Below, piece after piece: positions 1-64,000 of a DNA stretch of 64,000 nt. Made by a program: the position numbers and the translations under genes. Within the stretch, counting starts at the first letter, position 1, and each line of letters begins with the position of its first letter. The notes under the pieces were generated by a model, which was not told where the DNA came from, searched no databases, and saw only the letters and a program-made list of their open reading frames with translations. Source of the DNA: Ignatzschineria sp. RMDPL8A (GTDB lineage Bacteria; Pseudomonadota; Gammaproteobacteria; Cardiobacteriales; Wohlfahrtiimonadaceae); contig NZ_JAPPWA010000002.1 of NCBI RefSeq assembly GCF_029815055.1, positions 372,001 to 436,000 on the forward strand, given 5' to 3'.

Positions 1-36
1 CATTTGTTGATTTTTTCACGCGGAAATCGGCGGATA

Positions 37-64
37 TAAAAAAGCCCACGCAAAGGCGCAGGCG
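37..64 (-). terminator. Rho-independent terminator of the DUF2059 gene
   Basis: Read on the minus strand, an 8-bp stem (GCCTGCGC / GCGTGGGC, two G-U pairs) with a 4-nt loop is followed by six T. It lies about 30 bp past the stop codon of the DUF2059 gene. Confidence 0.8.
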
Positions 65-93
65 ATTTAAATTTGGGATTGAGAAACGCTGGC

Positions 94-519
94 TTATTGC
101 GCCATCATTTTTTCAACAACGCGCTCACCGATCGCTTCGCCCCATTTTTCACCCTCTTTCATCGAATCTTTCATGATATCAGGCATTTTATCAACCATTT
201 TTTGGCCCACTTCAGAATCGTAGAATTTTAAGATCTCTTGGATATCTTCTTCGGTGAAGTGTTTTTGATAGATCGGCACTAAAAGCGCTTGAAGATCGGC
301 AGGATGAATCTCATCTTTTACCGCTTGTAAAAACTCAGGAGGCGCGCCTGCTTGGCTTAGGTCATTGATCATCTCCATCATCATATCAACGCCCATAGAT
401 GCGGCTTTTGTTTTCTCAAGAAGGAGGTTAACACTCTCAGCGCTCGCAGGGGCTGCAAACGACACTTGAGAGAAGAGAAGGGTAGCGCCTAAAGTCGCCG
501 CTGCAAATAATTTTTTCAT
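94..519 (-). CDS. DUF2059 domain secreted protein
   Basis: Small exported protein of 141 residues. The N-terminus has a classical Sec signal peptide: MKK, then a hydrophobic stretch ending near SFA at about residue 22. The rest is a helical domain with the DUF2059 pattern, in which a QKHFTEEDIQEILKFYDS segment is followed by VGQKMVDKMP. I placed the start at the second ATG (519) because an AGGA lies 8 nt upstream, whereas the first ATG (528) abuts that AGG and would put extra residues before the signal. DUF2059 proteins are periplasmic or envelope proteins of unknown function. The gene stands alone with its own terminator downstream. Confidence 0.85.
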   Translation of the reverse strand: MKKLFAAATLGATLLFSQVSFAAPASAESVNLLLEKTKAASMGVDMMMEMINDLSQAGAPPEFLQAVKDEIHPADLQALLVPIYQKHFTEEDIQEILKFYDSEVGQKMVDKMPDIMKDSMKEGEKWGEAIGERVVEKMMAQ

Positions 520-653
520 GGATTTCATCCTAATTTAGCTATATATGCTCGAACCGCATTATAAACATGGCATTAAAGAATTGTAAATCACTTTAATTTT
601 AAGATAATTGAAGAAAATCAAAGTGATGGGTAAGTTGGGTGATTTTTGGGCAG

Positions 654-854
654 CTACACAATCTCAATCTTCTCTCTGTCCTCTTCGGTGAGGGTTTCAT
701 ACCAATCCTCGCCGATGATTTCAATAGGGTGTTGTGAGCGATCCGATCCGTTGCCGCAGAGCATTCGTCCGGTAGGGCAATATTTTTCACAGCCCCAGCA
801 GATGCGTTCGGGGTGTTTGGGTTTGAGCGGAAAGCGCATTTTTTTCTTTTTCAT
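654..854 (-). CDS. DUF3079 family protein
   Basis: A 66-residue protein that I recognise as DUF3079. After a lysine-rich start comes PLKPKHPERICWGCEKYCP, then a third cysteine in LCGNGS and the RSQHPIEIIGEDWYE segment that is typical of the family. The cysteines (CWGC, C, C) suggest a small metal-binding fold; this is inference, and no function is established for the family. No clear ribosome binding site precedes the ATG, and a TATACT hexamer lies only 6 nt upstream, so the message could have almost no leader or the start could be the internal ATG at residue 6. Confidence 0.8.
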   Translation of the reverse strand: MKKKKMRFPLKPKHPERICWGCEKYCPTGRMLCGNGSDRSQHPIEIIGEDWYETLTEEDREKIEIV

Positions 855-986
855 AGAAAAAGTATAGCAGAGCGATGGGCAGTTATTTTGATCGATATCG
901 GATTTTATAACGCAGTATGAGGCGAAGCCATATCAATTGGGGGAAATATAATTGCCCTCGCGGGTTACCTTTGCGGTTGATTCCCT

Positions 987-992
987 TATAAT
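987..992 (+). promoter_or_regulatory. Putative -10 box for ispB
   Basis: A perfect TATAAT lies 43 bp upstream of the chosen ispB ATG. No good -35 hexamer is seen at the usual distance, so this is a partial assignment. Its position inside the longer reading frame argues against any start upstream of 1036. Confidence 0.4.
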
Positions 993-1035
993 AGGGGCAT
1001 TGAATTCATTTTTAGACCGAAATTATAGGAAGAAT

Positions 1036-2010
1036 ATGTCAATTGAATCAGTACAAACGTTAATTAAAGACGATTTTACGGCCGTGAACCAAAAGATTTT
1101 GACGGCACTTGAGTCGGATGTGGTGCTTATCAATGAAATTGGTAAATACATTGTCTATTCAGGGGGCAAACGCATTCGTCCTATGATCGCGCTTTTATGT
1201 GCTCGCGCGGCGGGATATGAGGGTGATAAACACATTACGGCAGCGGCTTTAATTGAGTTTATTCATACGGCAACGCTTCTTCATGACGATGTGGTCGATC
1301 ACTCCGATATGCGTCGCGGTAAAGAGACGGCAAACGAGATTTGGGGCAATGAAGCGGCGGTATTAGTGGGTGATTTTATCTATACGCGCTCGTTCCAAAT
1401 GATGGCGTCGCTCCGTTCGATGCCGATTATGGACATTCTTTCCGAAGCGACCAATATTATCGCGGAAGGGGAAGTGATGCAGCTTTTAAACATCGGCGAC
1501 CCAGATACCACTGAAGAAAATTACATGAATGTGATCTATTCAAAAACGGCGAAACTCTTTGAAGCGTCGGGCGGCGTTGCAGGCGTAATTGCACGAGAAG
1601 CGGGCCTTCCCGATCATGTGGACGCGCTCTCAAAATATGGGATGTATTTAGGCACAGCGTTCCAACTGATTGACGATATTTTGGATTACACTACCACAAG
1701 CGATGTGATGGGTAAAAATACCGGGGATGACTTAGCTGAAGGAAAGCCAACGCTCCCATTAATCTACGCGATGCGCGCGGGAACGGAAGCCGATGCAGCG
1801 CTCATTCACGATGCGCTTGTGAATGCCGATATATCAAAGCTTGATGCCATTTTAGAGATTATCAGCCGTACAAAATCGATCGATTACACCCATAATGTCG
1901 CAAAAGAGCAAGCGAAGTTAGCGATCGAAGCCCTCAAAACGCTTCCCGATTCTGAGCATAAAAAAGCGCTCGAAATCTTAGCGAATTATGCCGTAGATCG
2001 TACTTTTTAA
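1036..2010 (+). CDS. ispB: Octaprenyl diphosphate synthase (IspB)
   Basis: All-trans polyprenyl diphosphate synthase that extends farnesyl diphosphate with isopentenyl units to make the ubiquinone/menaquinone side chain. The 324-residue product matches the usual family length. GGKRIRP is at 43-49, the first aspartate-rich motif DDVVD at 84-88 followed by DMRRG, and the second motif DDILD at 213-217. The reading frame is open upstream to a TTG at 952, but the ATG at 1036 has AGGA just upstream and the extra 28 codons overlap the probable promoter. In many gammaproteobacteria ispB lies divergent to rplU-rpmA-obgE; here that cluster is about 60 kb away at the other end of the window. Confidence 0.93.
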   Translation: MSIESVQTLIKDDFTAVNQKILTALESDVVLINEIGKYIVYSGGKRIRPMIALLCARAAGYEGDKHITAAALIEFIHTATLLHDDVVDHSDMRRGKETANEIWGNEAAVLVGDFIYTRSFQMMASLRSMPIMDILSEATNIIAEGEVMQLLNIGDPDTTEENYMNVIYSKTAKLFEASGGVAGVIAREAGLPDHVDALSKYGMYLGTAFQLIDDILDYTTTSDVMGKNTGDDLAEGKPTLPLIYAMRAGTEADAALIHDALVNADISKLDAILEIISRTKSIDYTHNVAKEQAKLAIEALKTLPDSEHKKALEILANYAVDRTF

Positions 2011-2065
2011 TCATTGAAGGGTTTTATCGATTAAATCATCGATTAAAACAGGATAGAGATTGATT

Positions 2066-2106
2066 TAAAAAGGACTCCTCGAGTGATCGGGTGAGTCCTT
2101 TTTTAT
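2066..2106. terminator. Bidirectional terminator after ispB
   Basis: AAGGACTC and GAGTCCTT form an 8-bp stem, with A-tract and T-tract on the two sides. It ends ispB on the plus strand and could end the small minus-strand ORF at 2179-2310. Confidence 0.8.
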
Positions 2107-2178
2107 TGATGGATATGAAAGGGAGCTAGATCAGGGAAATGCTCTAATAGGTAGTTCTCAGTATGTAAAAGTTAATAG

Positions 2179-2310
2179 TTATTTTTTTGAGCTAGATTTG
2201 CTCGGTTTTAATGATCGCTGATTGCCTGGAGTATTTTTATTATCTCGTCGACGTTAGTCTAGTTTTCCTGTTGATTTTGCTTTTGGTTTCGGGCCGGGTT
2301 TAAGTGCCAT
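2179..2310 (-). pseudogene. Short basic ORF interrupted by one in-frame TAA
   Basis: An ATG at 2310 has an AAAGGAA ribosome binding site 8 nt upstream and opens 18 codons (MALKPGPKPKAKSTGKLD) before TAA at 2254-2256. The same frame then continues for 24 codons with the same style of composition (RRRDNKN, then TPGNQRSLKPSKSSSKK) before TAA at 2179-2181. Both halves are rich in K, P, S and G, as expected of one small basic protein of about 42 residues. A promoter lies just upstream (2349-2376) and the bidirectional terminator at 2066-2106 lies downstream. It may be a pseudogene, a truncated 18-residue peptide, or a readthrough gene. I do not recognise a function. Confidence 0.5.
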
Positions 2311-2348
2311 AAGTATTTCCTTTGTAAGAATGATTAATCTATCCTTAT

Positions 2349-2376
2349 ATTATCTGTTATATATTGTATTTTTCAA
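2349..2376 (-). promoter_or_regulatory. Sigma-70 promoter for the small basic ORF
   Basis: On the minus strand TTGAAA (2371-2376) and GATAAT (2349-2354) are separated by 16 bp. The predicted start would give a leader of about 30 nt before the ATG at 2310. Confidence 0.55.
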
Positions 2377-2451
2377 AGGATTAATGTTTTTTTGATCCTT
2401 GTCTGTAAGGAGTTAATCAGGATCAGGGGATAGGTGAGAGATTCTATATTA

Positions 2452-3051
2452 TTACCTCCGCGCCCCTTTCGTTTTTAAAAAATCGATCAGATCATTGCGA
2501 TCGAGCAGTTCGATATTGAGCTGGGCGGCGAGGGATTTGGCGGATTGGGTATAAAAGCTATTGGTGATTACAAGGCCGTGATCGAGCTTGTAAAACCCTT
2601 GGCCAGCATAGGTCTCTTGTACGGCGCTATTTCCCACATTTCGGCTCCAACGTTTGCACTGAATCCCGTAGGATTCCTTCTTTTTATGGGCGATGATATC
2701 GATGCCTTGATCCCCTTGATATTGGGTAATTTTAATGCGCTTAAATCCATTGAGCCGGAGAAAATAGGCGATGTACGCCTCAAATTGATCGCCTTCCATC
2801 TGGTCGATATCTTTTAGGGTGATATAGCGGAAGCGTTTATTACTGCGAACACGCTGAAAAAGCTCATATCCACCACGAATGATGCGGGAGCTTAGAAAAC
2901 CAAACATCGTGATGATCCAGAGGAGGACGAGCAAAAGCGCGGCCTCTAAAATCCAACGGGGATCCTCTGATTTTGGATATAAAAAGAGCGCGAGCGCGAC
3001 AACGAACCCTGCCACCAGAGTTTTTAGCCACTCGGTTACTTCTTTTCTCAC
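2452..3051 (-). CDS. Membrane-anchored Mrr-type restriction endonuclease domain protein
   Basis: A 199-residue protein. Two hydrophobic segments (about 11-26 and 34-56) are followed by a cytoplasmic Mrr_cat domain. The PD-(D/E)XK-type core is visible: Glu91 in GDQFEAY, Asp118 in GDQGIDII and the QCK motif at 131-133 (Q-x-K replaces E-x-K, as in Mrr and many homologues). The start is GTG with AAGGA about 7 nt upstream. Mrr itself cuts modified DNA, but membrane-anchored single-domain versions are widespread and their role is not established. There is no methyltransferase or other defence gene beside it, so a restriction-modification role is not supported by context. Confidence 0.8.
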   Translation of the reverse strand: MRKEVTEWLKTLVAGFVVALALFLYPKSEDPRWILEAALLLVLLWIITMFGFLSSRIIRGGYELFQRVRSNKRFRYITLKDIDQMEGDQFEAYIAYFLRLNGFKRIKITQYQGDQGIDIIAHKKKESYGIQCKRWSRNVGNSAVQETYAGQGFYKLDHGLVITNSFYTQSAKSLAAQLNIELLDRNDLIDFLKTKGARR

Positions 3052-3208
3052 AGATTGTCCTTATTTGATGAAACGCTTGATATTCCCTTATCTTGCGAAG
3101 TTTTCTAGTATAACGGAGAACGGGCGAGGTGTCAGGCTTTAATTGTGTAGATTATTCGCATAGGATCGGGCTTTTGAGAGTATTTTCACCATTTAATTGA
3201 AAAACTAA

Positions 3209-3237
3209 TTGACAGAAAATTGAGCAATCGTTACACT
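3209..3237 (+). promoter_or_regulatory. Sigma-70 promoter of the zinc-ribbon membrane protein
   Basis: A consensus TTGACA (3209-3214) and TACACT (3232-3237) are separated by exactly 17 bp, about 40 bp before the ATG at 3277. Confidence 0.75.
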
Positions 3238-3276
3238 ACAAAAAGTAAACAACAGTTAACATTTTAAGAGGCCACT

Positions 3277-4326
3277 ATGAGTAAGCATCTTCGTTTGTCG
3301 GAAAAATGGTTTAATCGCGGGCTGTGGCTTGTGAGTATTTTATTCGCTTGGTTTTTAATCGGGCTTGGAAGTACGATTATCAATGATCTTCCAAAGGTTG
3401 AAAAACCGCTGATGGTGGAGGACTTCTACGATGAGACCGTAATGCCGGAGCTTCGTGAAAAAGAGATCTTATATGATCAAGAGTTTGGAAAACTTCGCTC
3501 ATCGCGGGAGCGGTTAGAGATCGAAAAAGCGCAAATTTCGGCACGCTATCAGGCGGAAAAAGAGAATCATCTTAATTATTTAGCCACGAAAGGGATTACC
3601 GATACGGCGAAAGAGGATCCGGAGTTATTAGCAAAAGCAAAAGTGCTCGAAACGCTCCGAATTGAGCATGAAAAAGCGGAGCAGGCGCTGCTTGCGATAA
3701 GTGAAGAGACGCGTCAACTAAATGAAAAACGTGAGGCATTGCAAGGGGAGCTCTATGAGGCGCACGAGGCGGGATTTAAGCTCTACCAAAAAGCCCGTGA
3801 TCAGATGGATTTACGCGTATTTATCTACCGATTATTATTAACCTTACCGCTACTTCTGATTGCGGGCTATCTCTTTAAAACTAAGCGCAATTCGAGCTAT
3901 TGGCCGTTTGTGTGGGGATTTATCTTCTTTGCGCTTTTTGCATTTTTTGTGGAGCTCGTCCCGTATCTACCGAGCTACGGCGGTTATGTGCGCTACGGCG
4001 TGGGTGTGATTTTGACCTTTTTCGGTGGTCATTATGTGATTAATGCATTGCGAAATTATTTAAAACGCCAAAAAGAGGCGGAAGCGGCCCCTGAACCTGC
4101 GCGCCGGCAAGAGTTGCAATATGAGATGGTCTTTGCGCGTCTTGAAAAGGGGGTTTGCCCAGGGTGTGAACGCCGGCTCAATCTTGCCTCAAACTTAGGA
4201 GATTATTGCCCTCATTGCGGACTGCATCTCTTTGCCGAATGTGGCGCGTGTGGGGCACGGAAAAGCACCTTTGCACATTTTTGTCATCAGTGCGGCATTG
4301 GAGATCATCAAGAAAAAGTGGGTTAA
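3277..4326 (+). CDS. Membrane protein with coiled coil and C-terminal zinc ribbons
   Basis: A 349-residue protein that I cannot assign to a named function. An N-terminal membrane segment (about 15-33) is followed by a long charged helical region (about 60-180) rich in E, K, A and L that looks like a coiled coil. Three more hydrophobic segments follow (roughly 186-204, 209-228 and 238-257). The C-terminus has two zinc-ribbon-like units: CPGC with CPHC, then CGAC with CHQC, all within the last 60 residues. The arrangement suggests a membrane-tethered scaffold with a cytoplasmic double zinc ribbon. It has its own strong promoter and terminator and so is monocistronic. Confidence 0.7.
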   Translation: MSKHLRLSEKWFNRGLWLVSILFAWFLIGLGSTIINDLPKVEKPLMVEDFYDETVMPELREKEILYDQEFGKLRSSRERLEIEKAQISARYQAEKENHLNYLATKGITDTAKEDPELLAKAKVLETLRIEHEKAEQALLAISEETRQLNEKREALQGELYEAHEAGFKLYQKARDQMDLRVFIYRLLLTLPLLLIAGYLFKTKRNSSYWPFVWGFIFFALFAFFVELVPYLPSYGGYVRYGVGVILTFFGGHYVINALRNYLKRQKEAEAAPEPARRQELQYEMVFARLEKGVCPGCERRLNLASNLGDYCPHCGLHLFAECGACGARKSTFAHFCHQCGIGDHQEKVG

Positions 4327-4379
4327 GATCAGCCCATTGGAGTAAATTTTAGATCTGTCCGAAATGGAAGATAATATAT

Positions 4380-4409
4380 AAGAGGAGAGGGTGACCGATC
4401 CTCTTTTTT
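4380..4409 (+). terminator. Terminator after the zinc-ribbon protein gene
   Basis: AGAGGA (4381-4386) pairs with TCCTCT (4399-4404), followed by a run of T. Confidence 0.7.
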
Positions 4410-4465
4410 GTGGGACAATAAAACATTACTTTTATATTCATCATTAAAATGCGAAGGAGTCGGAG

Positions 4466-5068
4466 ATGGAATCAAAGGGACGTGACGCAGATTATTTTCA
4501 GAAAAATTATGGATTAACACTCCCCCATACGGATGTGGTGGCGGCAAGTGAATTGATTAAGCCGTGTGCAGCCCTTGATTTAGGCTGCGGGATGGGCCGA
4601 AATTCGCTCTTTTTGAACGAGCTGGGATTTACTATGACCTCCGTCGATGCCAATCCGAATGCGATCGAATCGCTCAAAGCGGTGATTGAGACGGAATCGA
4701 TCGAGGGAATTACGCCGTTTCTCTACAATATTAATGATGCAACGCTCGATGGGGAGTATGGTTTTATCTTTTCCACCGTGGTTTTTATGTTTTTGGAAGC
4801 GGAGCGTATCCCCTACATTATTCGCAATATGCAACAATCGACAGCGGCCGGCGGGTATAACCTCATTGTGTCGGCGATGCATACGGACAGATATCCCTGC
4901 CATCAAGGCTTTTCGTTCACTTTTGGTGAGGGCGAGCTGGCGGATTATTATAAAAATTGGGAACTTGTGACCTATAACGAAGATGTGGGTGAGCTCCACC
5001 GTGTGGACGAAAATGGCAATCGCATTCAGCTTCAATTTGCGACGATGCTCGCGAAACGAATCGCCTAA
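4466..5068 (+). CDS. tehB: TehB-family SAM-dependent methyltransferase
   Basis: A 200-residue class I methyltransferase of the TehB family. The SAM-binding motif I reads LDLGCGMGRNS at about 37-47, and motif II is SVDANPNAIE. The C-terminal part has the FSFTFGEGEL and YYKNWELVTYNEDVGELH segments typical of TehB. Members methylate tellurite or other chalcogen oxyanions and give tellurite resistance when overexpressed; the normal substrate is uncertain. No tehA partner (a membrane transporter) is adjacent. The ATG has an AAGGAG about 13 nt upstream and a GGAG directly before it. Confidence 0.85.
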   Translation: MESKGRDADYFQKNYGLTLPHTDVVAASELIKPCAALDLGCGMGRNSLFLNELGFTMTSVDANPNAIESLKAVIETESIEGITPFLYNINDATLDGEYGFIFSTVVFMFLEAERIPYIIRNMQQSTAAGGYNLIVSAMHTDRYPCHQGFSFTFGEGELADYYKNWELVTYNEDVGELHRVDENGNRIQLQFATMLAKRIA

Positions 5069-5140
5069 TGTAAGCGCTTTATGCGGAGCAGTTGCCGTTT
5101 GTGCATTTCTGCTCTATACTCAATTTTAGAAATTAATCGA

Positions 5141-5240
5141 TTTCCACTAGAGGTGCTGTTGAAAACAGCTGAGATTGAAGTGATCAACTTCGGGACTCTT
5201 TGAACCTGAACTAGTTAAGACTAGCGGAGGAAAGTGGGCG
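5141..5240 (+). promoter_or_regulatory. TPP riboswitch (THI element)
   Basis: All conserved parts of the thiamine pyrophosphate aptamer are present in order: the P1 strand CCACT (5144-5148), GAGGTGC, CTGAGAT at 5169-5175, CTTTGAACCTGA, the ACTAGTTAA / ACTAGCG arms, GGAGGAA, and the closing P1 strand AGTGG (5233-5237). It sits about 210 nt upstream of the thiazole operon, so binding of TPP should repress tenI-thiSGF. I did not see a convincing intrinsic terminator between aptamer and gene, so the mode of control (transcription or translation) is open. Confidence 0.95.
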
Positions 5241-5369
5241 AGCTCTTAAATAAATCCTCGCGCGATAGAGAGATAATTATTGCGTTAGCGACATTGATTT
5301 TAGAGCCACAGCACACTTTCTTAGAAGGACGATTGGGTTATTCCAACGGCCATTTAAGGAAGTTTTTTT

Positions 5370-5405
5370 ATGCCAAACGATTGCCACATTGAGGCTTTAC
5401 ACTGA
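5370..5405 (+). other. Eleven-codon leader ORF between TPP aptamer and tenI
   Basis: An ATG preceded by AAGGAAG (7-nt spacing) opens MPNDCHIEALH and stops at 5405. It could be a translated leader peptide that forms part of the expression platform, or the start of a lost first gene of the operon. Nothing else supports it as a gene. Confidence 0.3.
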
Positions 5406-5448
5406 GTTGACCGGATCGTGGTCGAGAAAATCAGATAAAGGAGCCACG

Positions 5449-6090
5449 ATGGAATCGACGGGGTATAAAGAGGCGCGCACCACTTCCCGCAAGCGAGGGA
5501 TGATGAAACAGCTTTTTGCCATTACGCCAGATAATTTACCGATGGACGCGACGCTCGAGATTATGAGTGAGATTGCGCCCATTGTGGATTTTATTCAAGT
5601 AAGGGAAAAAAGTTTGTCGCCCCTTGAGCAAGATCAGCTCATCGAGACGGCGCTGTTAAACGGCATTCCGCCCCAAAAATTGATCATCAATGATCGCATC
5701 GATCTCGCCCTTCTGCATGGGCTTAACCACGTTCATCTAACGGAGCGAAGCATTCCGCTACAGCGCGCACAGATTGGATTTCCTGCGCTCTCCTTTAGCC
5801 GTTCCGTTCATTCGCTTACGCAGATTATGGCGCATCATCTACACGCGTCTTATCTGCAGATCGGCCATATCTTTCCCACAGCGTTAAAAAATTATCCTCC
5901 CTTTGGGCTCGAAAACCTGAAAAAGGCGAGTGCGATTGCGGATAATTTGGTGGCGGTTGGGGGGATCGATCATACGACGCTTCTAAAAGTCCGCCCCTAT
6001 GTGATGGGGGTGGCGGTGATGTCGGCGCTTTTTGAACATGCAAATCCCGCCTCTTATGCCCAAACGTTAATTTCGCTGTTAAATGATTAA
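5449..6090 (+). CDS. tenI: Thiazole tautomerase TenI
   Basis: TIM-barrel protein of 213 residues. The pattern is that of TenI rather than thiamine-phosphate synthase ThiE: FAITP at 23-27, VDFIQVREKS at 46-55, NDRIDLAL at 81-88, SRSVHSL with the conserved His121, GHIFPT and GVAVMSALF. TenI isomerises the thiazole carboxylate phosphate released by ThiG. The order tenI-thiS-thiG-thiF matches the Bacillus-type thi operon. The start at 5449 has a strong AAAGGAG 5 nt upstream. The ATG pair at 5500/5503 would remove 17-18 poorly conserved residues and is an alternative. An open frame runs back to 5389 but lacks a ribosome binding site. Confidence 0.85.
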   Translation: MESTGYKEARTTSRKRGMMKQLFAITPDNLPMDATLEIMSEIAPIVDFIQVREKSLSPLEQDQLIETALLNGIPPQKLIINDRIDLALLHGLNHVHLTERSIPLQRAQIGFPALSFSRSVHSLTQIMAHHLHASYLQIGHIFPTALKNYPPFGLENLKKASAIADNLVAVGGIDHTTLLKVRPYVMGVAVMSALFEHANPASYAQTLISLLND

Positions 6091-6108
6091 CCTAAAAAGG
6101 AGATGACT

Positions 6109-6318
6109 ATGATTACGATTATTGTGAATGATCGAGCGCTTGAGATTGCCAAAGAGACGGCGACGGTCGCTGATCTTGTGGAGGTGCTCGACCTTGCTTC
6201 GCGCCGTTTTTTTATCATTGAAAAAAATGGTGACGTAATTACCAAAGCGCATTACGCCACTGAATCTGTCAATCATAACGACTCATTTGAGATCGTGCAT
6301 TTTGTCGGTGGAGGTTAA
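6109..6318 (+). CDS. thiS: Sulfur carrier protein ThiS
   Basis: Ubiquitin-fold sulfur carrier of 69 residues ending in the required GGG (C-terminal Gly-Gly), which ThiF adenylates and which is then thiocarboxylated to deliver sulfur to ThiG. An in-frame ATG at 6103 abuts AAGGAG, so the ATG at 6109 with about 6-nt spacing is the better start. Only 3 nt separate its stop codon from thiG, and the thiG ribosome binding site lies in the coding sequence for the C-terminal glycines. Confidence 0.92.
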   Translation: MITIIVNDRALEIAKETATVADLVEVLDLASRRFFIIEKNGDVITKAHYATESVNHNDSFEIVHFVGGG

Positions 6319-6321
6319 CAC

Positions 6322-7089
6322 ATGACACTTAAAATTGGTTCGTTCGAGTTCAATTCCCGCATTTTTTTAGGCACGGGAAAATACCGTTCGTTTGAAGAGC
6401 AAAAGGGCGCCGTTGAGGCAAGTGATACGGAAGTGCTCACCTTTGCGGTGCGCCGGATGGATATTTTTGATCAAAGCCAGCCCAATCTTCTTGAGCAACT
6501 CGATCTGACAAAATATAAATTACTTCCCAATACCGCAGGGGCAAAAACCGCTGAAGAGGCCGTTCGCATTGCTAAATTAGCCCAAGGTTCGGGCCTTTGC
6601 GACATGATTAAGGTGGAGATTATCGGGTGCGATAAAACGCTTCTGCCCGATCCCATTGAAACCCTTCGCGCAACGGAGATGCTCCTTGCTGAAGGAATGA
6701 CGGTGCTCACCTATACTTCCGATGATGTGGTGCTCGCGCGCCGTCTGCAAGAGATGGGTTGTCACGCGATTATGCCGGGCGCATCGCCGATTGGGAGCGG
6801 ATTAGGGATTTTAAATCCGGTCAATTTATCGCACATTATCGACCAAGCGACGGTGCCGGTGATTGTCGATGCCGGTTTAGGCAGCCCGAAAGATGTGGCC
6901 TATGCGATGGAGCTTGGCGCGGACGGCGTTTTGTTAAATAGTGCGGTCGCCTATAGTGAAGACCCGATCAAAATGAGCCGTGCGATGAGTTTAGCAACAC
7001 AAGCCGGACGTTTAGCCTTTGAAGCAAAACGCATGGAGATGAGCAAACTTGGGCGCGCAAGTAGCCCGGTGGAAGGCATGATCCGATGA
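6322..7089 (+). CDS. thiG: Thiazole synthase ThiG
   Basis: A 255-residue TIM-barrel enzyme that condenses 1-deoxyxylulose 5-phosphate, dehydroglycine and the ThiS thiocarboxylate into the thiamine thiazole. Hallmarks are FLGTGKY at 15-21, RRMDI at 44-48, LLPNTAGA at 67-74, the Schiff-base lysine in MIKVEIIG (Lys97), [17 protein letters not shown] and the C-terminal ASSPVEG. The length and motifs are complete. Its last four bases overlap the thiF start (ATGA), which implies translational coupling. Confidence 0.96.
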
Positions 7090-8189
7090 TAAATCCGCGT
7101 TACCATCGGCTCGCCCGATTTCATCAGCTCGGCGAGAAGGGCGTATTGGCACTTCGTGCGGCGCATGTGGTGATTATTGGAACGGGCGCGCTCGGTGCAC
7201 AACACGCGGAAACCTTGACGCGCTCTGGGGTTGGCACGCTCACCTTGATCGATCGTGATATCGTTGAGCTCACCAATCTCAGCCGTCAAACCCTCTTTAC
7301 CGAAGCTGATGCGAAGGCGTCGCTTCCGAAAGTGATCGCCCTTGAAGCGCATCTTAAGGCGATCAATCATGAGGTGATGATTCGGCCAATTTTCACCGAA
7401 GTCTCGCCTCATAATATTGAATATCTGCTCGAAGGCGCCGATCTTATCTTAGATGGCACTGATAATCTCAATATTCGCATGCTGATTAATGATGCCGCTT
7501 ATAAACTTAAGATCCCGTGGATTTTTGGCTCCGCGCTTGAGAGTTACGGCATGACCTATAACTTTTTAGACACGCCTTTAGACGTAACTGATAAAAAAGG
7601 GCCGTGTCTGCGCTGTCTGCTCGGGGCGATCCCGCTTGAGAGTGAGGATACTTGTTCCTCTGTCGGCGTAGTTCAGCCAATTTTACAACTGATTTCAAGC
7701 CTGCAAACGGCGGAAGCGATCAAGTTTTTAACCGGTTTTTCGGTGCGTGATACTCTCTTTACCGCAGAGCTTTGGGACTTTCATACTCAATCGATCAATC
7801 TGGATAAACTTAAAAATCCTGACTGCTCAACTTGCGGAAGTGAGCCGACGTTTCCAGCGCTCTTTCAAGCAGATTCGAACGGAGATTCCAAAGAAAAATC
7901 TAATGCGTTTAAAATCCGCACACTCTGCGGGGGTGAGTTTATGGTCTATGCACCAAATCCCCACGATTTTAATCGCATTAAACCGCGTCTTGAACAGAGG
8001 AACCTTGCTTACAAAGAGACCGACTATTTCCTCAATATTATGCTCGATGATATCGCTGACAAGGAAGATTTAAATTCTGAATCCGCGGTACAAAAACGCA
8101 TTATGCTCTTTAATGATGGGCGCGCGATTATTTATGGTGAAAAAGACGAAACGGCTGCCTTAACGCGGTATACTCAGGTTCTTTCTTAA
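7086..8189 (+). CDS. thiF: ThiF/MoeB-type adenylyltransferase
   Basis: E1-like enzyme of 367 residues that activates the C-terminus of ThiS. Nucleotide-binding GTGALG is at 32-37, the Asp/Arg motif [13 protein letters not shown] at about 56-68, and the zinc ligands are CLRC (174-177) and CSTC (247-250). Cys190 in EDTCSSVG is the position of the conserved cysteine. The C-terminal 110 residues form an extension, as in the longer MoeB/ThiF type found in Bacillus, in keeping with the Bacillus-like gene order. It may also serve MoaD, but no molybdopterin gene is nearby. Confidence 0.9.
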
Positions 8190-8222
8190 TCCATAATGAT
8201 TGGCACCTTGCGGGGGATTTTC

Positions 8223-8723
8223 ATGACGCTTTTTTCAATTAAACGACCATTAACCCGTCCGCTTGGCGGTTGGTCGATTCTGTGGCGCTTTATGCTTTAC
8301 GGGCCTTTTTATGGAATTATCATGGCGTGCGCGGTCATTACTCTGATTGATCCGCATTTAGGGAGCATGATGCTCGCGTTTTCGTTTGGCTATCTGCTCG
8401 GGATTATACCGGCGATGATTGCGGGGATCACGCTGATCTTAATGCGCCGCTATAAAAAGTCGGTGGATGCCCAATATCTCGTTACTTCGCTTGTTGGATT
8501 TATCGTCAGTGGCAATCTTTTTCTGATTCACATCGGCCTTGTCGGCTGGCTAAGCGCGCTCTGGTGCACCTACGGCATTTTTGAGACGGAAAAACATCAG
8601 GCAGAACGATTCCGCCCGCATCTCTATCTCTTGGTGATCCTGATTTGCTGGGGCATTGGCGCACTCGTTAAGACTGTTTTTTTAATGGCGGCATTAAACG
8701 AGATCATTAACGATAATCATTAA
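8223..8723 (+). CDS. Small integral membrane protein, unknown
   Basis: A 166-residue protein with four or five hydrophobic segments (roughly 19-41, 49-70, 91-115 and 133-160), likely an inner-membrane protein. I do not recognise the family. The start at ATG 8223 follows GCGGGGG; an in-frame ATG at 8196 lies 6 nt after thiF and would add nine residues. It probably reads through from the thi operon. Its 3' end overlaps by 17 bp the 3' end of the convergent gene at 8707-9198. Confidence 0.65.
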   Translation: MTLFSIKRPLTRPLGGWSILWRFMLYGPFYGIIMACAVITLIDPHLGSMMLAFSFGYLLGIIPAMIAGITLILMRRYKKSVDAQYLVTSLVGFIVSGNLFLIHIGLVGWLSALWCTYGIFETEKHQAERFRPHLYLLVILICWGIGALVKTVFLMAALNEIINDNH

Positions 8724-9198
8724 ACGTATCGACGTTAAAATCGTAATATTTCTCGAAGAGTTGTAGATAGATTGTTTCCCCGTTAAGCGCCAGGGTAAAG
8801 CCTTTCAAGGCAGCGCCATGATCCTCTAACGCATCCAAACAATGGGCGAGTTTTTCGATGTTGTCGTCTCTTTTTTGAGTAAATAGCAGAATCAATTCAT
8901 CGCCGGTTGAGATCGCGGTTTCAAGCGCCGTTTGATCCTCAGGATATTGAATCACGCTGACTGAGTAGGGCGCATTTTCACTATTGTTATCCCCGTTACC
9001 CGCTTCATGAAGAAATAATTGATGATTTTTTTGTGTGACGGTATGAGCTAAATTAAGAGTACGGAATTCCGTTTCGAGCGCTTTTTTAAGGATTTCGGCA
9101 AGGGATATCGCGGATAAATCAGCGGATTTGAGCGCCGTTTTAAAAGATTCGCTATAAAAGAGATTGGAGATCATCGGCTGGAAGGAGGTGTTGTGCAT
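8707..9198 (-). CDS. Hypothetical cytoplasmic protein
   Basis: A 163-residue protein with no signal peptide or membrane segment and no motif I can name. The composition is ordinary and acidic, and the predicted structure mixes helices and strands. The frame is open back to 9267, but the start at 9198 follows an ACAGGAAA, and the extra upstream residues look like untranslated sequence. The last 17 bp overlap the convergent membrane-protein gene. Confidence 0.6.
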   Translation of the reverse strand: MHNTSFQPMISNLFYSESFKTALKSADLSAISLAEILKKALETEFRTLNLAHTVTQKNHQLFLHEAGNGDNNSENAPYSVSVIQYPEDQTALETAISTGDELILLFTQKRDDNIEKLAHCLDALEDHGAALKGFTLALNGETIYLQLFEKYYDFNVDTFNDYR

Positions 9199-9326
9199 GG
9201 GACTCTGTTTCCTGTGGCAAAAAAGAGGGTTTAATAAGCATAGCAGACGAGTGATCAATGCGGGCAAAAAGGCGAGAAGTGGTACACTAGAGGTTCGCGT
9301 ATTGTTGCAAAATTAGAGTATTGATC

Positions 9327-10298
9327 ATGCCATTAATTACCGACTCGGCCTATCGAGCGCCCTCCATTTTTCATAAAAGTGCCCACTATTCCACGATTGT
9401 TCCCGGATTATTTCGCGATTATCAGCCACCCTATTTTCAGCGGGAGCGTTTGGAGCTGGACGATGGCGATTTTCTCGATCTTGATTGGCTTAAACAAAAA
9501 GAGCGCAATAAACTGCTTATTTTAAGTCACGGGCTCGAAGGAAATTCACGAAGACCCTACATCACCGCAACGGCAGACTATTTCTATCGGCGTGGATTTT
9601 CGAGTCTTGCGTGGAATCAGCGTGGATGCAGTGGCGAGATGAATCGGACGCTGCGTTTTTATCATCACGGCGTTTATGACGATCTTGCGCGGGTTGTGCG
9701 TTATGCGTTGCAATCGGGATTTGAGGAGATCTATCTAATCGGCTTTTCCATGGGGGCGGCGGTGAGCTTTAATTATTTAGGGCACACAAAAACACTCGAT
9801 CCGCGGGTAAAAGGGGCGGTGGGTATCTCAACGCCGCTCGATATTGTTGCAAGTGCCGAGTTTATTAATCAGGGCTTTAATAAGGTCTATGTGCAAAATT
9901 TTCTCGGGACACTTAAAGAGAAGGTAAAGGCGAAAGCGGTACAATTCCCAGAGCTGCCGAATTTAGATAAGCTCGATGAAGTTAATGATTTCACTAGCTT
10001 TGATAACTATTTTACCGCGCCGATTCACGGCTTTAAAAACGGTGGGGATTATTATTACCAAACCTCGCCGCTACGGGTGATCGAACAGATCGATCGGCCC
10101 ATTTTAGCGATCAATGCGCTCAATGATCCGATGCTTGGCGAGAGCTGTTACCCTTATCATGTGGCGGAACAGCACCGCTATTTTTATCTAGAAACGCCGA
10201 AATATGGCGGCCATTGCGGATTTCCGCTCAAAGACTCTCCCTATTCGTGGGCGGAAAAACGGGCGTATCAATTTTTTAGCGAGCACTGTTTTGCATAA
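9327..10298 (+). CDS. YheT-family alpha/beta hydrolase
   Basis: A 323-residue alpha/beta hydrolase of the YheT (AB-hydrolase 4) family. Visible elements are LSHGLEGNS at about 67-74 (oxyanion region), WNQRGCSGEMN at 96-106, the nucleophile elbow GFSMGA with Ser141, the acid in INALNDPM and the catalytic His in GGHCGF near the C-terminus. Members are putative carboxylesterases of unknown physiological substrate. The ATG at 9327 is preferred over a TTG at 9321. It is transcribed alone. Confidence 0.87.
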   Translation: MPLITDSAYRAPSIFHKSAHYSTIVPGLFRDYQPPYFQRERLELDDGDFLDLDWLKQKERNKLLILSHGLEGNSRRPYITATADYFYRRGFSSLAWNQRGCSGEMNRTLRFYHHGVYDDLARVVRYALQSGFEEIYLIGFSMGAAVSFNYLGHTKTLDPRVKGAVGISTPLDIVASAEFINQGFNKVYVQNFLGTLKEKVKAKAVQFPELPNLDKLDEVNDFTSFDNYFTAPIHGFKNGGDYYYQTSPLRVIEQIDRPILAINALNDPMLGESCYPYHVAEQHRYFYLETPKYGGHCGFPLKDSPYSWAEKRAYQFFSEHCFA

Positions 10299-10303
10299 GA
10301 ACA

Positions 10304-10345
10304 TAAAAAAAGCCCAAGCGCATGCTATTTTTAGAGCGCTTGGGC
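10304..10345 (-). terminator. Terminator of hsp20
   Basis: A 10-bp stem (GCCCAAGCGC / GCGCTTGGGC) is followed on the minus strand by seven T. The plus-strand side lacks a T tract, so it mainly ends hsp20. Confidence 0.85.
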
Positions 10346-10397
10346 ATGATCGATCTAGGGCTAGCTACATCATAGATTAGAGAAGAGATCGATCAAT

Positions 10398-10847
10398 TTA
10401 CTTTTTAGAGATGGCAATTTTCTCGAAAGCCTCCTCTTTTGGCGCTTCTTTTTCAAGCACAATCTCTAAGAATCCATCCTCAAGATCGGCGGATTGCACT
10501 TTCATACGCTCCCCTAAATTAAAGCGTAATGAGAAGCTACGTTTTTGGATACCGCGATGAATATATTCATCATTTTCCGTCTCTTTCTCAGATTTTTCTT
10601 CATGCTTTCCTTCAATGATGAGTTGCCCTTGACCTGCATTAATTGACAAATCTTCCTCTTTAAAGCCCGGGACACTTAGGGTGACTGCGTAATGGGAGTC
10701 ATCAATTTTTTTGATGTTATAATCGGGCATATGTTGTGTAGGAAGATCGCCAAAACGATTGAAAAAGTGATCCATTTGTGGAAAACGATCAGAGAAAAAT
10801 GAATCTGATGTAATGGCTGGAATTAATGAAAATGGACGAAATGCCAT
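10398..10847 (-). CDS. Small heat-shock protein Hsp20 (IbpA-like)
   Basis: An ATP-independent holdase of 149 residues. A phenylalanine-rich N-terminus (PFSLIP, DHFFNRFGD) is followed by an alpha-crystallin domain (about 45-135) with YAVTLSVPGFKEEDLSI, the RGIQKRSFSLRFNL segment and DGFLEI. The C-terminal I-x-I motif (IAI) used for oligomer assembly is in the last six residues. The start at 10847 follows AAAGGAGG; the open frame upstream to 10916 is leader RNA. A sigma-32 promoter lies at 10923-10950, and the U-rich leader may act as a thermometer, so both transcription and translation may respond to heat. Confidence 0.93.
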   Translation of the reverse strand: MAFRPFSLIPAITSDSFFSDRFPQMDHFFNRFGDLPTQHMPDYNIKKIDDSHYAVTLSVPGFKEEDLSINAGQGQLIIEGKHEEKSEKETENDEYIHRGIQKRSFSLRFNLGERMKVQSADLEDGFLEIVLEKEAPKEEAFEKIAISKK

Positions 10848-10856
10848 AAGGTTACC

Positions 10857-10879
10857 TCCTTTTATTACGATCAAAAAAA
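10857..10879 (-). promoter_or_regulatory. Candidate fourU-like RNA thermometer in the hsp20 leader
   Basis: On the minus strand seven U (10873-10879), a 9-nt loop and AAAAGGA (10857-10863) can form a 7-bp stem with two G-U pairs. The stem covers the Shine-Dalgarno sequence of hsp20. The pairing is weak, as expected of a structure that melts at heat-shock temperature. This is a prediction by eye only. Confidence 0.45.
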
Positions 10880-10922
10880 CAATTTGGAGTATGCCATCCG
10901 CATAATCTCCTTTCACTATTGA

Positions 10923-10950
10923 ATATGGGGGTGGTTGATTTTATTTCAAG
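10923..10950 (-). promoter_or_regulatory. Sigma-32 (RpoH) promoter of hsp20
   Basis: On the minus strand CTTGAAA (10944-10950), a 13-bp spacer and CCCCATAT (10923-10930) match the sigma-32 consensus CTTGAAA-N13/14-CCCCATNT at every defined position. The cognate factor rpoH is encoded at 40254-41126. Confidence 0.9.
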
Positions 10951-11054
10951 AGGATTGATTAAATTATTTAATGGTATGCAGGCTTTAAAAGTTTGATTGC
11001 CTTCTAAGTTGCGCTACTATTGGTGAGCTAAATGAGAGGAGAGAAGGAGTTTCC

Positions 11055-12644
11055 ATGAGCTTTTTGATGGAAGAAAAAGAGATTATGACGGCGCTTGAAG
11101 CGCTCACAGCGCGCAAGGGGTTTATCCATGTGGTGGCCTATTTTGCCTTTTTTTACGAATTTATGGGGAACGATGCAGAACATCTGCCGACCCGTAACGG
11201 AATTATGCTCTTGCTTGGATTGATGGCGAAACACCCGATCGATACGAGGCTTCCGTCGGTGTTTGAAAGCGAAGAGATGAAGGAGGAGGCGCTTGAGCTA
11301 TTGCACCGCTTGACGCATATTCACGGGCTGATGATGAATGAGCTCCGGGTGAATTATCCTGAAGATTATATGATGCGCGCCGAATATTATGTGGTACCAA
11401 TTTTTTATAATCCGCCAGGGGTGTTTGATCTGCAATATATTGATTTCGCGCCGAAACGCTATCAAAAAGATGATGCATGGCTCCTTGAGCATAAGGGTTT
11501 TGAGAGTGCGGATATGGCAGAGCTTGAGAAGTTTTTCACCTTTTTCCTATCGCCGAGTCGAAAGCGCTTTTTAAAACGCCTTGAACGGCTTAACGCACAA
11601 AACATCCAGACGCTGACTTTTTTGCCCGCTTTTACCTTTAATAAAAAAGAGCTCGGAAAACGTTTTTCCAAAGCGCAGGTGGAGCGGATTTTAAACCTGT
11701 TTGATGCCTTTGCGCTTGATATGAATCGCGGAACGTACAATGCGGAATTTGATTCGATTAATGTCAAAAATGCCCTGCTGGAAACGCCGATTTTAAAGGT
11801 GGGGCAGGATTATTTTATCTTCGATTTCTTTACGCTCTTTGAGGCGCTCTATACACGTCCCTTTGATTGGATGATTGCCGATAATGCCTATCGTAATGAG
11901 GCGGCGACGCATCGGGGCAGATTTACCGAATCGATGTTAAATCGTGCGCTTTCAAACGTTTTCGGTAGAGAAAACGTGTACCAAAATGTTGAAATTATTG
12001 GGCGCGATGATGCCGGCAATGATGTAGATCTCGGTGAGATTGATCTTTTAGTATTGTGGGAGGGGCGTGGGATTGTGGTGCAAGCGAAATCTCAGCGGCT
12101 TACCGATAAGGCGCGCCTTGGCGATGAGAAGAGTTTTAAACGGGACTTTTTCCGCGCGGTGCAGAAATCCTATCAGCAGGGCGTGAGCTGTTATCAACAT
12201 CTAACATCGGGCAGAAATCGCCTACAGATTGCAAGTGAGCCCCTTGAGATTCCGGCGATTGATGAGGTCTATCTAGTTTGCGCCGTGTCCGATTATTTTC
12301 CGACGCTTTCAAGTCTTGCGGAGGTCTTTTTGCGCGTTGAAGAGGGGGATCTCTATCCTTCCTTGGTATCGGATCTCTTTTTTGTCGATTTTCTTTGTGA
12401 GGTGATCGAGTCGCCGGAGCAGTTTTTTGCCTATATGGATCAGCGTGCAAGTTTTGAAGGGAAGCTCTATCAGCCCCATGAGCTCTACTTTTTAGCCGCA
12501 TTTATGGCGGGCGTTACTGAGGTACTTTTAGAAACGCCCACCGATTCACCACTTCTGTTTGAGACCAGCGGCGTCGAGCTTACTCAGCGATTTTATCAGC
12601 GTTATGCGAAAGCAGGGCGGATTCCTGATTATTTTCTTGATTAA
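11055..12644 (+). CDS. Large unknown protein with PD-(D/E)XK-like nuclease core
   Basis: A 529-residue soluble protein. The first 280 residues are mostly helical and I cannot assign them. From about 288 a restriction-endonuclease-like core is visible: Glu292 in RFTESML, Asp330 in LGEIDLLV and the Q-x-K motif VVQAKSQ at 341-347. The order E ... D ... QxK with the hydrophobic strand DLLVLWEGRGIVVQAK resembles NERD/Mrr-type nuclease domains. The last 180 residues are again unassigned. It is monocistronic, with no helicase, methyltransferase or toxin-antitoxin partner beside it. Function is unknown; DNA repair or defence is possible but not shown. Confidence 0.65.
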   Translation: MSFLMEEKEIMTALEALTARKGFIHVVAYFAFFYEFMGNDAEHLPTRNGIMLLLGLMAKHPIDTRLPSVFESEEMKEEALELLHRLTHIHGLMMNELRVNYPEDYMMRAEYYVVPIFYNPPGVFDLQYIDFAPKRYQKDDAWLLEHKGFESADMAELEKFFTFFLSPSRKRFLKRLERLNAQNIQTLTFLPAFTFNKKELGKRFSKAQVERILNLFDAFALDMNRGTYNAEFDSINVKNALLETPILKVGQDYFIFDFFTLFEALYTRPFDWMIADNAYRNEAATHRGRFTESMLNRALSNVFGRENVYQNVEIIGRDDAGNDVDLGEIDLLVLWEGRGIVVQAKSQRLTDKARLGDEKSFKRDFFRAVQKSYQQGVSCYQHLTSGRNRLQIASEPLEIPAIDEVYLVCAVSDYFPTLSSLAEVFLRVEEGDLYPSLVSDLFFVDFLCEVIESPEQFFAYMDQRASFEGKLYQPHELYFLAAFMAGVTEVLLETPTDSPLLFETSGVELTQRFYQRYAKAGRIPDYFLD

Positions 12645-12954
12645 AGCGGTATTTTTTGTATGAGTCTTGTTTTTTATTTATAAAATAATTATCTATTGAT
12701 TTTTATAAAAATAATTTTAAATATGTTTATGTTTGTCTAAATTTACATTTTTATGTAAATGGTTTTTATTGTAAAATCATATCCATTTTTATTGTGCTTT
12801 AAGTTGATTTTACAGTTGTTTTGCGGGTAGAGATCTAAATTAAAAAGCACTGAAAATAGGGCTTTAATATTATGTTTTGTATACAAATATAAAAGAAAAT
12901 ATTCTAGTAGGTGCTATTATGTAATTAGATTAATATGTTGTGAGGAGCTTTCTT
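12645..12954 (+). promoter_or_regulatory. AT-rich control region upstream of pilY1
   Basis: This 310-bp gap is strikingly AT-rich and holds no gene. It contains an 8-bp inverted repeat (ATTTACAT / ATGTAAAT, 12741-12760), a 10-bp perfect inverted repeat (TGTAAAATCA at 12770-12779, TGATTTTACA at 12805-12814), and a plausible promoter TTGTAT (12877-12882), 17 bp, TATTCT (12900-12905). A perfect palindrome TTGTATACAA (12877-12886) covers the -35 box and could be an operator. Confidence 0.5.
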
Positions 12955-15900
12955 ATGAAACGTATGACCCTTCTATTTATATGTTTATTGCATGTGGTTT
13001 TTGCTGATGAGCTAATGCCACATCACGAGCCGATTGTTTCATCAATCCCTCCTAAACCTAATATCATGTTAGTACTCGATAGCTCGGGGAGCATGGGGTA
13101 TTTTGATATGCATAAACCCGATGGGTATGATGAAAGACTTGCGATTAGTAAATTTGCACCCTTTAAAGCAGGCGAATACCCTCAGTCGTATACAGGAAAT
13201 GTTCGTTGCTTATACCGACCTTATAAAAAACCTTCATATGGACAAAAGGACTGTAAATTTTATCGTTTTTCAGGTGATCGTGAGCTTGTGCCAGGTTTAT
13301 ATTCTCGAGCAGCGGTCCTTATGTGGACAGTTGATAATTTAATTAAGGAATATGGTGATAAAGCCTATATTGGACTTGCACCATTAGGTCCAGGGCACAG
13401 TCGTACAGGAAAATTAAGTTATTTTGATGCATTATTATTGAATCCTGCAGAACTGTATAGTACTGATGATTGTAAAGATATTTCCGGAAAAGAGAGTATG
13501 AAATGTGACATACATTCAGGGCTTAAAAGGTTTTATGACTATTTTCGTGTTGAGGGGGGAACACCTTTAACAAATTCGTCATATCGTGCAGCAGCACGTA
13601 TGAGAGGTTTACAAGCACCTCAAGGAACAACAGTTTATTACGAATATAATGATGGCAGTGGGATTTTAATGAAGCCACCAGGTGGGTCTAGTCCTTGGAC
13701 TAAGTATTCAACAAGTGTGAAGCCATCACCAAAATATCGTTGCCAAGAGCAACATCTGATTTTATTAACTGATGGTGAACCAACTGAACATGAACTTCTT
13801 AAGCATGACAAGGATCAAGGTCTGACTTTATCGAGCAGTAGTGCGGGTAATTTAGTTGATATTGGGATATTTCTACAATCAATTGATGTTCGCGACGATG
13901 TATTGAGTTTTGCAAAAAAGAATTCTTCATATGCAAAAGACCAAGCTGATATGGATTGGAAGAAATCCCCTGGAAGTGTTGAAAAAATGCCAATTATAAC
14001 GCATGCAATTCGATTTGGTAGTGAAGAAAATGTAGAGCAGTATGATAAATATTTAAGAAAATTTGTTGGGCAACAATATAAAGGCTCCGGTAGTAGTATT
14101 GTGGAAATCTTAAAAGAGGAGAATTGGAATAAAGATAATGCATGGGGTGTTTTTGCTGTGGCTGCTGATACAAGTAGTTTAGATCTCGCTTTTCATAAAA
14201 TATATCAAACAATTATTAACAGCCGAAGTGGGACGGGTAGAGCAAAAAGTCAGGCAAATATTGTTACAGATGAAGGTGTTGAATATGCGACTTCTTATAT
14301 CCCAGGGCTTTGGAAGGGGGAGGTTGTTGCATTTGGTTATGATTCAAAGACGGAGCGCTTTACTAAAAAACTTTGGTCGACTACAGATGATCAAAAAATA
14401 GTACCCAATCAAGGGAAATTTTATACTTATACGAATAACCAGCAGAAAGAGTTATCTGATGCGGGACTCGAAAAAAAATATGTAGACTGGTTAAAGGGCG
14501 GACAAGTCTCAGGTCTTCGTTATCGTTACCCTTTAGGAGATATAATTGACTCACACATTACCTACGCTTTTAAAGACGCTCTGCATCTTAATTTAAGTAA
14601 AATTCACTCTAAACGAGTGGAAGAGTATTTAACCTATCTATACCAAAAAAATGCAAGTGCTAATTTACGTAACTATCTTATTGCAGGCTCAAATGACGGT
14701 CTTTTAAATATTTTGTATGCAAATGAACGTTATCCGTCTGGATCATTTATAAATCAAGAGGGAAAAGTAGAATTAGTGAATCGTGGAGGGCAACGTCGTT
14801 ATAGTTATTTTCCGAGCTTTTTTAAAGAAGATCTTCTGAATATAACGCGTAAAGATTATGACCATCTCTATACAGTTAATGGGACAACGCATCTTTTTGA
14901 TGCGAAAATCGGGCGTCATTTCCATACATTAGGCATTACAAGTATGGGAGCGGGTAAAGAAGGGTTTGTTGGGTTTTCCACATTTAGTGATTTGAGGGGC
15001 GAGAATTTTAGAATTAACTTTGAGATTACGAAAGAAAATTTTCCAGAATTAGGATATACCTATTCTAATATTGAATTTTTTAATCGAGAAGTTGATGGCG
15101 TTCCTCAAGCGGTGGCTGTTTTTGGTAATGGATACAATCCGCGGGGAAGCTCGGTTGTTTATTTGATTGATGCTTATGATGGGAGGCTTTTAAGTAAGAT
15201 TCCATTGCCAGGGAAAGGTGGTGCATCGAGTCCTGCTACGGAGGTTGTTGTGACTCCTTATGATGAAAATATAGGTACAGGCGGTTATCAGCAACTTGAA
15301 AGAATCTATGTAGGTGATCATAGTGGTAAGCTTTATCGAATCCGATTTTTAGATGAAAATTTAAATAACTATCAAGTTAATACGGTGATTGATTTAGGGC
15401 CTACGCAACCCATTACAGTTCGCCCTACTATCTCCCGTAACCCATCTGGAGAGCATTGGGTGTTCTTTGGTACCGGACGGGCGATTCTGTTGAAAGATGC
15501 GGACTCTAAAGATCAACAAGGTTTTTACGCAATTAACGATACGTTCACTTCTGTGCAAGAAGAAGAGCTTAAGCCTAATCAGCCTTTAGTGACGACGGAT
15601 CAATTACATCGTCATCGTGTTTTAACTCAGGATACAAAAAGTGAAAGCGAACATAAATTTTATGTGACAACCACGAATACAACGAGTGATAAAACGACTG
15701 CTGGCTGGTATTTAGAACTCAACGGAGTGGGGGAGCGTGTAATTTTTCCAGCAAGAATTCAAGGGAATAAGTATATTGTTTTTCCAACGTTTGGGGTTCA
15801 GTTAGACTCGAAATTTAAAGAAGATCCCTGTTTGGGAGGGGGTATTTATGGAAAAATGTTAACACTATCACTCTATACGGGCCAACGTTCAGATCTTTAC

Positions 15901-16206
15901 AAGAAAGATGGATCTATGCATTCAGGCTATTATTTTGATAATGATGCTCCAGGTATTCCTAATGGTGCGAACATGACGATTGGTAATGACGATTCGGGTG
16001 ATAATCCAAAAGGAAATCAATCCTATTATGATCTTGATAAGTTGAGAGATGAAAATCCTGAAAGCCAATATGTTGGAGAAGAGGTTCTGGAAGATGCAAG
16101 TTTTGGCACACTTAATGGCGGTTGGCACTCAATTCCTGATTTAAAAGGAATTAAAGATCAGGATTTAGACGCTAAATCAGGAAGACTCTATTTAAGAAGT
16201 ATCTAA
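12955..16206 (+). CDS. pilY1: Type IV pilus tip adhesin/assembly protein PilY1 (PilC)
   Basis: Secreted protein of 1083 residues associated with type IV pilus biogenesis and adhesion. A signal peptide (about 1-17) precedes an N-terminal von Willebrand A domain with the MIDAS motif DSSGS at 42-46, GGTPLTNSS and LLTDGEPTE. The C-terminal half is the PilC beta-propeller: YIPGLWKGEVVAFGYD, GSNDGLLNILYA, VAVFGNGYNPRGSSVVYLIDA and YVGDHSGKLYRIRF. The start at ATG 12955 has GAGGAG upstream; a GTG at 12940 is less likely. Codon choice is more AT-rich than that of the neighbours, which may mark a fast-evolving or acquired surface-exposed gene. It is monocistronic, apart from the minor pilins at 63.2 kb. 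Confidence 0.9.
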   Translation: MKRMTLLFICLLHVVFADELMPHHEPIVSSIPPKPNIMLVLDSSGSMGYFDMHKPDGYDERLAISKFAPFKAGEYPQSYTGNVRCLYRPYKKPSYGQKDCKFYRFSGDRELVPGLYSRAAVLMWTVDNLIKEYGDKAYIGLAPLGPGHSRTGKLSYFDALLLNPAELYSTDDCKDISGKESMKCDIHSGLKRFYDYFRVEGGTPLTNSSYRAAARMRGLQAPQGTTVYYEYNDGSGILMKPPGGSSPWTKYSTSVKPSPKYRCQEQHLILLTDGEPTEHELLKHDKDQGLTLSSSSAGNLVDIGIFLQSIDVRDDVLSFAKKNSSYAKDQADMDWKKSPGSVEKMPIITHAIRFGSEENVEQYDKYLRKFVGQQYKGSGSSIVEILKEENWNKDNAWGVFAVAADTSSLDLAFHKIYQTIINSRSGTGRAKSQANIVTDEGVEYATSYIPGLWKGEVVAFGYDSKTERFTKKLWSTTDDQKIVPNQGKFYTYTNNQQKELSDAGLEKKYVDWLKGGQVSGLRYRYPLGDIIDSHITYAFKDALHLNLSKIHSKRVEEYLTYLYQKNASANLRNYLIAGSNDGLLNILYANERYPSGSFINQEGKVELVNRGGQRRYSYFPSFFKEDLLNITRKDYDHLYTVNGTTHLFDAKIGRHFHTLGITSMGAGKEGFVGFSTFSDLRGENFRINFEITKENFPELGYTYSNIEFFNREVDGVPQAVAVFGNGYNPRGSSVVYLIDAYDGRLLSKIPLPGKGGASSPATEVVVTPYDENIGTGGYQQLERIYVGDHSGKLYRIRFLDENLNNYQVNTVIDLGPTQPITVRPTISRNPSGEHWVFFGTGRAILLKDADSKDQQGFYAINDTFTSVQEEELKPNQPLVTTDQLHRHRVLTQDTKSESEHKFYVTTTNTTSDKTTAGWYLELNGVGERVIFPARIQGNKYIVFPTFGVQLDSKFKEDPCLGGGIYGKMLTLSLYTGQRSDLYKKDGSMHSGYYFDNDAPGIPNGANMTIGNDDSGDNPKGNQSYYDLDKLRDENPESQYVGEEVLEDASFGTLNGGWHSIPDLKGIKDQDLDAKSGRLYLRSI

Positions 16207-16218
16207 TCGTTGATGCAC

Positions 16219-16252
16219 AAAAAAGCGTATCCAGTTAAGGGTACGCTTTTTT
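16219..16252. terminator. Bidirectional terminator between pilY1 and the BI-1 gene
   Basis: AAAAAGCGTA pairs with TACGCTTTTT, with A and T tracts on both sides. It serves the two convergent genes. Confidence 0.85.
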
Positions 16253-16292
16253 GTTCTCTTTGCGGTCTATTATTTAGGAGCCGCGGTATCGA

Positions 16293-16991
16293 TTAATCGT
16301 TGCCGGTAAAGGCGATTAAAAGACGTAAAAGGGCCGAGAAGATGTTGTAGATGCCGATATAAAGATCCAGTGCAAGGCTCACATGGCTGGTTTCGCCACC
16401 GCGAGCGGCATCGTTAATGCGGTAGACAATGATCGCCCCTGAAAGTGGGATAATCACTGCTGAGATGATCAGGTTCATCACCGGCATTTTTAAGAAGAGT
16501 ACGTTTAAGACGATGGTTGCCATTAAAATTAACACAGAGATCCCAACAAATTTCCCTAAAAATGAGAAGTCGCGGGTTTTGTCGCTGCCAAGTGCGGCAA
16601 GAGCGATAAAGAGCGCTCCGGTTCCGCCGGCTGCCGTCATAATGAGGTTCGCGCCATTGCTGCTTTTCATCGCGATGGTTAAAAGCGGTGCGAGCATTAC
16701 GCCCATTAAGAAAGTAAAGCCGAGCATTAATACGACGCCAAGTGTGTTGTCACGATTTTTCTCGATCATAAAACAGAGGCTATAAAAGGCGATCATGTGG
16801 CCAACGAAAAAGAGAATCGGGCTTTTGACAATTAAATTAAAGATCGCTTGGATATTAGCCATACCGATGAGCGCGCCTAAAATCGTCGGTAAAAACGACA
16901 CTCCCACAAGGAGATACGCTTTTTTGATGACGTCGTTCATAAGGACCGTTTGCCCTTGCTGAATCACATCCGGTCTTGATTGGAAATTCAT
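16293..16991 (-). CDS. Bax inhibitor-1 / YccA family membrane protein
   Basis: A 232-residue inner-membrane protein with seven hydrophobic segments, from about residue 27 to the C-terminus. The family features are visible: a short charged N-terminus, KKAYLLVGVSFLPTILGALIG in the first membrane segment, and the C-terminal SLALDLYIGIYNIFSALLRLL. Bacterial members (YccA, YbhL) may be calcium- or proton-sensitive channels, and YccA modulates FtsH. The ATG at 16991 has AAAGGAG at good spacing; the upstream GTG (16997) overlaps that site. Confidence 0.88.
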   Translation of the reverse strand: MNFQSRPDVIQQGQTVLMNDVIKKAYLLVGVSFLPTILGALIGMANIQAIFNLIVKSPILFFVGHMIAFYSLCFMIEKNRDNTLGVVLMLGFTFLMGVMLAPLLTIAMKSSNGANLIMTAAGGTGALFIALAALGSDKTRDFSFLGKFVGISVLILMATIVLNVLFLKMPVMNLIISAVIIPLSGAIIVYRINDAARGGETSHVSLALDLYIGIYNIFSALLRLLIAFTGND

Positions 16992-17077
16992 AATCACTCC
17001 TTTATTTGATGATTAAATCACGATAAAACAGATCATTGTTTGCGTTGCATTATAACGATAATGAGGGTTTGTCACAG

Positions 17078-17111
17078 AAAAAAAAGAGATACTTCGAAAA
17101 ATATCTCTTTT
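17078..17111 (-). terminator. Terminator of the tryptophanase-family gene
   Basis: On the minus strand AAAAGAGATA and TATCTCTTTT form a 10-bp stem followed by further T (17078-17085). Confidence 0.75.
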
Positions 17112-17154
17112 ATATGGGTTTAATCGATACCACTCAATCGTGGTAAGCGCCGAA

Positions 17155-18597
17155 TTAACGTGAATTTTCACCAAAGTCGCGTTCAAACGCTTCCACTAAT
17201 TTATCTTGCCAGCCGGTTAATGGGCGGAGACGACCTGAGAAGAAGCGCATGATTTTAGGCTCTTCAAAGAATTCCAGTCCTTCAATGAGGTGGCGATTAT
17301 CGTAGAGCCAGTGAATGCGGTCTACGGCGTATTCGATTTGCGAGAGCGTCATCATACGGCGAGGAACGGCAAGGCGGAGCAGCTCCATCGAGGAGAGGGT
17401 TTCCGTGCCATCGGGCTGACGCGCTTCTGACATGGTGCCACGCTCCATTCCGCGTACGCCACTGATAATATAGAGTGCCGCCGCAAGCGCGCCTGCAGGA
17501 TATTCATTTTGTGGAATGTGAGAGACAAACTCGCTCGCGTCCAAGTGACAGCCAAGGCCACCGGGAGGCGTAATTACGGGAATGCCGCGTTTAATCAGCT
17601 CTTTAGCCATATGAGCGATCATCATCGGCCCTTGGGAGATAATGTCGAGCTCGAGCGTTTCATCAAGACCGACTACAAGCGCTTCCATCTCACGGGTCGA
17701 CATACCGCCGTAGGTTAAAAAGCCTTCATAGAGTGGAATGAGCTCTTTCATCGCATCGATCAGTTTGAGGTTATTGGAACAGATTCCACCACCGCGCGCG
17801 CTGCCGAGTTTACGGGCTGAGAAGTAGATGATATCGCACTGTTTCGCAATTTCGAGCACGATTTGATGCACGCTCATGGATTTTGCTTCCGCTTCACGCA
17901 TTTTGATGAAGTAGAGGTTATCGGAGAGAAGGCTCGCATCAAGCACCAACATGATGTTATTTGCTTTACAGATCGCGCTAATTTCACGCAGATTGGCAAG
18001 CGAGAAAGGTTGCCCGCCGATGAGGTTTGTTCCCGCTTCCATACGCACATATGGAATACGATGGCCGTCGGTTTTGATTAAATTGCGCAGTTTATCCAGG
18101 CACATATTCCCTTTAAACGGATTGTCGCTGGTGATCTCAAAGCCTTCATCAATGAGCAGTTCGGCAATTTCACCGCCACGCTTTGCAATATGGGCGTGAG
18201 TGGTGGTGAAGTGATAGTTCATCGGCACGATCGAGCCTTCTTTAATGAAGGTTTCCGAGATGATATTTTCACAAGCACGGCCTTGGTGCGCAGGGAGGAA
18301 ATAATCGGTACCAAAGAAACTTTTGAGCTTATCTTTTAGACGATAAAAGGTCTCGCTTCCCGCATAGCTATCGTCGGCCATCATCGATGCCGCCACTTGT
18401 CTATCACTCATGGCATTGGTGCCGCTATCGGTCAGCATGTCGAGGAACACTTCGCGCGTTGGCAGTAAAAACGTGTTATTGCTCGCACGAGTAATGGCCT
18501 CTAGGCGTTCACGAACCGGTAAAAGATAGGTTTTTTGCACCACTTTTACTTTATGCATCTCTAAAGGAATCGTTTCACCATTTCGTAATTTAATCAT
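17155..18597 (-). CDS. Tryptophanase-family beta-eliminating lyase
   Basis: PLP-dependent fold-type I lyase of 480 residues in the tryptophanase / tyrosine phenol-lyase family. Conserved segments are LLTDSGTNAMS (54-64), DDSYAGSETFYRL (75-87), PAHQGRACE (102-110), IGGQPFSLANL (193-203), LVLDASLLSDN (217-227) and the PLP lysine in SARK (Lys263). In E. coli TnaA the last motif is SAKKDAMVPMGG; here it reads SARKLGSARGGG, so this is a distant branch. It could be tryptophanase (indole, pyruvate, ammonia) or another lyase such as an L-cysteine desulfhydrase. The upstream 22-codon frame has no Trp codon, so there is no TnaC-type leader. Confidence 0.75.
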   Translation of the reverse strand: MIKLRNGETIPLEMHKVKVVQKTYLLPVRERLEAITRASNNTFLLPTREVFLDMLTDSGTNAMSDRQVAASMMADDSYAGSETFYRLKDKLKSFFGTDYFLPAHQGRACENIISETFIKEGSIVPMNYHFTTTHAHIAKRGGEIAELLIDEGFEITSDNPFKGNMCLDKLRNLIKTDGHRIPYVRMEAGTNLIGGQPFSLANLREISAICKANNIMLVLDASLLSDNLYFIKMREAEAKSMSVHQIVLEIAKQCDIIYFSARKLGSARGGGICSNNLKLIDAMKELIPLYEGFLTYGGMSTREMEALVVGLDETLELDIISQGPMMIAHMAKELIKRGIPVITPPGGLGCHLDASEFVSHIPQNEYPAGALAAALYIISGVRGMERGTMSEARQPDGTETLSSMELLRLAVPRRMMTLSQIEYAVDRIHWLYDNRHLIEGLEFFEEPKIMRFFSGRLRPLTGWQDKLVEAFERDFGENSR

Positions 18598-19009
18598 TAT
18601 CAGAGCCCTCCTTTTGGCCCATCTGAGATAGTTCTTATCTGATCTAAAAAATAAGCATTTCTCCTCATCTTATGGGGTAATTTTGAGACTGTCTATAGGC
18701 AAATCTGAGGGTTAGCGGTAACAATCAATATTTATCTAAATTATGCAACTTTATAATTATATTTAAATATGAATTAGAATTATCTGTCTTTTGTGGGCGA
18801 TTAAATAATAATCAACGAAATATTCTGCGGTTTTTATGATAAGTCGTAGCAGTTTATGAGTCGTTTTCATCGAGCGTACTTAAAATAGGTTCACAATTGA
18901 TTGATATTTATAAAAATAGACAGTTAATAATCCTGTATTATTAGGCCTTTAAGCGCAATTGCGTGAATAGATTCGAAATAGACGAGAAATAGAGGCATAA
19001 GGAGGCATT
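18598..19009. promoter_or_regulatory. Divergent intergenic region with DUF805 promoter
   Basis: A 412-bp AT-rich gap between divergent genes. On the plus strand TTGATA (18901-18906), 17 bp and TTAATA (18924-18929) form a plausible promoter for the DUF805 gene at 19010. The minus-strand leader of the lyase has no obvious CRP site, leader peptide or riboswitch. No other gene is seen. Confidence 0.4.
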
Positions 19010-19732
19010 ATGCAAAGTGGAGAGCAGGACAATCGCAAAGCGGGGCTTGAGAAAAACCCCAATTGGTATGCCGTATCAGGCGATGGATATAGCAGCGCGC
19101 CGACCTTTTCGGGTGGAGAAGCGGCGATTCCGAAGCTCATTTCATTGAGTTTTCAAGGCCGTTTTGGGCGGTTAAGTTATTTAAACGGCTTCTGGGCGAT
19201 CTTTGGTTTTTCGCTACTGAGCATCATTATTATCGGCATCGTGAGCTGGGTGTTTTCATTTTTGAATCAAACCTTCAGCGGAGTCATTTCTGTGCTTGCG
19301 ATGATCGGGCTTGGGATCTACGTCTATATTTTGTATCTGCGCAATATTTCACTGCGGGCCCATGATCTCAATATCTCGACGCTAGCGATCTTGATCCAGA
19401 TTTTGGTAATCCCCATCGCGCTTTCGATCATCACCTTTATCGTCGGGATCTCATCAGGGCTTCCGAGCAGATTTGTGATCGCGGTGATGAATGGTGATAT
19501 GCCGATGCGCAATCTACCTACGGTTTTTTATATCTTTGAAATTATCAATATTATCTACGGTGTTTATCTCTTTTTTCTTAATTTCTATCTCTTAGTTTGG
19601 GCGGGGAAAAAAGAGACCAATGCCTGGGGCGCACCCCCTTGTCAGGGCAGTTATGTAGGACTGATCTTAACGATTATTTCGCTATTAGGATTAGTCGGCA
19701 TCATTCTCTACGCGGCATCACAATATTATTAA
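19010..19732 (+). CDS. DUF805 membrane protein (first copy)
   Basis: A 240-residue protein with a hydrophilic N-terminus of about 45 residues followed by a DUF805 domain. The family signature FQGRFGRLSYLNGFW is at about 48-62 and the polar motif LRAHDLN at about 119-125. Five or so membrane segments follow. DUF805 proteins are inner-membrane proteins of unknown function. The ATG has GGAGG at ideal spacing. It is followed by a terminator, then by a paralogue in the same orientation. Confidence 0.85.
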   Translation: MQSGEQDNRKAGLEKNPNWYAVSGDGYSSAPTFSGGEAAIPKLISLSFQGRFGRLSYLNGFWAIFGFSLLSIIIIGIVSWVFSFLNQTFSGVISVLAMIGLGIYVYILYLRNISLRAHDLNISTLAILIQILVIPIALSIITFIVGISSGLPSRFVIAVMNGDMPMRNLPTVFYIFEIINIIYGVYLFFLNFYLLVWAGKKETNAWGAPPCQGSYVGLILTIISLLGLVGIILYAASQYY

Positions 19733-19767
19733 TGTTCGATCAGTAGAAATCTGTACAGCTATCAACC

Positions 19768-19802
19768 GAGCCTTGAGGTCATCGTGATCTCAGGGCTTTT
19801 TT
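19768..19802 (+). terminator. Terminator between the two DUF805 genes
   Basis: AGCCTTGAG (19769-19777) pairs with CTCAGGGCT (19789-19797), followed by six T. Confidence 0.8.
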
Positions 19803-19905
19803 GCGGGCGCATCTAAAGTGGACTATGACGATAGATATCAAATTAAAACAGAGAATTATCGGTATAATTAAAGAAGTGTGTTCGTTGAGATAAGGAGTGG
19901 GCATC

Positions 19906-20613
19906 ATGTTCGATAAACACTTAAGCGGTTCGAAGGGTGAGGCGTTAATGGAAGAGCGTTCCGTTGTTTCACCGCCGAAAATTTTTGATTTTGAGTTTGA
20001 AGGGCGGCTTGGCAGGCTCAATTATATCAATGGGTTTTGGATTATTGTGTTCTCTGTCGCGATATTAATGACGCTGCTATCGCTTGGATATTACGCCATC
20101 ATACAGGTAAGTCCGCGGGTGGCGACGGTGAGTGCACAGCTCTGCGTGGTTTTAATTGGACTGAGTAATTATATCTTCTATTTCCGCCTGATTTGCCTGC
20201 GCGGGCACGATATGGGCATTCCCTCGAAAAAGACGATTTTTTACTTTTGGGGCGTTCCCTTAGCGCTATTACTCTTCTTTTTTGCAGTCTATTTAATCCT
20301 TGGTTCGCCGCATCTTGGCTTCACCCGTTATCTACTGGTGGATTATATTTTTATGGGGTTCTATCTTATTTTTGGGCTCTATTGCGGTCTGCTTTTTTTG
20401 TGGGTGTTATGGATGATGGTCTATCCCGGCGATATTGGTGAAAATGCCTTTGGAAAGCCTGTAAAACAGGGCCCGTGGGTCGGTGCAATTTTGACGGTGA
20501 TTGCGGTGATTGTGATCGCACTGATAGCGATTTATTACGATGATCTGATCGCGATGTTCGAAAAAGAGATCATCAATTTAGCCACATTTTTATATCATTT
20601 TATTTTGGGATAG
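19906..20613 (+). CDS. DUF805 membrane protein (second copy)
   Basis: A 235-residue paralogue of the preceding gene. FEGRLGRLNYINGFW lies after about 30 hydrophilic residues and LRGHDMG follows in the same relative place, with several membrane segments around and after it. Identity with copy one is limited to the signature regions, so the duplication is old. ATG 19906 with AAGGAG 9 nt upstream is preferred over GTG 19897. A terminator separates the two genes, so they are probably transcribed independently. Confidence 0.83.
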   Translation: MFDKHLSGSKGEALMEERSVVSPPKIFDFEFEGRLGRLNYINGFWIIVFSVAILMTLLSLGYYAIIQVSPRVATVSAQLCVVLIGLSNYIFYFRLICLRGHDMGIPSKKTIFYFWGVPLALLLFFFAVYLILGSPHLGFTRYLLVDYIFMGFYLIFGLYCGLLFLWVLWMMVYPGDIGENAFGKPVKQGPWVGAILTVIAVIVIALIAIYYDDLIAMFEKEIINLATFLYHFILG

Positions 20614-20696
20614 CTTCGATGTGAATATTTCATGCTTTCCTTGGAATTTGCTAAACTAAGGCTCTTTTTTAGTGTTGAGTTGAAAGTAAAATCCCT

Positions 20697-22628
20697 ATGA
20701 GTCTTTTATTAAATGAGTTGGAAATCTTAAGTCCTGCCCGTGATATTACCATTGCGAAAGAGGCGATTATTCACGGCGCCGATGCGGTTTATCTTGGCGG
20801 GCCTGAGTTCGGGGCACGTCATGCGGCGGAGAACAATGTGGCGGATATCGCAAAGCTTACTCGCTTTGCCCACACCTTTAATGCCAAAGTTTTTATTGCG
20901 CTCAACACGATCTTACATAATGACGAGCTTGAAGAGGCGCGGGCGCTTATTTATGATCTATACGATGCTGGCGTTGATGCGCTCATTGTGCAGGATATGG
21001 GGATTTTAGAGCTCGATCTGCCGCCGATTGAATTACACGCTTCAACGCAAACCGATATTCGCACCTTAGATAAAGCGAAATTTATGGCCGATGTGGGTTT
21101 TTCTCAGCTTGTATTAGCCCGTGAATTATCACTCGATGAGATCCGCGCAATTCATGATGCACGCCCGAATACTCCGCTTGAATTTTTTGTCCACGGGGCG
21201 CTCTGTGTAGCGTTTTCAGGGCAATGCTATATCTCGCATGCGGAAACAGGACGCAGTGCAAATCGTGGGGATTGCTCGCAAGCATGCCGTCTTCCTTACA
21301 CGTTGCAAGATCCGAAAGGGCGCGTTGTTGCGTATGATAAACATCTTCTGTCGATGAAGGATAATAACCAAACCAATAACGTTGAAGCGCTGATCGATGC
21401 GGGCGTTCGCTCTTTTAAAATTGAGGGGCGCTATAAAGATATGGCCTATGTGAAAAACATTACCGCCCACTATCGCCGTGTGCTTGATGAGATTATTGAG
21501 CGCCGTCCGGAATTTCAGCGCGCATCACATGGGCGCGTTATGCATCATTTTATCCCCAATCCCGATAAAACTTTCCATCGTGGTAGTACCGATTATTTCG
21601 TCAATGAGCGAAAAACCGATATCGGTGCCTTTGATTCACCTAAATTTGTGGGGCTTCCGGTTGGGCAGGTGGTCTCGATCGGTAAAGATCATTTAGAAGT
21701 AAAAACGACCGACGCCCTTGCCAATGGCGATGGGCTTAACGTTCTTATTAAACGGGAAGTGGTGGGTTTTCGCATTAACCGCGCCGATAAAATTGGTAAC
21801 AATCATTATCTAATCTATCCGCAAGAGATTCCTGAAGCGCTGGCAAACTTCCGCCTGCATAAACCGTTGGCACTCAATCGCAATCACGATCAGGTTTGGA
21901 GTCAGCTGTTAACGAAAGAATCCGCCGAACGTAAAATCGGGATCGATCTCTTTTTTGAAGTAGGGGAGACAAGTGCGAAACTATCTGCAACGACCGAGAT
22001 GGGGAACTTCGCAGAAGTGATGTTAGATGGGCCTTTTGAAGCGGCGAAAAATCCTGAAAAGGGCCGTGAGATGTTGGAGAGAAATCTCACAAAACTTGGA
22101 GAGACACCGTTTTATCTAAACAACATTCAGCTGATTGGTGAACGCGTACCTTTTATTCCGGCAAGCCATATTAATCAGCTTCGCCGAGAGTTGATTGAAA
22201 CATTAGAGAATCAGATGGAGCAGGATTATGTGCGCGGTGAGCGTCGTCCTCGTGCTGAACCGCTTGCGATTTTCCCCGATGAGCATCTCACCTTTTTAAA
22301 TAACGTCTATAACGATAAGGCGCGGGAGTTTTACCAAAAACATGGGGTCAAAGTGATCGAAAAGGCCTTTGAAGCCCATGAAGAGCTTGGGGAGGTGCCG
22401 GTAATGATCACTAAACACTGCCTGCGTTTTTCCTATAATCTCTGCCCGAAACAGACGATCGGCGTGACTGGAGTGCAAGGGCAAGTAAAACCCGAACCGA
22501 TGACGCTGGTTCACGGCGATGAAACCTATACGCTTAAATTTAATTGCCGTAAATGTGAGATGCATGTGATGGGATCGATCAAACCGCATATCCTTAAAAA
22601 ACCGCTTTTGGGGATGGAATTAAAGTAG
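20697..22628 (+). CDS. rlhA: 23S rRNA 5-hydroxycytidine synthase RlhA (U32 peptidase family)
   Basis: U32 peptidase-like protein of 643 residues, close to the length of E. coli RlhA (YdcP). The N-terminal part has ELLSPA-like ELEILSPARD, HGADAVYLGG, FVHGALCVAFSGQCYIS, ANRGDCSQACRLPY and SFKIEGRYKDM. The cysteine set for an Fe-S cluster includes the CVAFSGQC and CSQAC pairs. The extra C-terminal DUF3656 region ends with CLRFSYNLCPKQ and NCRKCEMHVMG. RlhA forms ho5C in the peptidyl-transferase region of 23S rRNA, with prephenate as a hydroxyl source. Its paralogue trhP lies 0.6 kb downstream, beyond two tRNA genes. Confidence 0.88.
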   Translation: MSLLLNELEILSPARDITIAKEAIIHGADAVYLGGPEFGARHAAENNVADIAKLTRFAHTFNAKVFIALNTILHNDELEEARALIYDLYDAGVDALIVQDMGILELDLPPIELHASTQTDIRTLDKAKFMADVGFSQLVLARELSLDEIRAIHDARPNTPLEFFVHGALCVAFSGQCYISHAETGRSANRGDCSQACRLPYTLQDPKGRVVAYDKHLLSMKDNNQTNNVEALIDAGVRSFKIEGRYKDMAYVKNITAHYRRVLDEIIERRPEFQRASHGRVMHHFIPNPDKTFHRGSTDYFVNERKTDIGAFDSPKFVGLPVGQVVSIGKDHLEVKTTDALANGDGLNVLIKREVVGFRINRADKIGNNHYLIYPQEIPEALANFRLHKPLALNRNHDQVWSQLLTKESAERKIGIDLFFEVGETSAKLSATTEMGNFAEVMLDGPFEAAKNPEKGREMLERNLTKLGETPFYLNNIQLIGERVPFIPASHINQLRRELIETLENQMEQDYVRGERRPRAEPLAIFPDEHLTFLNNVYNDKAREFYQKHGVKVIEKAFEAHEELGEVPVMITKHCLRFSYNLCPKQTIGVTGVQGQVKPEPMTLVHGDETYTLKFNCRKCEMHVMGSIKPHILKKPLLGMELK

Positions 22629-22686
22629 TGGGACGGGCGCAAATAAGAGGTGGTTAATATCTATTCAGAATAAAGCCACTTTTCGT

Positions 22687-22715
22687 TTGACAAAAAATTG
22701 GAAGATTTGTATTAT
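22687..22715 (+). promoter_or_regulatory. Promoter of first tRNA-Val
   Basis: TTGACA (22687-22692) and TATTAT (22710-22715) with a 17-bp spacer, about 100 bp upstream of the tRNA. Confidence 0.8.
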
Positions 22716-22744
22716 ACCAATCCTGCACAGCAGGCAAACAAAAC

Positions 22745-22780
22745 ACGTTTTAATAGTATAAACCAATTAGCTTAAAACGT
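22745..22780 (+). repeat. Inverted repeat in the tRNA-Val leader
   Basis: ACGTTTTAA (22745-22753) and TTAAAACGT (22772-22780) are perfect inverted copies separated by 18 bp, between promoter and tRNA. A short TCTTTTT follows. It may be a processing or attenuation hairpin. Confidence 0.45.
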
Positions 22781-22816
22781 ATCTTTTTAAGATTTGTTTG
22801 ATCTGTGCACAGACCC

Positions 22817-22892
22817 GGGTAGTTAGCTCAGCTGGTAGAGCATCGCCCTTACAAGGCGAGGGTCGGGGGTTCGATCCCCTCACTACCCACCA
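22817..22892 (+). tRNA. tRNA-Val (anticodon UAC), copy 1
   Basis: A 76-nt cloverleaf with encoded CCA. The acceptor stem is GGGTAGT / ACTACCC, the D arm GCTCAGCTGGTAGAGC, the anticodon stem TCGCC / GGCGA with loop CTTACAA (anticodon TAC), and the T arm GGGGG TTCGATC CCCTC type. It has its own promoter and terminator. Confidence 0.97.
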
Positions 22893-22898
22893 CACATT

Positions 22899-22932
22899 AA
22901 AAAGCTCTGATTATAGCGATCAGAGCTTTTTT
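22899..22932 (+). terminator. Terminator of first tRNA-Val
   Basis: AAAGCTCTGAT pairs with ATCAGAGCTTT, followed by a T tract, 7 nt after the tRNA. Confidence 0.88.
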
Positions 22933-22973
22933 GTTTAGCGCGTTCGTTGGTTAACAAATGCGCAAAAAAGAAT

Positions 22974-23002
22974 TTGACAATATTGGGGATAACCGCTAAT
23001 AT
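22974..23002 (+). promoter_or_regulatory. Promoter of second tRNA-Val
   Basis: TTGACA (22974-22979) and TAATAT (22997-23002) with a 17-bp spacer, ending 14 bp before the tRNA. Confidence 0.8.
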
Positions 23003-23016
23003 TGTTCACCTGACTC

Positions 23017-23092
23017 GGGTAGTTAGCTCAGCTGGTAGAGCATCGCCCTTACAAGGCGAGGGTCGGGGGTTCGATCCCCTCACTACCCACCA
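23017..23092 (+). tRNA. tRNA-Val (anticodon UAC), copy 2
   Basis: Identical over 76 nt to the copy 200 bp upstream, including the encoded CCA. The terminator hairpin is also similar (GCTCTG core), which points to a local duplication. The promoter regions differ in sequence. Confidence 0.97.
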
Positions 23093-23099
23093 TACATTT

Positions 23100-23131
23100 A
23101 AAGCTCTGGATATTACGTCCAGAGCTTTTTT
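23100..23131 (+). terminator. Terminator of second tRNA-Val
   Basis: AAAGCTCTGGA pairs with TCCAGAGCTTT, followed by a T tract. Confidence 0.88.
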
Positions 23132-23252
23132 GTTGTCTATATGCTGTTTAATGGAAATTATCGCCCATCTTTGAGATGACAGGGCGGGAATTTTTGGTAA
23201 AATCACATTATTTTTGTGCTGCGGCACGGATCCCCTGTAAGGATAAATAATT

Positions 23253-24686
23253 ATGAAACGATCAATCGAGCTACTTGCGCCTGCAGGTACCTTTAAGAAT
23301 TTACAATATGCCTACGCCTATGGTGCGGATGCGGTCTATGCCGGTCTCCCACGTTACAGTCTGCGTGTGCGCAATAATGATTTTAGAAATGCTGAGCGCG
23401 TTAAAATGGGGATTGATTATGCCCATGAGCACGGCAAAAAATTCTTTTTAGCACTCAATACCATGCCTCACGGCGGAAAACTGAAAACCTTCGTTGATGA
23501 CATCGCGCCGATTATTCAGCTCAATCCTGATGCGCTGATTATGTCTGATCCCGGCCTAATTATGCTCGTGCGTGAACGTTTCCCCGATATCGATATTCAC
23601 CTATCGGTACAATCAAATGCGGTTAACAGCGCAACGGTTCAATTTTGGCAAAAGCAAGGCTTAACGCGAGTGATTTTATCACGCGAGTTATCGCTCAATG
23701 AGATTGAAGAGATTCGTAATGAGTGCCCCGATATGGAGCTTGAAGTCTTCGTTCACGGCGCACTTTGTATCGCTTATTCCGGCCGTTGTCTGCTCTCGGG
23801 TTATTTTAATCATCGTGATGCGAACCAAGGAACCTGTACCAATGCATGCCGTTGGAATTATGGTTTAACGGAAGCCAAACAGACGCCTGAAGGCGAGCTT
23901 ATCCCAATTCACGCGGATATGAATAATATCTACACTTCGGGCAGTGCGCACCCTCACGAAGGGATTAACGCGGTGAAATTTATCCAAGATGGCATGAATG
24001 AGCCAGCGTATACCGACTTAACCTCGGGCAAAGCCTACACGCCTCATCCAAAAGCGGAAGAGGTCTATCTGATTCAAGAAAATAATCAGCGTAAAGGCGA
24101 GTGGATGGAGATCTCAGAAGATGAGAACGGCACGTATATTATGAACTCGCGTGATCTTCGTGCGATTCAACACGTGGCGCGTTTAATCGAGATCGGTGTG
24201 GATTCCCTTAAAATCGAAGGGCGTACCAAATCCCCTTACTATGTCGCACGTACGGCACAACTGTATCGTCAAGCGATCGATGATGCGTTAGCGGGCCGTG
24301 AGTTCAATCCTGAGCTTTACGGTAAGCTCGATGGTCTGGCAAACCGCGGGTATACGGCGGGCTTCCTTGAGCGTCACCCAGCGCACGCCTATCAAAATTA
24401 CATTACCGGAAATTCCATCCATTCACGCCAGCAATATGTCGCTGAAGTGACGGAGTATAATCCTGAAACCGGTCTTTCACGTTTAGTTGCGAAAAACCGC
24501 TTTGAAACGGGCGATCGCGTTGAGATTATCAATCAACATGGCAACCGCGACATCGTTATCGGTGAGATGAAAGATGAAGAGGGCAATGTGGTAGATGTGG
24601 CCAAAGGCTCGCCCTATGTGGTCTATACCGATATTGGCCCAGCCGATGAGATGACCATGGTTGCGCGCTATCTCACCCAAGAATAA
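23253..24686 (+). CDS. trhP: tRNA U34 hydroxylase TrhP (YegQ, U32 peptidase family)
   Basis: U32 peptidase-like protein of 477 residues, the size of E. coli TrhP (YegQ). Motifs are ELLAPAGTF (6-14), YGADAVYAGL, FVHGALCIAYSGRCLLSGYF, ANQGTCTNACRWNY and SLKIEGRTKSPYYVA; the paired cysteines match the Fe-S site of the family. TrhP makes 5-hydroxyuridine at U34 of tRNAs (prephenate-dependent), the precursor of cmo5U. In gammaproteobacteria tRNA-Val(UAC) is one of the substrates, and its two genes lie immediately upstream. AAGGAT precedes the ATG. Confidence 0.88.
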   Translation: MKRSIELLAPAGTFKNLQYAYAYGADAVYAGLPRYSLRVRNNDFRNAERVKMGIDYAHEHGKKFFLALNTMPHGGKLKTFVDDIAPIIQLNPDALIMSDPGLIMLVRERFPDIDIHLSVQSNAVNSATVQFWQKQGLTRVILSRELSLNEIEEIRNECPDMELEVFVHGALCIAYSGRCLLSGYFNHRDANQGTCTNACRWNYGLTEAKQTPEGELIPIHADMNNIYTSGSAHPHEGINAVKFIQDGMNEPAYTDLTSGKAYTPHPKAEEVYLIQENNQRKGEWMEISEDENGTYIMNSRDLRAIQHVARLIEIGVDSLKIEGRTKSPYYVARTAQLYRQAIDDALAGREFNPELYGKLDGLANRGYTAGFLERHPAHAYQNYITGNSIHSRQQYVAEVTEYNPETGLSRLVAKNRFETGDRVEIINQHGNRDIVIGEMKDEEGNVVDVAKGSPYVVYTDIGPADEMTMVARYLTQE

Positions 24687-24738
24687 TCATAAGATTAACC
24701 CAATAACTCAACGTTATATTTAACCTTATTACGACGAA

Positions 24739-24776
24739 TAAAAAGCCCCTTCTAACTCACGTGAAGGGGCTTTTTT
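24739..24776. terminator. Bidirectional terminator between trhP and nhaC
   Basis: AAAAGCCCCTT and AAGGGGCTTTT form an 11-bp stem with A and T tracts on both flanks, serving two convergent genes. Confidence 0.88.
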
Positions 24777-24804
24777 ATGGGTGATTTTATATAAATCGAA
24801 AACT

Positions 24805-26289
24805 CTAGAGGCGTTTTCCCATACGGAATCGGCGAATTTTCTTCGGTTTTTCTCCCTCTTCATAATACTCAATGGTAAAGCCGGTAAGCGCGTAAGTAAT
24901 TGCAATAATCGGGCTTAAGAGGCATAAGAAGGTATAGGGCAGATAGGCAAAGGAGCTCACGCCAAGCGTTGTCGTCATAAAAGCGCCACAGGTATTCCAT
25001 GGGATGAGTGGGGAGGTCATCGTTCCAGCATCTTCAAGCGTTCGCGATAACACTTTTGGTTTAATGCCCCGTTTGCGATATTCATCGGCGTACATGCGTC
25101 CGGGAATGATGATCGACATATATTGATCACAGCCAACAATATTGCCGGTGATACAGGTGGCAACGGTTGAGACAATGAGGCTTTTGGTGGTTTTTGCAAT
25201 TTTGACGATCTGCTGCATTAACACCTCAAAAATCTTGGTAAATTCTAAAATTCCGCCAAAACACATGGCAATCATCACAAGCGACACGGTAAAAAGGACC
25301 GAGGTAATGCCCCCGTTATTGAGGAGTTTCGCTAAGGTTTCGTTACTGGTTTGGATGGAGTATCCATCATAGAGCGCATTAATCACCATGCCGGCATCGG
25401 CCCCTTGAATAAAAATCGCGCAGAGAACACCCAGCAGCGAGCCAATCATTAGTCCCGGGAATGCGGGAATACGGAAGATCATCACCACGATAATGAGGCA
25501 CGGAACAAGTAACAGCCACGGGCTAATCACAAAGAGCTCTTTTAGATCGTGTTGCAGCGTGAGGGTCACATTCGCGCTATCGACCATTTCGCTCGAATAG
25601 TTTAAGCCCAAAATGGTAAATAAAATAAGCGAAAGCACAAGGGCGGGAATGGTGGTGTAGAGCATATATTTAATGTGCTCAAAGAGATCCACGCCGACGA
25701 TACCGGGCGCAAGGTTTGTGGATTCGGAAAGAGGCGAGATCTTATCACCAAAATAGACGCCTGAGATCACCGCGCCCGCCACCATTTCAGGCTTCATGCC
25801 AAGACCATAACCGATTCCCATAATCGCAATCCCGATCGTTCCTGCTGCCGTCCAAGCGTTTCCAGAGGCGATGGAGATAATGCACGAGATTCCACATGCG
25901 GCGACGAGGAAATATTTCGGTTCTAAAATATTGAGCCCGTAATAGATGAGCGTTGGTACAATGCCGGCGGCGATCCACGAGGCGATAATCGTCCCGATCA
26001 CCATCAAAATTAAAATCGCTTGGAGCGCGAGCCGCACCGCATCGAGCATTCCCTTTTCAATCCGGCTCCAAGTATAGCCTAATCGAAGCGCCACGAGCGC
26101 TGCCACCATCACGCTTACAAGAAGGGGAATGTGTGGGCTCGTTTCAAGAAAAAAGATCCCGGTTACGAGTGCAACCATCATAAAAAGTACGGGAATCATC
26201 GCTTCCAGTAACGTTGGTAGGCGGCCTTCTTCGGGAATCGGCGGTTGGAGTGGGTCAATATTTTTTGGGGGCGGCGTGGTGATTTCCAT
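24805..26289 (-). CDS. nhaC: NhaC-family Na+/H+ antiporter
   Basis: A 494-residue polytopic transporter with about 12 hydrophobic segments after a proline-rich N-terminus. Family landmarks are ASGNAWTAAGTIG, the GDKISPLSESTNLAPGIVGVDLFEHI segment, and the C-terminal CITGNIVGCDQYMSIIIPGRM and DAGTMTSPLIPWNTCGAFM. NhaC proteins exchange Na+ for protons in alkaline conditions; some relatives exchange malate and lactate, which cannot be excluded. A 270-bp leader with several stem-loops (26330-26418) precedes the gene and could carry cation- or pH-dependent control. Confidence 0.88.
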   Translation of the reverse strand: MEITTPPPKNIDPLQPPIPEEGRLPTLLEAMIPVLFMMVALVTGIFFLETSPHIPLLVSVMVAALVALRLGYTWSRIEKGMLDAVRLALQAILILMVIGTIIASWIAAGIVPTLIYYGLNILEPKYFLVAACGISCIISIASGNAWTAAGTIGIAIMGIGYGLGMKPEMVAGAVISGVYFGDKISPLSESTNLAPGIVGVDLFEHIKYMLYTTIPALVLSLILFTILGLNYSSEMVDSANVTLTLQHDLKELFVISPWLLLVPCLIIVVMIFRIPAFPGLMIGSLLGVLCAIFIQGADAGMVINALYDGYSIQTSNETLAKLLNNGGITSVLFTVSLVMIAMCFGGILEFTKIFEVLMQQIVKIAKTTKSLIVSTVATCITGNIVGCDQYMSIIIPGRMYADEYRKRGIKPKVLSRTLEDAGTMTSPLIPWNTCGAFMTTTLGVSSFAYLPYTFLCLLSPIIAITYALTGFTIEYYEEGEKPKKIRRFRMGKRL

Positions 26290-26329
26290 GAATCAAGCGG
26301 TCCTCTTGGAAGAAAATAGAAAAGTGGGA

Positions 26330-26418
26330 TCGGAGGGTGTCCGATTAGGATTTACATGAACGCGGTTGATGATGCGTTGAGCAGGGCTCTGTCAGAATGA
26401 TTTTATCATTAATAGCCC
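26330..26418 (-). promoter_or_regulatory. Structured leader of nhaC
   Basis: Read on the minus strand, three successive stem-loops occur: a nested one (GGGCT / AGCCC at 26414-26418 and 26384-26388 enclosing AATGAT-AAA-ATCATT), then AACGC / GCGTT (26374-26378 and 26359-26363), then TCGGA / TCCGA (26340-26344 and 26330-26334). None has a T tract, so they are not terminators. I infer a structured mRNA leader; no known riboswitch family was recognised. Confidence 0.35.
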
Positions 26419-26501
26419 GATAATTCCGGAAGAGTCGCTTTACCTCAAACAATCTATTTGATCTTAGTTTCTGCATTGCGATTTTTAGATAAAAGTCCGA
26501 A

Positions 26502-26530
26502 TAAAAAAGCCCAACCACGAGGGTAGGGCT
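26502..26530 (-). terminator. Terminator of the alcohol dehydrogenase gene
   Basis: GCCCTACC and GGTTGGGC form a stem with one mismatch, followed on the minus strand by six T. Confidence 0.8.
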
Positions 26531-26567
26531 TAGTTGATTATACTACTATTACGTTCGGAAATTGGTG

Positions 26568-27716
26568 TTACATTGCTGCTTTAAAGATATTCTCAACGTC
26601 AGTTTGATCGCCTTGAACCGGGTTCGTTGCTGAACAGACGTCTAACAGCGCGTTTTTTGCAAGAAGAGGAATGTCTTCTGCTTTTGCATTGAGCGCAGTT
26701 AAGTTCGCAGGAATGTTGATCGACTCAGAGAGTTCGCGGATTTTTGCAATCGCTGCATTGGCCGCGTCCATATCGCTTAAACCTTCAATGTCGATATACA
26801 TCGCTTTCGCTACATCTTTAAGACGTGCGGCTGCATTTTGTTTATTGAAGTCTAATACGTGCGGTAAAAGCACTGCGTTACACACACCGTGAGGAAGGTC
26901 ATACATGCCGCCAAGCTGATGCGCCATTGCGTGAACGTAGCCAAGCGATGCGTTATTAAACGCCATGCCCGCTAAGAATTGAGCGTAGGCCATATTGTCG
27001 CGCGCTTGCATATTATCGCCATATTCAACCGCGGTTTGTAGGTTGTCGATAATCAGAGTTATCGCTTGAAGAGCACAGGCGTCTGTAATAGGCGTTGCCG
27101 CTGTTGAGATATACGCTTCAATCGCGTGAGTTAATGCATCCATACCGGTCGCTGCGGTTAAGCTTTTTGGCATACCTTGCATGAGGCGTGGGTCGTTTAC
27201 CGATAAGATCGGCGTTGAGTTTTTATCAACGATCGCCATTTTTACGTGACGCTCTTCATCGGTAATGATGCAGAAACGGGTCATTTCACTCGCAGTTCCT
27301 GCAGTTGTGTTGATCGCAACCATTGGAAGTTGAGGATGTTTGGTTTTATCTAATCCTTCAAATGCGCTGATATCGTCGCCGTTGGTTGCACAAAGCGCGA
27401 TGCCTTTTGCACAGTCGTGAGGCGATCCACCGCCTAAGGAGATAACGAAATCGCAGTTATTCTCTTTAAGGATTTTAAGACCGTCAGCCACGTTTTTCGT
27501 GGTGGGGTTGGGGTGTGTTCCATCATAGATTACAGCTTCGATGCTGTCTTTTGCTAATAGATCCACAACGTTTTGCGCCATGCCTGATTTTGCAAGGAAT
27601 GTATCGGTAACGATTAATCCTTTTTTAAAGCCGTAGCCTTTAAGGGTTGCAAGAGCGTCATCTAAAGCGTTTTCGCCAATGACGTTGACGGGGGGCATAA
27701 AGAAAGTACTACTCAT
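26568..27716 (-). CDS. Iron-containing (group III) alcohol dehydrogenase
   Basis: A 382-residue NAD(P)-dependent alcohol/aldehyde oxidoreductase of the iron-activated family (YiaY/FucO/DhaT group). The nucleotide-binding motif [11 protein letters not shown] is at about 96-106. Metal ligands are seen as the Asp in [13 protein letters not shown], a His in [12 protein letters not shown], and the His in LPHGVCNA. The substrate cannot be read from sequence; small primary alcohols or propanediol are typical. The ATG has TAGGAG at good spacing. Codon choice is strongly biased, as in highly expressed genes. A divergent-free 170-bp gap separates it from the SDR gene. Confidence 0.9.
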
Positions 27717-27887
27717 AATATCTCCTAAATATAATCGGTGATTATGTAGGTAAAGAAATGTATAAATATATAAACATAATTTAATTAATTAATCTTGCGG
27801 TGGATCATACTTTTTGATTAAGAAGCCTCCTTTGCGCAATCTATTATCTTTAATATAAAAATATTTTATATTGATTCTTTTGACGGA

Positions 27888-28616
27888 TTAATTAGCTTGA
27901 TGAGTGGAGCTAATCACCAGTTCTCGCACACAAATCTCTTGGGGCATCTCATAGACAAAGAGTGCCGCTTTCGCTACTTCATAGGGATCCATCGCCGCCC
28001 CTTCAGGCAGGCTCTTTTTCCATTTTGTATAACTTTGGCGAATCTTTTCATCGGTAGTATGGGTTAATAGATCAGTTTCTGCAGCGCCTGGGGAGAGCAG
28101 CATCACGCGAATATTGTGGTGCGCGGCCTCCATGCGAAGCGTATCGGTCAATCCATGAACGGCAAATTTCGTTGCGCTATAGGCGGCGTGATTTTGGTAG
28201 ATATTAAATCCCGCGGTGGACGAGACATTGATGATGGTGCCATGTTTTCGCGAGAGCATGCGTTTGAGTGCAATTTGGGAGCCATTTAAGACACCTTTCA
28301 GATTCACATCGATCATCTGATCCCATTCCTGCGGGTCTTGATTCCACACCTTTTGCAGTAGCATTTGCCCTGCATTATTAATGAGAAGATTGAGCGGGCC
28401 GTAAAGCGCTTCGGCCTCACTGAGCGCTTGGGTAAATGCCTCATAATCGGCAACATCCACCGCGCGGCAGAGCGTATTGGGAAGGTTGAATTTTTCCATC
28501 ACTTCCACACGGCGACTTAGCAATAAGAGCGGGTAGCCCTTTTCGCTAAAGAGATAGGCCATTTCGCGACCAAAGCCGCTGCTTGCGCCTGTAATCACAA
28601 CTAAAGGTTTTCCCAT
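27888..28616 (-). CDS. Short-chain dehydrogenase/reductase (SDR)
   Basis: A 242-residue classical SDR. The cofactor motif TGASSGFG is at 9-16, NNAG at about 84-87, and the catalytic residues are Ser in INVSSTAGF and YSATK (Y-x-x-x-K). The Arg-rich LLSRR after the second strand suggests NADP(H) preference. The closest named relatives are YdfG-like 3-hydroxy acid dehydrogenases and other ketoreductases; substrate unknown. GAGGAGG precedes the ATG. It is upstream of the alcohol dehydrogenase on the same strand but probably in a separate unit. Confidence 0.85.
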   Translation of the reverse strand: MGKPLVVITGASSGFGREMAYLFSEKGYPLLLLSRRVEVMEKFNLPNTLCRAVDVADYEAFTQALSEAEALYGPLNLLINNAGQMLLQKVWNQDPQEWDQMIDVNLKGVLNGSQIALKRMLSRKHGTIINVSSTAGFNIYQNHAAYSATKFAVHGLTDTLRMEAAHHNIRVMLLSPGAAETDLLTHTTDEKIRQSYTKWKKSLPEGAAMDPYEVAKAALFVYEMPQEICVRELVISSTHQAN

Positions 28617-28877
28617 CGGATGCCTCCTCGAGCGTCGTAATGATTGAATCAGTTTAGCCTACTTTTAAAATTCCATAGGGGGTATTAAATCAGCGTTTGA
28701 TTTTGACTAGGTTTATGTTTGAAAAGTGATAAAAGAGTTGAGGGGATGCGAAATTTCGTCTAATCGATTGGAGGTTTTTCGATAAAGGGCGATAATTGGC
28801 TTACGCTCGAACGGGGAAAAAGCGCAGTTTAGTCAGGCAAAGTAGGGGGTATCAAATCTGCCGGAGAATTGTTTAGA

Positions 28878-28909
28878 TAAAAAGAAGCCCGTGCACAATG
28901 TGTCCGGGC
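28878..28909 (-). terminator. Terminator of the candidate small RNA
   Basis: On the minus strand GCCCG (28905-28909) pairs with CGGGC (28887-28891), with inner pairing, followed by TTCTTTTT. Confidence 0.75.
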
Positions 28910-28998
28910 GAAATAATGTCAGTTATGTATATCACCATCGTGTGGGGTGGTGACCTCGCTTTAGCTGTTAATGCCCGCAAGCTGAATCAAATCGGCAT
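28879..28998 (-). ncRNA. Candidate intergenic small RNA of about 120 nt
   Basis: A strong promoter (29005-29034) and an intrinsic terminator (28878-28909) on the same strand enclose about 120 nt with no open reading frame of note. The transcript can form a 5' hairpin (GAATC / GATTC), a central one (TCACCA / TGGTGA) and the terminator hairpin. It does not match the hallmarks of 4.5S RNA, 6S RNA, RNase P RNA or tmRNA that I know. The nearest minus-strand gene downstream (SDR) starts about 260 bp past the terminator, so it is not simply that gene's leader unless there is readthrough; it could be an attenuated leader. Confidence 0.6.
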
Positions 28999-29004
28999 AG
29001 ATTC

Positions 29005-29034
29005 ACTATAGTCGCCTTTGAATTTTGTTGTCAA
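29005..29034 (-). promoter_or_regulatory. Promoter of the candidate small RNA
   Basis: On the minus strand TTGACA (29029-29034) and TATAGT (29005-29010) are separated by 18 bp. Confidence 0.75.
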
Positions 29035-29147
29035 ATTGTAGTATCGCGATTTTTACAATTTTGATTAAATTGGCGTTAACTCATTTATCTTAAAGGAGAT
29101 AAAAGCGCGCAAAATAGAGAAAAGAAGTGTAAAGAATCCCTATTTGA

Positions 29148-30182
29148 TCATGATGGCTGATCATTTGGGCTCTCATAATTGGGGGAATTGAGTGTGCCGA
29201 TTTGTGCATTGGTATGAATAAAGAGCCGTTCGATATGGGCTAATAATTCATGAAGGGGCGTTGTCTCCTTTTTCGTAAGCTCGGTTAAAAACGCCGCAGG
29301 ATCGCGAAGGGAAGCTTCAGGCGTTGGGGTAAAGAGCAGATTTTCTTTAAAGGAGACACAAAGCGCGCCGGGAATAAATTCATAATTGATGCTCAAATAG
29401 CGATCCGCCGCATTGGTAAGCGCTTCGACAACCACCGGCGTTAAAAAAAGCGCGGCTCCTTTTTCATTGGCGGCAAGGGTTCTAAAGTGACGATTAAAGC
29501 GAATGGACGCGGGCTCGTAATTTGATTGAAGTTTTTTAAACGCCGATTCACGCCGGTTAAGAAAGGAGAGTTGATATTTCACAAAAGGTGAGCGAATCAC
29601 AATGCCGTAACGATCATGACGCTGAAATTGGGTGTTGCCGGTTTTTTCATTCTTCTCTTCTAAATAGCGCAGGTGAAAGAGCGAATAATTAAAAGAGAGG
29701 GTTTTACCTTGGTAACGGCCCTTGGCATAAAAAGGGAGATCGCGCTGATCGCCGCGGCGAAAGATGCGGTAATATTCGCAGTAGCGTCCAATCAGCTCTT
29801 TTGAGTTGTATTTCGGAATCTCAAGCGCCTCATCGAGGACTAAATTGGCATCAAAGATTTTTTGCGAATAGAGATCAAGGCGACGTTTACGGAGGATGGC
29901 CAGTGCTAAAAGCGCGCCTAAATAGATTAATAACGGTAAAAAAAGGAGCGGGAGATGGGTGATCAAAACGCCGATCGTAACCAGTAAAATTCCCGTGCCG
30001 CCTGCGAGATAGAGTAAGCGATTATCATACTCCGTTCCGCCCCGAATGGTTGAAAAACGCTGGACTGCCGAATGAATGGCCTCATGATTCGGTGACTGAG
30101 AAAGCAGCTGATCGACAGAGCGATACGCTTCATTGAGCGCGCGATTATGCTGAAAAATATCGCTTAAGCGGGGTAGGGGCAT
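29148..30182 (-). CDS. DUF3137-type membrane protein, LemA partner
   Basis: A 344-residue protein with two adjacent hydrophobic segments (about 55-72 and 76-95) and a large soluble C-terminal part. The region with SKELIGRYCEYYRIFRRGDQ, FYAKGRYQGKTLSFNYSLFHL and a long mixed alpha/beta stretch fits DUF3137 proteins, which commonly follow lemA. The gene begins 33 bp after the lemA stop codon, so the two form an operon. Function is unknown; the pairing suggests a shared envelope-associated role. The ribosome binding site is weak, consistent with translational coupling. Confidence 0.7.
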   Translation of the reverse strand: MPLPRLSDIFQHNRALNEAYRSVDQLLSQSPNHEAIHSAVQRFSTIRGGTEYDNRLLYLAGGTGILLVTIGVLITHLPLLFLPLLIYLGALLALAILRKRRLDLYSQKIFDANLVLDEALEIPKYNSKELIGRYCEYYRIFRRGDQRDLPFYAKGRYQGKTLSFNYSLFHLRYLEEKNEKTGNTQFQRHDRYGIVIRSPFVKYQLSFLNRRESAFKKLQSNYEPASIRFNRHFRTLAANEKGAALFLTPVVVEALTNAADRYLSINYEFIPGALCVSFKENLLFTPTPEASLRDPAAFLTELTKKETTPLHELLAHIERLFIHTNAQIGTLNSPNYESPNDQPS

Positions 30183-30215
30183 GGTATCTTTTTTCGGACT
30201 CGCAAGGTCAAACGG

Positions 30216-30782
30216 TTAAAAATTGGGCTTATAATCAAATCCCGCTTCTGCGGCATGATCATGAAAGCGGTTCAGACGGACTTTTTTGGTAAAAGTGTTA
30301 TTTACAATTGAATTGGGGAAAATCTCAATCCCACTATTAAAGAGCTCCACATTGCGGTTAAAAATGCGCAACGATGCGGTAATGTTGTCTTGTTGGATCG
30401 TGAATTTATTGATCACATTATTAAAAACCTCGGAGCTTTTGAGCTCAGGATAGGCCTCAGAGACGGCGACTAAGTTTTTAATGAGCGATGAAGTTTGCGT
30501 TTGGATCGCTTTGAGCTGATGGGTGTCGATATCATTTTCGCTAATGCGTGAAATGGCAGCGCGAAGTTCCGTTACGCCTTTTAATACCGAGCCTTCATGC
30601 TCTTTAAAGGATTCTGCTAGGCGCTCAATCTCGGGAAACAGCTGATTTTTATTGCGTTCTTCCGTCACTACATCGGCCCACGCACGCACGGTCGCGTTAT
30701 AACGATTGATAATGCCGTTATGAATTTTGATGGCGCTAATAATTAAAATCGCAATGACACCTAACACAATTGCCGCACTCAT
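30216..30782 (-). CDS. lemA: LemA family protein
   Basis: A 188-residue LemA protein: an N-terminal membrane anchor (about 4-20) and a long helical bundle facing the outside or the cytoplasm. Family marks are IINRYNATVRAWADV (Y/N and V-x-x-A-x-A-D-V), the central QTQTSSLIKNLVAVSEAYPELKSSE and the C-terminal FNRNVELFNSGIEIFPNSIV. The role in bacteria is not defined. AAGGAG precedes the ATG. It is the first gene of the lemA-DUF3137 operon. Confidence 0.92.
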   Translation of the reverse strand: MSAAIVLGVIAILIISAIKIHNGIINRYNATVRAWADVVTEERNKNQLFPEIERLAESFKEHEGSVLKGVTELRAAISRISENDIDTHQLKAIQTQTSSLIKNLVAVSEAYPELKSSEVFNNVINKFTIQQDNITASLRIFNRNVELFNSGIEIFPNSIVNNTFTKKVRLNRFHDHAAEAGFDYKPNF

Positions 30783-30921
30783 GGGCTCTCCTTATTAATG
30801 ATTGAGATTTATTACTCCCATCATAGCGAAAAAATCAGGCGTTCGCAGGGAAAAAACCTTGCCATTTTGCGCGAATTTTTTAGGTGGCGGCATTTTTATT
30901 TTTCACACAGAATTTTGCGGG

Positions 30922-30965
30922 CAAAAAAAGCCACGCGACCCCGTTTAGGAATCTCGTGGCTTTTT
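30922..30965. terminator. Terminator after the DUF4139 gene
   Basis: GCCACG and CGTGGC form a stem with A7 on one side and T5 on the other; on the minus strand it ends the gene at 31029-32444. Confidence 0.8.
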
Positions 30966-31028
30966 AATTAATGTGTTAATTGAGGGTTTGAATGACGACT
31001 ATCTATATAAAACTTATATATAGAGAGG

Positions 31029-32444
31029 CTATTTCGATTCCGTCTCAAGATCGATTTTATAGGTTAACGTCACGCTCGATTCTGCCGGAATTTCAATATT
31101 CCAGGTGGCCGAGGTGCCCACTTTTTGCGAGGGTTCATGTGAAACCGAGAGTAAACGCCAGCCTTTCATGCCAAATTGTTCGGTATATTTCGCCACAACG
31201 GGGACTTTTTTCGCATTTTTGAAGATTACTTGATGGGATGACTGAGTACGCGTTTTAGTGATGCGCTCAAACTGGGTCACACTTTCAGAGACTGATACAT
31301 CGAACGCGTTACCGGTATTAACCTCGAAGGTTTCATTGGCCGCCACATGGGGGATTCGATTTTCACCAATAAAGAGTGCCTCACCATTGTCACGCTCTTG
31401 ATAGACGCGGAACACCCCTTGCGGAAGTGGCATGCCTAAGTTGCTTGCTTCGGTGTTATCAATTAGAAGATAGATCGCCGCTTTGCGATTTTTACTCTCC
31501 GAATGATCTTGAACGTAGTGGGTAAAACGATACTCTTTAGTGAGCGGAATCGCGTCTGCTGAGAGCAGTGAGAGCTGTTTCTCTTGATTGTTTTTGAGCG
31601 TTGTTTTCATCGGCAAGGTGTAGAGATGAAAGTCGGAAAAACTCTCTTCACTTGGAAGATAAGCGCTTTCATCCATAACTACCATGCTCGCTTTCATCAT
31701 GCGCGGCGAGCCATAATTGGGCGTTTGATTCACATCGCCCGCCACGAGTTGCAACTTACTATTTTCAAAGGTGGTACCGCTATTATTTTTAAGGGTAATC
31801 CAACCGGTGAGATCAAATTCAGTCTCATTTTTTGAAAGGGTTGCGATGTAATCGGCTTGCCAGTCAAAGCCGCTGGTGAGATAGGTGATCTCAAGGGGCG
31901 CGGCTTCATCGGCTTCGCTCGCTAATAATAAAGAGAGCGTTGGCGAGGCTTTAAGGCCATCGGGAATCTGTTTAAAGATAAGTTGCGCGTCTTTTGGAAG
32001 CCCGGTTTCAATGCGATCGGGATATTGTAATACCAGTCCGCCATTTGTGGAAAGTACGGTGGCCGTCTCTTGAACTTTTTGACCGGTTGGATCAAATGAA
32101 CGAATTTCAATCGATGTACCGAGTGATTTTTCGAGCATCGCGTGCGGCGAGAGAAGATCGTAATCAAAATTTTGCTCAATGAGCTGTAGGGCAGAGTTCC
32201 CACGGTTTTTAAGATGAGTGGTTTGCGGGCGAATCTGCGCTGAAACATCTTTTAATAAAAGCTGATTAATGCCTTTTTTAAGGAGAACTGAGCGGGACTC
32301 ATTTACAAGTGCGGTCCCATTATTGTAGAGTGTGATCGCAATTTCATCGGACGCTTGACGATTACTCTCCACAAGATGAGTATCGGCTTGGGCTGTCGCA
32401 AATAGTAAGGCAGAGGCGATTAAGGTTTTTTTCATCGAACTCAT
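31029..32444 (-). CDS. DUF4139 domain secreted protein
   Basis: A 471-residue exported protein. The signal peptide (MSSMKKTLIASALLFATAQA) is about 20 residues long. The body is beta-rich, with a DUF4139-type region: LEITYLTSGFDWQADYIATL, LTGWITLKNNSGTTFENSKLQLVAGDVN and, near the end, the MKGWRLLSVSH and ATWNIEIPAESSVTLTYKI segments. Function unknown; likely periplasmic or envelope-associated. I start at 32444, where AAAGGAG has 7-nt spacing; the open frame up to 32480 adds a charged stretch that would spoil the signal peptide. Confidence 0.83.
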   Translation of the reverse strand: MSSMKKTLIASALLFATAQADTHLVESNRQASDEIAITLYNNGTALVNESRSVLLKKGINQLLLKDVSAQIRPQTTHLKNRGNSALQLIEQNFDYDLLSPHAMLEKSLGTSIEIRSFDPTGQKVQETATVLSTNGGLVLQYPDRIETGLPKDAQLIFKQIPDGLKASPTLSLLLASEADEAAPLEITYLTSGFDWQADYIATLSKNETEFDLTGWITLKNNSGTTFENSKLQLVAGDVNQTPNYGSPRMMKASMVVMDESAYLPSEESFSDFHLYTLPMKTTLKNNQEKQLSLLSADAIPLTKEYRFTHYVQDHSESKNRKAAIYLLIDNTEASNLGMPLPQGVFRVYQERDNGEALFIGENRIPHVAANETFEVNTGNAFDVSVSESVTQFERITKTRTQSSHQVIFKNAKKVPVVAKYTEQFGMKGWRLLSVSHEPSQKVGTSATWNIEIPAESSVTLTYKIDLETESK

Positions 32445-32536
32445 AGAGGGACTCCTTTGTTTGTTGTGATTATGCTTCAATTATAGCGTAATGACTTTTC
32501 GCTGGGTTAAATTCTGAGATAGCAATTGATTTTGCC

Positions 32537-32565
32537 TTGTATTTTGTATGATTTTTGATTAGAAT
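32537..32565 (+). promoter_or_regulatory. Promoter of rplM-rpsI
   Basis: TTGTAT (32537-32542) and TAGAAT (32560-32565) with a 17-bp spacer. It leaves a leader of about 125 nt with a possible hairpin (AAGCTTT / AAAGGCTT, near 32606-32626), in the place where ribosomal protein leaders carry autoregulatory structures. Confidence 0.6.
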
Positions 32566-32696
32566 AGCGGGATCGTTTACCAGCGACCCCTAACGTATGA
32601 TTTAAGCTTTCAACGAAAAGGCTTATAAGATGCAACCTTATGAGTGTTGTTGGCTTGGATTTTTTTGTTAGAGATTTTTTTTATTTGGAGTTTTCA

Positions 32697-33125
32697 ATGA
32701 AAACATTTAGTGCAAAACCTGCTGAAGTAACACGCGAGTGGTTCGTCGTAGACGCAGAAAACAAAACACTTGGCCGTTTAGCGACCGAAATCGCAAGACG
32801 TTTACGCGGTAAGCATAAACCTGAATACACACCACACGTTGATACAGGTGATTACATTATCGTAGTTAATGCGGATAAAATTCGTGTGTCTGGTAATAAA
32901 ATGCTTCAAAAAATTTATTACAAACACACCGGTTATGTTGGACATTTAAGAGAAACCTCTCTTGAGAAAATGTTAGAGTCAAAACCAGAGATGGTTATAG
33001 AATTAGCGGTAAAAGGTATGCTTCCTAAAAACGTTTTAGGTCGTCAAATGTTCAGAAAGCTTAAAGTATATGCTGGCGCTGAGCATCATCATGCTGCACA
33101 ACAACCCAAAATTTTAGACATCTAA
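32697..33125 (+). CDS. rplM: 50S ribosomal protein L13
   Basis: Ribosomal protein L13 of 142 residues, full length. Landmarks are [42 protein letters not shown] and the C-terminal [22 protein letters not shown]. The ATG at 32697 gives the canonical N-terminus MKTFSAKP; the 19 upstream in-frame codons are leader. It forms an operon with rpsI, 21 bp downstream. Confidence 0.98.
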
Positions 33126-33146
33126 TTAGATAAGAGAGTATTAATT

Positions 33147-33539
33147 ATGGCAACTAACCAAAACTATGGTACAGGACGACGCAAACGCTCATCAGCACGC
33201 GTTTTCTTACGTAAAGGTACGGGCAATATTGTTGTAAACAACAAACCACTTGATGAGTACTTTTCAAGAGAATCATCACGCATGATCGTACGTCAACCTT
33301 TAGCGCTTTTAGAAGCAGCTGAGCAATTCGATGTAATTGTAACGGTTGCAGGCGGCGGTATGACAGGTCAAGCAGGTGCAATTCGCCACGGTCTTACACG
33401 TGCTTTAATCGAATATGATGAAGCGAACCGTGAAGCATTACGTAAAGCGGGCTTTGTAACTCGTGACCCACGTAGCGTTGAGCGTAAGAAAGTTGGTCTT
33501 CGCGGCGCACGTCGTGCGACACAGTTCTCAAAACGTTAA
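33147..33539 (+). CDS. rpsI: 30S ribosomal protein S9
   Basis: Ribosomal protein S9 of 130 residues. Visible are [18 protein letters not shown], the [21 protein letters not shown] segment and the basic C-terminal tail ending FSKR that reaches the P-site tRNA. It is the second gene of the conserved rplM-rpsI pair and is followed by a terminator hairpin. Confidence 0.98.
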
Positions 33540-33575
33540 TTTTTCATTTGTTGAAATTACACGCTTTGAAATTGA

Positions 33576-33604
33576 TAAAAGCCTTTCATCTCGAAAGGCT
33601 TTTC
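33576..33604 (+). terminator. Terminator after rpsI
   Basis: AAAAGCCTTT and AAAGGCTTTT form a 10-bp stem with a 7-nt loop, ending in TTTTC. It lies inside the longer open frame of the next gene and so argues for the later pcnB start. Confidence 0.75.
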
Positions 33605-33625
33605 TTATGGGAAGACAAAAACGCT

Positions 33626-34942
33626 GTGAAACCAAAAATTTATCGTGAGAAAGAGCACTCCATTAGCAATCGCTCCATCTCCAAAAATTCATTAAAAGTC
33701 TTAAAAAGGCTCCAACAAAAGGGCTTTGAGGCGTATTTAGTCGGCGGTGGCGTGCGCGATTTGTTGCTTGACCATCAGCCAAAAGACTTTGATATTGCAA
33801 CGAATGCGCACCCCAATGAGATCAAATCGATCTTTAATAATTGCCGAATTATCGGTCGGCGATTCCGTTTAGCACACATTCTCTTTGGTCGCGATATTAT
33901 CGAGGTAGCCACCTTTCGCGCCGATAAAGAGGAAGAATCCCGTCACTTTCAAAAGAGTGATACGGGCTTTTTGATGCGTGATAATATCTATGGTGAAATT
34001 GATGATGACGCAGTGCGTCGTGACTTTACCATTAACGCGCTCTATTATAATCCTGAATCCGGTGAGATTATCGATTATTGTGGCGGGTTTGAAGATCTTA
34101 AACGCCGTGAGATCCGTCTGATCGGCGACCCTGATCAGCGCTTTGAAGAAGATCCGGTGAGACTCCTTCGCGCGGTTCGGTTTGAGGCAAAATTAGGCTT
34201 TACCATCGATCCAAAATTGGTGCCAAAGCTCAAAGAATTTGCCCCTCTTTTAATGCATGTATCGCCATCGCGAATGTATGATGAGGTGATTAAACTCTTC
34301 TTAACCGGTCACGGGGAAGCGAGTTTTCAGTCGCTTGTGAAATATGATCTCTTTAAATATCTATTTCCGGGAACGGCGGAGGCCTTTAAAGAGGGCTTTC
34401 CTGAAAATCATCTGCTTGAGGTGGCGCTCCGTAATTCTGATGCGCGCCATAAAATCGGGCGCAATAGCTCCCCCTATTTTCTCTACGCATCGCTCATGTG
34501 GGCGGACTTTAAGGTTCGCTATGATGGCTATAAAGCGGAAGGCTTGCAAGAGTTTCCTGCTGTTGAAAAAGCGGCGGAAGATCTTTTCCGTGAGCAGCGC
34601 GATATCACCGTCTTTCCACGCTATGTGAAAGATCTGATCGTTGAACTTTGGACCTTCCAGAGCCGATTAACCGCCAATAACGTGCGCCGCATCGGTCGCA
34701 TTTTATCCCATGAACGTTTTAAGCCGGCCTATGATTTTATTCTCCTTCGCGCGGAATCGGGTGAGTCGGAGTCCATTATTGAACGCGCCAATTTCTGGAA
34801 AGAGCGTTGGGAGAAATTCGAGCAGAAGCAAAAACGCGAAGAGCGTGATGAGCCGAAGCGAATTACCCGCGAGCAGACCCGTCGTCGCCGTCCGAGAAAT
34901 CGAAAGCAATCAAAAGAGAACCAGGGCAATGATGAGTCCTAA
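33626..34942 (+). CDS. pcnB: Poly(A) polymerase I
   Basis: Nucleotidyltransferase of 438 residues that adds 3' poly(A) tails to RNA and so promotes decay. The head domain has LVGGGVRDLLL at 39-49 and the catalytic DFDIAT at 54-59, followed by RRFRLAHI, the RRDFTINALYY motif and GDPDQRFEEDPVRLLRAVRFEAKL. The last 35 residues are a basic tail (RRRRPRNRKQ) for RNA binding. The frame is open from 33548, but that start precedes the rpsI terminator hairpin; GTG 33626 is the best remaining start, although its ribosome binding site is weak. Confidence 0.9.
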   Translation: MKPKIYREKEHSISNRSISKNSLKVLKRLQQKGFEAYLVGGGVRDLLLDHQPKDFDIATNAHPNEIKSIFNNCRIIGRRFRLAHILFGRDIIEVATFRADKEEESRHFQKSDTGFLMRDNIYGEIDDDAVRRDFTINALYYNPESGEIIDYCGGFEDLKRREIRLIGDPDQRFEEDPVRLLRAVRFEAKLGFTIDPKLVPKLKEFAPLLMHVSPSRMYDEVIKLFLTGHGEASFQSLVKYDLFKYLFPGTAEAFKEGFPENHLLEVALRNSDARHKIGRNSSPYFLYASLMWADFKVRYDGYKAEGLQEFPAVEKAAEDLFREQRDITVFPRYVKDLIVELWTFQSRLTANNVRRIGRILSHERFKPAYDFILLRAESGESESIIERANFWKERWEKFEQKQKREERDEPKRITREQTRRRRPRNRKQSKENQGNDES

Positions 34943-34980
34943 TAGGGCTTAGATTTATTTGAACTTAAGCACCAGGTAAT

Positions 34981-35022
34981 AAAAAAGACGACCTTCAATC
35001 AGATGAATGAGTCGTCTTTTTT
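34981..35022. terminator. Bidirectional terminator between pcnB and the MATE gene
   Basis: AAAAAAGACGAC and GTCGTCTTTTTT form a 12-bp stem, serving two convergent genes. Confidence 0.85.
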
Positions 35023-35073
35023 GTGTCGGCACTTTTTGGTTGAGCTGATCTTTAACCGATATCTAATCGATAA

Positions 35074-36417
35074 CTAATCGATATTGAGGCGTTTGGTTTG
35101 CCACTTTTTCGAATACCAGTGATAGGTGTTGGTTAAGCCGCGAATCCACTCATCGGCGCAAAAGCCAATCCAGATCCCAAGCAGCCCAATCTCAAGTTTA
35201 ATCCCTAAATAATATCCGAGCGGAATGGAGATCCCCCACATAAATAAAATGGCGGTTTTAAGCGGGAAGGCGGCATCTCCAGATGCGCGAAGTGCATTGA
35301 CCATCACAATATTAAGCGAGCGTCCGGGCTCAAGTAAAATGCCGAGCAAAAAGAGCGGCGCCATGATCGCAATCACCGATTGATCGTCAGTAAGAAGTCG
35401 GCTAATGAAGGGGCTTGCAAGATAGATTAAAGCGGCGGCAATGAGCGATGTAATAAAGCCCGCGCGGATTGCGTGGAAGCCTTGTTTATAGGCCTTATCA
35501 AATTGGGACGCGCCCACATAATGCGCCACAATAATTTCGTTCGCGATACTGACCGATGCGCCAAGCAGCATAATGAAACTCGCAATGGCAAAGTAGATCG
35601 ATTCGGCGGCTAGGCTCAATTCGCCCATCAGTCCGACAAAGGCAAGGGCGGTGAGATAGTGGAGAAACCAGACGAGATTTTCACCTGCTGACGGAAGGCC
35701 AATCTTAAGAATCTGTCCGAGTTGTTTTTTCGTCCAGCGAAATAGAAGATGGTATTCGAAATGAATTTTAAGCCCGTGAAAGAGAAGATAAAAGAGAATC
35801 CCCATGCCCACAAGGCGGCCAAACGCGGTGGAGACGGCAACGCCAATGAGCCCTAGTTGCGGAAGGCCAAAAAATCCGTAGAGCAGTAAAATATTGCCAA
35901 AGACAGTAATAATATTGATAAAGAGTGATACATACATCACCGCTTGAGTCTTACCATAGACGCGAATAGAGGCCGCTAAAATAAGAGAGATCGCTTCAAA
36001 CAAAAGGCAAATGCCTAAAATATGGAGATAATTGTAGGCATCTTGCATAAGTGAATCGGGCGTATTCATCAGCTTTAGCGCATCCCAGCCAAAAAAGAAG
36101 ATGACAAGCGCAACAAAAGTGCCGAGCAGCATATTAAGGGCAATGGAGATATGGATCACATTGCGCGCGGTATCGCGTTTTTGCGCTCCTAAATATTGAG
36201 CGACGACCACACTGCAACCGACGCTGATAAAACTAAAGATCGTCACGCAGAGATGAAAGAGGTGATTGCCCACATTCATGGCAGCGACATAGTTGGTTGA
36301 AAGGTGGCTCACCATGGCGATATTAATTAAGATTGTCGCTTGGTGGAGAAAGAGATCGATAAAAATCGGCCAGCTAAGGGAAAAGAGTGAGCGGTCGGTG
36401 ACGGCTGAGTGGTGCAT
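35074..36417 (-). CDS. MATE-family multidrug/metabolite exporter
   Basis: A 447-residue transporter with 12 hydrophobic segments in two related halves, as in MATE exporters. Family features are SLSWPIFIDLFLHQATILINIAMVSHLS at the N-terminus, VGCSVVVAQYLGAQKRDTAR after the second segment, and the matching SIANEIIVAHYVGASQFDKAYKQG in the second half, with GLPSAGENLVW between. Na+- or H+-coupled drug efflux is the family role; the substrate is unknown. The long frame upstream to 36585 is not membrane-protein-like; I start at 36417, with GGAG about 11 nt upstream. Confidence 0.85.
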   Translation of the reverse strand: MHHSAVTDRSLFSLSWPIFIDLFLHQATILINIAMVSHLSTNYVAAMNVGNHLFHLCVTIFSFISVGCSVVVAQYLGAQKRDTARNVIHISIALNMLLGTFVALVIFFFGWDALKLMNTPDSLMQDAYNYLHILGICLLFEAISLILAASIRVYGKTQAVMYVSLFINIITVFGNILLLYGFFGLPQLGLIGVAVSTAFGRLVGMGILFYLLFHGLKIHFEYHLLFRWTKKQLGQILKIGLPSAGENLVWFLHYLTALAFVGLMGELSLAAESIYFAIASFIMLLGASVSIANEIIVAHYVGASQFDKAYKQGFHAIRAGFITSLIAAALIYLASPFISRLLTDDQSVIAIMAPLFLLGILLEPGRSLNIVMVNALRASGDAAFPLKTAILFMWGISIPLGYYLGIKLEIGLLGIWIGFCADEWIRGLTNTYHWYSKKWQTKRLNID

Positions 36418-36640
36418 AATGCCATGGCTCCGAAAGAGAGGGATTAATTTGAAGAGAGAAGTGTAGTCGATTGTGGGAAAAAGTCGATTAAAAAAGGTTG
36501 AGAATTTCCATAAAACTCTATTAGAGCTGGTAACTATCGCACATTGGGACTGGCTACTCGTCAACATAAAAGCCTGCTTATGCAATACACAAGCAGGCTG
36601 ATAGGCCGTTAAATCGGGTTAACAGCTGGTAAATATTAGA

Positions 36641-37384
36641 TTAAATATAGTTTGCGGGGTTAACCGTTTGTCCTTGGGTGCGAATCTCAAAGTAGAGCAC
36701 ATCTTTTCCTTCGGTATTGCGTCCCATCGTGGCGATCTGTTGGCCGCGGTTTACTTTCATGCCCTCATCAACAGAGATCGAGGCGAGATAGCCGTAAGCG
36801 CTGTAAGTATTACCATTATGTTTAATAATAATTAGCTGACCGTAACCGGTATTCCCGCGTCCTGCGAAGACCACTTCACCATTATGAGAGGCGACAATGC
36901 TTTGATTGGGGCGACCGGCAATGTGAATCCCTTTTTGGCCTGGAATATTAGGATTGTAGCTCTTAACAATGGTTCCCGGCGTTGGGCGTGCCCAGCCTTT
37001 GATTCCCGTTTTCACACGATCTTGAGGTGGAGCTGGTGCTTTTGCAGGGGCAATGGCGCGGCTTGGCGTTGAGGCTGTCGCGCGGTTAGGTGAGGATGAG
37101 CGAGCATTGGCTGTACGAGGCGCGGGCTGACTCACGCTACCAAAAGAGGAGCGAGGACCACGCACGTTCGAGCCTTTGACGCGGAGTACTTGCCCCGGGC
37201 GAATGAAGTTGGGATTGTTGATATTATTCATCCGTGCCAAATCATTCACGCTCATATTATAGCGACTTGCGATAGCGCCGAGAGAGTCGCCTCGTTTCAC
37301 TGTATATTTACCACTGGAAGCGCAGCTTTGTAAAAAGAGTAGGGCTGCGGTCAGGGCGGTTAGATATAGCGTTCGTTTTCTCAT
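36641..37384 (-). CDS. nlpD: NlpD-like lipoprotein, LysM and degenerate M23 domain
   Basis: A 247-residue outer-membrane lipoprotein. The signal peptide ends in a lipobox with the acylated Cys at about 21 (LQSC). A LysM domain (about 27-69, KYTVKRGDSLGAIASRYN ... RPGQVLRV) binds peptidoglycan. A proline/serine-rich linker leads to an M23 domain (about 135-245). The zinc ligands of active M23 enzymes are missing: the first motif is GIHIAG and the last FEIR in place of H-x-H. This is as in NlpD, which activates amidase AmiC at the division site rather than cutting murein. rpoS, the usual neighbour, is absent; maeB is next. Confidence 0.87.
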   Translation of the reverse strand: MRKRTLYLTALTAALLFLQSCASSGKYTVKRGDSLGAIASRYNMSVNDLARMNNINNPNFIRPGQVLRVKGSNVRGPRSSFGSVSQPAPRTANARSSSPNRATASTPSRAIAPAKAPAPPQDRVKTGIKGWARPTPGTIVKSYNPNIPGQKGIHIAGRPNQSIVASHNGEVVFAGRGNTGYGQLIIIKHNGNTYSAYGYLASISVDEGMKVNRGQQIATMGRNTEGKDVLYFEIRTQGQTVNPANYI

Positions 37385-37412
37385 GCCTGATTGATCGTCC
37401 TTTTGTTTGGGC

Positions 37413-37475
37413 AAAAAAAGCCCTCTAAACAGTCACAACAAATTATATTATCATGTTATCAATATTTAGAGGGGC
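37413..37475 (-). terminator. Long-loop terminator of maeB
   Basis: On the minus strand GCCCCTCTAAA and TTTAGAGGGC form a stem enclosing about 35 nt, followed by seven T. It lies between maeB and nlpD. Confidence 0.65.
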
Positions 37476-37574
37476 GATTTTTACGATATTGCGCATTTTA
37501 CGACGCAGCTCAAAGATTCCTATCTTTATGATTACGTGAGCATTTGCGCCGTAATGCGTTTTATGCTGCCGGAC

Positions 37575-39908
37575 TTATAAAAATTCGTCCGTTGCGCACA
37601 CCGCGGTTAAATTCACAATTCGGCGAGGGGTTGCCGCATTGGTTAACACGTGGGATGATTTCGCAAGACCTGCCACAATCGGGCCTACCACGACGCTGTC
37701 GGTAATGCCGCGTACGAAGTTATAGGTGACGTTTGCCGTATCGATGTTGGCAAAAACAAAGAGGTTTGCCATGCCTTCTAAGCGCGAGCTTGGAAAGTAG
37801 TTCTTACGATATTTATCCCAAAGCGCGAGATCCGGCTGCATCTCCCCTTCACACTCAAGTTCCGGTGCGCGTTCACGTAGGAGCTCAAGGGTTTTACGCA
37901 TTTTCACCGAGAACGATGATTCACGTGAACCAAAGTTTGAGTGAGAGGCAAGGGCGATTTTCGGCGTCATACCAAAGCGTTCCACCACTTCCGCTGCCAT
38001 CAAGGTGATGTCTGCAAGCTCTTCCGCTGTGGGGTTTTCATTGATATGTGTATCGCAGAAGAAGATCGGGCCTTTCGGTGATAATAAGACGCTAATCGCC
38101 GCTGGCTGAGAGATCCCTTCACGAAGGCCAAGCGCATCCACCATATGATGAATGTGACGATGATATTGCCCAAGCACACCACTGATTTGACCATCAATAA
38201 TGCCAAGCTCAATATACATTGCCGCAAGAAGATTGCCGCGAGTTTGCATGCGTTGGCGTGCAAGTTCAGGGGTAATCCCTTTACGTTGCATCACCTCATA
38301 ATATTTCTCAGAGCATTCATCAAAGTAGGGCGGATTGCGATAATCGACCACTTGAATATAGTCGGCGCCAATATCTTTGCTGATCTCATCGCCGGTGGTT
38401 AACACTTTCAGTTTAAGGTTAATGCCAAGCTCTTCCACCTTTTCCGCGATTACATCGGGGCGGCCAATTAAGATAGGGTTCGCAAGCTGATCTTGTTTAA
38501 CAATATGAACCGCACGGAGAACGCGCTCATCTTCCCCTTCGGCATAGGCAATCGTACGCGCATTTTTCTTCGCTTGAGCAAAGATCGGGCGCATGGTCAT
38601 GTTGGTTTTGTTGATGTGAAGGCTTAAAAGATGACGATACTCTTCAAAATCGGCAATCGGACGTTGAGCAACGCCTGAATCCATCGCCGCTTTCGCAACC
38701 GCTGCGGGAAGCTCGGTCACTAAACGCGGGTCGAATGGTTTTGGAATAATGTATTGACGACCAAAGCGTAAGGTTTCCCCTTGATAGGCGTGGAGAACTT
38801 CTTCCGTTGCCTGCTGATGGGTGAGCTCTGCGATCGCTTTCACGCACGCCAATTTCATCTCTTCGTTGATTTCAGTGGCGCCGCAATCAAGGGCTCCGCG
38901 GAAAAGATAAGGGAAGCAGAGTACGTTATTAATTTGGTTAGGATAATCTGAACGGCCCGTTGCAATGATCGCATCGGGGCGCGCCGCAAGGGCAATCTCT
39001 GGGCGAATTTCAGGCTCAGGATTGGCAAGGGCGAAGATTAATGGATTGGGCGCCATGGTTTTCACCATCTCTTGGTTCACAACGCGAGGCGCGGAAAGAC
39101 CTAAGAAAATATCCGCTCCCACCATCACTTCCGCCATGGTGGTTTTGTCGGTTTCGCGCATATATTTGCTCTTATATTCATCGAGCGTTTCCGGTGCGCG
39201 GGTGTGATTGATCACGCCATCACGGTCACATACAAAGACATTTTCTTTACGAAGACCCAGTTGCACAAGAAGATTTAAGCATGAGATTGCGGCTGCGCCT
39301 GCGCCACTACACACAAGGGTAACTTCTTCGATTTTTTTATCCGCAAGTTTGAGCGCGTTTAATACGCCCGCTGCGGCAATGATCGCGGTACCGTGTTGGT
39401 CATCGTGGAATACGGGGATATTCATGCGTTTTTTGAGTTCAGTTTCAATGTAGAAACACTCAGGCGCTTTAATATCTTCTAAGTTGATCCCGCCAAAGGT
39501 GGGCTCTAAGCTCGCAATAATGTCGATTAATTTATCGGGATCGGTTTCATCAACTTCAATGTCAAATACATCGATTCCGGAGAATTTTTTAAAGAGAACG
39601 CCTTTTCCTTCCATGACAGGTTTTCCGGCAAGGGCGCCAATATTTCCAAGGCCTAATACAGCCGTTCCGTTACTGATGACCGCAACTAAGTTTCCTTTGG
39701 CAGTGTAATCAAGAGCGGTTAGGGGGTTTGCTTGAATCTCCTCACAGGCATACGCAACGCCTGGCGAATAGGCAAGCGATAGATCTCGCTGGTTCACCAT
39801 CGGTTTTGTGGCGGTAATGGAGATCTTGCCCGGTACAGGGCGAGCATGATAGAGAAGCGCTTCCTTGCGGAGCTCTTCTGCTTCGTTCATTGTTTCTTCA
39901 GTGTTCAT
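37575..39908 (-). CDS. maeB: NADP-dependent malic enzyme with phosphotransacetylase-like domain
   Basis: A 777-residue protein of the MaeB type that converts malate to pyruvate and CO2 with NADP. The N-terminal malic enzyme (about 1-430) has LAYSPGVA, the [15 protein letters not shown] and FHDDQHGTA metal/substrate motifs, and the GAGAAAISC nucleotide loop. The C-terminal phosphotransacetylase-like domain (about 440-777) has [12 protein letters not shown] and the [20 protein letters not shown] segment; in MaeB it is regulatory. ATG 39908 gives a typical N-terminus; AAAGGAT lies about 15 nt upstream. The upstream frame to 39965 is hydrophobic and unlikely. Confidence 0.93.
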
Positions 39909-40253
39909 CGCGTCTAAATATCCTTTTATTATACTTATTAGAATATGAAGGGAATATATTAACAATAATCGGCTCGTTTATCTATCGAGTAATGTGCACG
40001 ATTTGTGAGGGTTCGTTAAGGATTTGCTTTACGCTTATTTAATGGGCCATTTACGTTGCAATTGAAACAATTAAAGTCTTAAAAAAGCGCAAAAATTGAC
40101 GCATTTTTACTAAAATTACCCTATTCTTTTGAAAAGGAATTGAAGCGACATGCCGTGAGAAAAATGGTATAATTGTTCACTTGAAATAGAGAAAAAGAAC
40201 GTTTTACTTAGACTAAACTAAGTGGGACAAATGATTGAGGAGGTATTCATATA
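39909..40253 (+). promoter_or_regulatory. maeB-rpoH divergent region with rpoH promoter
   Basis: A 345-bp gap with no gene. An extended -10 promoter for rpoH is seen: TGGTATAAT at 40165-40173 (TG-n-TATAAT) with a GCGACA at 17 bp as a partial -35. The rpoH leader is about 75 nt and ends in GAGGAGGT. Whether the leader folds into a thermosensor, as in E. coli, cannot be judged by eye. Confidence 0.55.
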
Positions 40254-41126
40254 ATGCCAGAAACTAAAGATTTAGTGCTACGCGCCAATACATTACCATC
40301 GACCGCAGAAGGTCTCGATGCGTACATTAGTGCGATTGCCGATATCCCCACATTAAGTGCTGAGGAAGAGCGCGAACTTGCGTATCGATTCATTCAGCAT
40401 GAGGATCTGCATGCAGCACAAAGTTTAATCTTATCGCACCTCAAATTTGTCGTGCACATTGCCAAAAGCTATACCGGCTACGGGCTTCCGCTCATCGATT
40501 TAGTACAAGAGGGGAATGTTGGGCTGATGAAAGCGGTAAAACGCTTTGACCCAAGCTTTAATGTGCGTTTGATCTCATTTGCGGTGTATTGGATTAAATC
40601 GGAGATTCATAACTTTGTGATCCAGAATTGGCGCATTGTTAAAGTTGCGACTACAAAAGCGCAACGGAAACTCTTTTTCAATCTCCGTTCATCAAAAGAG
40701 CATATCGGCTGGCTCTCGAAAAAAGAAGCCAAAGAGATTGCCAAAGAGCTCAATGTGAGTTTAGAAGAGGTGAAACGCATGGAGATGCGCCTCTTCTCGA
40801 ACGACTTGGCCTTTGATCTTCCCCAGTCGGGCGCGGATGAAGAGGGCTATACGCCGTCCGATTGGCTCTCTGATGAGGGTAAAGATCCGTCGATGATTGT
40901 GGAAGCGAGTGATAACGCGGAACACACGCAAGAGAAATTGCTTGCGGCGCTTGAAACGCTTGATGAACGCAGTAAAGATATTATCGTCCAACGTTGGATG
41001 CATGATGAAGATGAAGCGCGGCCAACGCTTACCGATCTTGCGGAAAAATATTCAGTTTCGGCTGAACGCATTCGCCAGATCGAGAATCAGGCGATGAGTC
41101 GAATGAAAAGCTTATTAGTCATTTAA
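40254..41126 (+). CDS. rpoH: RNA polymerase sigma-32 factor RpoH
   Basis: Heat-shock sigma factor of 290 residues. Region 1.2/2 has LSAEEERELAYRF, region 2.1-2.4 reads LSHLKFVVHIAKSYTGYGLPLIDLVQEGNVGLMKAVKRFDP and SFAVYWIKSEIHNFVI, and the RpoH box shows as QRKLFFNLRS. Region 4 has the helix-turn-helix LTDLAEKYSVSAERIRQIENQAM. It directs transcription of chaperone and protease genes; the hsp20 promoter at 10923-10950 is a textbook target. AGGAGGT precedes the ATG. The gene has its own promoter and terminator. Confidence 0.97.
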   Translation: MPETKDLVLRANTLPSTAEGLDAYISAIADIPTLSAEEERELAYRFIQHEDLHAAQSLILSHLKFVVHIAKSYTGYGLPLIDLVQEGNVGLMKAVKRFDPSFNVRLISFAVYWIKSEIHNFVIQNWRIVKVATTKAQRKLFFNLRSSKEHIGWLSKKEAKEIAKELNVSLEEVKRMEMRLFSNDLAFDLPQSGADEEGYTPSDWLSDEGKDPSMIVEASDNAEHTQEKLLAALETLDERSKDIIVQRWMHDEDEARPTLTDLAEKYSVSAERIRQIENQAMSRMKSLLVI

Positions 41127-41137
41127 TCGATTTTAAA

Positions 41138-41169
41138 GAGACTCAAGAGAGAACACTTGGGTCTTTTTC
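41138..41169 (+). terminator. Terminator after rpoH
   Basis: GACTCAAG (41140-41147) pairs with CTTGGGTC (41156-41163), with one G-U pair, followed by TTTTT. Confidence 0.75.
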
Positions 41170-41187
41170 TATATAGGGAGAGAAAAG

Positions 41188-41757
41188 ATGCTAGTTAAAA
41201 ACGAGTTTGCCGAGAGCATTCGCGTCAAGGAGAAAACGCTTGAGTGCTTGGTAGACGTTGTGGAGACAACGGGGCAAGCCCTAATCGATACCTTTCATCA
41301 AGGCGGCAAAGTCTATATTTGCGGCAATGGTGGATCGGCGGCCGATGCGCAACATTTTGCGGCGGAATTGATTAATCGATTTGAAAAAGAGCGTCGTCCC
41401 CTCCCCGCGGTTGCGCTCACCACAGACAGTTCTAATTTAACGTCCATTGCCAATGATTACAGCTACGAGGTGGTCTTTTCCAAACAGCTCGAAGCGTTGG
41501 GTGATGAGAAAGATACCCTCGTTGCTATTAGTACGAGCGGAAACTCAGTGAGCATCAATAATGCGATCGAGGTTGCGATCGAGAAAGGAATGCGCGTCAT
41601 CTTACTTACCGGTGAAGATGGCGGGAAATCGAATGGATTCGACTACGACTCATTAATGCGAGTTAAAGTGCCGAGTAAACGCACAGCGCGAATCCAAGAG
41701 GTGCATATGTTAATCATCCATACCTGGTGTGTATTGGTGGATAACGAATTTGCGTAA
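41188..41757 (+). CDS. diaA: SIS-domain protein DiaA (GmhA family)
   Basis: A 189-residue sugar-isomerase (SIS) fold protein. The phosphosugar-binding motif GNGGSAADAQHFAAEL is at about 47-62, with ISTSGNS and LTGEDGG further on. The family includes phosphoheptose isomerase GmhA and the DnaA-binding replication regulator DiaA. Adjacency to dolP, as in the E. coli diaA-dolP pair, favours DiaA, but an isomerase role in heptose synthesis cannot be excluded from sequence. The start codon directly follows a 19-nt AGGGAGAG-containing leader that recurs at 53717-53735. Confidence 0.8.
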   Translation: MLVKNEFAESIRVKEKTLECLVDVVETTGQALIDTFHQGGKVYICGNGGSAADAQHFAAELINRFEKERRPLPAVALTTDSSNLTSIANDYSYEVVFSKQLEALGDEKDTLVAISTSGNSVSINNAIEVAIEKGMRVILLTGEDGGKSNGFDYDSLMRVKVPSKRTARIQEVHMLIIHTWCVLVDNEFA

Positions 41758-41805
41758 GCTTGGAATGAAGCATTAAAATCCATTTGAAAGTACAAAGCGA
41801 GACCT

Positions 41806-42393
41806 ATGAAAATGAAAAATTTAAAAATGATCATTGGAAGTTTAGCAATGCTATTAACGCTCAATGCCTGTGCCCCAGCACTGATTGCTGGCGGTGTTGG
41901 TGCGGGGGCGTTAGGTGTAAATGAACGGCGAACCTCCGGCGTTTTAGTAGAAGATCAGTCAATCGAAGTAAAAGCACAGCATAAAATAAAAGATTATCCT
42001 GATCGTCAAAAAGCGCATGTTAGTGTCCTAAGTTATAACCAACGGGTGCTATTGACAGGGGAAGTCCCGAGCCGTGATTTTGGTCTTCGCGCAGAGCGAG
42101 ACATTCGGTCGGTTGAGCATGTAAGAGATGTTATTAATGAGCTAATTATTAGTGAACCTGCGTCTGTTTCTAGCATTAGTAATGACGCACTCATCACCTC
42201 AAAAGTGAAGACAGCGCTCACAGCACAAATTAAGAAAAAAGGCTTTAATTCAGTTCACGTCAAGGTGAAAACTGAGCGCGGCATCGTCTATCTCATGGGT
42301 ATTGTGACCCGTGAAGAGGCTGATATCGCAGTCAATATTGTGCGTGGCGTGTCGGGGGTGGCTGAGATTGTTCCACTCTTTGAAATTCAGTAA
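41806..42393 (+). CDS. dolP: Outer-membrane lipoprotein DolP with two BON domains
   Basis: A 195-residue lipoprotein with a lipobox (LNAC, Cys22) and two BON domains (about 45-115 and 125-195). Each has the alternating hydrophobic pattern and a central glycine: VSVLSYNQRVLLTGEV and VHVKVKTERGIVYLMGIV. DolP (YraP) sits at the inner face of the outer membrane, supports its integrity and acts with NlpD in amidase activation; an nlpD homologue is also in this window (36641-37384). It is 48 bp downstream of diaA and probably cotranscribed. Confidence 0.9.
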   Translation: MKMKNLKMIIGSLAMLLTLNACAPALIAGGVGAGALGVNERRTSGVLVEDQSIEVKAQHKIKDYPDRQKAHVSVLSYNQRVLLTGEVPSRDFGLRAERDIRSVEHVRDVINELIISEPASVSSISNDALITSKVKTALTAQIKKKGFNSVHVKVKTERGIVYLMGIVTREEADIAVNIVRGVSGVAEIVPLFEIQ

Positions 42394-42431
42394 ATAACCA
42401 TTAATACAGACAAAAAAAGGAATTAAAATAT

Positions 42432-43778
42432 ATGCAAAAGTATGATGCTATCGTAATTGGTGCGGGCTCAGGCGGACTCTCATTTGCTGAGCGAGCAGCG
42501 AGCTACGGCGCGAAATGCCTTTTGATTGAAAAAAGCGAACTCGGCGGTACCTGCGTAAACGTTGGTTGTGTGCCGAAGAAAATTCTCTGGAATGCGGCAA
42601 CGGTTGCGCACGCCATTGGGGATGCGAAGGGTTACGGCTTTGATGTTGAGAAAAAAGGGTTTGATTGGAAAACCTTAAAAGCAAAAAGCGATCAATACAT
42701 CAACAATATCACCTCATGGTATGGCGAAAGCTACATTCCAGGGGCGGGAATTGATCTTGTTCACGGCGCGGCAAAATTTGTTAATAACAACACCGTGAGC
42801 GTCGATGGAAAAGAGTACACCGCCGATAAAATTGTGATCTCAACCGGGGGCTACCCACTTGTTCCGAATGTACCGGGCGCTGAATATGGCATTACTTCAA
42901 ATGAATTTTTCTCCATTGAAGAGCTTCCAAAACGCGTTGCCGTTGTGGGCGCGGGCTATATCGCCGTTGAAATTGCACAAGTCTTAAGCACGTTTGGCGT
43001 TGAGTCGCATCTTCTTTGTCGCCGTGAAATGGTGCTGCGTTCATTTGACCCATTTGTTACTGAGCATTTAGAAGAAGAGCTTGAAAAGAGCGTTCATCTC
43101 CATCGCCACAGTGAAGTGGAAAAAGTGGAGAAAAACGCCGATGGATCACTCACCATCACCACGAAAAAAGGCGATACCGTTGAAGCGGATCTCTTAATTT
43201 GGGCGATTGGTCGTGGACTCAATACACGTAATATCGGTCTGGAAAATACCGACGTTGTGATCAATGATGATGATTCAATCTCGACCGATGAATTCCAAGA
43301 AACCAACGTGAAAGGCATCTACGCGGTGGGCGATATCACTGGTAAATTCCCGTTAACGCCGGTTGCGATTGCAGCGGCACGCCGTATGGCCGATCGCATG
43401 TATGGTGGTATGGAAGGGCGTTTCCTCAAATATGAAAATATTGCGAGCATCGTCTTTAGCCATCCCGCGATCGGAACGGTCGGTCTAACCGAGCAAGAAG
43501 CGATTGAGAAATATGGTGAAGAGAATCTTAAAATCTACACCACTTCATTTACTTCAATGTACTCAACCTTTAGCGATCATCCGGTAAAAACGGCGATGAA
43601 AATGATCTGTGAAGGGCGCGATGAGAAGATCGTGGGCATTCATATGTATGGTCCGCAAGTTGACGAGATGCTGCAAGGATTCGCGGTAGCCGTTAACATG
43701 GGCGCAACCCGTCAAGACTTTAACGACACCGTTGCACTTCACCCAACTTCAGCGGAAGAACTTTCAACGCTTCGTTAG
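42432..43778 (+). CDS. gor: Glutathione-disulfide reductase
   Basis: FAD-dependent disulfide reductase of 448 residues. [19 protein letters not shown] (10-28) binds FAD, the redox disulfide is in [13 protein letters not shown] (Cys41, Cys46), the NADPH motif is [10 protein letters not shown] with [11 protein letters not shown] (Arg-rich, NADPH-type), and the C-terminal HPTSAEE supplies the catalytic His-Glu pair. It regenerates reduced glutathione in the cytoplasm. AAAAGGAA precedes the ATG. The gap of 38 bp suggests cotranscription with dolP. Confidence 0.95.
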
Positions 43779-43813
43779 CGGAAAGCCGATTAAAATTTTG
43801 TAGAGACTAATTG

Positions 43814-45292
43814 ATGTTTGATTTATTTCAGGGATTGGATTTTTCGGTAGCAGTCGTACTCATTTTCTCGATTGGGTTGGTACTCGCATTTGAGTTTGTT
43901 AATGGATTTCACGATACGGCCAATGCGGTCGCAACCGTCATCTACACGAAATCAATGAAGCCACGGATGGCTGTATTTTTATCAGGTATCTTTAACTTCT
44001 TAGGCGTTCTTTTAGGGGGGCTTGGGGTTGCCTACGCGATCGTCAACCTCCTGCCGATGGACCTTTTAGCAAGTGCATCATCGGTGAAAGGCATCGTCAT
44101 GGTCTTTTCATTATTGATATCGGCATTAATTTGGAACTTGGGAACTTGGTATTTCGGGATTCCGGCATCAAGTTCCCATACTTTAATTGGATCCATTTTA
44201 GGGGTGGGTCTTGCAAATGCGCTCATGACCGATCGCTCTATTTTTGTGGGAGTGAACTGGTCAAAAGCGATGGGTGTATTTGAGTCGCTCCTCTTTTCGC
44301 CCATTATCGGGGCGGGGCTTGCGGGTTTATTGCTCCTCTTTTTTCTTAAATGGAAACCGAAAAGTTACATTCACAAAACGCCTTATCAGCGCCACGTGAT
44401 TGAAAAACGCAAACGCCCTCCATTTTGGCCGCGTTTTTGGCTGATCTGTTCAGCGCTCGGCATGAGTTATGCTCATGGACAAAATGATGGGCAGAAAGGG
44501 ATTGGGCTTGTGATGCTGGTGCTCTTTAGTTTAATGCCGGCAAAATTTGTCTTAGATATGAATTCAAGTGCCTTTGAAATTGGGCAAACGCGCGCAGCGG
44601 CGGAGCATATGATTGAGTATTATCATGCCAATCAAAAGACGATCGATTCGATCTTTCCCGCCGGTGAAAAAGAGCAGATTATAAAAGGGGAAGAGCAGCT
44701 TTTCTCCTGTGAAATGTCCGAAGTGGATGTTCACGCAGCAAAATTAATGAATATTTTAGAAGGCGTGCACGATTACGATGCGCTTGATGTGGATCAGCGT
44801 TGGGCGGTGCGTAATGAGGTGATGTGTTTAGCGAGCGTTGCAAAAACGCTTGAGTCTTCAAAAGAGATTCCTGAAAGCTATCGTAAATCGTACCATTCAA
44901 TTGCTCAGGATTTAACGAAAACGACGCAATACGCGCCATTTTGGGTGATTGTTGCGGTGGCGATGGCGTTAGGTTCAGGAACGATGATCGGCTGGCGACG
45001 TGTGGTTGAAACCGTTGGCGGTAAGATCGGTAAAAAAGATATGACCTACGCGCAAGGATTAAGTGCGCAGATTGTATCGGGGGTTGCGATTGCCTCAGCG
45101 AGCCATTTAGGCTTCCCCGTATCAACGACGCACATTCTATCGAGCTCCGTTGCGGGAACGATGGTAGCGAACAAAGCGGGATTACAAAAATCGACGGTGA
45201 AAAATATTTTAATTGCGTGGATTCTAACGCTGCCTGTCTCCACAGGTTTGTCGTTTGGACTCTACTATTTAGGAACCGCATTGTTTGTATGA
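43814..45292 (+). CDS. pit: PiT-family inorganic phosphate transporter
   Basis: A 492-residue phosphate/H+ symporter. The two PiT signatures are present: GFHDTANAVATVIYTKS (about 32-48) in the N-terminal half and SYAHGQNDGQKGIGL in the second, each close to GxPxSSSH-type motifs (FGIPASSSHTLIGSILG, GFPVSTTHILSSSVAG). About ten membrane segments flank a cytoplasmic loop (about 245-375), as in E. coli PitA. ATG 43814 follows an in-frame TTG. Its stop codon overlaps the next start (ATGA), so it is coupled to tsaC. Confidence 0.92.
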   Translation: MFDLFQGLDFSVAVVLIFSIGLVLAFEFVNGFHDTANAVATVIYTKSMKPRMAVFLSGIFNFLGVLLGGLGVAYAIVNLLPMDLLASASSVKGIVMVFSLLISALIWNLGTWYFGIPASSSHTLIGSILGVGLANALMTDRSIFVGVNWSKAMGVFESLLFSPIIGAGLAGLLLLFFLKWKPKSYIHKTPYQRHVIEKRKRPPFWPRFWLICSALGMSYAHGQNDGQKGIGLVMLVLFSLMPAKFVLDMNSSAFEIGQTRAAAEHMIEYYHANQKTIDSIFPAGEKEQIIKGEEQLFSCEMSEVDVHAAKLMNILEGVHDYDALDVDQRWAVRNEVMCLASVAKTLESSKEIPESYRKSYHSIAQDLTKTTQYAPFWVIVAVAMALGSGTMIGWRRVVETVGGKIGKKDMTYAQGLSAQIVSGVAIASASHLGFPVSTTHILSSSVAGTMVANKAGLQKSTVKNILIAWILTLPVSTGLSFGLYYLGTALFV

Positions 45293-45843
45293 TGTTAGAT
45301 TTAGATGAAGCAGCCGCTGCGCTTAAAGCAGGGCAGATTATTGCGCACCCCACGGAAGGGGTGTTTGGATTGGCGGCCGATGCGGCAAATGAAGCTGCGG
45401 TCCGCGCCCTTTTGGATCTTAAAAAGCGTCCAGAAGAGAAGGGATTCATCGTTATGGCGGATTCGCTTACGCGAATTAAACCGTGGTTAAAGCCATTATC
45501 CGAGGATGAAGAGGCAAAAATTATGAATGCAACCGAGGGCGATTATCGCTATACCTGGATTGTTCCGATTTCGGAGCAGTGTCCACGGTATCTTTCGGGG
45601 CAATTTGAATCGCTTGCGATCCGTATCACAAGCCATCCACTTGCGCATTCATTATGTGAGCGTTTCGGCGGGGCTATTGTCTCAACGAGCGCCAATATTA
45701 GTCGTGAAGCACCGCTTAAGAGTGCGGAGGCGATTGTTGATGTATTTAAGAGTGATATTGCGGGTGTTTTAGCGGGCAGCGTTGGAACATTGAGCCGTTC
45801 AACGCGTATCGACGACCTGAAAACCGGTCAACGAATTCGTTAA
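45289..45843 (+). CDS. tsaC: L-threonylcarbamoyladenylate synthase TsaC
   Basis: A 184-residue YrdC-fold enzyme that makes threonylcarbamoyl-AMP for the t6A37 modification of ANN-decoding tRNAs. Features are IAHPTEGVFGLAADA near the N-terminus, the KKRPEEKGFIVMADS nucleotide-binding segment, TWIVPIS, IAIRIT-like LAIRITSHPLA and IVSTSANISREAP. The start at ATG 45289 overlaps the pit stop codon by 4 nt; the earlier frame lies wholly inside pit. Confidence 0.92.
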   Translation: MMLDLDEAAAALKAGQIIAHPTEGVFGLAADAANEAAVRALLDLKKRPEEKGFIVMADSLTRIKPWLKPLSEDEEAKIMNATEGDYRYTWIVPISEQCPRYLSGQFESLAIRITSHPLAHSLCERFGGAIVSTSANISREAPLKSAEAIVDVFKSDIAGVLAGSVGTLSRSTRIDDLKTGQRIR

Positions 45844-45880
45844 TCACCCCGTTTAGAAAAGGTAGAGAGGTAAAATTTTT

Positions 45881-46375
45881 ATGATTGAGATTCCAGATAT
45901 GGACCTTGCGTGTATCGCGCCCAATGCAAAAGAGATCACGATGAAGTATTACGGTGGTCAAGAGCGTAAGGTGTACGTTGTAGACGAAGAGGTTCCTTAT
46001 CCTACAGGCCGTTTGATTGTGTCGCGCACCAATCCAGAAGGGGTGATCACACAAGCGAACAAGGCATTCGTAGATATCTCAGGCTATGAGCGAGATGAAT
46101 TAATTGGCATGCCACACTGTGTGCTTCGCCACCCCGATGTACCGGCCGCGATCTTTAAAGATATGTGGGATCACATCAAGGCCAATAAACCTTGGTACGG
46201 TTACGTCAAAAACTTATGTAAAGATGGTCGTTACTACTGGGTATATGCGTCCGTGAATGCAACCTATGTTGATGGCGAGCTAAAGGCGGTCACCTCTGTG
46301 CGCCGTAAACCATCGCGTGAAAAAGTGGAAGAGACAATTGAACTGATTAAGCGTTTAAATGCTGAGAATGCATAA
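45881..46375 (+). CDS. Stand-alone Aer-type PAS protein (copy 1)
   Basis: A 164-residue protein made almost entirely of one PAS domain (about 40-140) of the Aer type: ITQANKAFVDISGYERDELIG (56-76), RHPDVPAAIFKDMW (83-96), KPWYGYVKNLCKDGRYYWVYA (103-123) and VTSVRRKP. In Aer this domain binds FAD and senses redox or oxygen state. There is no chemoreceptor, kinase or cyclase domain and no membrane segment, so it must act on a partner. The conserved lead-in KVYVVDEEVPYPTGRLIVSRT is shared with the next gene. Confidence 0.88.
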   Translation: MIEIPDMDLACIAPNAKEITMKYYGGQERKVYVVDEEVPYPTGRLIVSRTNPEGVITQANKAFVDISGYERDELIGMPHCVLRHPDVPAAIFKDMWDHIKANKPWYGYVKNLCKDGRYYWVYASVNATYVDGELKAVTSVRRKPSREKVEETIELIKRLNAENA

Positions 46376-46500
46376 CTAAATTTAACGCTTTATTGATCTT
46401 AATTGAACTCCTCTGAAATATTAATTGGCTATGTTTCATTCAGATTATAGTCGTGATACACTAAATTTTATTCAACATATTCGATAGATAGGATGAAGAT

Positions 46501-47019
46501 ATGAGTGAGAATAAAAAAATGTTGCCCGATATGGAAATCACAGACCTACCCGAGGGCGCTGAGTATGAAGAGATGGAATTGACGTATTATGATGGGGATG
46601 CCCGTCGTATCTATGTTGTCGATGAGGAAGTTCCTTATCCTGACGGCCGTTTAATCGTCTCCCGTACTGATCTTTCCGGTAGAATCACGCATGCCAATAA
46701 AGCATTCGTGGATATGTCTGCGTATTCTGAAGAAGAACTTGTTGGCTCTGCTCACTCAATCTTGCGTCACCCCGACGTTCCCGGTGTTATCTTTAAACAG
46801 ATGTGGGATACCATCTCAAGCGGTAAACCTTGGTACGGATATGTAAAAAATCTCCGTAAAGATGGTCGTTATTATTGGGTATATGCATCGGTAAATCCAT
46901 GTTTTATTGATGGAAAACTCTCGGCATATACGTCGGTTCGCCGTAAGCCAGCGCGAGATAAAGTGGAAGAGACCTTAGACTTGATTGGTAAAATCCATTC
47001 AGGGGAAGTTGTTTTATAG
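46501..47019 (+). CDS. Stand-alone Aer-type PAS protein (copy 2)
   Basis: A 172-residue paralogue of the preceding gene, alike over most of its length: RIYVVDEEVPYPDGRLIVSRT (37-57), ANKAFVDMSAY, RHPDVPGVIFKQMW (89-102), KPWYGYVKNLRKDGRYYWVYA and TSVRRKPARDKVEETLDL. The first 25 residues are acidic and differ from copy 1. The RHPD motif linked to flavin binding in Aer is kept in both. A gap of 125 bp with AT-rich sequence separates the two, so copy 2 may have its own promoter. Confidence 0.88.
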   Translation: MSENKKMLPDMEITDLPEGAEYEEMELTYYDGDARRIYVVDEEVPYPDGRLIVSRTDLSGRITHANKAFVDMSAYSEEELVGSAHSILRHPDVPGVIFKQMWDTISSGKPWYGYVKNLRKDGRYYWVYASVNPCFIDGKLSAYTSVRRKPARDKVEETLDLIGKIHSGEVVL

Positions 47020-47065
47020 GGTTTGTTTTATAAACGATAAACAACCGTTCAACCAGATTGATGAG

Positions 47066-47103
47066 ATGCCTGAGTATTGAAAAATGCTCAGGTATTTTTT
47101 TGT
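47066..47103 (+). terminator. Terminator after the PAS genes
   Basis: CCTGAG (47069-47074) pairs with CTCAGG (47087-47092), followed by a T tract. Confidence 0.75.
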
Positions 47104-47173
47104 TCCATAAAATGACTCATGAAACTAGGAAAAAGAAGAGAAAACTAGGGGGGGGATAGATAATGACGGGCAA

Positions 47174-47210
47174 TAAAAAACCCCAGAACAAATTACTTTG
47201 TTTGGGGCTT
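47174..47210 (-). terminator. Terminator of rpsT
   Basis: On the minus strand the arms CCCCAAACAAA and TTTGTTCTGGGG pair with one bulge and are followed by six T. Confidence 0.82.
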
Positions 47211-47250
47211 TGAAACGTGTGTTGTTTCGCGTCTAGCGTCTTACAACAAA

Positions 47251-47514
47251 TTAAGCGATTGCTTTAATTTGTGCATTTAAACGGCTAACGAGACGAGCTA
47301 CTTTGTTCTTGTGGATAAGGCCACGTTTAACAGAACGGTCAAGCGCGCTTTGAGCTTGAACGAGTGCTTTGTTCGCAGCTTCTTTATCATTGCTGTTAAT
47401 TGCTTTGATAGTTTTTTTAACGTAGGTTCTTGTCATTGAGCGGTATGATGCGTTTGCCGCGTGGCTTTTAACCGCTTGACGAACTCGTTTTCTTGCTTGT
47501 GCTGTATTTGCCAA
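47251..47514 (-). CDS. rpsT: 30S ribosomal protein S20
   Basis: Ribosomal protein S20 of 87 residues, starting MANTAQARKRVRQ and rich in K, R and A. The start codon is TTG with GGAG upstream; E. coli rpsT also uses UUG, and the weak start is part of its autogenous translational control, so the same may hold here. It is monocistronic with its own terminator. Confidence 0.97.
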   Translation of the reverse strand: MANTAQARKRVRQAVKSHAANASYRSMTRTYVKKTIKAINSNDKEAANKALVQAQSALDRSVKRGLIHKNKVARLVSRLNAQIKAIA

Positions 47515-47686
47515 GGTAATACTCCAGTAATAAATCTAATTAAGTTAATGCGTACAGTCTAGGCTGTCGTCATGAATAAAATTCAACTAATCTCATATGA
47601 TCAACTTTTTTTTAAGATTTGTCAATACTTATTCAAAAGTCAATCGTTTAATCTGTAGCTAGTTCGGTTTGAAAGGTTGCACTATT

Positions 47687-48577
47687 TTACACCAATTGTG
47701 CGATAAGGTCATCTCGATTTCCAGGAAGAAGGTCAATTAATGGAATTTCGATCATGGTGTAAGCGCCGGGCGCTTGTTTCGTTGCTGCTCGAGCTGATGA
47801 AACAAGGATCTGTGCGGTGAGTGCTGGGTTATTAACGCGCATATCAAATTCAAAGAGCTGATTTTGCGTTTTTCCAGAAACTCCTTTACGCACGATATTG
47901 ACGCCGTGGCCGGCATCTTTAAGCTCGTCGACGTTCTCCACTTCTTTAATAATGCACTCATCATTTTTGAAGTAATCATCATTTAAGATAGTGGTTTTGA
48001 TGCTCTCGAAGCTCGCGCCCTCTTCCACTTCAATATAGACAAGGCGACGATGAACGCCGGTGCCGGTCGGAATGGTGATTGAAAGCGCATCTTTGACCCC
48101 TTCAAATGATTTGACCGCCGTTGAATGCCCCATACTCATGCCAGGGCCAAAGTTGGTATAGGTGATGCCTTTCGGTGCTGCGGCTAAAAAGATCGCGCGT
48201 AAAATGGAGTCGGTACCCGGGTCCCAACCAGCGGAGATTACCGCGCTCACGTTATGGGCTTTCGCGACCGTTTCAAGCTCGCGGCGAAGGCCTGCGATAT
48301 TGCTATGAATATCAAAACTATCAACGGTATTAATGCCAAGGGCGAGCATCTCTTTAGCGTATGCGGGAATATGGCGGCTCGGTACGCATAAAATGGCCAC
48401 ATCCACTTTTGGCAGATCGCGAATATCGGTAACGATCGGGTAATTTAATCCCTCGATCGGCGTTGCGGTACGGCGGACAATCCCCGCCACAGTGAAATCA
48501 GAACTGGCTTCGAGTGCGTCGATAACGTAACGGCCAATGTTACCAAAACCGACGACAGCAGCATGAATCGTGCTCAT
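47687..48577 (-). CDS. ddh: meso-Diaminopimelate dehydrogenase
   Basis: A 296-residue NADP-dependent oxidoreductase that converts tetrahydrodipicolinate directly to meso-diaminopimelate, a one-step bypass in the lysine/peptidoglycan pathway. The nucleotide loop is VVGFGNIGRYV (8-18), with IVRRTATP after the second strand, ILCVPS, SAGWDPGTDSILRAIF and NFGPGMSMGHSTAVK. The last two are characteristic of the family. The length is nearer to the shorter (type II) enzymes than to that of Corynebacterium. ATG 48577 has AAAGGAG. It starts 31 bp after metN ends, so the two form an operon. Confidence 0.87.
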   Translation of the reverse strand: MSTIHAAVVGFGNIGRYVIDALEASSDFTVAGIVRRTATPIEGLNYPIVTDIRDLPKVDVAILCVPSRHIPAYAKEMLALGINTVDSFDIHSNIAGLRRELETVAKAHNVSAVISAGWDPGTDSILRAIFLAAAPKGITYTNFGPGMSMGHSTAVKSFEGVKDALSITIPTGTGVHRRLVYIEVEEGASFESIKTTILNDDYFKNDECIIKEVENVDELKDAGHGVNIVRKGVSGKTQNQLFEFDMRVNNPALTAQILVSSARAATKQAPGAYTMIEIPLIDLLPGNRDDLIAQLV

Positions 48578-48608
48578 GAAGTCTCCTTTATATAATAGGT
48601 ATTTTAAA

Positions 48609-49625
48609 TTAGAGATGAATCTCAAGGGCGCTAATATCGCGGGCTTCGAACTCTTTTAACACTTGTGCTTTTTTCGCATCATCGCCTTTAATCGAGATCA
48701 CCAGTTGTCCGTAGGGAAGATCACGAATGTGGCTAATATTGCCCGAGAAAATCGAGAAATCGATATCGGTTTTTTTGATGATGTTACTTAAATGAGGCTC
48801 AAAGGTTTCCATCCCCGAATAGGTGATCTGATAGAGGCTCGCCCCTTCAGAAAGCGCTGTTTCAAGATGTTTACGGAGCTCATTTTGTTGCCCTGAATCG
48901 AGAATGAAATCGCGGGTAACCGGATGTTTTGGATGAAGGAAAATCTCTTCCACCGGGCCTTCTTCCACAATTTGGCTATCGTGAATCACCGCAACTTTAT
49001 GGCAGATGCTCTTAATCACATCCATCTCGTGAGTAATTAAGACGATGGTGAGCCCGAGCTTTTTATTGATGTCCGTTAAGAGCGCTAAAATTGATTGCGT
49101 GGTTTGCGGGTCAAGGGCTGAGGTTGCCTCGTCACAAAGAAGGACTTTTGGCGAATTGGCGATGGCGCGCGCAATCCCGACACGCTGTTTTTGCCCACCT
49201 GAAAGTTGCGCGGGATATTTATGGGCGTGCTCGGTGAGTCCGATCAGTTCTAAAAGCTCATTGACGCGCTGATTAATCTCGCTAGAGGTGAGTTTTTGCA
49301 GGCGAAGCGGGAAGGCAATGTTATTAAAAATCGTTTGGCTTGAGAGCAGATTAAAATGTTGGAAAATCATCCCAATGCCACGGCGCGCCAGCATCAACTC
49401 TTTCGATGAGAGCTGAGTAATGTCGGTATCGTCGAGCATAACTTGCCCTTTGTCGGGGCGTTCAAGCAGATTGAGACAGCGAATTAACGTACTTTTCCCC
49501 GCGCCTGAATGCCCAATAATGCCGTAGATCTCCCCTTTAGGGATATCGAGTGAAATGTTTGACAGCGCGGTGATCGTCTGATCGCCCGAGGGGTATGATT
49601 TATATAAATTCTTAATCTGAATCAT
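48609..49625 (-). CDS. metN: Methionine importer ATP-binding protein MetN
   Basis: ABC transporter ATPase of 338 residues with the MetN layout: nucleotide-binding domain (about 1-240) with Walker A GHSGAGKST (38-46), signature LSGGQKQR, Walker B VLLCDEATSAL, H-loop THEMD, and a C-terminal NIL domain (about 255-338) that senses methionine. The usual partners metI (permease) and metQ (binding protein) are not adjacent on either side; instead ddh follows. ATG 49625 is chosen, with TAGGACG upstream; the frame upstream to 49700 is not conserved-looking. Confidence 0.9.
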   Translation of the reverse strand: MIQIKNLYKSYPSGDQTITALSNISLDIPKGEIYGIIGHSGAGKSTLIRCLNLLERPDKGQVMLDDTDITQLSSKELMLARRGIGMIFQHFNLLSSQTIFNNIAFPLRLQKLTSSEINQRVNELLELIGLTEHAHKYPAQLSGGQKQRVGIARAIANSPKVLLCDEATSALDPQTTQSILALLTDINKKLGLTIVLITHEMDVIKSICHKVAVIHDSQIVEEGPVEEIFLHPKHPVTRDFILDSGQQNELRKHLETALSEGASLYQITYSGMETFEPHLSNIIKKTDIDFSIFSGNISHIRDLPYGQLVISIKGDDAKKAQVLKEFEARDISALEIHL

Positions 49626-50219
49626 GATGCGTCCTAAAACGATGTGCGGACGATTGATGCGCTCGCTCCCCGGTAAATCGGATCGATTTTGAGAATTCAA
49701 TCAGTGGGCGTAGAGCGATATCGTCGCGCAGGTGGGATTAATTTTAATAATCTAGAAACAATACCAAATTATACACAAGTTGCGTAGTCTATTTAGGGGA
49801 ATTGTTGGTCTTATAAAGCCACTTTTTTGTAAAAGTACGTATGGCGATTTTATAAAATTGGTATAAATAGAAGCCAAATGCGTAGCCAAAAGGGAGCATA
49901 AAGAGACGAAAAACTGGCTAAATATTTATCGATTTTCTGCTCGTTTTGGGAATAATCTATCTTTCCGTTAAGTTAATTTAAGGTCGTAATAACGCGGTAA
50001 AATCCCCTCTGTATGCTGGGTTTTTCTATCGCCCAGAATGATGCTATGTTAAATAGTGTTAAAAACTCAGACACTTAAAGGTTAGTCTTTGGCTACGAGT
50101 TAATGTAAAATGGAGCGTGGATTATTTCACGGTGTGCTTTACCCAAGTGCCGCGTGAATTTATTTGGCTGATCGGTGTGGCGATAGGCTGAAACGTAATC
50201 AGATAAAAGAAGGAAGATT
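49626..50219. other. Intergenic region between metN and the DUF1090 gene
   Basis: A gap of 594 bp with no convincing gene. On the minus strand a TATAAT (near 49768-49773) could serve metN, without a clear -35. No MetJ box repeat was found. On the plus strand an inverted repeat (TTCACG / CGTGAA, about 50127-50158) lies in the leader of the DUF1090 gene. Nothing else is recognisable. Confidence 0.4.
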
Positions 50220-50690
50220 ATGACCCTAAAAAGAACGATAATCGTCGGCACATTGTGCGGATTCGCCACGTTAAGTCAAATATCATGGGCCGATTGTGCC
50301 CACAAAGAAGCGAACCTTTTAAGGCAGCTTGAGTACGCAAAAAAATATAATAATCAAGAGCGTATTCGGGGACTTGAAATTGCGCTCAATAAAACGCGCC
50401 GTTATTGCAATGATGGGCGTACCCATCATTATCAAACTGATCGATCGGATACTGATCTAAACGAGACCGAAGCCACGTCATTAAACGGACAGGTTGATCG
50501 AATCGAATCGTTACAAAAACGAGTCTTTGAGCAAAAACGCGATCTCATTGACGCTGAGTATGAGCTCGAAAAAGCCCGTCTTAGCGGAAAAGCAGAATCG
50601 ATCGCGAAAAAAGAGCTTAAACTCAATAAAGAGAAAGCCATTTTAGAGCTCTACGAAACCGAGCTCGCAGAGCTTTTGAAGAAAAATTAA
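50220..50690 (+). CDS. DUF1090 (YqjC-like) periplasmic protein
   Basis: A 156-residue exported protein. After a signal peptide of about 24 residues comes the DUF1090 pattern: DCAHKEANLLRQLEYAKKYNNQERIRGLEIALNKTRRYC with two cysteines that probably pair. The C-terminal half is a long charged helix (about 85-155) likely to form a coiled coil. Function is not known; E. coli YqjC is a small periplasmic relative. AAGGAAG precedes the ATG. Confidence 0.83.
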   Translation: MTLKRTIIVGTLCGFATLSQISWADCAHKEANLLRQLEYAKKYNNQERIRGLEIALNKTRRYCNDGRTHHYQTDRSDTDLNETEATSLNGQVDRIESLQKRVFEQKRDLIDAEYELEKARLSGKAESIAKKELKLNKEKAILELYETELAELLKKN

Positions 50691-50695
50691 GAGGA

Positions 50696-50720
50696 TAAAA
50701 GCGCATTGTGCGCTTTTTTT
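50696..50720 (+). terminator. Terminator after the DUF1090 gene
   Basis: AAAAGCGCA pairs with TGCGCTTTT across a 3-nt loop, followed by T. Confidence 0.82.
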
Positions 50721-50995
50721 ATAGAAAGCAAGCCCCATTGTGGGATGATCGATTGTGCTTTTTATTGTGTCTTTGACGTATATTGCGCAATAAAAATAGA
50801 CGATACACCCAAATGGAATCATTTTTCGAACGCTCCTCGTTGCGTTATAGGGCGAACATCGGCATTGTCACAGGTGTGATCATGAAAAACAGCGAGATAA
50901 ATACTATTAATCAGTTTCGCTTGGAAGTTCGGTATAATGCAGGGGAATCGAGAAATTAAATTCGAAAAATTGTAGACAAGTTGAGGAAAAAGATT

Positions 50996-53662
50996 ATGTC
51001 TAAGCAGATGTTAAAACATGATGTCGATCCAATGGAAACACAGGATTGGGTAGACTCAATTGAGAGTGTATTAGACACTGACGGCGAAGAACGTGCCCAT
51101 TACTTGATTGAAAAAGTGATCGAACGTGCGCATCGCGATGGAGTGAAAATCCCATTCTCAGGAACAACGGAATATATCAATACCATTCCTGCAGATAAAC
51201 AACCTCGTTATCCTGGTAACTCGGAATTGGAACATAAAATCCGCTCCTATACCCGTTGGAATGCGATGGCATTGATCGTTAAAGCCAATATGGAAGATTC
51301 CTCAATTGGTGGACACATTGCAAGTTATGCATCGCTTGCGACCATGTGGGAAGTGGGTTTTAACCATTTCTGGAAAGGCTCAAACGAGAATCAAGAAGGC
51401 GATTTAATTTTCTTCCAAGGACACTCAGACCCCGGTATCTACGCGCGTGCGTTTATTGAAGGGCGCATCACCGAAGAAGAGATGATGAATTTCCGCCGTG
51501 AGGTGGATGGTAATGGACTTCCATCATATCCGCATCCATGGCTGATGAAAGAATTTTGGCAATTCCCAACGGTATCGATGGGACTTGGCCCGATTCAAGC
51601 GATCTATCAAGCGCGCTTCTTAAAATATCTCCACTCACGCGGATTAGCCGATACAGAAGGCCGTAAAGTCTGGTGTTTCTGTGGCGATGGTGAGATGGAT
51701 GAGCCAGAATCACTCGGAGCAATCTCACTTGCAGGACGCGAAAAACTTGATAACTTAATTTTCGTGATTAACTGTAACTTACAACGTCTTGACGGCCCAG
51801 TTCGTGGGAACGGCAAGATTATCCAAGAGCTTGAATCAGGCTTCCGCGGCAACGGCTGGAACGTGATTAAACTCATTTGGGGCAACGGTTGGGATTCACT
51901 GTTAGCGCAAGATCATGACGGAATTCTCCGTAAACGCATGATGGAGTGTGTCGATGGGGATTATCAAACCTATAAATCCCGCGATGGCGCGTATGTTCGC
52001 GAACATTTCTTCAATAGTCCTGAGCTTAAAGCGATGGTTGCGCACATGTCCGATAACGACGTATGGCGTTTAAATCGCGGTGGACACGATGAGAATAAAG
52101 TGTTTGCAGCCTATGATGCAGCGGTGAAAACGGAAGGTAAACCTACTGTTATTTTAGTGAAAACCATCAAAGGCTACGGAATGGGCCAAGATGGGGAGGC
52201 GCAAAATACCGCTCACCAACAAAAATCCGTGAGCGTTGAGACCTTACGCCGTTTCCGTGACCGTTTTGAAGTGCCAATCTCGGATGAAGATTTAGAAGAG
52301 ATCAACTTCATTCGCCCACCAGAGGGTAGCCCAGAGCTTGAATATCTGCACGAGCGCCGTAAAGCACTTGGCGGTTATCTGCCAAAACGTCGTCCAAAAA
52401 CCGATGTTGCGCTAAAAGTACCTGCGCTTGATGCCTTTAAAAATCAATTAGCAGCGACCGCTGAAGGGCGCGAAATTTCAACCACCATGAGCTTTGTGCG
52501 TATTTTAAATACCTTAGTGCGCGATAAAGAGCTGGGTAAAAACATTGTGCCGATTCTAGTAGACGAATCTCGTACCTTTGGTATGGAAGGGATGTTCCGT
52601 CAGCTTGGGATTTGGTCGCAAGCAGGGCAGCAATATACCCCGCAAGATGCGGATCAATTGATGTTCTATAAAGAATCAAAAGATGGTCAGATCCTCCAAG
52701 AAGGGATCAACGAAGCGGGCGCGATGAGCTCATGGATTGCCGCAGCAACCTCCTATGCCAACTCAAATGTTCCGATGATTCCATTTTTTGTCTGCTACTC
52801 TATGTTCCAACTGCAACGTACGATGGACTTAGTGTGGGCGGCAGCGGATCAGCGTTCGCGCGGATTCTTAATGGGTGGTACCGCTGGGCGCACAACGCTT
52901 AACGGCGAAGGCTTACAGCATCAGGATGGCCACAGCCATATCTTAGCGAGCCTCATTCCTAACTGTGTATCCTATGATCCAGCGCTTCAATATGAGTTAG
53001 CAGTGATCATTCAAGACGGTTTAAAACGCATGGTGGAAGACCAAGAAGATGTCTTCTATTACATCACCATCATGAACGAAAACTACGCGCACCCAGAGAT
53101 GCCCGAAGGCGTTGAGAATGACATTCTTAAAGGGATGTATCTCTTCCGTAAAGGCGGCGAGAGCGATCTAAAAGTTCGTCTTTTAGGCGCAGGCACCATC
53201 TTCCAAGAGGTGTTAAAAGCAGCGGATCTTCTTAAAAATGATTGGAACGTTGAAGCGGATATCTGGAGCTGCCCAAGCTTTACTGAGCTTGCGCGTGATT
53301 TCCATGAAGTAGAGCGTCAAAACCTCTTCAATCCAGGTGCAGAAGCGAAAGAATCGTATGTTGGCTCATGCCTCAATGATTCCGATGCGCCGGTGATTGT
53401 ATCAACCGACTACGTCAGAATGTATGCAGAGCAGATTCGCCCAGCGATCACAGCGCCGTATCGCGTCCTTGGAACCGATGGTTTCGGCCGTTCAGATACC
53501 CGTGCGCAACTGCGTAAATTCTTTGAAGTCGATCGTTATTACGTCACCATCGCGGCATTAAGCGAGCTTGCAAAACAGGGCAAGATCGAAGCTAGCGTTG
53601 TGGCAAAAGCGATTGAGAAATACAACATTGATGTTAATAAACCCAATCCTTTAACGGTGTAA
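50996..53662 (+). CDS. aceE: Pyruvate dehydrogenase E1 component (homodimeric type)
   Basis: Thiamine-diphosphate-dependent E1 of 888 residues, the length of the E. coli enzyme. Motifs are the ThDP-binding CGDGEMDEPESLGAI ... LIFVINCNLQRLDGPVRGNG, the IGGHIASYASLATMWEVGFNHFW entry with the GHSDPGIYARAF loop, and TAGRTTLNGEGLQHQDGHSH in the pyrimidine domain. It decarboxylates pyruvate and acetylates the lipoyl groups of AceF. ATG 50996 follows TTGAGGAAAAAG. No pdhR repressor gene precedes it, unlike in enterobacteria. Confidence 0.97.
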   Translation: MSKQMLKHDVDPMETQDWVDSIESVLDTDGEERAHYLIEKVIERAHRDGVKIPFSGTTEYINTIPADKQPRYPGNSELEHKIRSYTRWNAMALIVKANMEDSSIGGHIASYASLATMWEVGFNHFWKGSNENQEGDLIFFQGHSDPGIYARAFIEGRITEEEMMNFRREVDGNGLPSYPHPWLMKEFWQFPTVSMGLGPIQAIYQARFLKYLHSRGLADTEGRKVWCFCGDGEMDEPESLGAISLAGREKLDNLIFVINCNLQRLDGPVRGNGKIIQELESGFRGNGWNVIKLIWGNGWDSLLAQDHDGILRKRMMECVDGDYQTYKSRDGAYVREHFFNSPELKAMVAHMSDNDVWRLNRGGHDENKVFAAYDAAVKTEGKPTVILVKTIKGYGMGQDGEAQNTAHQQKSVSVETLRRFRDRFEVPISDEDLEEINFIRPPEGSPELEYLHERRKALGGYLPKRRPKTDVALKVPALDAFKNQLAATAEGREISTTMSFVRILNTLVRDKELGKNIVPILVDESRTFGMEGMFRQLGIWSQAGQQYTPQDADQLMFYKESKDGQILQEGINEAGAMSSWIAAATSYANSNVPMIPFFVCYSMFQLQRTMDLVWAAADQRSRGFLMGGTAGRTTLNGEGLQHQDGHSHILASLIPNCVSYDPALQYELAVIIQDGLKRMVEDQEDVFYYITIMNENYAHPEMPEGVENDILKGMYLFRKGGESDLKVRLLGAGTIFQEVLKAADLLKNDWNVEADIWSCPSFTELARDFHEVERQNLFNPGAEAKESYVGSCLNDSDAPVIVSTDYVRMYAEQIRPAITAPYRVLGTDGFGRSDTRAQLRKFFEVDRYYVTIAALSELAKQGKIEASVVAKAIEKYNIDVNKPNPLTV

Positions 53663-53690
53663 TCGCGTCAATTTCTTAAATGATGCAAAG

Positions 53691-53749
53691 GCGCTTAAAG
53701 TCTGCAAACTCCCTTTTATATAGGGAGAGAAAAGAACAGCTTTAAGCGC
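53691..53749 (+). repeat. Nested hairpin in the aceE-aceF intercistronic gap
   Basis: A perfect 10-bp inverted repeat, GCGCTTAAAG (53691-53700) and CTTTAAGCGC (53740-53749), encloses a second 6-bp hairpin, CTCCCT (53709-53714) and AGGGAG (53722-53727). No T tract follows, so it is not a standard terminator. It may be an RNA-processing or stability element between the two cistrons. Confidence 0.7.
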
Positions 53750-53803
53750 ACTTCCAACCGTTAAATACCCTTTGGGTTCATTATGAAAAAAGGATAAAAA
53801 ATT

Positions 53804-55498
53804 ATGGCAAAAGTTGATTTAATTGTGCCAGATATTGGGAATTTTGATGACGTCGATGTAATTGAAATTCTTGCAAATGTGGGCGATACCGTCGCAATCG
53901 ATGATCCGATTCTAACGCTTGAATCCGATAAAGCATCGATGGATGTGCCTGCTGATAAGGCCGGTACCATTACGGAAATTTTAGTAAAAATTGGCGATAA
54001 GATTAAAGAAGGCGACGTTTACGCGCGTATCGATATGAGTGCGGTAGATGCGCCGAAGGCTGAAGAGCCAAGCGTTGAAGCGCCCAAAGCGGATGCACCT
54101 GTCGTCGCTCAAGAAGCGCCACAAGCAGCTCCTGCACCGGTTTCAGCCGCTGCGGAAGTGATTGAACTTCGTGTGCCTGATATTGGGAATTTCGATGAAG
54201 TCGACGTAATTGAAGTGCTTGCTTCGGCAGGCGATCGCGTTGAGCTTGATCAGCCTCTATTAACTTTGGAATCTGATAAAGCGTCGATGGACGTTCCGGC
54301 TGAAAAAGCGGGCGTGATCGAATCGATTGTGGTGAATGTGGGCGATAAAATCAAAGAGGGTGACCTCATTGGTACGCTTAAAGTGGAAGGTGCAGCCCCT
54401 GCGGCAGCGGCGCAATCTGCTCCCGCGCAAGCACAAGTAGCTTCACAAGCGGCAGCACCGGCGCGTACAGAGTCGATCGCATCAGTGACGGGCGTTTTCA
54501 AAGCACCTCACCCAGCAGATCCCATTCCAGAAGCACCGCACATGCCAGAGCCAGCGGCAAGCGTTGATATCTCAACCGCGCACGCATCACCTTCAGTTCG
54601 TGCATTTGCTCGTGAACTTGGCGCAGACTTAAATCAAGTGAAAGGTAGCGGACGTAAAGGCCGTATTCTTCGCGATGACGTTACGCTCTACATTAAAAAT
54701 GTGCTCTCAGGCAAAACGCAATTGGCTGGCGCAGCGGCACCGCAAGGCGCATCTTATGGTGGAGGACTCGATCTTCTTCCATGGCCAAAAGTGGACTTTG
54801 CGAAATTTGGTGAGATTGAAGAAGCGCCACTGTCGCGCATTAAGAAAATCTCAGGGGCAAACCTTGCGCGTAACTGGGCGATGATTCCCCATGTTGCGCA
54901 ATTTGATGAAGCGGATATCACCAGTTTAGAAGCCCTTCGTAAACAGCTCAATAAAGAGTTTGAGCGAGAAGGTGCGCGTCTAACGATTCTCGCATTCTTA
55001 GTGAAAGCCTGTGTGAAAGCACTGCAAAAATTCCCTGAATTTAATAGCTCGCTTGATGGCGATAAACTTATTCTTAAAAAGTACTATCACATCGGTTTTG
55101 CAGCGGATACGCCGAATGGCTTAGTGGTTCCTGTGATTCGTGATTGTGATAAGAAAGGGGTGATCGAGATCGCTGCTGAAATGCGTGAACTTGCTGGTCT
55201 TGCCCGTGATGGAAAATTAAAACCGGATCAAATGCAGGGCGGAACATTTACCATTTCATCCTTAGGCGGCATTGGTGGAACGAATTTTATTCCGATCATT
55301 AATGCGCCAGAAGTGGCAATTTTAGGGGTATCTCGTAATGAGACCAAGCCTGTGTGGAATGGTAAAGAGTTTGAGCCACGCTTAATGCTTCCACTCTCAT
55401 TATCATACGATCACCGCGTGATCGACGGGGCGCTCGGGGCACGCTTTATAGTGTACTTAAACGCGCTTCTCACCGATATGCGCCGTGCGTTAATTTAG
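53804..55498 (+). CDS. aceF: Dihydrolipoamide acetyltransferase, pyruvate dehydrogenase E2
   Basis: E2 core protein of 564 residues. Two lipoyl domains carry the lysine in ESDKASMD (Lys43 and Lys159), joined by Ala/Pro-rich linkers. A peripheral-subunit-binding domain follows (about 264-300, ASPSVRAFARELG ... GSGRKGRILRDDV). The catalytic domain (about 340-564) ends with the active-site SYDHRVIDGALGARF. E. coli AceF has three lipoyl domains; here there are two, and a third sits on LpdA. It forms an operon with lpdA 8 bp downstream. Confidence 0.96.
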   Translation: MAKVDLIVPDIGNFDDVDVIEILANVGDTVAIDDPILTLESDKASMDVPADKAGTITEILVKIGDKIKEGDVYARIDMSAVDAPKAEEPSVEAPKADAPVVAQEAPQAAPAPVSAAAEVIELRVPDIGNFDEVDVIEVLASAGDRVELDQPLLTLESDKASMDVPAEKAGVIESIVVNVGDKIKEGDLIGTLKVEGAAPAAAAQSAPAQAQVASQAAAPARTESIASVTGVFKAPHPADPIPEAPHMPEPAASVDISTAHASPSVRAFARELGADLNQVKGSGRKGRILRDDVTLYIKNVLSGKTQLAGAAAPQGASYGGGLDLLPWPKVDFAKFGEIEEAPLSRIKKISGANLARNWAMIPHVAQFDEADITSLEALRKQLNKEFEREGARLTILAFLVKACVKALQKFPEFNSSLDGDKLILKKYYHIGFAADTPNGLVVPVIRDCDKKGVIEIAAEMRELAGLARDGKLKPDQMQGGTFTISSLGGIGGTNFIPIINAPEVAILGVSRNETKPVWNGKEFEPRLMLPLSLSYDHRVIDGALGARFIVYLNALLTDMRRALI

Positions 55499-55506
55499 GA
55501 GGAGAG

Positions 55507-57285
55507 ATGGCTATAGAAATGAAATTACCTGACATCGGTAATTTTGATGGTGTCGATGTCATCGAAGTGTTGGTGAATGTGGGCGATAGCGTTGCGGTGG
55601 ATGATCCACTTTTAACGCTTGAATCTGACAAAGCCTCAATGGATGTTCCGGCAGAAATTGCGGGCACCATTACGGAAATTTTAGTGAATGTAGGCGATCA
55701 AATTAAAGAGGGCGATGCGATTTTCCGTATCGAGCCTTCTGAAGGCGCGCCGGCTGTTGAGGCTAAAGCTGAAACGGCTCAACCTGCTTCTGCGCCTTGC
55801 GCTGACGAGAGTGTAAATACAAGTGCAAGTGCTGAAAAATCAGCAGCGCCATCTGAAGGGATCAAATCAAGCGTTGTTGCACCTGATTGTGATCTTCTAG
55901 TGATTGGTGCCGGCCCTGGTGGATATTCGGCGGCATTCCGTGCGGCGGATCTTGGCTTAAAAGTAATTTTAGTTGAGAAATATCCAACGCTTGGCGGCGT
56001 GTGTCTAAATGTGGGCTGTATTCCATCGAAAGCGCTCCTTAAAGTTGCGGGCGTGATTGATGAAGCGAAAGTATCGAACGATTACGGCGTTGATTTTGGC
56101 ACTCCGAAAATTGATCTCGATAAGCTTCGTGGTTACAAAGAGTCGGTGGTGAACAAACTCACTGGCGGCTTAGGTGGCATGGCGAAGATGCGTAATGTGG
56201 AAGTGGTTCAAGGCACCGCAACCTTTGAAAGCGATCACACCGTTAAAGTGATCTATCATGGGGACGTGCGTGAAATTACCTTCCATAACGCCATTATTGC
56301 CGCGGGTTCACGGGCGATTAATTTGCCCTTTATGCCGGAAGATCCGCGTATTATCGATTCAACCGGCGCGCTTAAATTGGAAGATATTCCAAAACGCATG
56401 CTCGTTGTCGGTGGCGGAATTATCGGCCTTGAGATGGCAACGGTTTATTCAACGCTTGGCTCGAAAGTGTCGATTGTTGAATTTACTGATGGCTTTATGC
56501 CGGGCGCGGACCGTGACCTTGTTTCGGTGTTTGAAAAGCACAATAAAAACCGCTTTGAGCGCGTGATGTTTGGCACAAAAGTGGTGGCAGCGGAAGCGAC
56601 CGATGCGGGCATTAAAGTAAGCTTTGAAGGCAACGCGCCGATCGCTGATGAAGTCTATGATCGCGTATTAGTTGCGGTTGGGCGTGCGCCAAATGGGCAT
56701 CTTCTTGATGCAGAAAAAGCGGGCGTAATTGTTGATGAGCGCGGGTTTATCAGCGTTGATAAGCAGATGCGTACTAACGTTCCGCACATCTTTGCGATCG
56801 GCGATATTGTGGGTCAGCCAATGCTTGCCCATAAAGCCGTGCATGAGGCCCATGTGGCGGCGGAAGTGTGTGCCGGTCACAAGCGTTTCTTCGATGTGCG
56901 TCAAATTCCTTCGGTTGCGTATGCTGATCCTGAAATTGCTTGGGCAGGGCTCACCGAAACGGAAGCGAAAGCGAAAAATATTCCGTATGAAAAATCGGTG
57001 TTCCCATGGGCGGCAAGCGGAAAAGCGATCGCCAATAACCGTGATGAAGGCTTTACCAAACTGCTCTTTGATCCTGAAACAAAACAGATCATTGGTGGCG
57101 GTATTGTCGGCACGCACGCGGGCGATCTGATTGGTGAGGTTTGCCTTGCCGTTGAGATGGGCGCGGATAATATCGATATGGGTCACACCATTCACCCGCA
57201 TCCGACCTTAACCGAATCGCTTGGAATGGCGGCGGAAAACTTAGAGGGCGCGTGTACGGATCTACCGCCTAAAAAACGTCGTTAA
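55507..57285 (+). CDS. lpdA: Dihydrolipoamide dehydrogenase with N-terminal lipoyl domain
   Basis: E3 of 592 residues, about 115 longer than the common form because of an N-terminal lipoyl domain (Lys42 in ESDKASMD) and an Ala/Ser/Glu-rich linker. The reductase part starts near 128: GAGPGGYSAAFRAADLG (134-150), redox Cys166 and Cys171 in GGVCLNVGCIPSK, GGGIIGLEMATVY for NAD, and the C-terminal HPHPTLTES with the catalytic His. Neisserial E3 (P64k) has the same fusion. The lipoyl domain closely resembles those of AceF. AGGAGGAG precedes the ATG. Confidence 0.96.
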   Translation: MAIEMKLPDIGNFDGVDVIEVLVNVGDSVAVDDPLLTLESDKASMDVPAEIAGTITEILVNVGDQIKEGDAIFRIEPSEGAPAVEAKAETAQPASAPCADESVNTSASAEKSAAPSEGIKSSVVAPDCDLLVIGAGPGGYSAAFRAADLGLKVILVEKYPTLGGVCLNVGCIPSKALLKVAGVIDEAKVSNDYGVDFGTPKIDLDKLRGYKESVVNKLTGGLGGMAKMRNVEVVQGTATFESDHTVKVIYHGDVREITFHNAIIAAGSRAINLPFMPEDPRIIDSTGALKLEDIPKRMLVVGGGIIGLEMATVYSTLGSKVSIVEFTDGFMPGADRDLVSVFEKHNKNRFERVMFGTKVVAAEATDAGIKVSFEGNAPIADEVYDRVLVAVGRAPNGHLLDAEKAGVIVDERGFISVDKQMRTNVPHIFAIGDIVGQPMLAHKAVHEAHVAAEVCAGHKRFFDVRQIPSVAYADPEIAWAGLTETEAKAKNIPYEKSVFPWAASGKAIANNRDEGFTKLLFDPETKQIIGGGIVGTHAGDLIGEVCLAVEMGADNIDMGHTIHPHPTLTESLGMAAENLEGACTDLPPKKRR

Positions 57286-57308
57286 TTTAAGTTAAAATTT
57301 AACGTAAA

Positions 57309-57345
57309 AATAATCCCCCGTGATGAACGTCATTGGGGGATTTTT
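57309..57345 (+). terminator. Terminator of the aceE-aceF-lpdA operon
   Basis: AATCCCCC and GGGGGATT form a stem with additional inner pairing (TGA / TCA), followed by TTTTT. Confidence 0.85.
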
Positions 57346-57389
57346 ATTGCTACAATAACCGCTCGTTATGTGAGTGCAAGGAGAGAGTT

Positions 57390-58415
57390 GTGATCGATAT
57401 TACCAAGGCCGAGATTGAGAATATTATTATCCATAAGGTGGGCAATAAGGGGCAAGAAGAGGGCTGTCTCTTTTCGGAAACGGAAGCGACGCCGAGTGAA
57501 TATTTAAAAATGCTCCTCACCGAACATTATCTGCGCCCGCTATCTGAGGTGACCGAGCCCTCGATCTTCTATCATGAATCGGATCTTGAGCTCAACGCCA
57601 TTGCACAATTTTCTGAGAGCCTTTTTAACGCGCCGGAGAGCTTTAAAGAGCAATCGATCAAGATCGCCAAACATCTCTATAGCGTCTCCAATCACCCCAA
57701 TATCGCGGGTGGTGAGTTTATCGCCATTCTGTTTTCAAACATTGTCGTCGGTAGCGCAAATTCAATGGGATTAGCGGTATTAAAAGTGGAATCGAAAGAT
57801 GATTATCTCGATATTCGTAATGAAAATGGCACGCTTGAGCTCATTGAAAAAGAGGGGATTGCCCTTCGCGAGATTCAGAAAGGAGCGCTTATTTTATCGA
57901 GCGATATGTCCGTGCTTGCGATCGACATCCTCAAAAAACGCACGAAATATTGGCACGATGATTTCTTAAAAGTTGCGCCAAAAAAGACGGAAGAGGCGGA
58001 ACTTAAAGCAAGTGGCGATATTCTCCGTGGGCTGTCGAGCCGGATCGAGAATCCAAGCGATCATTTAGCCTTTAATCAAGGATTGGAAAATTATCTTGAT
58101 CAGCGTGATGAGCTTGAGCTTCGCGATCTGCACGATCTCTCAAAACCCTATTTAGAGCCGCAAGAGATCGATCGGGTCTTTAATGCAGCGCAGAGTAAAG
58201 CGGGGTTTGAATTTGATAACGAGCTCAAAATCCCGAGCGAGCGCTTTCGTCTACAGGCCAAAAATGTGATGAAAAAGACGCGTATTATTGATGGGGTTAA
58301 TCTTGTGGTAACCAATGAAGATGCCTATCTCAATGGCATAAAAATTGAAGAGCGCGATGGCGGATTTAGAGCAATTATCGATTTCGATATTTATGAGTCG
58401 CTAAAAGAGAATTAG
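57390..58415 (+). CDS. Nucleoid-associated protein (YejK/NdpA family)
   Basis: A 341-residue protein with the features of the 37-kDa nucleoid-associated family: an N-terminal IENIIIHKVGNKGQEEG start, the GGEFIAILFSNIV strand region, an acidic middle, and the C-terminal IDGVNLVVTNEDAYLNGIKIEER segment. YejK binds topoisomerases and nucleoid DNA, but its exact role is unclear. The start is GTG 57390 with AAGGAG at 7 nt; the frame upstream overlaps the lpdA terminator and is not coding. Confidence 0.82.
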   Translation: MIDITKAEIENIIIHKVGNKGQEEGCLFSETEATPSEYLKMLLTEHYLRPLSEVTEPSIFYHESDLELNAIAQFSESLFNAPESFKEQSIKIAKHLYSVSNHPNIAGGEFIAILFSNIVVGSANSMGLAVLKVESKDDYLDIRNENGTLELIEKEGIALREIQKGALILSSDMSVLAIDILKKRTKYWHDDFLKVAPKKTEEAELKASGDILRGLSSRIENPSDHLAFNQGLENYLDQRDELELRDLHDLSKPYLEPQEIDRVFNAAQSKAGFEFDNELKIPSERFRLQAKNVMKKTRIIDGVNLVVTNEDAYLNGIKIEERDGGFRAIIDFDIYESLKEN

Positions 58416-58433
58416 GTCTGTTTTGTGAAGACT

Positions 58434-58477
58434 AAAGGATCGTCTAAGTGTATGAGTGAGCTTGGCGATCCTTTTTT
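58434..58477 (+). terminator. Terminator after the nucleoid-associated protein gene
   Basis: AAGGATCG and CGATCCTT form an 8-bp stem with a 23-nt loop, followed by T. Confidence 0.75.
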
Positions 58478-58541
58478 ATTGCGTGGCGGAATATTTTAAT
58501 ATTTAAGAATAAATCAGCTAGAAATTGCGAGAATAGGGGGC

Positions 58542-59114
58542 TTATAAGATAATTTGCGTCAGTTCTTTCACCATTTGCCCAGTTAATCCCCAAATTTTAT
58601 AGTCGCGATAGTGATAACAAGGTGTATTATGGTAGGTTTGCTGCGGCGCATTCTTAAGATAGGAGAGCGGGACGCTAAAGATTGAGGCGACTTCATCGTG
58701 ATTTTTCTCAAAGGTGAGCGCATCGTCAATCAGCCCGACAAAGGGACGCACCCAGATGCCATGATGAGAGACAACCGGCGTTAAACCGCCAAGCACTTCG
58801 ATCTTGTGTGGCGCAAGACCAATCTCTTCTTCCGTTTCGCGAAGAGCGGTGATGAGGAGGTTTTTATCCTCTTTTTCGCGCATGCCACCGGGGAAACAGA
58901 CTTGTCCTGCATGAGTCGTCAGATCGGATGCGCGCAGTGTAAAAATAAGTTCAGGATCATCTTTTTTAATAATGATGGCGCAGACGGCGGAATCTTTGAG
59001 GTTATGCCGTTCAACCCACGTCGGGCGATAGCCGCGTACACGATTGCGAATTTTGGCAATGGCAGGCGGGCTCTCTTCCGGAAAAAAGTGAAGGCTATTC
59101 GGTTTTTCTTTCAT
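58542..59114 (-). CDS. nudL: Nudix CoA pyrophosphatase (NudL-like)
   Basis: A 190-residue Nudix hydrolase. The Nudix box runs from GGMREKED to RETEEEIGL (about 76-100). It is preceded by TLRASDLTTHAGQVCFPGG, the extra UPF0035 motif that marks CoA-pyrophosphatases of the YeaB/NudL type. Such enzymes hydrolyse CoA and derivatives to 3',5'-ADP and phosphopantetheine. The ATG has no obvious ribosome binding site. The gene is convergent with the nucleoid-associated protein gene and divergent from the NSS transporter. Confidence 0.88.
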   Translation of the reverse strand: MKEKPNSLHFFPEESPPAIAKIRNRVRGYRPTWVERHNLKDSAVCAIIIKKDDPELIFTLRASDLTTHAGQVCFPGGMREKEDKNLLITALRETEEEIGLAPHKIEVLGGLTPVVSHHGIWVRPFVGLIDDALTFEKNHDEVASIFSVPLSYLKNAPQQTYHNTPCYHYRDYKIWGLTGQMVKELTQIIL

Positions 59115-59203
59115 AGGATTAGTACAAGATCTGTTTAATTAATAAGCAAGTTCTTTCGGTCAATTTATAGTATTGTAGCTCATATCCGGCGGTTTTTTCG
59201 TCA

Positions 59204-59232
59204 TTGACAATGAAAAAATTCAACCAGATAAG
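59204..59232 (+). promoter_or_regulatory. Putative promoter of the NSS transporter gene
   Basis: A perfect TTGACA (59204-59209) is followed at 17 bp by GATAAG (59227-59232), a moderate -10 box. Confidence 0.45.
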
Positions 59233-59265
59233 AATTATGATAATAACAATAACAGGGGGAAATTT

Positions 59266-60624
59266 ATGTCTCGTGAAACTTGGAGTAATAAAATACTCTA
59301 TATCTCAACCGTTGCCGGTGCGACCATTGGATTTGGCGCAACGTGGCGGTTTCCATATCAGGTAGGGCAAAATGGTGGCGGTGCCTATCTACTTGTTTTT
59401 ATGCTCGCCATGATTATTTTGGGTGTGCCGATGTTGATGGCGGAGCACATTATCGGGCGACGTTTGCAAACCAATACCGTCGATGCCTTTGGGCAGGGCG
59501 ATCTTAAAAAACCGATCTCCAAATTTTGGAAAGGGGTGGGGGTTTTAGCGATCATCGGGGCCTTTGGGATCTTAGCGTACTACATGGTGCTTGGGGCGTG
59601 GGTGATGAGTTACATTGCCGATATTACCCGAGGCGCGATTAACCTATCTGAGCCATTAGGGCGAGAATATATCTCCTCGTTTTTCTCGGGGTCCATCAGT
59701 AATACCTGGAAAATGTTGAGCTACACCTTTATCTTTGTGGCGATCAACTACTACATTTTAGTGAAGGGAATTATTCAAGGGATTGAGAAATTGATATCGC
59801 GGGTGATGCCTCTTTTCCTCATTATTTTAGTGGTGATGGTGATCTATTCGCTCCAGCTTCCGGGGGCAAAAGAGGGGCTTAAATTCTATCTGATTCCTGA
59901 TTTTAGTCGCATCAATGCCGGCATTTTCTTAGAGGCACTTGGGCAAGTATTCTTCGCGCTGAGTCTTGGTTTTGGGGTGATGATCACGCTCTCCTCTTAC
60001 TTACATAAAAAAGAGAATATGGTGGGCATTAGTTTATCGGCGGGTGTAATTAATACGGTAATTCCATTTTTATTAGGTTTTGTAATTTTCCCGGCGCTCT
60101 TCTCGGTAGGTATGGAGCCATCAGCAGGGCCAACGCTCGTATTCCAAGCGCTTCCGGTTGTTTTCTCTAATATGCCTTTTGGTACTGTTGTTGGGATCGC
60201 GTTCTTCTTACTCTTGATTTTTGCTGCGCTCACCACATCACTTACAATCTATGAGGTGGTGATCACAACGCTTGTGGAGAAAACGAGCATGAGCCGTAGC
60301 TTTGCGACCTTTATCACGCTCGGTACAATCTTCTTATTAGGGAACCTTCCAGCGGTATTATCCGACGGTCTATGGCAGGATGTGCGCGTATTTGGCATGA
60401 GCGTATTTGACGCGTTTGACTTCGTCAGTGCGAATATCTTCTTCGTGTTAACGAGCTTCCTCTCCTGTGTATTTATTGGCTTTGTGCTTGGTAAGAAAGT
60501 GATGATTGATGAGATTACCAATGGAAATACCATCAATCAAAAAGTTGCAGGACCGCTCTTTTACTACATCAAATATTTCATTCCGCTCTTAATTATCGTT
60601 ATTGCGTTAATGAGCTTTATGTAG
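59266..60624 (+). CDS. Neurotransmitter:sodium symporter (NSS/SNF) family transporter
   Basis: A 452-residue Na+-coupled transporter with about 11 membrane segments. The first segment carries the NSS signature: TVAGATIGFGATWRFPYQVGQNGGGAYLL (15-43), where unwound-helix residues bind Na+ and substrate. The FFALSLGFGVMITLSSY segment (about 225-245) corresponds to the sixth helix. Bacterial NSS proteins (LeuT, MhsT, TnaT) import amino acids, often hydrophobic or aromatic ones; with the tryptophanase-family gene in the same genome, aromatic substrates are possible but not shown. GGGG precedes the ATG. Confidence 0.88.
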   Translation: MSRETWSNKILYISTVAGATIGFGATWRFPYQVGQNGGGAYLLVFMLAMIILGVPMLMAEHIIGRRLQTNTVDAFGQGDLKKPISKFWKGVGVLAIIGAFGILAYYMVLGAWVMSYIADITRGAINLSEPLGREYISSFFSGSISNTWKMLSYTFIFVAINYYILVKGIIQGIEKLISRVMPLFLIILVVMVIYSLQLPGAKEGLKFYLIPDFSRINAGIFLEALGQVFFALSLGFGVMITLSSYLHKKENMVGISLSAGVINTVIPFLLGFVIFPALFSVGMEPSAGPTLVFQALPVVFSNMPFGTVVGIAFFLLLIFAALTTSLTIYEVVITTLVEKTSMSRSFATFITLGTIFLLGNLPAVLSDGLWQDVRVFGMSVFDAFDFVSANIFFVLTSFLSCVFIGFVLGKKVMIDEITNGNTINQKVAGPLFYYIKYFIPLLIIVIALMSFM

Positions 60625-60700
60625 GGAACGATGGAGTAGCAATGATGCCAATGAATTGATCCTTTATTGAGATATTCATTGATATATTCGTTGAGATAAC

Positions 60701-60743
60701 AAAAAGCCACTTTCGTGCAGTTGATGCGGAAAGTGGCTTTTTT
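60701..60743. terminator. Bidirectional terminator between the NSS gene and obgE
   Basis: AAAAAGCCACTTTC and GAAAGTGGCTTTTT form a 14-bp stem serving two convergent genes. Confidence 0.88.
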
Positions 60744-60812
60744 ATGGAGCTCTATTTATCGAGCCGTATTCTATTATTCTATCGATTGCTTATCGATCTG
60801 CCTCGGGGAGGA

Positions 60813-61850
60813 TTACTCAGCCTCTTCCTCGGCGCGGAGTTCGTTTAGTTTCTCCATGATCTGATAACACATCTCTTTGGTATTGGTTTTCGAAACCGCT
60901 GCGATGGTGAAATAACGATCTTCCGGATTCCAATCGATCGCTTTTAAAAACTCAGCGATGCGCTCATCACGCTCATCTTCAGGGATGAGGTCGACTTTAT
61001 TAAGCACTAACCAGCGTTTCTTATTGTAGAGATCGTCGCTATAGTTTTTGATCTCATTTAAGATCGTAAAATAATCTTGTACGGGATCTTGGCTGTCGCT
61101 CGCAGGAGAAATATCCACTAAATGGAGTAAAACACTGGTGCGGGCAAGATGTTTTAAAAATTGATGCCCAAGTCCAGTGCCTTCTGATGCCCCTTCAATT
61201 AACCCAGGAATATCGGCCACAACAAACGAGTTGTCGTAATCGAGTTCCACAACGCCAAGGCTTGGGGTTAGGGTGGTAAATGGATAATCAGCCACTTTCG
61301 GGCGAGCACCAGAAATTGCGCGCACGAGCGTTGATTTTCCGGCATTGGGAAGGCCTAAAAGACCCACATCAGCAAGCACTTTAAGCTCTAAGCGAAGTTC
61401 GCGAATATCCCCATCGGTACCGGGCTTGGTTTGACGCGGGGCGCGATTCGTTGAGCTCTTAAAGCGAGCGTTTCCAAGACCGTGCATACCGCCTTGAGCC
61501 ACTTTTACGATCTGTCCATGTTTGGTTAAATCGCAGATAAATTCATTGGTTTCCGCATCAAATACTTGCGTACCGCGCGGGACTTCTAAAATAAGGTCTT
61601 CGCCCGATCGGCCGGTACGGTTTGACCCTTCACCAGGGCGACCATTTTTAGCTTTAAAGCTGCGCTCATAGCGGAATGTCATTAGGGTGTTTAAGGAATC
61701 AACAGCTTTTAAATAGATGCTACCCCCGTCGCCGCCATCGCCCCCATCGGGTCCCCCAAAGGGAATAAAGCGTTCGCGTCTAAAGCTTAAGCACCCATTA
61801 CCGCCTTTTCCTGCTTCTACTCGAATTCGAGCTTCATCTATAAATTTCAT
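60813..61850 (-). CDS. obgE: GTPase ObgE/CgtA
   Basis: Essential ribosome-associated GTPase of 345 residues. The glycine-rich Obg fold (about 1-158) shows [31 protein letters not shown]. The G domain follows: G1 [11 protein letters not shown]2/G3 [10 protein letters not shown] and [15 protein letters not shown]4 LNKVDL and G5 with AAVSK. It acts in 50S assembly and the stringent response. It is the last gene of the rplU-rpmA-obgE cluster; a hairpin after rpmA may lower its expression relative to the ribosomal proteins. Confidence 0.97.
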
Positions 61851-61876
61851 AATCGTCTATCTATCTTAATTAGAAA

Positions 61877-61904
61877 TAAAAAAAGCTCCACAAAAATGGA
61901 GCTT
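61877..61904 (-). terminator. Terminator or attenuator between rpmA and obgE
   Basis: On the minus strand GCTCCA and TGGAGC form a stem with a short loop, followed by seven T. It probably ends most rplU-rpmA transcripts. Confidence 0.8.
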
Positions 61905-61928
61905 TATTAAAAGAGTAGCATATGCTAA

Positions 61929-62189
61929 TTAAGCGATTGGCTCAATGCTAACATATTTACGCTTGTTTGGGCCTTTCGTAATGAATTGTACGTGACCATC
62001 TGTTTTTGCGAAAATTGTGTGATCTTTTCCGAGGCCTGCATTAATGCCTGCGTGGAATTTAGTACCACGTTGACGAACAATGATAGAGCCTGCTGTTACG
62101 AGTTCGCCACCAAAACGTTTCACTCCTAAACGTTTACTTTCCGAGTCGCGACCGTTACGGCTAGAACCAACACCTTTCTTCTGTGCCAT
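61929..62189 (-). CDS. rpmA: 50S ribosomal protein L27
   Basis: L27 of 86 residues, with the usual [28 protein letters not shown] start whose N-terminal tail reaches the peptidyl-transferase centre, and [10 protein letters not shown] in the middle. No Firmicutes-type N-terminal extension is present. AAAGGAAC precedes the ATG. It is 25 bp downstream of rplU. Confidence 0.98.
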
Positions 62190-62214
62190 AATTAAGTTCC
62201 TTTTTTAATACTAG

Positions 62215-62529
62215 TTATGCACTGATACCAGTGATTTGAATCTCGGTAAAGTGCTGACGATGACCTTGACGTTTACGATAATGTTTACGACGACGGAATT
62301 TAACAATTTCGATTTTACGAGTACGACCTTGTTTTCTTACAGTAGCTGTAACTTTTGCGTTCTCAACAACAGGAGTACCCACGGTTACGTCGCCATTATT
62401 GCTAACAAGTAAAACGTCTGAAAGCTCAACTGTTGAACCTTCTTCTGCGCCTTCGATTTTTTCAATACGGAGGATTTGACCTTCCGCAACGCGATATTGT
62501 TTACCGCCTGTTCTTATAACTGCATACAT
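62215..62529 (-). CDS. rplU: 50S ribosomal protein L21
   Basis: L21 of 104 residues starting [18 protein letters not shown], with the C-terminal [23 protein letters not shown] rRNA-binding segment. The start at 62529 gives the canonical N-terminus; an ATG six codons upstream (62547) is in frame but adds residues that are not part of the family. First gene of the rplU-rpmA-obgE cluster. Confidence 0.97.
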
Positions 62530-62834
62530 TTGCTGAATGCTCCGCATAAAATAATTTACAAAATGTGTGAAAACTGGCTATTGCTTTCTCTTCTTCAATA
62601 GTCGCAATCATTATAATTGCCAATTTAAGAGGAACGATTCTAATGATTAAAATTTGATTAGTCAAGTTTTAACCAATTATTTTCCCCAATTAAAGAGAGA
62701 GCAGAGAATAAAACTAACTATTCTTTGCAGGATTTAACCGTTTATAGCAAATGCCCATTTACCTATCAATCAATCCGTTATTCTCTTATAATATAGGAAC
62801 AATTTCAAGTCTTATTTATATAAGGAGTATCGAG

Positions 62835-63134
62835 ATGATTTTATTACAAATGAATTTTGGCTATCCAAAAGAGGCGATGGGCGATGCTTTAACGGAAAAT
62901 GGACGCGGACTTGCGGAAAGTATCAATCAAGAACCGGGCTTTATTTCCAAAGTGTGGATCGAGAATGCGGAGACGGAGGAGAGTGGCGGAATTTATATGT
63001 TCGATACGCTCGAAAATGCTCAAAATTACGCGAAAATGCATGTGGAGCGGGCAAAATCGATCGGCGCAACCAATATTGAGATTAAATATTTTAATGTGAA
63101 TGAACCGCTCTCAAAATTAAATCGCGGGATTTAA
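62835..63134 (+). CDS. YdhR-type putative monooxygenase
   Basis: A 99-residue ferredoxin-like-fold protein. It begins MILLQMNFGYPKEAMGDAL and has the EPGFISKVWIENAETEESGGIYMFDTLENAQNY pattern of the YdhR (putative mono-oxygenase) family, which resembles dimeric antibiotic-biosynthesis monooxygenases. The substrate is unknown. ATG 62835 has AAGGAG at good spacing; a TATAAT at 62787-62792 is a likely -10 box. Upstream in-frame codons lie in the promoter region. Confidence 0.85.
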   Translation: MILLQMNFGYPKEAMGDALTENGRGLAESINQEPGFISKVWIENAETEESGGIYMFDTLENAQNYAKMHVERAKSIGATNIEIKYFNVNEPLSKLNRGI

Positions 63135-63152
63135 CAGAACAACGATATTGAT

Positions 63153-63177
63153 AAAAGCACCCGAAGGTGCTTTTTTT
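63153..63177 (+). terminator. Terminator after the YdhR-type gene
   Basis: GCACC and GGTGC with a CGAA tetraloop, flanked by AAAA and seven T. Confidence 0.82.
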
Positions 63178-63262
63178 GTTGTCTTTTTTCTATATCTGCT
63201 TGATTTTAAATTAATATTTTGCGAGGGTGATAGGCGTTTTGATTTAAAAGAGAGGTGGGGTT

Positions 63263-63532
63263 ATGGTGAAAATAGATATTGAGGCGGGGTATATGATGGT
63301 ATCGCTGATGATCGCACTTGCGCTTCTTCTTTTTGCGGTACTGGGTTTTCAGCATTTTTATTTATCGAGCATCGAGTCGAAAGTGGTGCTTCGTAACGGA
63401 CATCTCAAATCACTGTGTAATTACAATGTTCAAGCTCTTTCTCAGTATCGCAGTTTTCAAAAAACACGGAAGGCGTCGCGTGTTAATGCTGGTAAGCTCA
63501 CAGAGAAATGCATTGAGCGAATTTCTCAATGA
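63263..63532 (+). CDS. Minor pilin-like protein (PilV-type position)
   Basis: An 89-residue protein with a prepilin-like N-terminus: a short charged leader ending in EAG, then YMMVSLMIALALLLFAVLG as the hydrophobic helix. If Gly9 is the cleavage-site glycine, residue +5 of the mature protein is Ser instead of the usual Glu. The rest is short and has two cysteines. Overlap by 4 nt (ATGA) with a PilW-like gene suggests a minor pilin cluster of the type IV pilus, here in the place of pilV. GAGAGG precedes the ATG. The identity as PilV is inferred from size and context. Confidence 0.6.
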   Translation: MVKIDIEAGYMMVSLMIALALLLFAVLGFQHFYLSSIESKVVLRNGHLKSLCNYNVQALSQYRSFQKTRKASRVNAGKLTEKCIERISQ

Positions 63533-64000
63533 GGGGGTTATATCGATCTCGTGGCGCCTCACCACTTCAATTAATGATTAGTTTGGCGATTGGGTTGTCG
63601 TTAATTGCCTCCGGATTTCACTATTACAGCGCAATGCTTGTACGGATTCATCAGGATCAAGACCAGATTGAGCTCGTCAATCAATTTGATATGGCAGAAA
63701 TTTTGTTAAGAGATGCCTTTGAGCGAACGGATTATGGTGGTGATGTTGGTGAAATTGTCATTGGTGAAAATATTTCGGCATTTGAAATTAATCTTTTGCG
63801 TTATCCGATTCACTGGTATCGCTTTGAGGATCACTCTTCTGATCGGTTGTCTGATCAATCTCAGGATCAATCCTTACAAGACGGGAATCGAAATACAGGT
63901 GGATTAAGGTTAGCTCGTTCAAATCATGAAAAATCAGAGTATTACATCGGCGGTGTGCGATACGTTGCGCGTGAGAGTGATCTGCTCATTACGACAGAAA
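63529..64000 (+). CDS. PilW-like minor pilin (cut by the window end)
   Basis: Partial gene; 157 codons are visible and the frame is open at the edge. The N-terminus reads MRGLYRSRGASPLQLMISLAIGLSLIASG, which lines up with PilW-type prepilins (basic leader, G cleavage site, hydrophobic helix with MISLAIGL), although Gln replaces the usual Glu at position +5. The following LVNQFDMAEILLRDAFERTDYGG resembles the PilW segment that precedes the disulfide-bonded domain. ATG 63529 overlaps the previous stop codon. It probably works with PilY1 (12955-16206) in priming pilus assembly. Confidence 0.65.
   Translation, partial: MRGLYRSRGASPLQLMISLAIGLSLIASGFHYYSAMLVRIHQDQDQIELVNQFDMAEILLRDAFERTDYGGDVGEIVIGENISAFEINLLRYPIHWYRFEDHSSDRLSDQSQDQSLQDGNRNTGGLRLARSNHEKSEYYIGGVRYVARESDLLITTE

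Follow-up and report, generated by a model that had tools for sequence, protein, structure and literature searches.

A putative SAM-II-type aptamer in an orphan promoter-terminator unit of Ignatzschineria sp. RMDPL8A

A small transcription unit of Ignatzschineria sp. RMDPL8A, lying in the 64,000-nucleotide stretch of DNA analysed here (the window), is probably best read as a SAM-II-type aptamer equipped with a promoter of its own and with a terminator expected to form with or without S-adenosylmethionine (SAM), giving a discrete RNA of about 120 nt that was duplicated from a metI-metQ leader. The kind of aptamer is already known; its orphan setting is unusual. The reading draws on a computed promoter match, the aptamer sequence, covariation in P1 and in the pseudoknot, a terminator hairpin, the element's link to methionine genes at other loci and the finding of no above-chance antiterminator. 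In the proposed course of events, the promoter would start a short transcript with a SAM-II-type pocket near position 28998, the terminator would form whether SAM is bound or not, and the RNA would end at about 120 nt. Once released, it would either serve as a stand-alone SAM-responsive RNA, base-pairing with other transcripts or having a stability that depends on SAM, or be a decaying duplicate. What had been annotated as an orphan small RNA thus becomes a testable SAM sensor. The features of the locus, all on the minus strand, are:

28879-29034, orphan RNA unit (promoter, about 120 nt and terminator) in a 531-bp gap
29005-29034, sigma-70-type promoter TTGACA-18-TATAGT, with TTGACA at 29034-29029, an 18-nt spacer and TATAGT at 29010-29005
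28951-29004, putative SAM-II-type aptamer, the stretch modelled by covariance models R1 and R2
28998-28994 with 28975-28971, aptamer P1
28993-28988, 28981-28977 and 28965-28957, conserved aptamer letters GATTTG, CTTGC and GCTAAAGCG, respectively
28956-28985, pseudoknot, with core TTGC (28980-28977) pairing with GC(T)AA (28965-28961)
C28984-G28957 and T28985-A28956, short P2a, the second pair of which covaries in relatives
28931-28954, intervening hairpin GTCACCA/TGGTGAT, in the minimum free energy fold and in folds with the aptamer forced
28879-28909, intrinsic terminator, GCCCG..CGGGC at 28909-28887 with an inner 3-bp stem, then TTCTTTTT to 28879
28676-28852, two GCNGATTTRATACCCCCTA copies in the SDR upstream region, with ATACCCCCTA at 28852-28843 and 28685-28676
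27888-28616, SDR gene (PF00106, 1.6e-51), the next gene downstream, with 260 nt between the terminator and its start; a doubtful target

The initial annotation had described a strong promoter and a terminator around some 120 nt of sequence in a gene desert of about 530 bp, and this layout was borne out. The gap between the flanking ORFs runs from 28617 to 29147 (531 bp); the ORF that ends, in the sense of transcription, at 29148 gives a weak, below-cut-off match to DUF3137. The promoter agrees with the consensus at 11 of 12 positions, and a match of at least 11/12 occurred in just 15 of 1000 dinucleotide shuffles of the gap. Promoter-like matches of at least 9/12 in the region 28300-29700 were not commoner than in shuffles (3 versus 2.6 ± 1.6). 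The start expected from the −10 box, about 28998, yields an RNA of about 120 nt, which we infer from the sequence would be made in the cell. The terminator hairpin has a local fold of −13.3 kcal/mol and, in the fold of the full RNA, outer-stem pair probabilities of 0.965-1.0; it is absent from the list of a simple terminator scan, we think because its outer loop exceeds the limit of that scan. The RNA, taken as 124 nt, folds at −34.6, versus −25.4 ± 3.96 for shuffled sequences (z −2.32), a value matched by 2 of 200. The 159-nt unit is unchanged (0 differences) in a second genome of this species, the sequence downstream of it differing at 4 of 259 positions and that upstream at 5 of 113, four of these five near the end of the neighbouring ORF. 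The unit had no match at E ≤ 1e-5 in a plasmid collection from which records very near the window's genome may have been left out. Elsewhere in the window, a TPP riboswitch is found at 5139-5249 on the plus strand (79.9 bits).

BLAST of the stretch against 57 genomes, its own and those of relatives, brought out a block of conservation some 42 bases long, whose window form is ATGCCGATTTGATTCAGCTTGCGGGCATTAACAGCTAAAGCG. Genomes of the window's family carry several copies of it apiece, and a few genomes from outside the order have it as well. At the locus, every Rfam family falls short of its gathering cut-off; SAM_alpha (SAM-II, RF00521) scores 19.0 bits (E 0.072), below its cut-off of 36. The covariance search that had been proposed in the initial annotation was run with two models. 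Model R1 scores 60.6 bits on the window copy, a circular value because R1 has the window sequence in its training set; therefore, R2 was built from 22 sequences (alignment A3) with the window's family excluded. With R2, the window copy reaches 55.3 bits (E 1.3e-14 in 81 kb; E 3.5e-13 in the genome), compared with 56.6 bits for the copy before metI and only 14.5 bits for the next-best match in the window.

The same core passes the SAM_alpha cut-off elsewhere. A distant gammaproteobacterium (L029) scores 42.1 bits, with three others in that test at 31.0-33.4; of 18 named loci with this core from alpha-, beta- and gammaproteobacteria, 5 exceed the cut-off (L076 at 37.8 bits), as do 4 of 8 loci from Burkholderiales (L090, L101 and L094 at 52.0, 44.5 and 43.9 bits, respectively). 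The ligand-pocket letters GATTTG, TTGC and GCTAAA are complete in the window copy, their invariance in alignment A2 being partly a matter of construction since the search patterns fixed those letters; the roles of pocket nucleotides are set out for SAM-V in PMC6061858, and we take the SAM-II residues to match them. Judged by these sequence features, the aptamer is a SAM-II-type SAM element, and SAM would be the ligand of the window RNA. It is called SAM-II-type, and not a formal member of RF00521, because its Rfam score lies below the gathering cut-off. That no Rfam family attains its cut-off at the locus might be held to favour a new class of RNA without kinship to known riboswitches, which is highly improbable in view of the passing scores of L029, L076, L090, L101 and L094 and of the methionine genes with which the element is associated.

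Covariation was assessed in P1 and in the pseudoknot. The inner P1 pairs are invariant by construction, as one fixed scan pattern (a GCC/GGGC stem) was used. Beyond this fixed core, the first P1 pair is standard in 97 of 98 distinct sequences (UA 27, CG 68, UG 2), the second in 75 and the third in 53. Taken jointly, the three outer pairs are standard in 225 of 294 cases, compared with 74/275 and 135/250 with the partner offset by one or two positions. For P2a, the pair tested was that of the base before CAG with the base after GCG, in the 88 of 99 distinct sequences that have the standard core (the 11 with a different core were excluded). Of the 88, 69 have a standard second P2a pair (AU 28, UA 25, UG 8, GC 6, GU 2), while shuffles give 38.4 ± 4.5 and none of 2000 comes as high; in a 34-row alignment it shows 15 two-sided changes among 34. 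A longer P2a was unsupported, the third pair being standard in 32 of 88 versus 34.5 expected in shuffles. The pseudoknot core is standard in 34 of 34 but invariant, hence uninformative, and the search patterns had partly fixed its letters. In the 34-row alignment the whole structure exceeds all 500 shuffles in paired cells, two-sided cells and covariation score, with the limit that the shuffles used in these structure tests leave sequence relatedness in place; no excess was seen in how many pairs changed on both sides or in the number of pair types. The covariation of the second P2a pair supports the predicted pseudoknot, in a register that we read as that of the SAM-II P2a.

Compared with SAM-II (RF00521), the window copy has the same P1 hairpin, the same loop pseudoknot with GCTAAA and the core GATTTG, CTTGC and GCTAAAG; its relatives also share the downstream transcription terminators and the methionine genes. 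It differs in its score below the Rfam cut-off, a short linker, the lack of an adjoining methionine gene and an antiterminator no better than chance, and in a P2a of about 2 bp, whereas this helix has 5 bp in 60 % of SAM-II RNAs according to the excerpted text of PMC6061858. The same excerpt describes the ligand-binding core of SAM-V as nearly superimposable on that of SAM-II and gives SAM-V a P2a of 2 bp, as in the window. SAM-V, however, is translational, and the SAM-V Rfam models gave no match at E ≤ 10 in 28600-29200.

A further counterpart is the metXZ RNA element of betaproteobacteria, which, in the portion of the paper at hand, has six conserved regions able to form a pseudoknot followed by a terminator, and precedes metX or metZ in one copy per genome (Leyn et al. 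2014, PMC4239095). In that portion, SAM_alpha is found only in Rhizobiales and Rhodobacterales, and the metXZ element is not equated with SAM-II. In such bacteria, the motif studied here is likewise found upstream of MetX- and MetZ-type genes, and the aptamer is probably the metXZ element, an identity that goes by the description in that part of the text and not by sequence letters. The metX/metZ and terminator context holds for the motif elsewhere but not for the window copy. If the two are the same, the uncharacterised metXZ element gains a likely ligand, SAM.

The motif was sought in a pattern scan of named genomes, which yielded at least 117 loci, a sample as regards taxon spread; among the matches listed were alpha-, beta- and gammaproteobacteria and a few metagenome-assembled genomes labelled otherwise (at least 80 loci by title). 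The initial annotation had named a lack of conservation outside this strain as a refutation; this fails for the aptamer, present in all three of these classes, while the orphan locus turned up in this species only. A same-strand downstream ORF was assigned to 111 of 119 motif places, eight being dropped, by taking the longest same-strand ORF of at least 80 codons that starts within 450 nt of the motif, a rule that may have picked some wrong genes in GC-rich DNA. Their Pfam families, which may overlap, were Cys_Met_Meta_PP (31), Abhydrolase_1 (17), S-methyl_trans (11), Met_synt_B12 (MetH; 7), MetW (5), Homoserine_dh (3), HTS (MetA; 1) and S-AdoMet_synt_C (1), together with ABC_tran (11) and NMT1 (10). 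Abhydrolase_1 is the fold family of MetX, and the first member was MetX by NCBIfam. The motif precedes the O-succinylhomoserine sulfhydrylase MetZ in four distant gammaproteobacteria (L020, L029, L049 and L050), and outside the window locus the element was found upstream of metZ, metX and metH genes. Among 369 genomes drawn from the class, R1 at E ≤ 1e-4 matched 175, while RF00521 scored above its cut-off in 30 and reached E ≤ 0.001 in 117; the comparison of 175 with 30, across different models and thresholds, points to a SAM-II type that is more frequent in the class than the Rfam cut-off would indicate. In the window's family, 17 of 18 genomes had copies at R1 E ≤ 0.01, the lone exception being 80 % complete; the rest of the order gave only three weak R1 matches (E 8e-4 to 3e-3).

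How such leaders would switch was examined through pairing of the terminator 5′ arm with upstream sequence, by folding that ignores kinetics and pseudoknot energy. Before the 3′ arm exists, upstream pairing of the 5′ arm has a mean probability of 0.22 in the window copy, versus 0.57-0.78 in nine other leaders. When the upstream sequence was shuffled, 189 of 200 shuffles reached the window value, compared with 5, 2, 11 and 1 of 200 for the four other leaders tested (L033, L047, L031 and L038, respectively). The metI copy, L031, assumed to be a real attenuator, is thus borderline in this test and non-significant in a simple duplex test (222 of 1000 dinucleotide shuffles), as is L050 (170 of 1000). 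Pairing of the arm with the aptamer through TTGCGGGC was equalled in 18, 5, 1, 12 and 5 of 1000 dinucleotide shuffles for L033, L035, L038, L042 and L047, respectively, and pairing through GCTAAAGC in the metZ leaders L020 and L049 in 10 and, weakly, 44 of 1000. It can be inferred from this complementarity that SAM binding would exclude antitermination in those leaders, i.e., that they would attenuate transcription in an OFF direction. In the window, CGGGC of the aptamer can pair with the arm GCCCG at −11.4 kcal/mol, and 67 of 1000 dinucleotide-shuffled and 181 of 1000 mononucleotide-shuffled aptamers pair as well. The cost of an antiterminator fold, with one window arm base constrained, is 2.1 kcal/mol, and 0-5.7 in nine others, so that it does not separate the window; the cost is 10.6 kcal/mol once seven window arm bases are made to pair upstream. 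An antiterminator in the window copy was rejected as not above chance in the duplex test and in the paired-upstream test. With the antiterminator at chance and terminator pairing near complete, this copy therefore seems to have no switch into a downstream gene.

These results bear on the proposal that the unit is a cis-acting transcription attenuator of the SDR gene, perhaps also of the Fe-ADH gene, in which bound SAM would cause termination and low SAM would allow read-through. This proposal is doubtful. It has on its side that the SDR gene is the next one downstream on the same strand, that sister terminators before metI-metQ and metZ have arms complementary to the aptamer, that the window too has a five-pair complement, and that its antiterminator cost falls within the range of the others. 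Moreover, the dioxygenase copy has metQ genes beside it with a zinc alcohol dehydrogenase after them, so that dehydrogenases near copies are not unique to the window, and the L041 motif lies 500 nt ahead of the start of a dioxygenase ORF, so that distance alone is no bar to the SDR. Against it stand the lack of an antiterminator beyond chance, a terminator whose pairs have probabilities of 0.965-1.0, the 260 nt with a repeated motif that separate it from the SDR gene, and the family matches of the neighbours (SDR, Fe-ADH and NhaC), which show no evident methionine role. The two repeats are the sole occurrences of ATACCCCCTA on both strands of the window. By their sequence, the GCNGATTTRATACCCCCTA repeats are a possible operator, and their position between terminator and SDR gene suggests that the latter has its own control. 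A CsoR/FrmR-type operator was rejected as an identity for the ATACCCCCTA repeats, the genome having no PF02583 protein.

As to whether the SDR gene always follows the unit, as the initial annotation had wondered, two of the 18 genomes of the family encode a homologue at E ≤ 1e-40, and both belong to this species; the SDR was therefore rejected as a conserved partner, the 16 family genomes of other species having no homologue at that threshold. The idea of a riboswitch-type attenuated leader of the SDR gene thus fares poorly in the face of the intervening 260 nt with repeats, the chance-level antiterminator and the 2/18 distribution. Of the two alternatives offered at the outset, a new trans-acting RNA or such a leader, what has held up is the presence of a riboswitch aptamer; the aptamer is, however, of a known kind, and its link to the SDR gene is weak. 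Cis control of the SDR is less likely than a discrete, always-terminated RNA; some read-through into the gene is possible, but the main design is probably otherwise.

The discrete, terminated RNA preferred here is one of four R1 copies in the window's genome, the others lying in the leaders of metI-metQ-metQ, of a 2OG-Fe dioxygenase gene and of metQ-metQ. The metI-metQ and metQ copies stand before methionine genes, whereas the window copy is an orphan with SDR, Fe-ADH and NhaC as neighbours. Its closest BLAST match in its own genome is the metI copy (query 7-84 of 171, 79 %), the match reaching into the promoter region, and the metI-metQ copy also has TTGACA upstream. The window unit would most likely have arisen as a duplicate of that riboswitch leader, promoter included. 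The orphan unit occurs in two genomes, both of the same species, among 18 of the family, a narrow base on which to judge selection.

Two ways in which such a duplicate could now exist are considered, stand-alone SAM-responsive action and decay. A terminated SAM-II leader that persists as a small RNA would not be without precedent by analogy with RZ of Sinorhizobium meliloti, described in the available part of PMC9373788 as the terminated metZ SAM-II leader, a discrete sRNA that is raised and stabilised at high SAM. Going by that part, RZ shares with the window unit the combination of SAM-II aptamer and terminator giving a discrete sRNA, which in the window is a prediction; it differs in being the stopped product of a working metZ leader, while no methionine gene follows the window unit. 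It is a tentative suggestion that the window RNA is an autonomous SAM-sensing sRNA that has become detached from its gene; with a promoter of its own, a SAM-II-type pocket and an unconditional terminator, it would act in trans, e.g., on paralogous met leaders or other mRNAs, and not on the adjoining gene. Trans-acting terminated SAM-I leaders are known from Listeria. As a sub-case of the preferred reading, the unit could instead be a recent duplicate of a leader that has no function, its target gene having been lost or never acquired. The orphan position in one species only, the nearest match to the metI copy including part of its promoter, and the chance-level antiterminator all agree with decay; an aptamer that scores as well as that of the metI copy (55.3 versus 56.6 bits), an intact promoter and terminator, and 0 differences over 159 positions in the second genome, though few would be expected, speak against it, and decay is considered unlikely.

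The same genome carries three SAM-I riboswitches, before metF, metH and metE (G000:C2:174559, 165100 and 1732924; L214-L216), while SAM-II-type elements precede its methionine-uptake genes. One genome would thus carry two unrelated SAM sensors side by side. Of the 18 family genomes, 14 have a SAM-I score above cut-off, and each of these has R1 matches too. In the class sample, SAM-I occurs in 10 of 369 genomes, three of them (G000, G264 and G317) with an R1 match as well. In G317 (C2:342920-343308), a SAM-I and a SAM-II-type element lie back to back and divergent, 213 bases apart. A 2007 survey reported, in the portion available, no species with both SAM-I and SAM-II (PMC2258182). Searches of open-licence literature, a weak guide to absence, returned nothing that joined "SAM-I and SAM-II" with "same species", or Ignatzschineria with riboswitch.

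In 5 of the 8 Burkholderiales loci (L101, L104, L064, L095 and L099), RF02424 (Bp2_287) matches the strand opposite to the element, all matches being below cut-off (26.4-39.7 versus 70 bits). By eye, the RF02424 consensus looks like the reverse complement of the aptamer, and this Burkholderia sRNA family may have been modelled on the antisense strand of a riboswitch. RF02424 was rejected as an identity for the window RNA (12.3 bits versus a cut-off of 70, on the other strand).

A second form of the aptamer, with GCTAAGC for GCTAAAGC and hence one A fewer, was seen before genes of metQ-type lipoproteins in L002, L005, L006, L007, L032, L037, L041 (two) and L046 (two), the copy in the window's own genome being L032:6259. 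In our alignment, the absent A corresponds to the SAM-V adenine that contacts the amino-acid end of SAM, and the second form has perhaps a changed ligand preference. The loop reads GGAGAA in 7 of 10 second-form copies (L005, L006 and L032 differ) and is followed by TTCTC or TCTCC and a Shine-Dalgarno sequence containing GGAG; from these letters the loop seems to mimic the ribosome site, as in a translational switch. At L032:5162-6172 and at other family loci, a 2OG-Fe(II) dioxygenase gene lies behind SAM-II-type leaders and adjoins metQ-type genes; the enzyme may act on a sulfur compound.
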